From Cryomorphaceae bacterium (lineage in GTDB: Bacteria; Bacteroidota; Bacteroidia; Flavobacteriales; Schleiferiaceae): DNA of 32,619 bases. A model generated the notes under the pieces. It had not been told where the DNA came from and searched no databases. It worked only from the letters and a program-made list of their open reading frames with translations. Shown in pieces: positions 1 to 32,619 of the stretch. Positions within the stretch are counted from its first letter, which is position 1, and the number at the start of each line of letters is the position of its first letter. Position numbers and translations under genes: made by a program. The DNA lies in the NCBI GenBank assembly GCA_002682945.1, contig NYSL01000015.1, positions 38,654 to 71,272 of the forward strand, read 5' to 3'.

Positions 1-21
1 TGAGCAATTATTTTGGGGCTG

Positions 22-53
22 CGAAGATAAACATAATTATTGCAATATGCCAA
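22..53 (-). promoter_or_regulatory. Candidate leftward promoter for a gene outside the window
   Basis: Read on the minus strand there is TTGG at 53-50, a 20-base spacer and TATCTTCG at 29-22. This fits the Bacteroidota primary sigma pattern (TTTG, 19-21 bases, TAnnTTTG) with one mismatch in each box. Its gene would lie left of base 1, so it cannot be confirmed here. Confidence 0.45.
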
Positions 54-99
54 GCTTCTTGCGACCATCTAAAAAAAGTATATTGCAAACAAACTAAAA

Positions 100-2184
100 A
101 TGAATTTCACTAATATGAAAATAAAATGCATTATTCTAGCAATATTATTTTTGAATAGCTACCAAACAAGTTTAATAGCTCAAAATATTTTGCAGTGTGC
201 TACAGATGAAATCTTAGCAAATAAAGTAGCCCGAAATCCTGAATTAATGCAAAAATTAATGGATTCCGAAAGCCTCACACAGGATTTCATTTTCAATACC
301 TCTGGGGCGAATACCGAACAACTCCAAAAAATCCCAGTAGTAGTTCATATTATCTACTCCAACCAAAATGATAACATCAGTGATGCCCAGGTTTTTGATG
401 CAATTCAGATATTAAACGAGGATTCCAGAAGAACAAACTCTGATGCTTCAAATCTTCGAAGCATTTTTAGTTCTGTGGCAGCTGATATGGAAGTTGAATT
501 TGTTCTTGCAAAAAAAGACCCCGACGGGTATTGTACAAATGGAATAACAAGGACTCAGAGTAATTTAAGTCTAAATGCCAATGATAATGTCAAGTCTCTA
601 ATAAATTGGGATAACAAAAAATATATGAATATTTGGGTTGTCCGAAGTATTAATATTCCTGGATCATCTCTTGGCCCTGGTTCCATTATAAGAGGATATT
701 CAGCATTCCCCTACAATAATATTCCAGCGACAGATGATGGCATTGTAATCAGGCACGCAAACTTCGGAAGTATAGGAACCTCGCAAGGGAGTCGATTTCG
801 AACTCTTACTCATGAAGTTGGTCATTTTTTAAATTTAAAACACACATTTCAAAATGGATGCTCAGGGGGTGATAATTGTCCTGATACTCCTCCAGTTTCA
901 AATGCAAATACAGGATGTAATATTAATCAAAATTCGTGCACATTTGAAAACCCAGACCTACCCGATATGGTTGAAAATTATATGGATTACACAGATGATA
1001 ATTGTAGAAACACTTTCACACTTAATCAAAAACAAAGAGCTAAAGCAGTCCTCAATATTTCCTTCTTAAGAGGTAATTTAACTAATGCATCGAATCACAT
1101 TATTACTGGAATCAATCCTTCGGTATCCATTAATTGTATTCCAGTTGCAGACTTCGCGGTGAGTAAACATTTGATCTGTTCTGGAGAACAAATCCAAATA
1201 ACTGAAAATTGTTCATATGGAATCACTCCTAGCTTTCATTACACAATCTCCGATCAGAACAATTCAAATCAACAGCATATTGTTAATGGGAGCCCATTAA
1301 TAACATTAAACAACCCCGGAGTATATGATGTTAAATTAGAGATACAAAACTCATATGGTCAAAGCATAAAACAATATTCTAAACTCATAACAGTTAGACC
1401 CAATGGCGGCATCTCTTATTCTCCATTTTTTTCCGCGACAATGGAAAATCCTATACCCAACGAAATCTGGGCGAGAATGGATAATGGTGATAATATAAAA
1501 TGGGAACGAACTCCTCAAGCGTCTAAACAGGGCCTGTATTCCTATTACTTAGAGAACTTTAATATTCCTGCCGGCGTTGATGGAGATGCACTTATTGCGG
1601 GACCCATTAAATTAAATAACCCAAATACACTCCAATTAAAGTTTAATCATGCATTTGCAAGAAAACAATCAAACAATAGTGATAAGTTAAAAATATATAC
1701 CAGTACAGATTGCGGAAAAAATTGGATTTTAAGAAAAGTCCTACCAACGTTTCAATTAGGTATTTCAAATTTATATCCAAACAGCATTTATGTGCCATCA
1801 AGTAACGATTGGATGGAGACTACTATAAGTTTGAATAATCTTATTTCAGAGAATTCATTAATGATTAAGTTTGAAATGTTCAGTGGAGGGGGCAATAATG
1901 TATACATTGATAATTTAAATCTTAGTTATTCCATAAATAAATCTGAATTATTGCCTAAACGGGTTGTTCAAATTTACCCGAGTCCCAGTAATAATAACGC
2001 AATAATTAAGACAAAGAGTCCTGGAAAAATTTTAATTTTAAATGCTATTGGGGAAATAATTTATAGCTATGACAGCAAAACTGAGCCAATTATAATTGAT
2101 GAATTATCTAATGGTTTGCATTATGTTATTTTCACGGACAACAATGGAAGAAAACACAGAGCTAAATGGGTTAATACAAATTAA
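100..2184 (+). CDS. Secreted M43-family zinc metalloprotease with PKD-like domain and T9SS sorting domain
   Basis: A 694-residue extracellular protease. The N-terminus has a signal peptide (hydrophobic core about residues 8-22, ending near LIAQ). The extended zinc site HEVGHFLNLKH lies at residues 238-248, and a Met-turn-like NYMDY at 293-297, as in pappalysin-like M43 peptidases. Cysteines around 254-285 probably form disulfides. A PKD-like beta domain covers about 350-435, and a beta-rich region about 440-620 probably binds substrate or surface. The last 70 residues, from the IYPSPSNN motif on, match a type IX secretion type A sorting domain, so export across the outer membrane is expected. 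A second ATG at 115 gives an equally good signal peptide, so the start may be five codons later. A weak TATATTGC box lies at 79-86. It converges with the next gene, nine bases away. The substrate is unknown. Confidence 0.9.
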   Translation: MNFTNMKIKCIILAILFLNSYQTSLIAQNILQCATDEILANKVARNPELMQKLMDSESLTQDFIFNTSGANTEQLQKIPVVVHIIYSNQNDNISDAQVFDAIQILNEDSRRTNSDASNLRSIFSSVAADMEVEFVLAKKDPDGYCTNGITRTQSNLSLNANDNVKSLINWDNKKYMNIWVVRSINIPGSSLGPGSIIRGYSAFPYNNIPATDDGIVIRHANFGSIGTSQGSRFRTLTHEVGHFLNLKHTFQNGCSGGDNCPDTPPVSNANTGCNINQNSCTFENPDLPDMVENYMDYTDDNCRNTFTLNQKQRAKAVLNISFLRGNLTNASNHIITGINPSVSINCIPVADFAVSKHLICSGEQIQITENCSYGITPSFHYTISDQNNSNQQHIVNGSPLITLNNPGVYDVKLEIQNSYGQSIKQYSKLITVRPNGGISYSPFFSATMENPIPNEIWARMDNGDNIKWERTPQASKQGLYSYYLENFNIPAGVDGDALIAGPIKLNNPNTLQLKFNHAFARKQSNNSDKLKIYTSTDCGKNWILRKVLPTFQLGISNLYPNSIYVPSSNDWMETTISLNNLISENSLMIKFEMFSGGGNNVYIDNLNLSYSINKSELLPKRVVQIYPSPSNNNAIIKTKSPGKILILNAIGEIIYSYDSKTEPIIIDELSNGLHYVIFTDNNGRKHRAKWVNTN

Positions 2185-2193
2185 CTAAGGCTA

Positions 2194-3717
2194 TTAGTCC
2201 TTCCTCACAAACTCTAACAAATAAGTATCTGGATTGGGTAATTGCATGATTAAATTGAATCGTTGAGGAAATTCCTCAATTGCAGGCATTAAATATCTCC
2301 CTACAGAAGAATAGCCAAGCTGATCAATAATAACATGAGTAATACCCAAATCTTCTAGACGGTGAATAAATTTTTCTGTCTCAATTATTGATGGGATCCT
2401 GGAGCTTTTTGTGGAAGAGTAGAGGTAAAATAAAGACGGCTTAACAGTACAAACAATGGAATTTTCAGGGATGCTAGATTTAACATATCTGCTAATATTA
2501 AAATAGTTAGAATATTCAAGAGGCAAATTAGATTTACTTTCCGATCTCATTGTCGATAATTGACTTAATGGAAGAAAACAGACTAGCATTATTAAATAGC
2601 TAGAATTTATACGAATTTGACCTAGATATTTCCTTTGAATAAAAGAAATTGAATTACTTAGTCCGACTAACATAGCCAAAAACAAAAAAGGCATTAGCGG
2701 GAGCATAAATCTAACACCAAACCAAACCGATGGCCATAAAAGAAAAATAGAAACAGAGGAAGTCAAATACCCCAACCACATCATTCTAAGCCTGGGCATT
2801 TTTATCGTACCAATAAAAATAAAAAAGACCAATATAAGGCCATAAATAAAATAACCCTTAGGCTCCTCTGAACTGTATATAATCTCAAAATTTGGAAACA
2901 ACCCATTAGGTATTTCCTGATTCAAATACCTAAAAATATTATTGGAAATTCTATCTAACCAACCGGAAAAATTTAACAAACCTTCCTCAGGCCGGTACGG
3001 ATTAACTTGAACTATTTGTGTTAAATAAGAATTTCCTCCAAGTTTTACACCTCTATAATACCATGGAAGAGATAAGCACAAAAAGCTTAAAACAAAAACG
3101 ATCGCCCCGGACCATTTTTTTTCAAAAATCATAAATAAGCAAACCCCAATTATAAGTGCTATCCCTGCTGTTCTAATGTGATAAGATATAGCGCATAAAA
3201 CAATCATAAACCAAAACCATTTCGACCTCCAAAAAATATTACCTTGCTCATTCCATTTTATTAAACAAGTCAGAGATGAAAGCGAAAAAAATAAAAATGG
3301 AATTTCGCTCATCAATATCATTGAAGATCTTAGTATGTGGGCATTAATAATTGTAAAAATTATAGCTAAAATCGAAAGACTTTTACTAACTGCCATTCTC
3401 TCAAAAATTCTTTGAAGCATTAGTAGAGAGAAGAAAAGAAATAATCCATTAATGATTTTCAAAAAAACAAAATCATCAGAAAAATTCATAAAGGCTGAAA
3501 GTATTATCGGGTATCCTGGAGGGAAATGATTTGCAGGGTTCGCATTTGGCAGGTGAATATCCGTGTAACCTAAACCACTACTAATCGACTTACCTAAAAT
3601 ATAGTAACCAGCATTATCTCCACCTACATCGATTTTTGTATCAAAAACAGCGATATAGATAACCAAAAACCCTAGTAGAATCCATAAATCTGATATTTTA
3701 AAAAGGTTTTTGATCAT
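2194..3717 (-). CDS. GT-C-fold membrane glycosyltransferase (ArnT/PMT-like)
   Basis: A 507-residue polytopic inner-membrane protein with roughly ten hydrophobic segments. The first helix (about 11-25) is followed by a periplasmic loop with VGGDNAGYY near 31-39 and HFPPGYP at 64-70. The acidic residue in the first loop and the PPGYP motif are typical of family 39/83-like glycosyltransferases, which move a sugar from a polyprenyl-phosphate donor to lipid or protein outside the membrane. The C-terminal 110 residues are a soluble periplasmic domain. A degenerate -7 box (TAATTTCA, 3729-3722) ends four bases before the ATG, with TTGG about 18 bases further upstream. It is divergent from cysC. Acceptor and donor cannot be inferred, and no glycan cluster surrounds it. 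Confidence 0.75.
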   Translation of the reverse strand: MIKNLFKISDLWILLGFLVIYIAVFDTKIDVGGDNAGYYILGKSISSGLGYTDIHLPNANPANHFPPGYPIILSAFMNFSDDFVFLKIINGLFLFFSLLMLQRIFERMAVSKSLSILAIIFTIINAHILRSSMILMSEIPFLFFSLSSLTCLIKWNEQGNIFWRSKWFWFMIVLCAISYHIRTAGIALIIGVCLFMIFEKKWSGAIVFVLSFLCLSLPWYYRGVKLGGNSYLTQIVQVNPYRPEEGLLNFSGWLDRISNNIFRYLNQEIPNGLFPNFEIIYSSEEPKGYFIYGLILVFFIFIGTIKMPRLRMMWLGYLTSSVSIFLLWPSVWFGVRFMLPLMPFLFLAMLVGLSNSISFIQRKYLGQIRINSSYLIMLVCFLPLSQLSTMRSESKSNLPLEYSNYFNISRYVKSSIPENSIVCTVKPSLFYLYSSTKSSRIPSIIETEKFIHRLEDLGITHVIIDQLGYSSVGRYLMPAIEEFPQRFNLIMQLPNPDTYLLEFVRKD

Positions 3718-3776
3718 AATGTGAAATTAGCCGTTTTTTCCCACGTTCCAAGATTATAAAGAGAGGAAAAAAGTAA

Positions 3777-3819
3777 AAATATATTAAATCCTACTAAATC
3801 AGTAGGATTTAATATATTT
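3777..3819. repeat. Perfect 19-bp inverted repeat over the cysC promoter
   Basis: The left arm 3777-3795 and right arm 3801-3819 are exact reverse complements (right arm AGTAGGATTTAATATATTT), separated by the 5-base loop AAATC. The right arm overlaps the cysC -7 box; the mirror sequence in the left arm gives a leftward TATATTTT at 3783-3776. Both flanking genes run away from it, so it is not a terminator. An operator bound by a dimeric regulator of sulfate assimilation is the simplest reading. Confidence 0.85.
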
Positions 3820-3820
3820 G
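3813..3820 (+). promoter_or_regulatory. -7 promoter element of cysCDN
   Basis: TATATTTG is an exact match to TAnnTTTG. No TTG lies at the expected -33 distance because the palindrome fills that region, which suggests a promoter needing an activator or blocked by a repressor. The predicted transcript starts near 3825-3827, exactly where a CCCC-TCA-GGGG hairpin (3824-3834) begins, leaving a leader of about 35 nt. Confidence 0.6.
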
Positions 3821-3859
3821 CAACCCCTCAGGGGCAATGGCTTAATTGATTATTTGACA

Positions 3860-4450
3860 ATGAATCAGAATATTTTCAAACAAAATTATAAGATTAATAG
3901 ACTCGATAGGGAGAAATTATTGGATCAAAAAGGATTGGTTTTATGGTTCACCGGTTTAAGCGGAAGCGGAAAAAGCACTTTGGCAAATTCCGTAGAAATT
4001 TTTCTTCATAAAAAGAAGAAGCACACGTTATTACTTGACGGAGATAACCTAAGACATGGACTCAATAAGGATTTAACTTTTAGTCCCGAAGATCGAAAAG
4101 AAAATATTAGAAGAGTTTCTCATGTAGCAAATCTCGTGGCTGACTCCGGACTTATTGTTCTTTCGGCATTTGTGAGTCCTTTTAAATCTGATAGAGAAGA
4201 AGCTTCTCGAATAATAGGTAAAAATAGATTTATCGAAATCTATGTCGAATGTCCACTAAGCGTATGCGAGTCCCGCGATATCAAAGGATTATATTTAAAA
4301 GCCCGAAGAGGAATTATTTCAGATTTTACCGGAGTGACGTCTCCATTTGAAACTCCTGAATCCCCATCAATTACTGTGAATACTGAAACCACTAATATTG
4401 AGAATTGTACCCAAGAAATTATATCATATTTATCAAAAAACCATGCTTAA
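3860..4450 (+). CDS. cysC: Adenylylsulfate (APS) kinase
   Basis: A cytoplasmic enzyme that phosphorylates APS with ATP to give PAPS. The P-loop GLSGSGKS comes early, followed by DGDNLRHGLN, the FSPEDRKENIRRV segment, the SAFVSPFKSDR motif and the KGLYLKARRG lid region, all standard for CysC; 196 residues is the usual length. The ATG at 3860 is chosen because an upstream in-frame TTG at 3818 lies inside the promoter box. The last codons overlap cysD by eight bases, indicating translational coupling. It is the first gene of cysC-cysD-cysN. Because CysC makes PAPS, the cluster could feed PAPS reduction or sulfation; no cysH or sulfite reductase is in the window. Confidence 0.95.
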   Translation: MNQNIFKQNYKINRLDREKLLDQKGLVLWFTGLSGSGKSTLANSVEIFLHKKKKHTLLLDGDNLRHGLNKDLTFSPEDRKENIRRVSHVANLVADSGLIVLSAFVSPFKSDREEASRIIGKNRFIEIYVECPLSVCESRDIKGLYLKARRGIISDFTGVTSPFETPESPSITVNTETTNIENCTQEIISYLSKNHA

Positions 4451-5336
4451 CCACCTAGACGAATTAGAATCAGAAGCAATTTATATAATTAGAGAGGTAT
4501 ATGCTCAATTTGAAAACCCAGGAATTCTTTTTTCTGGGGGCAAGGACTCTATTGTAATGAGTCATTTAGCTAAAAAGGCATTCTTTCCAGCCAATATACC
4601 TTTCCCAATGGTTCATATTGATACTGGACATAACTTCCCAGAAGCAATTCAATTCCGAGACGCATTCGTTAAAAAAATGAATACACAATTAATTGTTGGA
4701 CTAGTTCAGGATTCGATCAATAAAGGAAGTGTAAAAGAAGAATTAGGGTCCATGGGAAATAGAAACCGTCTTCAAACAACAACCCTACTTGAAACAATAG
4801 AATTAAATAAGTTTGACTGTTTAATGGGTGGGGCACGAAGAGACGAAGAAAAAGCACGAGCGAAAGAACGGTTTTTCAGTCATCGAGATGATTTTGGGCA
4901 GTGGGATCCAAAAAATCAAAGACCTGAACTCTGGAATCTCTTCAATGGAAAAAAATTGCAAGGAGAGCATTTTAGAGTTTTCCCAATTTCTAATTGGACC
5001 GAAATGGATATATGGCATTATATCCGGCGTGAAAAAATTGAATTACCAGAACTTTATTTTGCCAAAAAAAGAAAAGTGATTTGGCGCAATGACTCTTGGT
5101 TGCCCGTCAGTTCATTTATCAACTTAAAATCCACAGAGGTCCCTCAGGAAAAAATGGTGAGATTCCGAACTCTGGGAGATATCACAATTACTGGTGGAAT
5201 AGAATCAGAAGCAACAAAACTTGATGATGTCATACACGAAATAGAAACATCAAGACATACCGAACGAGGAAATCGAGAGGATGATAAGCGCAGCGAAAAC
5301 TCTATGGAGGAGAGAAAAAAAGAAGGGTATTTTTAA
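4443..5336 (+). CDS. cysD: Sulfate adenylyltransferase small subunit
   Basis: The ATP-pyrophosphatase-fold subunit that makes APS from ATP and sulfate in complex with the CysN GTPase. The PP-loop SGGKDS is at residues 31-36, followed by DTGHNFPE, the GGARRDEEKARAKERFFS block and SNWTEMDIWHYI, all hallmarks of CysD. The ATG at 4443 gives 297 residues, the normal length. An upstream in-frame TTG at 4398 would only add a tail that is read inside cysC. The start overlaps the cysC stop (ATGCTTAA). The C-terminus is charged (RGNREDDKRSE...) and ends in MEERKKEGYF, as usual for the family. Confidence 0.96.
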   Translation: MLNHLDELESEAIYIIREVYAQFENPGILFSGGKDSIVMSHLAKKAFFPANIPFPMVHIDTGHNFPEAIQFRDAFVKKMNTQLIVGLVQDSINKGSVKEELGSMGNRNRLQTTTLLETIELNKFDCLMGGARRDEEKARAKERFFSHRDDFGQWDPKNQRPELWNLFNGKKLQGEHFRVFPISNWTEMDIWHYIRREKIELPELYFAKKRKVIWRNDSWLPVSSFINLKSTEVPQEKMVRFRTLGDITITGGIESEATKLDDVIHEIETSRHTERGNREDDKRSENSMEERKKEGYF

Positions 5337-5370
5337 AATTTAATATCAATAAAAACTTCACATATCAATT

Positions 5371-6609
5371 ATGAATTTATTAAGATTTACTACTGCTGGA
5401 TCAGTAGATGATGGAAAATCAACACTTATAGGTCGTCTACTTTTCGACTCAAAAAGTGTATTTATTGATCAAATGGAATCCGTGGAAAAAACCAGCCACC
5501 GCAAAGGCCTAGATACCATTGATTTCAGCTTATTGACTGATGGCTTGAAAGATGAAAGAGAGCAGGGAATTACAATTGATGTTGCGTACCGATATTTTTC
5601 AACTCCGAAAAGAAAATTCATTATAGCTGACACACCTGGCCATATTCAATACACAAGAAATATGGTCACCGGGGCTTCAACGGCAGATACTGCGCTAATA
5701 ATTATCGATGCTCGTCATGGAGTAGTTGAACAAACTAGAAGACACAGTTTTATTGCAGGGCTTCTGGGAATACCCTCACTACTGGTATGTATCAATAAAA
5801 TGGACTTAGTTGACTTTGAAAAAAAGATATTTGATAACGTTGTTTCCGACTTTAAAAAGATTATGGATTCATCAAATATAGAATCAGTAAATTTTATACC
5901 AATATCAGCTCTTTTGGGAGATAATGTTGTTGAAAAAAGCGAAAACATGTCTTGGTATAAAGGATACACACTACTGAACCATTTAGAAACCATCGAAATT
6001 AATGATTCAAGGTATTTACAAGAATTCCGAATGCCCATTCAATCAGTAATAAGACCGCATTTAGACAAATACCATGATTATAGAGGTTATAGTGGAAGGG
6101 TTTCCTCAGGCACAATTTCTCAAGGTGACACAATAGTAGCTCTTCCATCTCAAAATTCAAGTACAGTTAAATCAATTTATTGTGGAGATGTTTTAATAAA
6201 TAAGGCATACTCTGGTCAGAGTATAGCTATCGAACTAAATGATGACATAGATGTAAGTCGAGGAGACACCCTTGCAAATAAAAATTCATTAAATATTGAA
6301 TCCATTTTTGATGCAACGATTTGTTGGCTAGATAATGAAAGACAAGGACAGGGTTCAAAATACTCGTTGCGACAAGGTACAAATGAAGTGAAATGCATAA
6401 TCCAAGAAGTTAGCGGTGTTTTGAATATTCATTCCCTGGATTTCGAGCCCTCAAATGATGGACTCGTGCCAAATGGGATAGGAAAAGTAAGAATTAAAAC
6501 CACCAAAAGCATCGTTTATGATTCCTACACTAAAAATAGAGTAACAGGATCTTTTATCCTCATCGATGAAACATCAGGATCAACAGTAGCTGCAGGTATG
6601 ATCTCTTAA
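5371..6609 (+). CDS. cysN: Sulfate adenylyltransferase large subunit (GTPase)
   Basis: An EF-Tu-like GTPase that drives the unfavourable sulfate adenylation carried out by CysD. Visible G motifs are GSVDDGKST (10-18), GITID (66-70), DTPGH (87-91) and NKMD (142-145), followed by two beta-barrel domains. At 412 residues it ends after the barrels and has no fused CysC kinase domain, in agreement with the separate cysC upstream. It sits 34 bases after cysD and is probably on the same transcript. No terminator is visible between it and the next gene. Confidence 0.95.
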   Translation: MNLLRFTTAGSVDDGKSTLIGRLLFDSKSVFIDQMESVEKTSHRKGLDTIDFSLLTDGLKDEREQGITIDVAYRYFSTPKRKFIIADTPGHIQYTRNMVTGASTADTALIIIDARHGVVEQTRRHSFIAGLLGIPSLLVCINKMDLVDFEKKIFDNVVSDFKKIMDSSNIESVNFIPISALLGDNVVEKSENMSWYKGYTLLNHLETIEINDSRYLQEFRMPIQSVIRPHLDKYHDYRGYSGRVSSGTISQGDTIVALPSQNSSTVKSIYCGDVLINKAYSGQSIAIELNDDIDVSRGDTLANKNSLNIESIFDATICWLDNERQGQGSKYSLRQGTNEVKCIIQEVSGVLNIHSLDFEPSNDGLVPNGIGKVRIKTTKSIVYDSYTKNRVTGSFILIDETSGSTVAAGMIS

Positions 6610-6678
6610 ATTTAAGATTATCAATAAAGATGGAATCTAGTATTAACTTTAAGAATAATATCTTTTTTATCATTAACA

Positions 6679-7692
6679 ATGTTCAATAAGCAAGTAGAAT
6701 TTCTTAAACTTATTCAGCAGAGAATTCCTGAGCATATTAATGCGGTTGAAACTTTAAGTGTTGTTTTAGGTATTGGAAATGACTCCACATACCGACGCCT
6801 TCGGGGAGAAACAGCTTTAACTTATGAAGAAGCGTTTAAGTTAGCTGACCATTTTGGACTTTCTCTAGATAGCGCGGGGATAGATGCTTTAAAGCGAGTA
6901 GATTTTGATGCAGGAATCCCTATAAATAATCTCGAAGATTATCAAGCACATTCAAAACGAATAATGGACAGGATGTTACGTTTTGAAAATTATGGAGAAA
7001 ATGCCCACATGTACTATTTTGCTCTAGATTTTCCATTATTTTATATTTATAACTCTCCATCACTTTTGAAGTTAAAATCTTATGTTTGGGGAAGGAGTAT
7101 TCTGGGCTTACCTGAGATGGCATCCATCACTTTTGATGAGTTTATAATTCCTGAAGAAAAACTGAAAAAAGATTTAGAGGTAATCAGAAGTTACTCGAGA
7201 ATACCATCGACTGAAATCTGGACTAACTCGAGCTATGTAGCTACTTTAAAACAACTACAATATTGTTGGGAGACAGGTATGATAAATAAAGAAAAAGATG
7301 CTCTAGATATACTTAATGAACTCGAAGATATTTTAGAAATTATGCGAGTTCAATCAGACCATGGAAAAAAAATCAATCCAATAACAAAAGAACCATCTGG
7401 CGCCAGGTTTAACTGGTACATTAGCGATTTATCCGTTGGGAATAACGCCGTTCATATAACTGCACAAAATAATTCTCATACATTTTTAAGCTTTAATACT
7501 TTCAATTTTATTGAAACAAGTAATGCTGCTTTTAATATCCAAACAAAGAATTGGCTTGACAACTTTCTAAAAAGATCAGAGCTAGTAGGATCTGTTGGGC
7601 AAGGTAAACGTGATCGATATTTAAAAAAATTAACTGATCAAATCGAATCTATCCGTAGTACTATCGTGAGAAAAGGCGAGACCCTGCTTTAA
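6679..7692 (+). CDS. Uncharacterised DNA-binding protein with N-terminal HTH
   Basis: 337 residues. Residues about 18-62 form a lambda-repressor-like helix-turn-helix: an LSVVLGIGNDSTYRRLRG helix pair, then TYEEAFKLADHFGLSLD, as in XRE-type domains. The remaining 270 residues match no family I recognise; they include aromatic-rich stretches near 105-135 and a basic C-terminal helix (RDRYLKKLTDQIESIR), which suggests a mixed ligand-sensing or dimerisation domain. No transmembrane segment or signal peptide is seen. It follows cysN by 69 bases on the same strand, so read-through is possible; whether it regulates sulfate genes is a guess from position only. Proteins of this layout are common in Bacteroidota as single regulators. 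Confidence 0.6.
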   Translation: MFNKQVEFLKLIQQRIPEHINAVETLSVVLGIGNDSTYRRLRGETALTYEEAFKLADHFGLSLDSAGIDALKRVDFDAGIPINNLEDYQAHSKRIMDRMLRFENYGENAHMYYFALDFPLFYIYNSPSLLKLKSYVWGRSILGLPEMASITFDEFIIPEEKLKKDLEVIRSYSRIPSTEIWTNSSYVATLKQLQYCWETGMINKEKDALDILNELEDILEIMRVQSDHGKKINPITKEPSGARFNWYISDLSVGNNAVHITAQNNSHTFLSFNTFNFIETSNAAFNIQTKNWLDNFLKRSELVGSVGQGKRDRYLKKLTDQIESIRSTIVRKGETLL

Positions 7693-7697
7693 AATTG

Positions 7698-7724
7698 TAG
7701 ATTGAATTTTAAAATCTATTCATT
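7698..7724 (+). terminator. Weak candidate terminator after the HTH gene
   Basis: TAGATT (7698-7703) pairs with AATCTA (7713-7718) and is followed by a T-rich stretch. The stem is short and A/T-only inside, so this is tentative. It lies between two convergent genes, where a terminator is expected. Confidence 0.25.
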
Positions 7725-7725
7725 T

Positions 7726-8160
7726 TTACTTTTTTCTGAAAATAAAGTCCAGTGAGAACCTGCCATTACCAAAAGTTATAATCAAGATTGTGCAAAACAG
7801 GTATAATTGAGCAGTATCCATTTCAAAAAGAAAAAGTGTGTCATGTTTTATAAAAGCGGCAACAATCATTATGATTGCAACAATTATCCCTCCGATGCGG
7901 CCTAAAAGTCCAAGAGCTATAAGAAATCCACCAATCCCCTCTCCCCACCCCGCAAGAATTGCAAAAAACTCCGGGAAATACCATCCGGCTTTTGTTAAGC
8001 TATCAATAAATTTTTGAGAAACAGGAAACTCTTTTACTTTTCCTAACCCCGCATCTATTGCCATGGTATATCCTACGTGAAAACGAAACAGAAAAAAAAT
8101 AAATTCTTGGATAATTCCTTTGCCAACAGGCAAAGCTCGGGGGAATATTAGATTTTTCAT
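7726..8160 (-). CDS. DoxX-family membrane protein
   Basis: 144 residues with four hydrophobic helices: about 17-34, 62-84 (rich in G and A), 88-106 and 117-132. The length, helix pattern and GxGEGIGGFLIALGLLGR segment fit the DoxX family of small integral membrane proteins, some of which take part in quinone-linked oxidation or redox homeostasis. It starts two bases after the aminotransferase stop codon and is the last gene of the three-gene minus-strand operon. The link to the two upstream enzymes is not explained by known biochemistry. Confidence 0.75.
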   Translation of the reverse strand: MKNLIFPRALPVGKGIIQEFIFFLFRFHVGYTMAIDAGLGKVKEFPVSQKFIDSLTKAGWYFPEFFAILAGWGEGIGGFLIALGLLGRIGGIIVAIIMIVAAFIKHDTLFLFEMDTAQLYLFCTILIITFGNGRFSLDFIFRKK

Positions 8161-8162
8161 AA

Positions 8163-9062
8163 TTAAAATTTAGTACAATAATCGATTGCTAACTTTTTAA
8201 ATGAAGCAGATAAAGTTGAAGTAATATTATTTTTTCTCCGATCAATTATCTTGCGCCCATCTACTTCAAAAATAGGTGTCAGTTCTCCCATTGAGCCTGT
8301 TCCAAAAGCTTCATCAGATGAATACAGCTCTGTCAAGCTAATATTTCTCTCTTGAACAACAATACCTAGATCTTTTGCAATTTCAATAATTAATGCCCTA
8401 GTTATACCGTGAAGGCAGGCGTCAGGTAATGGTGTGACAAGAATATTATCCTTTACCAAAAAAATATTGGTTCCATTCATCTCCGCTAAGAATCCATAAT
8501 TATCCAACATTAAAGCATCATCAGCATTTGCATGATTTGCCTGAATCTTAGCAAGAATATTGTTTATCAAATTATTATGATGAATTTTTGAATCTAAATT
8601 CATGGGGCTATTCCTTCGAATAGTAGAAGTGATAATTTTTATACCCTTATCGTTATCATAAACCGGAGGCTTCCATTCTGCTAAAACAATTAATGTGCAT
8701 CCTAAAGTGTTTAGTCTTGGATCCATTCCTGATGTTATTTTTTCACCTCTAGTGATAGTTAACCTGATATGAACCTGGTCTATCATTTCATTTGCTCGTA
8801 AAGTCGCAAAAATTGCATTTTTTATAAAATCCCTTGTCGGCACATCTGAAAAAGCCATTGCCCTAGCTGAATCCTCTAATCTATCAAGGTGGCGATCTAA
8901 GCAAAAGACTCCTTGGGAATAAACTCGAATTCCTTCCCAAACCGCATCTCCCCCTTGAACTGATGAGTCAAATACTGAGATCATCGCATTTTTCCGATCC
9001 ACCAATTTATCTTTTACCCATACCTTAATTGAAGCATTTCGGTCATCATATTTTTGTAGCAT
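8163..9062 (-). CDS. Class IV PLP-dependent aminotransferase (IlvE/D-amino-acid transaminase-like)
   Basis: 299 residues of the fold-type IV family. The N-terminal SVFDSSVQGGDAVWEGIRVY, the phosphate-contact RHLDRL at 57-62, lysine 159 (SKIHHNNLINN) as the Schiff-base lysine, AEMNGTNIF (193-201) and LHGITR (217-222) with GTGSMGELTP are all in the expected order. General reaction: amino-group transfer between an amino acid and 2-oxoglutarate or another keto acid. The HHNNLINN replaces the NYL-type segment usual in branched-chain enzymes, so substrate choice between branched-chain and D-amino acids stays open. A near-consensus -7 box (TACTTTTA, 9087-9080) could give its own start, though the sulfotransferase-like gene lies only 99 bases upstream. 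Confidence 0.85.
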   Translation of the reverse strand: MLQKYDDRNASIKVWVKDKLVDRKNAMISVFDSSVQGGDAVWEGIRVYSQGVFCLDRHLDRLEDSARAMAFSDVPTRDFIKNAIFATLRANEMIDQVHIRLTITRGEKITSGMDPRLNTLGCTLIVLAEWKPPVYDNDKGIKIITSTIRRNSPMNLDSKIHHNNLINNILAKIQANHANADDALMLDNYGFLAEMNGTNIFLVKDNILVTPLPDACLHGITRALIIEIAKDLGIVVQERNISLTELYSSDEAFGTGSMGELTPIFEVDGRKIIDRRKNNITSTLSASFKKLAIDYCTKF

Positions 9063-9161
9063 AAAATATATTTAATTCATAAAAGTACTAGATACGGAGT
9101 TCAACATAACCCCGATATTTTTTGTGAAATCAAAATTATATATAATTAGTTTTCTTTCAGT

Positions 9162-9893
9162 TTAAAAAACAAGTCGCTGATGATACAATTCAGTATAGTA
9201 TTCAAGGGCTTCTGTCTCAATTTTGGAATATTTTTTTTCCAAGGGATCTCCCAGTATTGAACCTTTCTCGAAATAAGAACTTTTGTGAACATTAGAATAC
9301 CAATATGGCCACCAAGCTCCATCATATTCTTTTCTACCTTGAGGCCAACGAAGCATTTCCTTAAAAAAAGGAATCCCAATAGCATCACAAATAATGGGAA
9401 AAGTTTTTTCAGGTTCATTTAACATCTCATCGCTATTAACAATAATTTTAGGACCAGAAAATTTTTGAATATCCTTCCATTGATTTACTTGCTCTTCAAT
9501 TCCAATATCTGAAAGACTTACCTCTGGAAGAACTTTTAAAAAGGAACGAATCACTTTCCGGGGATGCCTGATCCAAAAAACATGAATAGCTTCTTGAGCC
9601 CAATCCCAATTAGCATCCACCATGTGCTGAGCCATATTTTTTATATATACCTCCTTTGCCTCTGAGGATGAAATAAACTGCTGAACCCTCTGAATAGCTC
9701 CCCCAAAAGAATTTGGGTACAATTTTAAGGTTTTCGTCTTTCCCGGATGATTTAGGTCTTTTTTTTTGAGGTAAGCCGCATAAAAGGGCTCATCAATCAC
9801 TTCGCAATTGGGACGCTGAGCAAATGAGTACATCAGAGCAGTACTTATATTTCTAGGGCCAGATATTGCATGGATAACTTTATTCTTGTTCAT
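9162..9893 (-). CDS. Sulfotransferase-like P-loop protein
   Basis: 243 residues, no signal peptide. SGPRNISTALM (11-21) occupies the 5'-phosphosulfate loop position, and VFWIRHPRKVIRSF (105-118) matches the 3'-phosphate site with arginine and serine seen in PAPS-dependent sulfotransferases. Acidic EVIDEPFYAAYL follows the first loop, and a conserved-looking WPQGRKEYDGAWWPYWY stretch lies near 184-200. The first loop is unlike the classic GTT loop, so real sulfotransferase activity is not certain. It is the first gene of an operon with a class IV aminotransferase and DoxX. As I recall, plant branched-chain-aminotransferase-like proteins carry the same two domains fused in this order; that is memory and needs checking. 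Confidence 0.75.
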   Translation of the reverse strand: MNKNKVIHAISGPRNISTALMYSFAQRPNCEVIDEPFYAAYLKKKDLNHPGKTKTLKLYPNSFGGAIQRVQQFISSSEAKEVYIKNMAQHMVDANWDWAQEAIHVFWIRHPRKVIRSFLKVLPEVSLSDIGIEEQVNQWKDIQKFSGPKIIVNSDEMLNEPEKTFPIICDAIGIPFFKEMLRWPQGRKEYDGAWWPYWYSNVHKSSYFEKGSILGDPLEKKYSKIETEALEYYTELYHQRLVF

Positions 9894-10037
9894 CGAGTAA
9901 TGATATATTAATTAACCATCTAAACAGAATAAGGCAAGAAAAAAATTAAAATCGAATAAACTCTTAACCACAATGAAACCATAGAATCTTGAAATTAAGA
10001 GAATAAAAATAATTGAACAAATCAGATGAGTCAACCA

Positions 10038-10757
10038 TCAAACTGACATGGGCACTTCCATTAGAAGAATTTTAGTGCCTTTTAAAGCTGATATATTTAT
10101 GTTTTCTGTATTCCAAATGCCAAATCCATCGCGTTTTTCTAATGATTCTTTTCCAACTGAGATTTGACCTTCAATGACAAAAATATAAATACCATTTGAG
10201 GTTAAATTCAACCTATAATTCACTTCTTTATGAGTATCAAATTCAGCCATGCTAAACCACGAATTTTGATGAATCCACACACCCTGATCATTTTGATTGG
10301 GAGATAAAATCTGATAAAATTCATTTTTAACCTTAATATTCTGAAGCGAAAGTTGATCATAACGAGGAGTCACATTCTTCTTATTTGGGAAGAGCCATAT
10401 TTGCAATACTTTCACCGCATGATCCTCATTTGAATTGAATTCACTATGAGTTATTCCTGTACCTGCGCTCATCACTTGGATGTCTCCTTTTCTAATAATT
10501 GTTCCATTTCCCATATTGTCTTTATGAGCTAATGCGCCCTCTAGTGGTATGGTAATAATCTCCATATTGTCATGAGGATGAGTTCCAAAACCCTTGCCCC
10601 CAGCTATAGAATCATCATTTAATACTCTTAAAACTCCAAAATGCATTCTATTTGGATTATAGTAGTTAGCAAAACTAAATGTATGATTCACTTTTAGCCA
10701 TCCATGGTCCTGGCTCCCACGGGTATTTGCTCTATGTAAAACTGAATATTCACTCAT
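10038..10757 (-). CDS. Pirin-family bicupin protein
   Basis: 239 residues, two cupin domains. The N-terminal cupin shows the pirin metal site: H60 and H62 (GTHPHDN) and H104 and E106 (GITHSEF). The motifs MHFGVLRVLNDD and MSAGTGITHSEFN are typical. Pirins are cytoplasmic Fe-binding proteins; YhhW-like members can act as quercetinases, others as redox sensors or regulators. The C-terminal cupin lacks a metal site, as is usual. It begins 29 bases after the photolyase stop on the same strand, so they are probably co-transcribed, which hints at a role in oxidative or light stress. Confidence 0.9.
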   Translation of the reverse strand: MSEYSVLHRANTRGSQDHGWLKVNHTFSFANYYNPNRMHFGVLRVLNDDSIAGGKGFGTHPHDNMEIITIPLEGALAHKDNMGNGTIIRKGDIQVMSAGTGITHSEFNSNEDHAVKVLQIWLFPNKKNVTPRYDQLSLQNIKVKNEFYQILSPNQNDQGVWIHQNSWFSMAEFDTHKEVNYRLNLTSNGIYIFVIEGQISVGKESLEKRDGFGIWNTENINISALKGTKILLMEVPMSV

Positions 10758-10786
10758 GTTTTTAATATATAGAATATGATTAAATC

Positions 10787-12259
10787 TTAAACAATTTTAT
10801 CTTTTTTTTGCCTAACATGTATTTGTAAAAGCCTTTTAGATTCATTTTTTACCAAATCATTTTTTCTCAAACTCCAAAGTTGTTTTTTAACTCTTGAAGA
10901 ACCTAACTCAGGAGAAATTATTGGAGTCCTGTAGACTTGTGGGATACTATTATCGATCAAATCAATATCTGTAAGTTTCCATGGCTCATGAATATAGGCA
11001 TTATTAATATTCGATAATTCAGGAACCCATTTCTTTATAAAAATTCCTTCTGGATCCTTCTCTATCGATTGCTTTATCGGATTATAAACTCTAATTGCAT
11101 TTATCCCTGTAACTCCTGCTTGCATTTGAAACTGAGGATAATGAATACCAGGCTCATAATCTAAAAATAATTTCGCCATATGATAAACTCCTCTGCGCCA
11201 ATTTTGCTCTAAATAATGACATAAAAAAGAAACTAACATTGCACGCATTCTAAAATTCAGCCATCCATTATTAATCAAACAACGCATACATGCGTCTACG
11301 AGTGGAAATCCCGTTTCTCCTTTCTTCCATTGATTAAGTAAAAAATCATCATTAGGATATATCATTTGCTCATATCCATTATTGATACAAACCTTCTCAT
11401 AGGAACAATCCACTTCAAATTTTTGAATAAAATGTGAACGCCATTTTAACCTCGTAAGAAAAGAGCCGAAATTTCTCTTATTCGTCTGATATTCTTGAGC
11501 ATTTTTAACATGCTGAAAAATCTGTTTTGAGGTGATATTGCCCCATGAGAGATATGTAGAAATTCTACCACAAGAATGTCTGCTAGACTCCGGTTTTGAT
11601 ATATTCTTATTGTATTCAATGGATCGACTTTGGATAAACGAGTCCAAATATCTCCATGCATATCGTTCACCTGCTGGCTGAAATTGGCTAGGATAAGATT
11701 TCAAAAATGGAAACTCCTCAATATTAAAATCAAATGGAGTAATATCTAGATCAAATATATTTTTAGAGAACTCATTAGAAATTATTTCCGAATTGGCGTA
11801 TTCAAACCACAGCTTATCCCAACCTCGTCTATTTTTGATTCCCCTTTTAACTGATTGGTTTTCGAATTCTTTCCACTCGATGGATTTATTTCGAAATAAT
11901 TTTGAAATTTTTTGATCCCTGTCCCAACTATTCTTTATCCCACTTTCCTGATAAGAGAAAACTTTATTTACATTATATTTTTCTGTTAAGAACTCAAAAA
12001 AATCATAGCTGTCAGCATGAAAAATATTAACTTTTCTATTTAATGATTCAAGACATTTATTCATTTCAATTATCGAATTATATATGAAATGCTGATGCCT
12101 GGAACTATAATCGGGATAATTAATCTGTTCTGGCTCAAATAAATAAACTATTATGTAATCAATACCTGATTTTTCCGCATGATAAAAACTCGCATGATCA
12201 CGAGTTCGGAGATCTCTTTTTAACCAAACAACATTTAGATTTTTTTTCTTGACAGGCAT
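10787..12259 (-). CDS. Photolyase/cryptochrome-family flavoprotein
   Basis: 490 residues from the ATG at 12259 (an in-frame GTG two codons upstream at 12265 is less likely; residue numbers here count from that GTG). The N-terminal alpha/beta domain opens with [13 protein letters not shown], and the C-terminal FAD domain shows [14 protein letters not shown] (231-244), [12 protein letters not shown] (270-281), [16 protein letters not shown] (313-328), NWRRG (355-359) and the IKKWVPEL end of the core. The overall fold is a blue-light DNA repair enzyme or photoreceptor. By my manual alignment with E. coli photolyase, the flavin-facing Asn378 is His375, and the tryptophan chain W382/W359/W306 is F379/W356/Y303. 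It could be a photolyase working by another route or a cryptochrome-like receptor. Probably co-transcribed with the pirin gene. A short dyad (CACTTA/TAAGTG, 12264-12279) overlaps the start region. Confidence 0.88.
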
Positions 12260-12310
12260 TTTCACTTAATAATAAGTGGAAAAATCAATAAAAGTTTAAT
12301 CTTATTTGTA

Positions 12311-12341
12311 TAAAAACCCACTCACCTGAGTGGGTTTCTTT
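12311..12341 (-). terminator. Rho-independent terminator of tRNA-Val
   Basis: AAACCCACTCA (12314-12324) pairs perfectly with TGAGTGGGTTT (12327-12337). On the minus strand the stem is followed by a run of five T, directly after the tRNA gene. It also separates the tRNA from the downstream photolyase operon. Confidence 0.85.
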
Positions 12342-12342
12342 T

Positions 12343-12420
12343 TGGTGGGCAATACAGGATTCGAACCTGTGACCCCCGCCCTGTCAAGGCGATGCTCTAA
12401 ACCAACTGAGCTAATTGCCC
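12343..12420 (-). tRNA. tRNA-Val (anticodon GAC)
   Basis: A complete cloverleaf on the minus strand: acceptor GGGCAAT/ATTGCCC, D-stem GCTC/GAGC, anticodon stem CGCC/GGCG with a T:G outer pair and loop TTGACAG, giving anticodon GAC, then T-arm ACAGG/CCTGT with TTCGAAT. The body is 75 nt with discriminator A, and CCA is encoded (12345-12343). Confidence 0.95.
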
Positions 12421-12431
12421 TTTATGGGTTG

Positions 12432-12439
12432 CAAATGTA
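12432..12439 (-). promoter_or_regulatory. -7 promoter element of tRNA-Val
   Basis: TACATTTG on the minus strand matches TAnnTTTG exactly and ends 11 bases before the tRNA 5' end. No convincing -33 TTG is seen at the usual distance. Confidence 0.6.
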
Positions 12440-12506
12440 CATTCAATAACGGAAATGGTATTAAAGATTTTATTTGATCGTTTCATAAATAAAAAGAAAC
12501 ATCTAC

Positions 12507-13532
12507 CTAATCATTAATTTGACTTTTCCACGCTCTTCTATAAATATTTTCTCTAATATTAAACCAAAAGAGATTATAGTCTGCTCGATGGTAATCATCC
12601 CATATCAGGAACCACCCTAGAGGACCTTTAAGATTTTGAATTCTTAATAAACCATCATCAATTTTAGTACTTAGTCCTCTATTTAAAATTCTCTTTCCGT
12701 TTAAATACATAGACCCTTTATGAAGATTTCTCTTTACACTCTCATTGTCTGAATTCCAAGATAAAGGATTAATAACTCTGATGTGATCTCCAAATGGTTT
12801 TCGTTTAAAATTTCGACCGCAACTTCTCCAAGAAACCCAACAATTTATATCTTCAGGGGCTTCGCAAATAGGCAAATCTCCCATTTCGTCAGCACCAACC
12901 CATCCCCCAACTAAAAAAGCAACTAACAGTCTATCTGTCAATTCTCGATCCGACATTAAATAATCTTTAATCAAACGCTTTAAGTGTTGGGTCCCTTGAC
13001 TGTGGCCCGCTAAAATGAACTTTCCCTCTGGATTTTCTTTTAAGAAAAACTTAAAAGCACGTAAGACATCGGAATAGGCCGTGTCAAATGCAATTTTGGC
13101 CTTTTCTTGCTCAGAGATTGATTTTACGAGATAACCTTCATACATCATCTGACGGTAATGAGGTGCCCAAATTGGTCCAAGGTCATTAAACAAAGAAGCC
13201 TGAAAAGCTAGCGCAAGCCTAGTATCATTCCTGTATTTCGCATTAAATATGTTCGCATTCCAAATTTTTCCTTCAAAATAAATAGTTGGATAAACAAAGA
13301 ATGTTGGTATCAACCCCTTCAAATCACCATAGGACTCTCGATTATCTCTATCAATTCGCTTACTGCTTTTATATATATTATCCGTGGGGTCATCTATTTC
13401 TGGATGACCAGCCCAAGAGGAAATTTCTCCATAATTAGGAGAAGCGGGAATAGGCTTCAGACTTATTTCACTTTGCCCAAAAAGAGCATATTGAAAAATA
13501 AAAATCAGACAAAAGAGAGTATTCTTAATCAT
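12507..13532 (-). CDS. Secreted DUF3089-type alpha/beta hydrolase
   Basis: 341 residues with a signal peptide (MIKNTLFCLIFIFQYALFGQ). FFVYPTIYFEGKIWNAN (78-93), QASLFN and APHYRQM (123-129) followed by LAGHSQGTQHL (174-184) fit DUF3089; Ser178 in GHSQG is the expected nucleophile. The natural substrate is unknown, but an ester or lipid is likely. It is probably periplasmic or surface-located, as the signal peptide lacks a lipobox cysteine. It begins 27 bases after the YfiT-like gene on the same strand, and the two may form an operon. Confidence 0.8.
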   Translation of the reverse strand: MIKNTLFCLIFIFQYALFGQSEISLKPIPASPNYGEISSWAGHPEIDDPTDNIYKSSKRIDRDNRESYGDLKGLIPTFFVYPTIYFEGKIWNANIFNAKYRNDTRLALAFQASLFNDLGPIWAPHYRQMMYEGYLVKSISEQEKAKIAFDTAYSDVLRAFKFFLKENPEGKFILAGHSQGTQHLKRLIKDYLMSDRELTDRLLVAFLVGGWVGADEMGDLPICEAPEDINCWVSWRSCGRNFKRKPFGDHIRVINPLSWNSDNESVKRNLHKGSMYLNGKRILNRGLSTKIDDGLLRIQNLKGPLGWFLIWDDYHRADYNLFWFNIRENIYRRAWKSQIND

Positions 13533-13559
13533 AGCTATGAGATAAATATATTAAGCTAT

Positions 13560-14084
13560 TCAACTTTTCCAAGTAGATCGGACATGACCAATATGATGAT
13601 CTCCATGCCAGGCAAAATATTGTAGGACTTCCGATAGCGGTACTCCCCTATTAAGCTCTGGATGAAAATACATTTTTTCAAAATCCTTTTTATTCAAAGA
13701 TTCCCAAAATCGGTTCCAACGATAATGAACTCCATGCAAAATATCCATAGATGCACCGATATTAATATCTCCAGCATCCTCTAATGAAGCCCATGCATTT
13801 TGACTGTAAGGTTTTACCTGGGGCAGGCTTTCAGTAAAGGCCATTTTACATCTTGAATATGAATTTAGGTGACTATCAGCTAAATGATGAATCACTTGAT
13901 TACGGGTCCATCCTTCTGGTCTATATGGTGATTGAAGACATTCATCCTGAGTATTATCAATTACTGCCTGGAGTTTATTTGGCATATCGGATAATGATAT
14001 CAGACATGAATCAATATCATCATCCGAGACTTCGGATTTTAATGAAAATCTTCCAACAGGAAATCGTAAAGTTTCAATATTCAT
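13560..14084 (-). CDS. YfiT/DinB-superfamily metal-dependent protein
   Basis: 174 residues, a four-helix-bundle protein of the YfiT (putative bacillithiol transferase) group. Conserved histidines stand at H67 (NQVIHHLADSH), H160 and H164 (AWHGDHHIGH), the usual metal triad of this family. RFPVGRF near the N-terminus is also typical. Reaction: transfer of a thiol cofactor to an electrophile is the proposed role for the family; I see no bacillithiol synthesis genes here. It lies upstream of the DUF3089 gene and downstream of tRNA-Ile2, with a terminator between. Confidence 0.85.
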   Translation of the reverse strand: MNIETLRFPVGRFSLKSEVSDDDIDSCLISLSDMPNKLQAVIDNTQDECLQSPYRPEGWTRNQVIHHLADSHLNSYSRCKMAFTESLPQVKPYSQNAWASLEDAGDINIGASMDILHGVHYRWNRFWESLNKKDFEKMYFHPELNRGVPLSEVLQYFAWHGDHHIGHVRSTWKS

Positions 14085-14141
14085 AATCTAAATCAAAAAC
14101 AAAAATCAAATATCAGAATTATAAAGTAGCTTCCAAAACTT

Positions 14142-14170
14142 AAAAAGCTCCTCTATTTAGAGGAGCTTTT
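14142..14170 (-). terminator. Rho-independent terminator of tRNA-Ile2
   Basis: AAAAGCTCCTCTA (14143-14155) and TAGAGGAGCTTTT (14158-14170) pair perfectly with a two-base gap. On the minus strand the stem ends in a run of T, two bases after the tRNA end. Confidence 0.85.
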
Positions 14171-14171
14171 G

Positions 14172-14244
<73 letters not shown>

Positions 14245-14273
14245 AAAAGCAATAGAGCTTTTGATAAGGATTG

Positions 14274-14281
14274 CAAAAGTA
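14274..14281 (-). promoter_or_regulatory. -7 promoter element of tRNA-Ile2
   Basis: TACTTTTG on the minus strand, an exact TAnnTTTG match, ends 29 bases before the tRNA 5' end. No clear -33 element was seen. Confidence 0.55.
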
Positions 14282-14318
14282 AGTACTAAGAAGTTAATAA
14301 GGCGATAAGAAAAAAATA

Positions 14319-14483
14319 TCAGAAGAACAGTTCAAAACCTCCGTAAAGAAGAAATAACCATCCAAGACCTTTTAATAAAAAAAATAAAAATAAACCGATT
14401 GCAACCGGCTTACCTGACTTTTTTACTAAACCAGACCATCCTTCATTCTTTAAAACCTGACGGTAAACTTTTAAACGTTTCAT
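14319..14483 (-). CDS. Small membrane protein, 54 aa
   Basis: From the ATG at 14483 the product is 54 residues: a basic N-terminal half (MKRLKVYRQVLKNEGWSG) and one hydrophobic helix of about 20 residues (GLFLFFLLKGLGWLFLLYGG). I have the impression of similar tiny proteins in other Bacteroidota but cannot name the family. A TTG nine codons upstream (14510) is in frame, but the -7 box at 14498-14491 lies between them, so the ATG is preferred. The predicted transcript start falls within a few bases of the ATG. Confidence 0.6.
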   Translation of the reverse strand: MKRLKVYRQVLKNEGWSGLVKKSGKPVAIGLFLFFLLKGLGWLFLLYGGFELFF

Positions 14484-14490
14484 GCGTTTA

Positions 14491-14498
14491 CAAAAGTA
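14491..14498 (-). promoter_or_regulatory. -7 promoter element of the 54-aa protein gene
   Basis: TACTTTTG on the minus strand, exact match, followed by seven bases and then the ATG. The leader is therefore at most about two bases. Confidence 0.5.
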
Positions 14499-14524
14499 TG
14501 ATTGCCTCAATGCATATTATGCCC

Positions 14525-14540
14525 AAAAAAAAAAAAAAAA
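14525..14540. repeat. A16 homopolymer tract
   Basis: Sixteen consecutive A residues sit about 80 bases upstream of the AraC-type gene. It may bend the DNA, and its length is prone to sequencing error or slippage. Confidence 0.8.
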
Positions 14541-14569
14541 GAAACGATTAAAAATTACCTATACACTAG

Positions 14570-14586
14570 TTATAGCAATTCTATAA
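14570..14586. promoter_or_regulatory. Small inverted repeat next to the AraC gene promoter
   Basis: TTATAG-CAATT-CTATAA, with perfect 6-bp arms, lies two bases upstream of the -7 box, in the promoter spacer. It may be an operator, for example for autoregulation, but 6-bp A/T arms can occur by chance. Confidence 0.35.
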
Positions 14587-14588
14587 GC

Positions 14589-14596
14589 TACATTTG
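14589..14596 (+). promoter_or_regulatory. -7 promoter element of the AraC-type gene
   Basis: TACATTTG matches TAnnTTTG exactly, 21 bases before the ATG. No TTG at -33, so activation may depend on a regulator. Confidence 0.55.
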
Positions 14597-14617
14597 AGAA
14601 CCTAAAGAAAAATAAAA

Positions 14618-15502
14618 ATGCCTCAGTTTGAAGAGAATGTAACAGAATCTTTTATTGAAATTAATGATGGAATAAAACTGCTATTAATCGATAAACGAGA
14701 GTTTGAATCACCCATATCTATCAATTTAAATGTCAATGAAATTTTTCTTTTATTTGGCATGGACGGGGAAGTTTCTTTTCAATTTGGCCCAATGTATATG
14801 AGACCTATGCCAGAAGGACAGAGCTTCTTTATTTATAATCCAGCAAATGAAATTCGTTCTATTGCTAAATTTCCGAAAAATCATCGATTAGTAGGAATCT
14901 CCATTTCTCTGGAACGGATACATTCACTTTTTTTGGACGATGAAGATTTAATTGGATCGAATAACCTTCCATTTTTAAACGGAATTGCCATGAATAAGCC
15001 GATTTACGATCAAAAATCCGTTGACTCAAATATGAGATTTCTTTTGGACAGTCTTTTTCACAAACGCCTAAATCACAATGCTCAAAAAGTAGCAAACTTG
15101 GGACGCGTACTGGAAATTCTGGCTCTTTACTTTAATGTCTCTGAGGTAGATACCGTAGCATGCCCTTTTCTTAAAGATGAGGAAACTGTGCAAAAAATTC
15201 ATCAAGCGAAATCAATTATATCTGATGAATGGAAAAAACCTCCGACTCTAAAAAAACTTTCGGAAAAAACTGGTTTAAACACCTACAGATTGAATGTAGG
15301 ATTTAAACAAGTCTATGGTACCACCGTTCACAACTATGTGATGGATACAAAATTAAATAATGCAAGAAGAATGTTAGAGCATGGCATTGATTCTGTTAAT
15401 GATGTAGCTTTTAAAATTGGTTATACAAATCCAAGTCATTTCATCGCCGCTTTCAAGAAAAGGTTCGGAACCACCCCAAGAAAATATCGTGTTTCACAAT
15501 AG
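14618..15502 (+). CDS. AraC-family transcription regulator
   Basis: 294 residues. The N-terminal part (about 1-160) is an uncharacterised sensor or cupin-like domain with no transmembrane segment. The C-terminal 95 residues hold the double helix-turn-helix: TLKKLSEKTGLNTYRLNVGFKQ, then VNDVAFKIGYTNPSHFIAAFKKRFGTTPRKYR, ending at the standard AraC position. The inducer is unknown. The large Asp-box protein gene starts 35 bases downstream on the same strand without a visible terminator, so it may be a co-transcribed or regulated target. Confidence 0.88.
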   Translation: MPQFEENVTESFIEINDGIKLLLIDKREFESPISINLNVNEIFLLFGMDGEVSFQFGPMYMRPMPEGQSFFIYNPANEIRSIAKFPKNHRLVGISISLERIHSLFLDDEDLIGSNNLPFLNGIAMNKPIYDQKSVDSNMRFLLDSLFHKRLNHNAQKVANLGRVLEILALYFNVSEVDTVACPFLKDEETVQKIHQAKSIISDEWKKPPTLKKLSEKTGLNTYRLNVGFKQVYGTTVHNYVMDTKLNNARRMLEHGIDSVNDVAFKIGYTNPSHFIAAFKKRFGTTPRKYRVSQ

Positions 15503-15537
15503 CTTTACAAATATTATCTGATTAATTATATCTATTT

Positions 15538-18500
15538 ATGAATATTAAACTCACTACTTTTTTTATTGCGACGTTTATTCCGTTTTTTGCTTTCTCACAA
15601 ATTGATAATAAAATTTTAGAAGGGCTTTCCTTCAGAAACATTGGGCCAGCAGGGATGTCTGGAAGGATTACCTCGATCGATGTGGATCCATCAACAAACA
15701 ACATTATATATGCTGGAAGTGCCTCAGGAGGTTTATGGAGAAGTCTTAATGCAGGTCAAAGTTGGAATTCAATTTGGGATGACCAGCCAACTGCTGGCAT
15801 TGGTGTTGTCAAGTTAGATCCTAATAACTCAGATATTATATGGGTTGGAACGGGGGAAGGAAATCCAAGAAATTCTCAATCAAGCGGTGCCGGCTTATTT
15901 AAAAGTATTGATGGAGGTGAAAGCTTCGAATTTGTCGGTTTAAAAGAGACTAAGCATATCCATAAAATAGTTATTGATCCAAGAAACTCTGATATTGTAT
16001 ACGTAGCTGCTTTTGGAGTGGCTTGGGGAGAGACAAACGAGAGAGGTGTCTATAAAACCACTAATGGAGGAAAAACATGGAAAAAAATCTTGTTTAATAA
16101 TAATCTTACAGGAGCAGCTGACCTAGTTATGGATCCTGCGAATCCAAATAAATTATTCTGCGCAATGTGGGAGTACAGAAGGTGGCCGTGGTTTTTCAAA
16201 AGTGGAGGGAAAGGCTCTGGACTATACATGACTCTCGATGGAGGAGAAAATTGGAAAAAAATTACAGAGAATGAAGGTCTTCCAAAAGGAGAACTCGGTC
16301 GAATTGGAATTGCCGTGGCAAAAAGTAATTCAAAAACTGTTTACGCTCTAATTGAAAACAAAGAAAAGAATGGTTTGTATGCGAGTAAAGACGGGGGGTT
16401 TAATTGGAGCCTGGTCAGTGAAGATGAAAATATAGGAAATCGTCCATTTTATTATTCTGACATACATGTAGATCCATTTAATGAAAAAACTATCTACTCA
16501 TTATGGAGCATTATGACAAAGAGTGATGATGGTGGAAAGTCATGGCGTGTTATTGCCCCTTACTATAAAATACATCCTGACCATCAGGCTCTTTGGATGG
16601 ACCCCAATCGTCCAGGGCATATGATTGAAGGAAATGATGGTGGTGTAAACATTACTTGGGATGGAGGGGACTCATGGCGTTTTGTCGAAAACCTCCCAGT
16701 AGCGCAGTTCTATCATATAAATGTCGATAATCAAAAACCTTACAATGTTTACGGTGGAATGCAAGATAATGGTAGTTGGAAAGGACCTGCATATTCATGG
16801 GTAGGAACAGGTATAGGCAATGGCGAATGGCAAGAATTGTATTTTGGTGATGGCTTTGACGTTCTGCCTCACCCTAGTGATCAAAGAGTTGTATATGCAA
16901 TGGCTCAAGAGGGATATCTTGCAAGAATTGATACTCGAACAGGTGGCGTTGAACTGATTAAGCCCGTCCACCCAAAAGGGGAGACTTTAAGATGGCATTG
17001 GAATGCACCCATTGCGCAAGATCCCTTTAACCAAGATGCTATTTATTATGGCTCGCAGTTCGTTCATTACAGCAATGATCAAGGCAGAAATTGGGAAATA
17101 ATATCTACGGATTTGACAACGAATGATCCAGAAAAACAAAGGTACTTAGAGTCCGGAGGTCTAACTCCTGATGTGACTGGAGCAGAAAACCATACATGTA
17201 TTATCAGTATTGCTCCATCAACGGAAAAAAAAGATGTTTTATGGGTAGGTACCGATGATGGCAATATCCAAGTATCAAAGGACTTCGGTAAAAGTTGGAT
17301 TAATACAAGTACGAAAATTAAAGGTTTTCCAAAAGGAAGTTGGGTAGCCCAAATTCAAGCGTCTAAACATAATTCAGCAGAGGCATTTGCCGTAGTTAAT
17401 AATTACCGTCAAAATGATTGGAAACCTTATTTATTCCACACAACCAATTATGGAAAATCATGGAAAAACCTTTTAGAAAAGAGCTCAATAAGTGGACATT
17501 GCTTGAGTATGCTGCAGGATCCAGAAATGGAAAATTTACTTTATCTAGGCACTGAGACGGGCTTATGGATAAGCACGAACTATGGAAAGAATTGGCAAAA
17601 ATGGAAAGGTCTTCCCACTATGCCCATTCAGGATATGGCCATCCAAGAAAGAGAGTCTGATTTAATTCTCGGAACTTTTGGACGAGCTGCATGGGTATTA
17701 GACGATTTACGACCTCTTCGAGAGATAGCCAAAGGGAATCTAAATACAACAAGTGTAACTGCATTTGACAGTCCTGAAGCTGTCCATGCTGAGTTTATGG
17801 TAAGCGATGGTATTAGATTCCAAGGAGATGCCGCTTTTAAAGGAGAAAATAGGCCTTCTGGAGCCAGGATGCGAATATACTTGGACCTTCCTGACAAAGT
17901 AAAAAAGCCACTTAAAATTGATATTTATGATTCGTCAGGAGCTTCTTTAAGACATATCGAACGAGAATTAGACTCCTCTGATGCTGGATTATATTCATAT
18001 ATCTGGGACCTATGTGAACGAGGTGTTCGCGGGCCAAAATTTGGTAAAATAAATAAGAAAAACAATAAAAGTGATCCCCGTGGGGCTTTGGTAAAGCCTG
18101 GTACATATAAAGTGAGATTTAGTTTTGATGGCGATTCCGACTCTACAATGATTAAAGTCGTAGATGATCCAAGAAGAATATTAGACGACGGGGAATGGGC
18201 TTCAGGAATTTTATTTAGAAGAAGTCTCCAGAAGCCTACAAAAGCATTGACAGAAGTTGTCACACGTCTATATGAAGTTAAAGAATCAATAGAAGCTTTT
18301 GAGACGCTACTAAAGCTGCGAACAAAAAATGACACTTCCCTTTTTAAAAATTCGCTAAAAAAGATTAAAGCATTTAAAAAGAAAATTGAAGATGAGCGAA
18401 TTAAATTATTTGGTAAAAATGATATTAAAAGAGGTTATTTTGAGCAGCCTGAGACTTGGACATACACAGATAGACAATTTAAATCATATCTATGGCAAAT

Positions 18501-18660
18501 GAGTGGTAAACCGACACCAAACATAATGTCAATTCATAATTTATGGCTTGAAAAAACTCAATCAGCTACACAGAGAGTTGAAAATTTGCTAGATAACGAA
18601 TGGTTAAATTTATCAGATGAATTAAAAACAGAATTTCCGAACGACATATTCCCCAAGTAA
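15538..18660 (+). CDS. Secreted VPS10/sortilin-like Asp-box (BNR) repeat protein
   Basis: 1040 residues with signal peptide MNIKLTTFFIATFIPFFAFSQ. About eleven Asp-box motifs (S/T-x-D/N-x-G-x-x-W/F) such as SLNAGQSW, TTNGGKTW, TLDGGENW, SDDGGKSW, SNDQGRNW and STNYGKNW are spread over residues 70-690, making one or two beta-propellers. A FlgD-like Ig segment (about 780-880: IYDSSGASLRHIER) and a charged helical C-terminus follow. Homologues are often annotated as glycosyl hydrolase or sortilin-like, but Asp-boxes are a fold motif and no catalytic residues can be named. The start follows from the signal peptide. No T9SS sorting domain is seen, so it is probably periplasmic or outer-membrane associated. 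Confidence 0.85.
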   Translation: MNIKLTTFFIATFIPFFAFSQIDNKILEGLSFRNIGPAGMSGRITSIDVDPSTNNIIYAGSASGGLWRSLNAGQSWNSIWDDQPTAGIGVVKLDPNNSDIIWVGTGEGNPRNSQSSGAGLFKSIDGGESFEFVGLKETKHIHKIVIDPRNSDIVYVAAFGVAWGETNERGVYKTTNGGKTWKKILFNNNLTGAADLVMDPANPNKLFCAMWEYRRWPWFFKSGGKGSGLYMTLDGGENWKKITENEGLPKGELGRIGIAVAKSNSKTVYALIENKEKNGLYASKDGGFNWSLVSEDENIGNRPFYYSDIHVDPFNEKTIYSLWSIMTKSDDGGKSWRVIAPYYKIHPDHQALWMDPNRPGHMIEGNDGGVNITWDGGDSWRFVENLPVAQFYHINVDNQKPYNVYGGMQDNGSWKGPAYSWVGTGIGNGEWQELYFGDGFDVLPHPSDQRVVYAMAQEGYLARIDTRTGGVELIKPVHPKGETLRWHWNAPIAQDPFNQDAIYYGSQFVHYSNDQGRNWEIISTDLTTNDPEKQRYLESGGLTPDVTGAENHTCIISIAPSTEKKDVLWVGTDDGNIQVSKDFGKSWINTSTKIKGFPKGSWVAQIQASKHNSAEAFAVVNNYRQNDWKPYLFHTTNYGKSWKNLLEKSSISGHCLSMLQDPEMENLLYLGTETGLWISTNYGKNWQKWKGLPTMPIQDMAIQERESDLILGTFGRAAWVLDDLRPLREIAKGNLNTTSVTAFDSPEAVHAEFMVSDGIRFQGDAAFKGENRPSGARMRIYLDLPDKVKKPLKIDIYDSSGASLRHIERELDSSDAGLYSYIWDLCERGVRGPKFGKINKKNNKSDPRGALVKPGTYKVRFSFDGDSDSTMIKVVDDPRRILDDGEWASGILFRRSLQKPTKALTEVVTRLYEVKESIEAFETLLKLRTKNDTSLFKNSLKKIKAFKKKIEDERIKLFGKNDIKRGYFEQPETWTYTDRQFKSYLWQMSGKPTPNIMSIHNLWLEKTQSATQRVENLLDNEWLNLSDELKTEFPNDIFPK

Positions 18661-18688
18661 GAAACTGCTTCCAAAAGAGTAATTATGC

Positions 18689-19108
18689 TTATTTCAAAGG
18701 AATTGGCTGGCAAAGTTCTATTAAAGTGCCTCCTGTAGTCTTTGGATGTAAAAAAGCAACCCACATGTTATCAGCTCCTTTTAAGGGTTTTTCGTCAATG
18801 AGAGAAAATCCTGATTTAGATAAACGATTCATTTCCCTTGATATATCGGAAACCAAGTATGCAATGTGATGTATACCCTCTCCTTTTTGGGAGATAAAAC
18901 TCGAAATTGGAGATTCCAAACTCATTGCTTGAAGGAGTTCTATCTTATTATCCCCAACCTGAAAAAAAGAAGTCAGAACCCCTTGGCTTTCCACCTCTTC
19001 GCGCTTATAAGGCTTAGAATTTAGAATTTTAGAATATAAGATCTCTGCAGAATCTATATCATTTACAGCTATTCCGATATGTTCAATTCTCTGAAATGTA
19101 CTCACCAT
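18689..19108 (-). CDS. mce: Methylmalonyl-CoA epimerase
   Basis: 139 residues of the VOC (glyoxalase/dioxygenase) superfamily. EHIGIAV with H10, GIHHIAYLV with H80/H81, and LIELCQP with E131 are the expected metal ligands and motifs. It interconverts the (2R) and (2S) forms of methylmalonyl-CoA in propionate and odd-chain or branched amino-acid metabolism. It starts seven bases after the ABC exporter stop codon and is probably co-transcribed; the pairing has no obvious metabolic logic. Mutase genes are not in the window. Confidence 0.88.
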   Translation of the reverse strand: MVSTFQRIEHIGIAVNDIDSAEILYSKILNSKPYKREEVESQGVLTSFFQVGDNKIELLQAMSLESPISSFISQKGEGIHHIAYLVSDISREMNRLSKSGFSLIDEKPLKGADNMWVAFLHPKTTGGTLIELCQPIPLK

Positions 19109-19115
19109 AATAATA

Positions 19116-20966
19116 CTAATCTTTAAAGGATTGATTCTTTACAAGTTTTGAATAAAGACCTTCTTTTGATATCAATTCACTATGACTTCCAGACTCAATC
19201 AACTTCCCATGGTCCAATACTAAAATACGATCTGCCTTTTGAATAGTTGCCAGACGATGAGCAATTATTATGGTTGTTCGGTTGATAGAAGCAGCATCTA
19301 AGGCTTTTTGAATTTTTGATTCATTCTCAGCATCTAAAGCACTTGTTGCCTCGTCCAATAATAAAACATTAGAATCGCGGTATATAGCTCGAGCCAATGC
19401 TATCCGCTGCTTTTGACCGCCTGACAAAGAAGAGCCGCCTTCATTCAATACACAATCAACCCCCCCAGGCAATTCGTCAATAAAATCTTTTGCTTGAGAA
19501 AAAATTGCGGCTTCGCGGACTCTCTTTTCATTTGGGTTAGGATCTCCTAGAGAAATGTTTTCACTTACGGTTGTATGAAATATTATCGAATCTTGCGTAA
19601 CAAGAGAGAATGCTGAACGCACTTCATTTAAAGACCATGATGCCTCATATTCGTGCCAAACAGGTATTCCATTCAAACGGACACAACCCTTGGAAGGGTC
19701 TATAGCTCGAATCAATAAATTAATTAGGCTCGTCTTTCCACCTCCAGATGGTCCCACTAAAGCTATTGTTTCTCCTTCTTTTATCGATGCTGAAAAATTA
19801 TCCAATGCAAAATTATTTGAATCAGGATATTTTAGACTAACTCTGTCCCATTCAATAGAGCTAATTCTATTTTTTAAATTGTGGCCTTTTATAATTTTTG
19901 GAGGATCCATAATATCTTCTTCTCTGTTTAAAATTTCAAATATTCTCTCTGCTGCCGCACTTCCTTTCTGAACATTATAAAGTCCATTTGAAATCGACTT
20001 AAAGGATGGGATCAATTGATAAAAAAACAAAGAAAAGCCGATTAAAGCGGCACCGTTCATACCAACTCCACTTAAAGACTGGGAACCACCAAATAATAAA
20101 ATCAAAAGCAGAGTAGCTATACCTATTACTTCGCTGATTGGGCTTGCTAAATCACGGCGATGGAACACACTAATTTGAGTATTTTTAGCTGCATTATTGT
20201 TAGTTTCAAAATGATACTTTTGCCTCTCTTCAGCTTGATAAGCCTGAACAACTCTAAGACCCGAAATACTCTCATCTAAAGCACTAATTACTTGCCCTAA
20301 CTTACTTTGAGCAATATTGGATTTTCTTTTTAGTTTCTTACTGACCAACTGAAGTAATATTGCAGCTAAAGAGCCCACAGCAAGAACAAAAATTGTTAAT
20401 GAGGGACTCATTGAAAATAATATTACTAAAGAACCTAAAATCACCAGAGGTTCACGAACCAAAATTTCTAAACTCGCAAGAACAGCATATTCAATTTCAG
20501 TTATATCAGATGAGGATCTTGCCAAAAGATCACCTTTTCTGTTTTCAGATAACTTACCTGGGGATATTCTTAGGATTTTGCTATGTAATTCATAACGCAA
20601 TTTCGAGGTGATCCCTCCCCGTAAAAAAGCCATTTGCCAGAGAGCAGCATACCTAAAAATGTTCTTCATTAAAAAAATTACAAATGAAATAAGACATGCT
20701 CGCCATAGAACTCCTAGAGGACCGTATAAATTAATTCCATAGCTTACGGTGTCATTAATCCATAGCTGCAAATGTTTTAATTCAAAATTTTGAACTTGAT
20801 TTATCTCAAATTGCGAACCATTATTCAAAATAATATCCATTACCGGTATAATCATACCTATACCAGCAAGTTGAAATAAGGTGTAAAGGATGTAAAAAAT
20901 AATTGCTGCCCAAACTGCAGAACTATTTTCCTTACCAAACTTAAGGACTCTGTAAAAAGAATTCAT
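19116..20966 (-). CDS. ABC exporter, fused permease/ATPase (MsbA-like)
   Basis: 616 residues from the ATG at 20966. Six transmembrane segments occupy the first ~330 residues, followed by a complete ATPase domain: Walker A GPSGGGKTS, signature LSGGQKQRIALARAI, Walker B VLLLDEATSALD and H-loop IIIAHRLAT. A half-transporter of the lipid A/multidrug exporter type, working as a homodimer; lipid or drug export is possible. An in-frame TTG at 20981 precedes the -7 box (20978-20971), so it cannot be the start if the promoter is real. The ATG lies four bases after the box, predicting a leaderless mRNA. Divergent from rbfA. Confidence 0.92.
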   Translation of the reverse strand: MNSFYRVLKFGKENSSAVWAAIIFYILYTLFQLAGIGMIIPVMDIILNNGSQFEINQVQNFELKHLQLWINDTVSYGINLYGPLGVLWRACLISFVIFLMKNIFRYAALWQMAFLRGGITSKLRYELHSKILRISPGKLSENRKGDLLARSSSDITEIEYAVLASLEILVREPLVILGSLVILFSMSPSLTIFVLAVGSLAAILLQLVSKKLKRKSNIAQSKLGQVISALDESISGLRVVQAYQAEERQKYHFETNNNAAKNTQISVFHRRDLASPISEVIGIATLLLILLFGGSQSLSGVGMNGAALIGFSLFFYQLIPSFKSISNGLYNVQKGSAAAERIFEILNREEDIMDPPKIIKGHNLKNRISSIEWDRVSLKYPDSNNFALDNFSASIKEGETIALVGPSGGGKTSLINLLIRAIDPSKGCVRLNGIPVWHEYEASWSLNEVRSAFSLVTQDSIIFHTTVSENISLGDPNPNEKRVREAAIFSQAKDFIDELPGGVDCVLNEGGSSLSGGQKQRIALARAIYRDSNVLLLDEATSALDAENESKIQKALDAASINRTTIIIAHRLATIQKADRILVLDHGKLIESGSHSELISKEGLYSKLVKNQSFKD

Positions 20967-20970
20967 ATCA

Positions 20971-20978
20971 CGAAAGTA
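20971..20978 (-). promoter_or_regulatory. -7 promoter element of the ABC exporter gene
   Basis: TACTTTCG on the minus strand, one mismatch to TAnnTTTG. Four bases (TGAT) separate it from the ATG, so transcription should begin at or next to the start codon. Confidence 0.5.
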
Positions 20979-21016
20979 CAACTGAGTGTGATTCGGTTAG
21001 CAATGAAGGTACTTCG

Positions 21017-21024
21017 TACTTTTG
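21017..21024 (+). promoter_or_regulatory. -7 promoter element of rbfA
   Basis: TACTTTTG, exact match, then TCTC and the ATG at 21029. The spacing equals that on the opposite strand. The -33 region has only TTCG at 20992-20995. Confidence 0.6.
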
Positions 21025-21028
21025 TCTC

Positions 21029-21388
21029 ATGGAAAGTAAACGCCAAAGAAAAATTGCTAGTGTTCTTCAACGAGACATGGCTGAAATATTTAGGAGGGAA
21101 GCCTCTAATCATTTCCATGGGACAATAATCACCGTGAGTAAAGTCAGGGTCAGTCCAGATTTAGGCTTAGTTCGTTGCTATCTCAGTATCTTTCCCACTA
21201 ATAAAGCTGATGAAGTTTTAGACTTTGTGAAAAATCATGCTCCCCGCCTAAGGGGCGAATTAGCCAAGCAAGTCAAAAATCAATTGCGAATAACCCCCTC
21301 GTTGTATTATCATTTGGATGATTCTTTAGAATATGAGGCTAATATTGATAAAATACTGCGCGAAGGTGGCGATAACCCAATAAAATGA
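21029..21388 (+). CDS. rbfA: 30S ribosome-binding factor A
   Basis: 119 residues, the usual length. The KH-like fold is recognisable by SKRQRKIASVLQRDMAEIF, ITVSKVRVSPDLGLVRCYLSIF, and the RITPSLYYHLDDSLEYEANIDKIL tail. It assists maturation of the 16S rRNA 5' end in the small subunit. The stop codon overlaps the next start by four bases (ATGA). The start codon lies five bases after the -7 box, so the mRNA is probably leaderless. Confidence 0.95.
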   Translation: MESKRQRKIASVLQRDMAEIFRREASNHFHGTIITVSKVRVSPDLGLVRCYLSIFPTNKADEVLDFVKNHAPRLRGELAKQVKNQLRITPSLYYHLDDSLEYEANIDKILREGGDNPIK

Positions 21389-22602
21389 ATGTCGGTCATC
21401 CAATTAAACTAGGTTGGCGCTATCTTTTCGGACGTCGATTATCAAATGGGGTCACTAGAGCTGCCACAGCAGGGATATCTGTTGGTACAGCAGCAATGAT
21501 TATTGTCTTATCCGCATTTAATGGTCTTGAAAAATTAATTAAAAGCTCATTTGAAGACATACATCCATCAGCTGAGATTTTCTCTGAAGAAGGAGGACGC
21601 TTTTTACCTGATAGTAGTTTAATAAATAAATTAAACGATACCCATTTTGATTGGTTCCCTGTTTTGGAGCAAAAAGCTGTAATTCAAACTTCCCAAAACG
21701 AAATTTTGGTAGATATAAAGGGAATCCCTTTTCAAAATCTAGAATCTTTTATTTGGCTCGACTCCCTTTCCTCGAAATTATCAACTGAACCAGTTAGAGA
21801 ATCTATTTGGCTTGGATCAGGAGTAGCTAGGCAGCTTGGGTTTAGTGATCTAAATGGATTAGAAACTATTCAATTGTATTGGCCCCGAAATACAGAAATG
21901 GGTTTTATTGGGTTGGAACCATCACTAAACAAAAAATCTCTCAGTCCACATGCAATATTTCAAACAAATTCAAAAATTGACAATACGAATGTTTTAGTTT
22001 TTTTAAATAGCCTTCACGGTTGGGGGAAGGACCATCGATGGACATCGATACAGATATGGAATAGCAGGGAGGAATCGATTCAAATGGATTATGCAGCAGA
22101 AGAAATTAGAGAGTTATTAAAAGACTTTCCATACATTATTAAAGGTCCAAGAGATCAAGAAAAAGCTGTTTTTCGAGTTATGGAAAGTGAAGGCCTAATT
22201 ACATCTGCCATCCTAGGTTTTATAGTTCTTTTAGCTTCTTTAGGTCTCTATTCCTCCATAATTTTGACTGGCTTAGAAAGAGAACCTCAATCTGCTATAT
22301 TGTCGGCATTAGGTTTCCCAAAAAATAAAATTCAACAAAGTTTTTTTTGGAACGGTACTTGGATTAGTGTTCTTGGCGCAACAATTGGATTTTTGATTTC
22401 TTTATTAGCTGTTGGAATTCAAACACGATTTGGACTTATAAAATTAGGCGAGGGTTATATTATTGAAGCTTACCCTGTTCAATTTTCTCTATTGCAGAGC
22501 ATAGAAGTTTGTGTTTTTGTAATCGCAATAGGAACTGCATTGAGTTTTATTGCATCTAAAAAGGTATCAATAGACACCTTAAAACTCAGGGAAAAAGCCT
22601 AA
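21385..22602 (+). CDS. FtsX/LolC-E-type ABC transporter permease
   Basis: 405 residues. An N-terminal segment (RAATAGISVGTAAMIIVLSAFNGLEKLI) forms the first TM helix, then a ~230-residue periplasmic domain, then three TM helices (about 270-295, 320-345, 370-395). This is the MacB/FtsX permease plan found in LolC/LolE, which extract lipoproteins from the inner membrane. The partner ATPase is not adjacent. Translationally coupled to rbfA through a 4-base overlap. The stop codon abuts that of dusB on the other strand (TAA/CTA, no gap), and no terminator is seen. Confidence 0.85.
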   Translation: MNVGHPIKLGWRYLFGRRLSNGVTRAATAGISVGTAAMIIVLSAFNGLEKLIKSSFEDIHPSAEIFSEEGGRFLPDSSLINKLNDTHFDWFPVLEQKAVIQTSQNEILVDIKGIPFQNLESFIWLDSLSSKLSTEPVRESIWLGSGVARQLGFSDLNGLETIQLYWPRNTEMGFIGLEPSLNKKSLSPHAIFQTNSKIDNTNVLVFLNSLHGWGKDHRWTSIQIWNSREESIQMDYAAEEIRELLKDFPYIIKGPRDQEKAVFRVMESEGLITSAILGFIVLLASLGLYSSIILTGLEREPQSAILSALGFPKNKIQQSFFWNGTWISVLGATIGFLISLLAVGIQTRFGLIKLGEGYIIEAYPVQFSLLQSIEVCVFVIAIGTALSFIASKKVSIDTLKLREKA

Positions 22603-23595
22603 CTAAAAAGCAAAAACAGGAGCATATTTAGTCAGAATTTCATCAAATGTGTTCATAATATCTTGAATGTCATTGCTGGTAACCAGCCGCATACGGTAAT
22701 CTTTGAAAGAAGGGAAGTCCCTGAAGTAATTAGCATAATGCCTACGAGTTTCTACAATTGCTAAAGCCTCTCCTTTCCATTTTATGGATAACTCTAAATG
22801 CTCTCTCGCTGCATCGACTCGATCAATTAAAGTTGGTGAAGGCGCATGATAACCTGTTTTCATGAAATGTTTTATCTCATTAAAAATCCACGGATATCCA
22901 ATTGCCGCACGACCAATCATAACCCCATCTACACCATATTTATTTCTCGCATGAATAACCTTTTCCGGAGAATTAATATCACCATTACCAAAAACTGGAA
23001 TATGCATTCGGGAATTATTCTTTACATCTCCGATGAGAGACCAATCAGCATCACCCTTATACATCTGCTTTCTTGTTCTCCCATGAATGCTAATAGCTTT
23101 AATTCCCACATCCTGCAACCTCTCAGCAACTTCAACAATATATTTTGAATCAGAATCCCAACCTAAACGTGTTTTTACTGTAACAGGTTTATTCACAGCT
23201 TTCACTATTTCAGCTGTCATACTTACCATTTTTGGAATATCTCTCAAGATCCCAGCCCCAGCTCCCTTACATGTCACTTTTTTGACGGGGCACCCATAAT
23301 TAATATCAATAATATCCGGATTGGCATTTTCGCATATTTCTGCAGCCTCCCGCATACTTTGAATTTCTGCACCGAAAATCTGAATTCCGATCGGTCGTTC
23401 ATATTCAAAAATATCTAGTTTCTGAACTGATTTAGAAGCATCTCGAATAAGACCTTCTGATGAAATAAACTCAGTATACATTAGATCTGCACCATTTTTC
23501 TTACACAAGGCACGAAACGGAGGATCGCTAACATCTTCCATAGGAGCAAGTAGTAAAGGAAAATCTCCTAATTCAATATCTGATATTCGAATCAT
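22603..23595 (-). CDS. dusB: tRNA-dihydrouridine synthase
   Basis: 330 residues from the ATG at 23595. FMN TIM-barrel with LLAPMEDVSDPPFRALC, EFISSEGLIRD, INYGCPVKKVTCKGAGAGIL (the Cys of GCP is the active-site acid), VKTRLGWD, IHGRTRKQMYKGDADW and GVMIGRAAIGYPWIF in standard order. It reduces uridine in the tRNA D-loop. An in-frame TTG at 23613 lies inside the -7 box and is rejected. Subtype B is the best guess from the bacterial default; DusA/C cannot be fully excluded. Confidence 0.92.
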   Translation of the reverse strand: MIRISDIELGDFPLLLAPMEDVSDPPFRALCKKNGADLMYTEFISSEGLIRDASKSVQKLDIFEYERPIGIQIFGAEIQSMREAAEICENANPDIIDINYGCPVKKVTCKGAGAGILRDIPKMVSMTAEIVKAVNKPVTVKTRLGWDSDSKYIVEVAERLQDVGIKAISIHGRTRKQMYKGDADWSLIGDVKNNSRMHIPVFGNGDINSPEKVIHARNKYGVDGVMIGRAAIGYPWIFNEIKHFMKTGYHAPSPTLIDRVDAAREHLELSIKWKGEALAIVETRRHYANYFRDFPSFKDYRMRLVTSNDIQDIMNTFDEILTKYAPVFAF

Positions 23596-23610
23596 TATTC
23601 CGATTTTTGG

Positions 23611-23618
23611 CAAAAATA
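23611..23618 (-). promoter_or_regulatory. -7 promoter element of dusB
   Basis: TATTTTTG on the minus strand, exact match, ending 15 bases before the ATG at 23595. The plus-strand CPBP gene starts at 23629, so the two promoters overlap. Confidence 0.5.
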
Positions 23619-23628
23619 ATCCTTTCCC

Positions 23629-24498
23629 ATGAATGTCTATAAAAACCGCAACGAACCATTTTTCTTTTTAGTAATAATATTAGGTGGATCATTTGCTGCA
23701 ATATTTTTTGCTCCAAGCGCATTAAAACTATTTGGTTTTTCTGGAATGTCCGTAACTGAGATATTAGAAAGGCCAGAAGAGAGCGCAGGCCGAGCACTCC
23801 TGCTTTATCAGTGTATTGGATCTTTGTTGATGTTCTTAGTCCCAGGTTTAATTATGATTAACCGATGGAAAACTCATAAAATAAATACTCTTGAAAAACC
23901 GAATTGGGGTTGGATAAATACAATCCTTACAATAATACTATTGCCCTTACTACTCCCTTTTATGGATTATTTATCCTCAATTTGGAACAACTGGGGACAA
24001 CAAATTCCGTGGTTAAAAGGAATATTTGAACAATATAACGCGAATACACAACTTATTGAAAAAATGATATTTTTTGAACATATTGGAGATACCCTATTCT
24101 CATTTATTGTTTTTGTAATATTCGCCGCTCTTTCTGAGGAGGTTTTTTTTCGAGGAACAATACAGCGATTTTTGCATCAAAGCCTCAAGCCTGGTCAAGC
24201 CATATTGATTGGTGCATTAGCTTTTGCTTTAGGTCACCTTAATATCGTTCAACTACCTTTTTTACTGATAGCTGGAGGCGTTTTAGGACTCATCTATTGG
24301 GTTTCAGGTCGATTATGGGTTTCTGTTCTCGCCCATGCACTACACAATGGTTTAACATATTTTTGGACTTTATCATCTGGCCCGGGAAACTACGGCACAG
24401 TAGCATCTACTCAAACAAATTACGCATTGGTAATAATCTCTTGCTCAATTGCATTAGCCATAATTATAAAAATGGTTAAAACCCGAAAAAAAATATAG
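23629..24498 (+). CDS. CPBP-family intramembrane metalloprotease
   Basis: 289 residues with about eight hydrophobic helices. The glutamyl protease motifs EExxxR at E170-R175 (SEEVFFRGTI), H203 (LGHLN) and H236/H239 (HALHNG) are intact, so an active CAAX-type or rhomboid-unrelated intramembrane protease is expected. Substrates in Bacteroidota are unknown; relatives act in prenyl-protein processing or bacteriocin immunity. It is divergent from dusB and convergent with the exbD gene, with nine bases between stops. Confidence 0.88.
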   Translation: MNVYKNRNEPFFFLVIILGGSFAAIFFAPSALKLFGFSGMSVTEILERPEESAGRALLLYQCIGSLLMFLVPGLIMINRWKTHKINTLEKPNWGWINTILTIILLPLLLPFMDYLSSIWNNWGQQIPWLKGIFEQYNANTQLIEKMIFFEHIGDTLFSFIVFVIFAALSEEVFFRGTIQRFLHQSLKPGQAILIGALAFALGHLNIVQLPFLLIAGGVLGLIYWVSGRLWVSVLAHALHNGLTYFWTLSSGPGNYGTVASTQTNYALVIISCSIALAIIIKMVKTRKKI

Positions 24499-24507
24499 AG
24501 AGATCGA

Positions 24508-24993
24508 CTAGTAAGTCTTGTAAAGCTCTTCTGGCGAAGCTGCTGGGTTTGTTGAGTAGCTAATTTTTAAAGCTTGGGCTTTTCTCAACTCTTGTTTCAA
24601 GTCAGAGATTAAACCCATTTTAACATCAATATCAGCCTTAATAGAAACTGTGAACTTGGGTCGTTCAGCCTCATTAATCTCTTCCCTTTTTAAAATGACA
24701 AAAGATTGAATGTCACCGATATTGCCCAATTGATCGTCAAGCTGAATTCTCGGTTCTGAGCCATAAAGCTCAGGGTTTTTAGGGGCCCCCATGTATATAT
24801 ATGTTGTTAAATCTTTTCGGTCTAACTTCTGCATCTCTGTTGCTTTGGGCTTTTTTAATCGAACTAGCAGAGTAACTTCTCGCATCGTCGTGGTAACCAT
24901 AAAAAAGAAAAGCAGCATAAACACAATATCCGGCAATGAAGCCGTTGATACTGGAGGGGTCTCTTTTGATTTTTTCTTACGAATTAATGCCAT
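24508..24993 (-). CDS. ExbD/TolR-family protein (second copy)
   Basis: 161 residues: a short basic N-terminus, one transmembrane helix (about 21-38: TASLPDIVFMLLFFFMVTTTM) with the conserved Asp26 needed for proton movement, and a periplasmic domain. With ExbB it uses the proton-motive force to energise TonB or Tol systems. Its start shares one base with the stop of the first ExbD (TAATG), so the two are coupled. It is the last gene of the cluster. Confidence 0.9.
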   Translation of the reverse strand: MALIRKKKSKETPPVSTASLPDIVFMLLFFFMVTTTMREVTLLVRLKKPKATEMQKLDRKDLTTYIYMGAPKNPELYGSEPRIQLDDQLGNIGDIQSFVILKREEINEAERPKFTVSIKADIDVKMGLISDLKQELRKAQALKISYSTNPAASPEELYKTY

Positions 24994-25565
24994 TATTTAC
25001 CAATACTTACGGGTTCTGCTTCGGAAATAAACTGGGGATAAACACTTACAACTTCAGACCTATCTTCATCATTCAAGGTAATAAATGCTTTGCCAAACTT
25101 TCTTTCTGACAAATTATTACGCAACTCCGAATATGCTCCAAGAATTTCATTTCTAACTTTCACAAACATTTGATAACTAGTGCCTCTATCATTTTGAAGG
25201 GATATTATCGCTTTTTGTGGATTATCCGAACTCGCTAAACTTCTGATTCCATTACATTCGGGACAAGATCCGTCTCCATTATTGTCAATAAAGTCCTTTG
25301 CCGCTTCACGTAGTTGATCAATTGACAGGTAATCGTCTTCAACCAATAACTGATCATTTGAGTTTACTAAAACAACAAAAATATTTTTTTCCTTAATCTT
25401 ATTATCTTCTGGCGGTGGCTCATCTGTCCATGGTGCTAATTTTACCATTAGTCCTTTATCCACATCCATAGTAGTTGTCACCAAAAAGAAAATCAAAAGC
25501 AAAAAAGCAATGTCTGCCATTGAGCCCGCATTAATTTCTGGAGTTGAACGTTTTTTTCTGCCCAT
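24993..25565 (-). CDS. ExbD/TolR-family protein (first copy) with a CPEC motif
   Basis: 190 residues: N-terminal TM helix (about 17-34: SMADIAFLLLIFFLVTTTM) with the proton-path aspartate Asp19, and a periplasmic domain of 155 residues, longer than in the second copy. It carries CPECNG near 98-103, a CxxC motif not found in classic ExbD, with possible disulfide or metal binding; similar inserts are familiar to me from Bacteroidota ExbD. The pair of ExbD proteins with one ExbB suggests a mixed complex. Confidence 0.88.
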   Translation of the reverse strand: MGRKKRSTPEINAGSMADIAFLLLIFFLVTTTMDVDKGLMVKLAPWTDEPPPEDNKIKEKNIFVVLVNSNDQLLVEDDYLSIDQLREAAKDFIDNNGDGSCPECNGIRSLASSDNPQKAIISLQNDRGTSYQMFVKVRNEILGAYSELRNNLSERKFGKAFITLNDEDRSEVVSVYPQFISEAEPVSIGK

Positions 25566-25575
25566 TTGGCAATAA

Positions 25576-25986
25576 TTATTTTCGGATTCTAGAAAAAGAA
25601 GAATAAATCACTGCCGCAATTGCCAAGGAAAAAGCTACGTAAAAAGCATTAAGTCCAGTAGCCACCCATTTCGTTGTGGATTCATCTACATCAGTGTAAA
25701 AAAGATAATCCGAACCATCTGCAAAGACATAGCTAATTATAAATATCAATAAAAGCCCACCAAGTCCAAAAGCAGCACCTCTCAAACCCTTTGGGTTAAT
25801 TAACAAACCATTTATGGAACTTGCTAAGGCTAAAAGTGTAGCCGCAATAATTAAAACTAATGTTATGATAATTGCTGAATTAATCAGGCCCGCACTTTCC
25901 GAAAACCAAATTCCAAGAGTTGGGACAACACCAAGCAAGCCGGATAAACCAGCTACACCAAGCGCTATAAGTCGAGGGTTTTTCAT
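25576..25986 (-). CDS. Four-TM membrane protein in the ExbB/ExbD cluster
   Basis: 136 residues with four predicted helices: about 7-28, 34-56, 72-90 and 107-127. No motif known to me; rich in G, A and L, ending in FSRIRK. It lies between ExbB and the first ExbD, 16 and 10 bases from its neighbours, so it is part of the operon. The position suggests an accessory subunit of the motor, but that is inference only. Confidence 0.7.
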   Translation of the reverse strand: MKNPRLIALGVAGLSGLLGVVPTLGIWFSESAGLINSAIIITLVLIIAATLLALASSINGLLINPKGLRGAAFGLGGLLLIFIISYVFADGSDYLFYTDVDESTTKWVATGLNAFYVAFSLAIAAVIYSSFSRIRK

Positions 25987-26002
25987 AGCAGTTTAATATT
26001 TT

Positions 26003-26881
26003 TTACTTTTTCTTTGCTTTAAAATCAGCAACGACGTCTAAGAAGTGAATTGATGCATCTTCCATCTTGTTTACGATGTTATCCATCATGGCAATTATAA
26101 GATTATAGAAGACTTGTAAAATCATAGCGACAATCAATCCAAATACGGTGGTAAGTAAAGCGACTTTAATTCCACCAGCAACTAAGGATGGAGAGATATC
26201 TCCTGCTGCTTCAATAGCATCAAATGCACCAATCATTCCAATTACAGTTCCCATGAAACCTAACATCGGAGCTAAGGCAATAAAAAGAGAGATCCAAGAA
26301 ATGTTTCTTTCTAGTTTACCGTTTTCAACAGAACCAACGGAAACAATTGCCTTATCAACCATTTCAATTCCTTCGTCCATTTTATCTAATCCCTCGTAAA
26401 AAATCGTAGCAACTGGACCTGTTGAATTTCTGCAAACTTCTTTTGCAGCATCTACCCCTTCAGAATTTAAGGCGTTTTCTACATCTTCGAGCAACTGGTC
26501 ACTATTCGTTGTAGATAAAGCTAAATAAATTATTCTCTCTATAACGAGAGCTAATCCTAATATCAGAGCTAAAAGAACAAATGACATAAAAAAAGGTCCA
26601 CCATCAATAAAGTACTTTTTAAGAACTTGAGTGAAACTTGGGTCATCAGGTAAGGATACCTCCTCAGGTGAAGTGTCATCTAGTGAGTTTACAGCTGTGG
26701 AGTCCGCAGCTGCTAAAGTAGAATCTGTAGCCACTGAAGTAGAATCTGTTTCTGAGGCCATACTGGAGTCAACTGACACTAGTTCTGTTGAGACTTGAGA
26801 TGTTTCCGCCGCTTCTTGAGCAACAACTTTTTGTGTAAATAGGAATCCTGCTATCAGGATAAAATTGAGAACCTTTTTCAT
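26003..26881 (-). CDS. ExbB/TolQ/MotA-family proton channel with N-terminal signal and linker
   Basis: 292 residues from the ATG at 26881 (an in-frame TTG at 26890 is less likely). The start holds a signal-peptide-like segment (about 1-22, ending VVAQ), then a 50-residue S/T/D/A-rich linker with three DST units, then three TM helices around 95-120, 185-210 and 225-255. The LAPMLGFMGTVIGMIGAFD segment and GGIKVALLTTVFGLIVAMI with its conserved Thr are the MotA/TolQ/ExbB signature. It forms the pentameric channel around ExbD. The front extension is absent from E. coli ExbB. First gene of a four-gene operon. Confidence 0.92.
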   Translation of the reverse strand: MKKVLNFILIAGFLFTQKVVAQEAAETSQVSTELVSVDSSMASETDSTSVATDSTLAAADSTAVNSLDDTSPEEVSLPDDPSFTQVLKKYFIDGGPFFMSFVLLALILGLALVIERIIYLALSTTNSDQLLEDVENALNSEGVDAAKEVCRNSTGPVATIFYEGLDKMDEGIEMVDKAIVSVGSVENGKLERNISWISLFIALAPMLGFMGTVIGMIGAFDAIEAAGDISPSLVAGGIKVALLTTVFGLIVAMILQVFYNLIIAMMDNIVNKMEDASIHFLDVVADFKAKKK

Positions 26882-26925
26882 TGGTTTCAAAATAAATTAA
26901 TTAAACGTTTTAAATCGAAGATGGA

Positions 26926-26956
26926 CAAAAGTAGTAAATACAATGATCATCACAAA
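26926..26956 (-). promoter_or_regulatory. Full promoter of the exbB cluster
   Basis: On the minus strand TTTG (26956-26953), a 19-base spacer, and TACTTTTG (26933-26926): both boxes match the Bacteroidota consensus exactly, with ideal spacing. The leader to the ATG at 26881 is about 40 nt. Confidence 0.75.
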
Positions 26957-27038
26957 CAAGTAATCAAAATTGGACAAACATCATGCCGCGATTCAATTTT
27001 ACCCTAGTTGAGCAAAATTGGTCTTTCTTTCCGAAAAA

Positions 27039-27641
27039 CTAATTTTTAAAAGTTGCAATCTTCAGAGCATTGGATTCCCAATCTTTAGTGTTTTCAATTG
27101 CGGTTAAAGCATCTTTTGAACTAGAAACAACCGTCCATAATGAAAGGTGTTCAGATCGCATAAAGTTTTCTTTTACCATTTTTGACAATAATTCTATTAA
27201 AGAATCATAGAAACCATCATAATTTACAATGATTATAGGTTTTAGATACCGCCCTAATCTTTTTAAAGTTATTACCTCTAATAACTCTTCCAAGGTTCCG
27301 CAGCCTCCTGGAAGCGCGATTACTCCCTCTGTATCTTTCATTAAAAGCTTCTTTCGCTCTGACATGGTTTCAACAAAAATAAAATCCTCAACCAAAGGAT
27401 GGTGTAGTTCGATATCTTTCAAGAAATTAGGCATCACTCCTTGAACTTGACCATCAGAGGCAAGTATTTTAGATGCTAAGTGTCCCATTAATCCCGTTTT
27501 ACCTCCTCCAAAAACCAGTTTAACATTTTTTTCAATAAAATCTTCGGCTAAATACTCCGCTTGTTTCAAATACCCTTTATTTATTTTTGCCGAGGAAGCA
27601 CAATAAACTGCAATTCTGGACCCATTGAGTTTTTTTTTCAT
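27039..27641 (-). CDS. LOG-family Rossmann-fold protein
   Basis: 200 residues. GGGKTGLMG (45-53), the ERKKLLM segment (95-101) and PGGCGTLEE (111-119) are the phosphate-binding and catalytic motifs of the lysine-decarboxylase-like/LOG family, which remove ribose 5-phosphate from N6-modified or plain AMP (cytokinin-activating type). Lysine decarboxylase activity, the old annotation, is not expected. It follows the 57-aa Lacal_2735-like gene by eleven bases and is likely co-transcribed. Confidence 0.88.
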   Translation of the reverse strand: MKKKLNGSRIAVYCASSAKINKGYLKQAEYLAEDFIEKNVKLVFGGGKTGLMGHLASKILASDGQVQGVMPNFLKDIELHHPLVEDFIFVETMSERKKLLMKDTEGVIALPGGCGTLEELLEVITLKRLGRYLKPIIIVNYDGFYDSLIELLSKMVKENFMRSEHLSLWTVVSSSKDALTAIENTKDWESNALKIATFKN

Positions 27642-27652
27642 TATCGAAACCC

Positions 27653-27826
27653 TTATTTATTCTTGCGAAGATCCTCAATTTTCTTTCCTAACTCCTCTGC
27701 TTCTGCTCTTTTTATATCTGAAGCAGCGCGATCAGTTGTAGACAAATCGTATGACTCTTGAAGAAGAGCCTTATATCTGATAGTTAACTTCTCTTCCTCA
27801 GTTTTCCCTTTGAACCATCCAAACAT
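27653..27826 (-). CDS. Lacal_2735-like small protein, 57 aa
   Basis: A complete reading frame from ATG at 27826 to TAA at 27653. It starts MFGWFKGKTEEEKL and is almost all helix and highly charged, ending KKIEDLRKNK. The MFGWFK start, the central ALLQESYDLSTTDRAASD segment and the repeated E/K pattern fit the small Lacal_2735 family of Bacteroidota. Function unknown. No transmembrane segment. First gene before the LOG-family gene. Confidence 0.8.
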   Translation of the reverse strand: MFGWFKGKTEEEKLTIRYKALLQESYDLSTTDRAASDIKRAEAEELGKKIEDLRKNK

Positions 27827-27878
27827 CAGTTTAAATTATAAATTAATTATTAAAAAAATTTTACAGCAGTGAATTACT

Positions 27879-28136
27879 TTATTTTCCAATACTGCCAAGA
27901 ACTCGCTTCATAAATTCAGCTGATGCAGCTTTGGCGTCTTTTGTCCCTTTGCTGTCCCTAATTATTCCAATCACCTCTATAGCCCCTAGCGTATTGGAAA
28001 TAAGCTCACCTATAACTTCAATTTCTTCATCCTTTAAAGATGGAATTTCAGAGATAGCCTCGAGAACATCTACTGTTTCCAAAAGATAATCTTCATCAAA
28101 TTTTTCAGACAAAGTCCTAATTAGAGGCAACTTCAT
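27879..28136 (-). CDS. Small conserved protein (DUF6952-like)
   Basis: 85 residues, mostly helical and acidic at the centre, ending AEFMKRVLGSIGK. I think it belongs to the small DUF6952 group of Bacteroidota; the match is from memory. Its start overlaps the thioredoxin gene by 20 bases, so it is translationally coupled and third in the peroxiredoxin-thioredoxin operon. No cysteines, so it is not itself a redox enzyme; a partner or adaptor role is possible. Confidence 0.75.
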   Translation of the reverse strand: MKLPLIRTLSEKFDEDYLLETVDVLEAISEIPSLKDEEIEVIGELISNTLGAIEVIGIIRDSKGTKDAKAASAEFMKRVLGSIGK

Positions 28137-28428
28137 CTACAAAATCTTTTAAAACCTGCAATTTATTCGTTTGAACTTGCCCTATAATTTTACCTTTTTC
28201 AAAAGCAGCAAAAGTTGGCAAATTACTGACATCAGCATATTGCCTTGATTTGGGAAGCTTTTCAGCATCAACATAGTAAAATGAAGCATTTGGGTTTTCA
28301 GCTGCAAATTTTTTAAATTTTGGCTTCATGATTCGGCAATTGCCACACCATCCTGCGCCGTATTGAACCAAAACTTTATCGGTCTTTGATAAAACCTCTC
28401 CTAAGTTATCTTCTTTCAGTTCAATCAT
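28117..28428 (-). CDS. Thioredoxin-family protein with CGNC active site
   Basis: 103 residues, single thioredoxin domain, cytoplasmic. The active site is WCGNC (27-31) instead of the usual WCGPC; cis-proline P71 (NLPTF) is present. Reduces disulfides, most likely the peroxiredoxin encoded eight bases upstream, in place of AhpF. The 20-base overlap with the next gene suggests matched expression of the two. Confidence 0.9.
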   Translation of the reverse strand: MIELKEDNLGEVLSKTDKVLVQYGAGWCGNCRIMKPKFKKFAAENPNASFYYVDAEKLPKSRQYADVSNLPTFAAFEKGKIIGQVQTNKLQVLKDFVDEVASN

Positions 28429-28436
28429 AATAAATT

Positions 28437-29066
28437 CTAATGCTTACTTAAGTAATTGGCTACACTCTCGCGAGATTCACTCATGGCTTCTTTACCCTCT
28501 TCCCAGTTTGCAGGACATACCTCACCATGTTTTTGGTTGTGAGCATAGCCATCAATAAGACGAAGGTATTCGTCTACATTCCGACCAAGGGGCATAACAT
28601 TTACAGATTCATGAAAAATTGTGCCTTCTTCATCAATCAAAAAAGTAGCACGATAACTCACGTTATCTCCTTCAATTGAATAATTCTCCTCGGTACCAAT
28701 ATATTCTGTATCCAGAATATCGAGGGTTTCCGAGAGGTGTCGAGTCGAATCAGCAATCAAAGGAAATGTTACGCCTTCAATACCACCATTGTCTTTTGGA
28801 GTGCTGAGCCAGGCAAAATGCACCTCCGGAGTATCGCAACTCGCACCAATTACCATAGTGTTGCGTTTTTCAAACTCTGAGAGCTTTGATTGAAAAGCGT
28901 GTATCTCAGTGGGACAAACAAACGTAAAATCCTTTGGGTACCAAAATAAAATGATCTTCTTTTTATTTTCCAATGCCTCTTGTAACACATTTATTTTAAA
29001 AGTATCACCCATTTCATTCATGGCATTTACAGAAATGTCTGGAAATTTTTTACCGACCTTACTCAT
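28437..29066 (-). CDS. 2-Cys peroxiredoxin (AhpC/TSA family)
   Basis: 209 residues from the ATG at 29066. Peroxidatic Cys51 in FVCPTE and resolving Cys184 in EVCPANW mark a typical 2-Cys peroxiredoxin; PLGRNVDEYLRLID is also standard. It reduces H2O2 and organic peroxides. An in-frame TTG at 29102 overlaps the -7 box (29107-29100) and is rejected as start. Operon: peroxiredoxin, thioredoxin, DUF6952-like protein. Confidence 0.95.
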   Translation of the reverse strand: MSKVGKKFPDISVNAMNEMGDTFKINVLQEALENKKKIILFWYPKDFTFVCPTEIHAFQSKLSEFEKRNTMVIGASCDTPEVHFAWLSTPKDNGGIEGVTFPLIADSTRHLSETLDILDTEYIGTEENYSIEGDNVSYRATFLIDEEGTIFHESVNVMPLGRNVDEYLRLIDGYAHNQKHGEVCPANWEEGKEAMSESRESVANYLSKH

Positions 29067-29099
29067 TTGATTTTTGATTTTAAATTGTGAATAATATAT

Positions 29100-29107
29100 C
29101 AAAGTTA
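29100..29107 (-). promoter_or_regulatory. -7 promoter element of the peroxiredoxin operon
   Basis: TAACTTTG on the minus strand matches TAnnTTTG exactly. TTTG at 29128-29125 stands 17 bases upstream, slightly closer than ideal. The leader is about 28 nt. Confidence 0.6.
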
Positions 29108-29212
29108 AGCGTTAAAAATCAAGTCAAAAAGAAGACGAATAAATATTTTTTTATCGGTTTAATCTAAATGTTTTTTGCCTAGATAAAATAAATAAATGAA
29201 TTTGTAATGGCC

Positions 29213-29220
29213 TATATTTG
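29213..29220 (+). promoter_or_regulatory. -7 promoter element of the DEAD-box helicase gene
   Basis: TATATTTG, exact match, followed by TATCC and the TTG start codon at 29226. Transcription should begin at or next to the start codon. No -33 TTG at the normal spacing. Confidence 0.55.
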
Positions 29221-29225
29221 TATCC

Positions 29226-30602
29226 TTGAAAGACTTTACAAACTTAAAACTTGCTTCACCTCTTTTAGATGCCCTAGAAAAGCAGGGCTACAAGAAGCCG
29301 ACTCCAATTCAAATTAAAGCCATACCACCTGCACTAGAAGGTAAAGACATACTTGGGACAGCACAAACTGGTACTGGAAAAACGGCTGCATTTACCTTAC
29401 CTATTCTCCAACAGCTCCTTCCAGTTCTAAAGAATAAAAACAAGAGACCAATACGAGTTTTAATTTTAACTCCAACGAGAGAATTAGCTCTTCAAATACA
29501 TGATAGCATTACTCATTATGGAAGCCAAACGGAAGTATTTCATTCCGTAATATTTGGCGGGGTCGGACAAAAACCGCAAACCGATGCATTGAGACGCGGA
29601 GTTGATATAATCACTGCCACCCCAGGCAGACTCTTAGATCTCATAAATCAGGGGCACGTCAACCTAAGTAGATTGGAACACTTTGTCTTGGATGAGGCAG
29701 ATAGAATGTTGGATATGGGCTTTATTCATGATGTAAAAAAAATATTTTCAAAAATCCCCAGTAAAAGGCAGACTTTACTTTTTTCAGCGACGATGCCGAA
29801 AGAGGTATTGAGCCTAAGTGATTTTCTACTCAACGATCCCATTCGAATATCAGTGGCACCTGTATCTTCAACTGCTGAAAAAGTAGATCAAAAAGTGTTT
29901 TTTGTTGATCAAAAATCAAAACGTTTATTGCTGAAATTTCTATTAAATGATGATAAATTAGCTATCCATGCTGCCTTAGTTTTCACAAGAACAAAGCACG
30001 GGGCTAACCGTGTAGTAAAAGACCTAACGAAAAACAATATTACCGCCCAGGCAATTCATGGGAATAAGAGTCAAAATGCACGGCAAAATGCTTTAGATAA
30101 CTTTAAAAAAAGAATTACTAGAGTACTTGTTGCTACAGACATTGCTGCGCGGGGAATCGATATTGACGATTTATCTCATGTGATTAATTATGATATTCCG
30201 AATATCCCAGAAACCTATGTTCATAGAATAGGAAGGACTGGAAGAGCTGGAAATAGCGGTATTGCTTGGTCTTTTGTTGATACTGAAGAGCGCAAATACT
30301 TATCTGATATTCAAAAGCTCATAAAAAAAGAAATTGAAATTGAAATAAATCACGAATTCCAACCTCAATCAAATGCAGGTACGGAAAAAAGAGTTCAAAA
30401 GTCAAAAAGCAACAGTTCCAATGAAAAGAGATTTAAAAAAAATAAACTTAAGAAAGTGCAAAGTCAAAAAAAGTATCATGAAAAAAAGTCACATGCTGTT
30501 TCAGGCCGAGAAGAAAACAATTTGAGAAAAGAGAATGATACTTCCTACTGGGGAAGTGACTCTTCTGGCTCAGGGGGTGCTTTTACGAAACCAAAAAATT
30601 AA
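29226..30602 (+). CDS. DEAD-box ATP-dependent RNA helicase (RhlE-like)
   Basis: 458 residues. Q motif (GYKKPTPIQ), motif I AQTGTGKT (46-53), [19 protein letters not shown] (156-159), SAT (187-189), then [11 protein letters not shown] and HRIGRTGR in the second RecA domain. The last ~95 residues are a basic, disordered tail (K/S/N-rich) that probably binds RNA, ending [13 protein letters not shown]. Role: ribosome assembly or RNA unwinding, often in the cold. The start is TTG: in frame there is no ATG before the conserved [13 protein letters not shown], and a stop lies seven codons upstream at 29205. Confidence 0.93.
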
Positions 30603-30634
30603 TGCCATAAAACCCTCATTAACTAAAAATAAAT

Positions 30635-31171
30635 ATGAAAATTGTAGCATTTGGAGCATCATATTCAAGAGATTCAATAAATAAGGAATGGGCTCGATTT
30701 GTTGCTTTCCAGATATCAAAAGAGTCATCTGAAGTTTTAGATTTAAATGATTTTGACTTGCCTGTTTATACAGTTGAACGAGAGAAAAATGGTATACCAA
30801 AGGCAGTGGGATCATTTATTTCAAAATTAAATTCAGCAGATCTTTTGGTTATTTCTTTTGCAGAATACAACGGCTCCTACACAGCTGGATTCAAAAATTT
30901 ATTCGATTGGGCGTCTGTTCATACATTGAAAATGTTTGAAGGGAAAAAATTAATTCTTCTTTCGACTGCTCCAGGTAAAAGAGGTGGTAAAACGGTTTTA
31001 AATGCTGCAATTGAAAGATTCCCAAGACATGGAGGTGAAATAATTGGCACCATGACTTTACCTAATTTCAAAGAAAATTTTGATCCTGAAACAGGATTTA
31101 AAAATGATCAAATCCGAGATATATTTGAATCTTTCATGAATGAAATCAAACGAGTTATAACGAAACGCTAA
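30635..31171 (+). CDS. NAD(P)H-dependent FMN reductase
   Basis: 178 residues with a flavodoxin-like fold. GASYSRDSINKEWA near the start is the phosphate-binding loop; FAEYNGSYTAGFKNLFDW (about 75-92) is the flavin-binding motif of NADPH-dependent FMN reductases. It reduces FMN or quinone-like acceptors. 32 bases after the helicase; both could be on one transcript. Confidence 0.88.
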   Translation: MKIVAFGASYSRDSINKEWARFVAFQISKESSEVLDLNDFDLPVYTVEREKNGIPKAVGSFISKLNSADLLVISFAEYNGSYTAGFKNLFDWASVHTLKMFEGKKLILLSTAPGKRGGKTVLNAAIERFPRHGGEIIGTMTLPNFKENFDPETGFKNDQIRDIFESFMNEIKRVITKR

Positions 31172-31208
31172 TAGTTCATCATACTGAGTTTTCGTAATAT
31201 TGAAGCAA

Positions 31209-31964
31209 ATGAATTTGTCGTTTTATCATAACGCTGGAAAAATTTACCTGTCAGTACTTTTCATATTGACAAACTCTTTTTTAATTCAAGCTCAAAACAT
31301 TTCGAATAACCTGTGGAGTGATCTAAGCCTAAACTATGAAATATTTAACACAATTGATCTTAAATATGAAATTGGAAATAGATCAAATGACAATGGGGCC
31401 AGAAAGAGCTATCATGATTTTATAATTAAATACTCTGTTAATAACCGCTTCAAGATAGCGATAGGTACCAGACACTCTAACCTTTCATTTTTGGATTCAA
31501 CAATTTTCAATGATGGTTTAGAGGAAGACTTTGAGGACGTTGCTGACAGATTTCATTTTGATGTATCTGGCAGATTAATTAAGTATGGTGAATTCAAATT
31601 AAAATATCGCCTCAGAGCACAGAGAAAAATTCGTGGTTTTTATTCTGGTATTAACAATCCAACATTTAAAAGAACATACATTCGAACCAGAGGTGTTATT
31701 GAATATACTGTATCAAAAAAAATAAGAGCTACAGCTGGCTCCGAATTATTTTTTTCCATAGAAGAAACTTCACCAATTTATATAAGAAAAAATAGACATA
31801 CTCTTGGACTAGAATACGATTTAAATAAAATCTACAGTGCACAGCTGCAATATTCATATCAAACAGAATTCAAGTCTTCTCCCCAAAAATCCCTCAATAT
31901 TCTAATGTTAGATTTCAAAATTGATTTAAACCAATTATCAAAGAAATTGAATTTGAAGAATTAA
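31209..31964 (+). CDS. DUF2490-family outer-membrane protein
   Basis: 251 residues from the ATG at 31209 (an in-frame TTG at 31200 is the alternative). A hydrophobic signal segment (IYLSVLFILTNSFLIQAQ) is followed by alternating beta-strand residues and aromatic ends, with KLKYRLRAQRKI and LGLEYDLNKIYSAQLQYSYQ, typical of DUF2490 barrels. Function not known. The VTC-type gene starts nine bases downstream, which suggests co-expression. Confidence 0.8.
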   Translation: MNLSFYHNAGKIYLSVLFILTNSFLIQAQNISNNLWSDLSLNYEIFNTIDLKYEIGNRSNDNGARKSYHDFIIKYSVNNRFKIAIGTRHSNLSFLDSTIFNDGLEEDFEDVADRFHFDVSGRLIKYGEFKLKYRLRAQRKIRGFYSGINNPTFKRTYIRTRGVIEYTVSKKIRATAGSELFFSIEETSPIYIRKNRHTLGLEYDLNKIYSAQLQYSYQTEFKSSPQKSLNILMLDFKIDLNQLSKKLNLKN

Positions 31965-31973
31965 CTTGCGCAT

Positions 31974-32619
31974 ATGGATTTAAATTCTATTTTGAGACAA
32001 TTTAGTCCAATTTCCTTAGAGGAAATGGATAGTGTTGAACTCATGAACCGGTTTGATTCTAAATTTATATTTCCTTTACTATCACTTAATGAAGTTTTAA
32101 AAAATTTAAACAAATACTATCAAGTCCTCAATGTTAAAGGAAAAAATGTTCACTCCTACGAAAGCTTATACCTTGACGATCAAAAAAATCGATTTTATAA
32201 CGATCATCATTCAGGAAAAAATCCCAGATTTAAAGTAAGACATCGAAAATATGTAGATTCCAATATGTCTTACTTGGAGGTGAAAGAAAAGAAGAATGGG
32301 CGAACAAATAAAAACCGAATTTCAAGTACTATGTGGGCTGAGGATTTCTCGGATAATCAAACAAAATTTTTAAATGATTTTTCTCTACCTACTAAAAATC
32401 TGCGAAAAACAATTAAGACCTCTTACGACAGAATAACACTAGTATCACTGATTTCTGCAGAAAGAATAACGATAGATATAAATATTCAATTTTCCGATAA
32501 AAAAAGTACAGTTACAACGCATGAATTTGTGGTAGCTGAAATCAAACAAAATAAAATTCAAAGAGATAGTCCTTTTTACAAAAGAATGAGAGCTATGAAT
32601 CTGCGTCGAACAAATATCA
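31974..32619 (+). CDS. VTC-domain polyphosphate polymerase-like protein (truncated by window end)
   Basis: 215 codons are visible and the frame runs off the end of the window. ELMNRFDSKFIF (about 22-33), YESLYLDD, FKVRHRKY, YLEVKEKKNGRTNKNR and VVAEIKQNK show the tunnel-fold VTC/CYTH-like basic and acidic residues that bind nucleotide and polyphosphate. The family makes polyphosphate from ATP in yeast; in bacteria it often stands next to DUF4956 membrane proteins, which I cannot see here. Nine bases after the DUF2490 gene. Confidence 0.85.
   Translation, partial: MDLNSILRQFSPISLEEMDSVELMNRFDSKFIFPLLSLNEVLKNLNKYYQVLNVKGKNVHSYESLYLDDQKNRFYNDHHSGKNPRFKVRHRKYVDSNMSYLEVKEKKNGRTNKNRISSTMWAEDFSDNQTKFLNDFSLPTKNLRKTIKTSYDRITLVSLISAERITIDINIQFSDKKSTVTTHEFVVAEIKQNKIQRDSPFYKRMRAMNLRRTNI

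Follow-up and report, generated by a model that had tools for sequence, protein, structure and literature searches.

Among the regulators of the Rrf2 family, CymR is a repressor whose regulon is known from the Firmicutes Bacillus subtilis and Staphylococcus aureus; in Clostridium acetobutylicum, the Rrf2 protein encoded beside cysK has been proposed as CymR, with a cysC/cysD/cysN operon among its predicted targets (PMC3828012). IscR likewise represses transcription from type-1 sites that lie over the polymerase site (PMC3899308). The wings of Rrf2 proteins contact AT-rich flanks, and B. subtilis CymR carries no Fe-S cluster (PMC9338935). In Bacteroidota, promoters of the sigma-A type possess a -7 box, TAnnTTTG, which mapping in Flavobacterium psychrophilum places at -12 to -5 (PMC9723704). 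Our literature search, which covered open-access work and little of the subscription literature, returned no description of an Rrf2/sulfur regulon in Bacteroidota, and this is weak evidence of novelty.

Here, we analysed a stretch of 32,619 nucleotides (the window) from the genome of a Cryomorphaceae bacterium (G000; 1.65 Mb, 44 contigs, 95.3% complete), in which a preliminary description had noticed a palindrome at the head of the cysCDN operon for sulfate activation. The repeat search recovered the palindrome as described, with two arms of 19 nt each that are 100% complementary and enclose the 5-nt loop AAATC, in the 142-bp space between cysC and a divergent gene (Table 1). That the palindrome is too long to be random also holds, since perfect 19-bp arms with a loop of 0-10 nt are expected, from base composition, 6e-6 times in the window and 3e-4 times in the 1.65-Mb genome. 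Its core CCTACT-N5-AGTAGG (17 bp, 3790-3806) lies within a conserved 25-bp operator and has one mismatch-free copy in the whole window genome. The operator scores 33.8 with its position weight matrix (PWM); the second-highest score anywhere in the window is 6.1. The site is a dyad of the ~23-27 bp type, in which two short half-sites flank an AT-rich centre over the promoter. The lines of evidence below, taken together, lead us to a probability of about 0.85 that the palindrome serves an Rrf2-family (CymR/IscR-like) transcription factor as its operator in the promoter of the operon for sulfate activation.

Table 1. Features of the cysCDN promoter region and operon in the window (strand "." where none applies).
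Feature	Position	Strand	Sequence or basis
Divergent PMT-type glycosyltransferase/membrane gene	2194-3717	-	PF02366; syntenic in L130, L133, L135, L142
Left arm of perfect palindrome	3777-3795	.	AAATATATTAAATCCTACT; repeat search
25-bp conserved operator, putative Rrf2 binding site	3786-3810	+	AAATCCTACTAAATCAGTAGGATTT; alignment, PWM, model R1
Right arm of perfect palindrome	3801-3819	.	AGTAGGATTTAATATATTT; repeat search
-7 box of Bacteroidota sigma-A-type promoter	3813-3820	+	TATATTTG; 6 bp past operator core
Small 5'-end hairpin CCCC-TCA-GGGG	3824-3834	+	CCCCTCAGGGG; not conserved
Predicted transcription start	3825	+	inferred from -7 box position
cysC, adenylylsulfate kinase	3860-4450	+	Pfam PF01583; NCBIfam adenylyl-sulfate kinase
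cysD, sulfate adenylyltransferase small subunit	4398-5336	+	NCBIfam TIGR02039 over cut-off
cysN, sulfate adenylyltransferase large subunit	5371-6609	+	NCBIfam TIGR02034 over cut-off

The -7 box had been assigned to the right arm, which is correct for TATATTT, while the final G at 3820 falls just outside the arm. When this box is set at -12 to -5, the predicted +1 lies near the position given in Table 1, and the half-sites CCTAC (3790-3794) and GTAGG (3802-3806) occupy -35 to -31 and -23 to -19, respectively. The earlier remark that TTG is missing at -33 is borne out, as the left half-site CCTAC takes the -33 position; no -33 TTG was found in the window promoter or in the aligned homologous sites. 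A scan for sigma-70-type promoters gave no match, as is expected for Bacteroidota. The cysC start is the ATG at 3860; an in-frame TTG at 3818 is cut off by a stop codon in the sister genome (G014, Owenweeksia sp. TMED14; CysC 97% identical to that of the window). The start of cysD likely lies inside the listed open reading frame, near 4443. The CCCC-TCA-GGGG hairpin, which had been placed at the 5' end of the mRNA, does sit about at the predicted +1; its conservation fails, as it is broken in the 97% sister, which reads CCCCTCAGAGA, and absent in other relatives. We therefore rejected it as a functional element.

A promoter without a -33 TTG might need a bound protein, and the factor could then be an activator. 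The position of the left half-site at -33, with no TTTG there, would fit this, as would the activation by IscR at some sites, such as E. coli suf (mentioned in PMC4055776). However, a dimer spanning -35 to -19 would sit over the polymerase spacer, where repressors usually bind, and both IscR at type-1 sites over the polymerase site (PMC3899308) and CymR (PMC3828012) repress. Activation is thus less likely than repression, and we regard it as unlikely.

To follow the site across the genus (the Schleiferiaceae/TMED14 lineage), 22 genomes were searched. A 91-bp query recovered homologous stretches at the start of the cys operon, even where CysC is only 62-72% identical. An alignment of 24 sites, from 22 genomes of the family and two Flavobacteriaceae, gave the consensus CCTACY-N5-RGTAGG, followed in nearly all by TAnnTTTG after 6 (5-7) bp, and the start codon often stands ~3-8 nt from the -7 box. 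The sequence model R1, trained on 19 sites, detected the site in 20 of the 22 genus genomes, nearly always once and at the cys operon. Genomes outside the training set were recovered as well: in G019 the site is found at its cys operon, and in G017 (68% complete) before a gene for a FAD/NAD(P)-binding protein (PF13454; L208 about 270-298, G017:C89). G005 carries a second operator with a -7 box before its PF13454 gene (L220 about 1505-1545, G005:C51), which makes this gene a possible second target in the G005/G017 subclade. Model R1 had no match in G020 (96% complete) and G021 (74% complete); G020 lacks the site, Rrf2 and the cys genes altogether. The preliminary description had named two outcomes that would speak against it, namely loss of the palindrome upstream of cysC in relatives and many unrelated copies in the genome. 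Neither was found: the core is kept throughout the genus as well as in other genera, and the site is essentially unique per genome. Its placement at a position suited to control sulfate activation is likewise upheld by the conserved core in front of the cys operon.

These data also bear on the possibility that the palindrome is a MITE- or REP-like mobile or repeated sequence and regulates nothing, to which its length, perfect pairing and intergenic position might point. However, there is one copy in the genome, and the same promoter carries the site in relatives as far apart as different families. A transposon or REP-like repeat was therefore rejected on its single copy, with practically negligible probability.

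Conservation differs along the palindrome. Counting paired positions outwards from the centre, we found the half-sites kept across the family, while the outer arms are fully or nearly paired only in the window genome, its sister and G010. Judged from the alignment, function resides in the ~25-bp operator together with the -7 box, and the perfect 19-bp arms are a lineage-specific addition that mirrors the -7 region. By our reading, such mirroring may give rise to a divergent, imperfect -7 box, or it may lengthen the AT-rich flanks available to the Rrf2 wings. The mirrored left arm (3777-3786, minus strand) contains an imperfect divergent -7 box, TATATTTT, directed toward the PMT-type gene, and this box occurs in the same three genomes only.

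The pairing pattern is also relevant to whether the palindrome works at the RNA level, as a terminator, attenuator or riboswitch. The fold is very stable (-33.1 kcal/mol, z -4.1), and the minus strand has a terminator-like match. Nevertheless, the half-sites are conserved and the outer stem is not; the site sits between divergent gene starts, and no Rfam family reached its gathering score, with only chance-level matches to unrelated families. In relatives, moreover, the start codon stands a few nucleotides from the -7 box, so that the palindrome lies upstream of the predicted transcript. With a negative Rfam scan and a predicted transcript that starts downstream of the stem in relatives, the RNA element was rejected as very improbable.

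In most relatives, a gene for an SLC13/CitMHS-TrkA_C permease precedes cysC, giving the operon order SLC13 permease-cysC-cysD-cysN, and the palindrome is found upstream of the permease. The motif had seemed absent upstream of cysC in some relatives because the permease gene sits between. In the window genome (at 3820-3859 of the window) and its sister the permease has been lost, which brings the promoter and operator to abut cysC. G012 appears to retain a short permease remnant (L020 1275-1495, G012:C79). No permease ortholog was found elsewhere in the window genome, which holds only a paralog with 28-35% identity.

The protein bound at this operator is very probably a cysteine-regulator-like member of the Rrf2 family. 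One Rrf2 gene (PF02082 over cut-off) is present in 19 of the 22 genus genomes, in a cluster with an S1/P1 nuclease gene before it and a cysteine-synthase-like PALP gene directly downstream. The latter encodes a PLP enzyme of the cysteine synthase/cystathionine beta-synthase/cysteate synthase group. For the PALP enzyme at L092 408-1406 (minus strand, G014:C5), the best model is cysteate synthase (NF053679; 457 bits, below the cut-off of 600), hinting at sulfonolipid (capnine) metabolism. The genus Rrf2 protein scores below the equivalog cut-offs of CymR, IscR, RirA and NsrR (64 bits for CymR NF047409, cut-off 195; 55.8 bits for IscR TIGR02010, cut-off 207.6). Among solved structures, those closest to it by sequence are 4cic, a regulator of the BadM/Rrf2 family, and 2y75, B. 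subtilis CymR, the nearest of the named regulators. The alignment revealed four conserved cysteines, C-x8-C-x2-C-x5-C, in the C-terminal half, and the subfamily with this pattern is common to the genus, Flavobacteriaceae and Chitinophagaceae. The Rrf2 gene was not found in the window's own assembly, while the sister has it. The whole 3.4-kb Rrf2 neighbourhood, including a ribosomal protein gene that we take to be S16-like, is missing from this 95%-complete assembly as well, and an assembly gap is therefore the likely reason.

Outside the genus, palindromes of this type are strongly associated with Rrf2 genes. In 30 Flavobacteriales Rrf2 loci, CCTAYN7RTAGG was observed 14 times against 0.23 expected from dinucleotide shuffles (~60-fold) and CTAYN7RTAG 49 times against 3.75, an excess that overstates the number of independent events as the loci are partly close relatives. 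Of the 49 CTAYN7RTAG sites, 39 are intergenic, ~17-fold denser than in coding sequence. Such palindromes stand between Rrf2 and the cysH operon (e.g., L151, L160, L163, L164 and L198, where the site reads TTATCCTACCAAATTAGTAGGATAT) or between Rrf2 and SLC13 (L178, L197). The pattern CCTACYNWWWNRGTAGG-N6-TAnnTTTG was further scanned in 84,980 genomes, which gave 21 stretches, 12 of them in sulfur or Rrf2 contexts: nine permease/cys heads in Schleiferiaceae, two SLC13 heads in Flavobacteriaceae and one Rrf2-peroxiredoxin site. This last palindrome (L138, Chitinophagaceae, JAICZH010000006.1) is flanked by a divergent Rrf2 gene on one side and a peroxiredoxin gene on the other, a placement which suggests autoregulation and a link to oxidative stress. 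The other nine stretches lie outside these contexts. Three are terminator-like (L131, L134, L144), four represent one coding position in Syntrophomonadaceae (L140, L143, L146, L148) and two are probably due to chance (L132, L149), and all of these were discarded. One match in Chitinophagaceae (L145), divergent from a cysteine-synthase-like gene, is ambiguous.

Presence of the site also follows that of the regulator in part. Among relatives outside the genus, no site was found in those with cysC but without a clear Rrf2 (G022, G034, G046, G049, G050, G056, G058), and a palindrome of this type lies upstream in the Rrf2-bearing G024, G027, G029, G030, G032 and G033. In a further five Rrf2-bearing relatives (G023, G025, G035, G037, G053) no recognisable site was seen upstream of cysC; the rule connecting site and Rrf2 is therefore one-sided. 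The search in the genome and in related Bacteroidota thus placed the site at SLC13/cys heads and at Rrf2-sulfur loci. The early guess of an Rrf2-type operator gains from it, together with the single Rrf2 gene beside a cysteine-synthase-like gene, the enrichment at Flavobacteriales Rrf2 loci and the L138 site.

A regulator from outside the Rrf2 family could bind the operator instead, for instance the putative HTH protein encoded at 6679, which follows the operon, or an unlinked factor. Consistent with this, the window assembly lacks Rrf2, and in the genus the operator is not adjacent to the Rrf2 gene, whose cluster yielded no such palindrome. However, the palindrome type is strongly enriched beside Rrf2 genes in Flavobacteriales and is also found there in Chitinophagaceae, and the surveyed cysC genomes without a clear Rrf2 also lack the site. 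The protein at 6679, which had been put forward as a candidate, has no family match, and a different small protein follows cysN in the relatives that keep the operator; it was dropped as the regulator since it is not conserved beside the operon. A non-Rrf2 regulator is therefore quite improbable.

For binding, repression and the effector of the Rrf2 operator, we infer the following mechanism. With CCTACT-N5-AGTAGG occupied by an Rrf2 dimer, from about -35 to -19, neither the place of the -33 element nor the spacer just before the -7 box would be free, and RNA polymerase would be blocked. This position fits repression, comparable to IscR type-1 sites and CymR. By analogy with CymR, low cysteine or sulfide, or a redox change at the conserved cysteines, may release the regulator, whereupon cysCDN would be transcribed, together with the SLC13 permease in most relatives, and PAPS would be made.

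The destination of this PAPS can be considered from the gene content. With PF01507, no CysH was found in the 22 genus genomes; the matches in 18 of the 22 genomes are the CysD of the operon (split over contig ends in G016), and G016 has one extra sub-threshold match. CysD is thereby the sole clear protein of this PAPS reductase fold in the genus, and cysCDN appears to form PAPS with no PAPS reductase to use it. The window contains a gene with a Sulfotransfer_5 domain (9162-9893, minus strand) beside a class IV aminotransferase gene, apparently syntenic in L137, and its product is a possible PAPS user. Given that CysH was not found and that the Sulfotransfer_5 gene is nearby, the cysCDN operon probably makes PAPS for sulfation. 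More tentatively, sulfate activation might be controlled by an Rrf2 subfamily peculiar to Bacteroidota, with C-x8-C-x2-C-x5-C as its sensor motif, that has been kept in this small-genome marine genus with about one target, gating PAPS for sulfation and not for cysteine synthesis, as cysH was not found. The site and the Rrf2 protein represent a candidate operator-regulator pair for sulfate activation in little-studied marine Bacteroidota, and CCTAY-N7-RTAGG with its variants offers a palindrome for predicting the Rrf2/sulfur regulon across Flavobacteriales.

In comparison with the CymR regulon of Firmicutes (B. subtilis, S. aureus; predicted in C. acetobutylicum; PMC3828012), this system shares the Rrf2 gene beside a cysteine synthase gene, the palindromic AT-rich operator in the promoter and the proposed control of sulfate/cysteine genes. 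It differs from CymR in that the genus Rrf2 stays below the equivalog cut-off and has four conserved cysteines, and in that its regulon comprises about one operon, without a cysH partner in the genomes searched. The IscR type-1 site of gamma-proteobacteria (ATASYYGACTRWWWYAGTCRRSTAT; PMC3899308) is likewise a 25-bp palindrome over the promoter with ACT-N5-AGT half-sites. The window site matches 19 of the 25 positions of this consensus, which is comparable to the 68-76% of Pseudomonas IscR sites (PMC3899308); because two other places in the window reach 19/25 by chance, this likeness was rejected as stand-alone evidence. Positions G7 and C19 of the consensus are T and A in the window site, and the target in the genus is sulfate activation, whereas that of IscR is Fe-S biogenesis. 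In the Rrf2-cysH-cysDN clusters of Flavobacteriaceae, the regulator adjoins its targets and the pathway has cysH, whereas in the genus the operator stands apart from the Rrf2 gene and no cysH was found; both systems nevertheless share the same Rrf2 subfamily, and in the Flavobacteriaceae clusters CCTAY-N7-RTAGG lies between Rrf2 and the sulfur genes.
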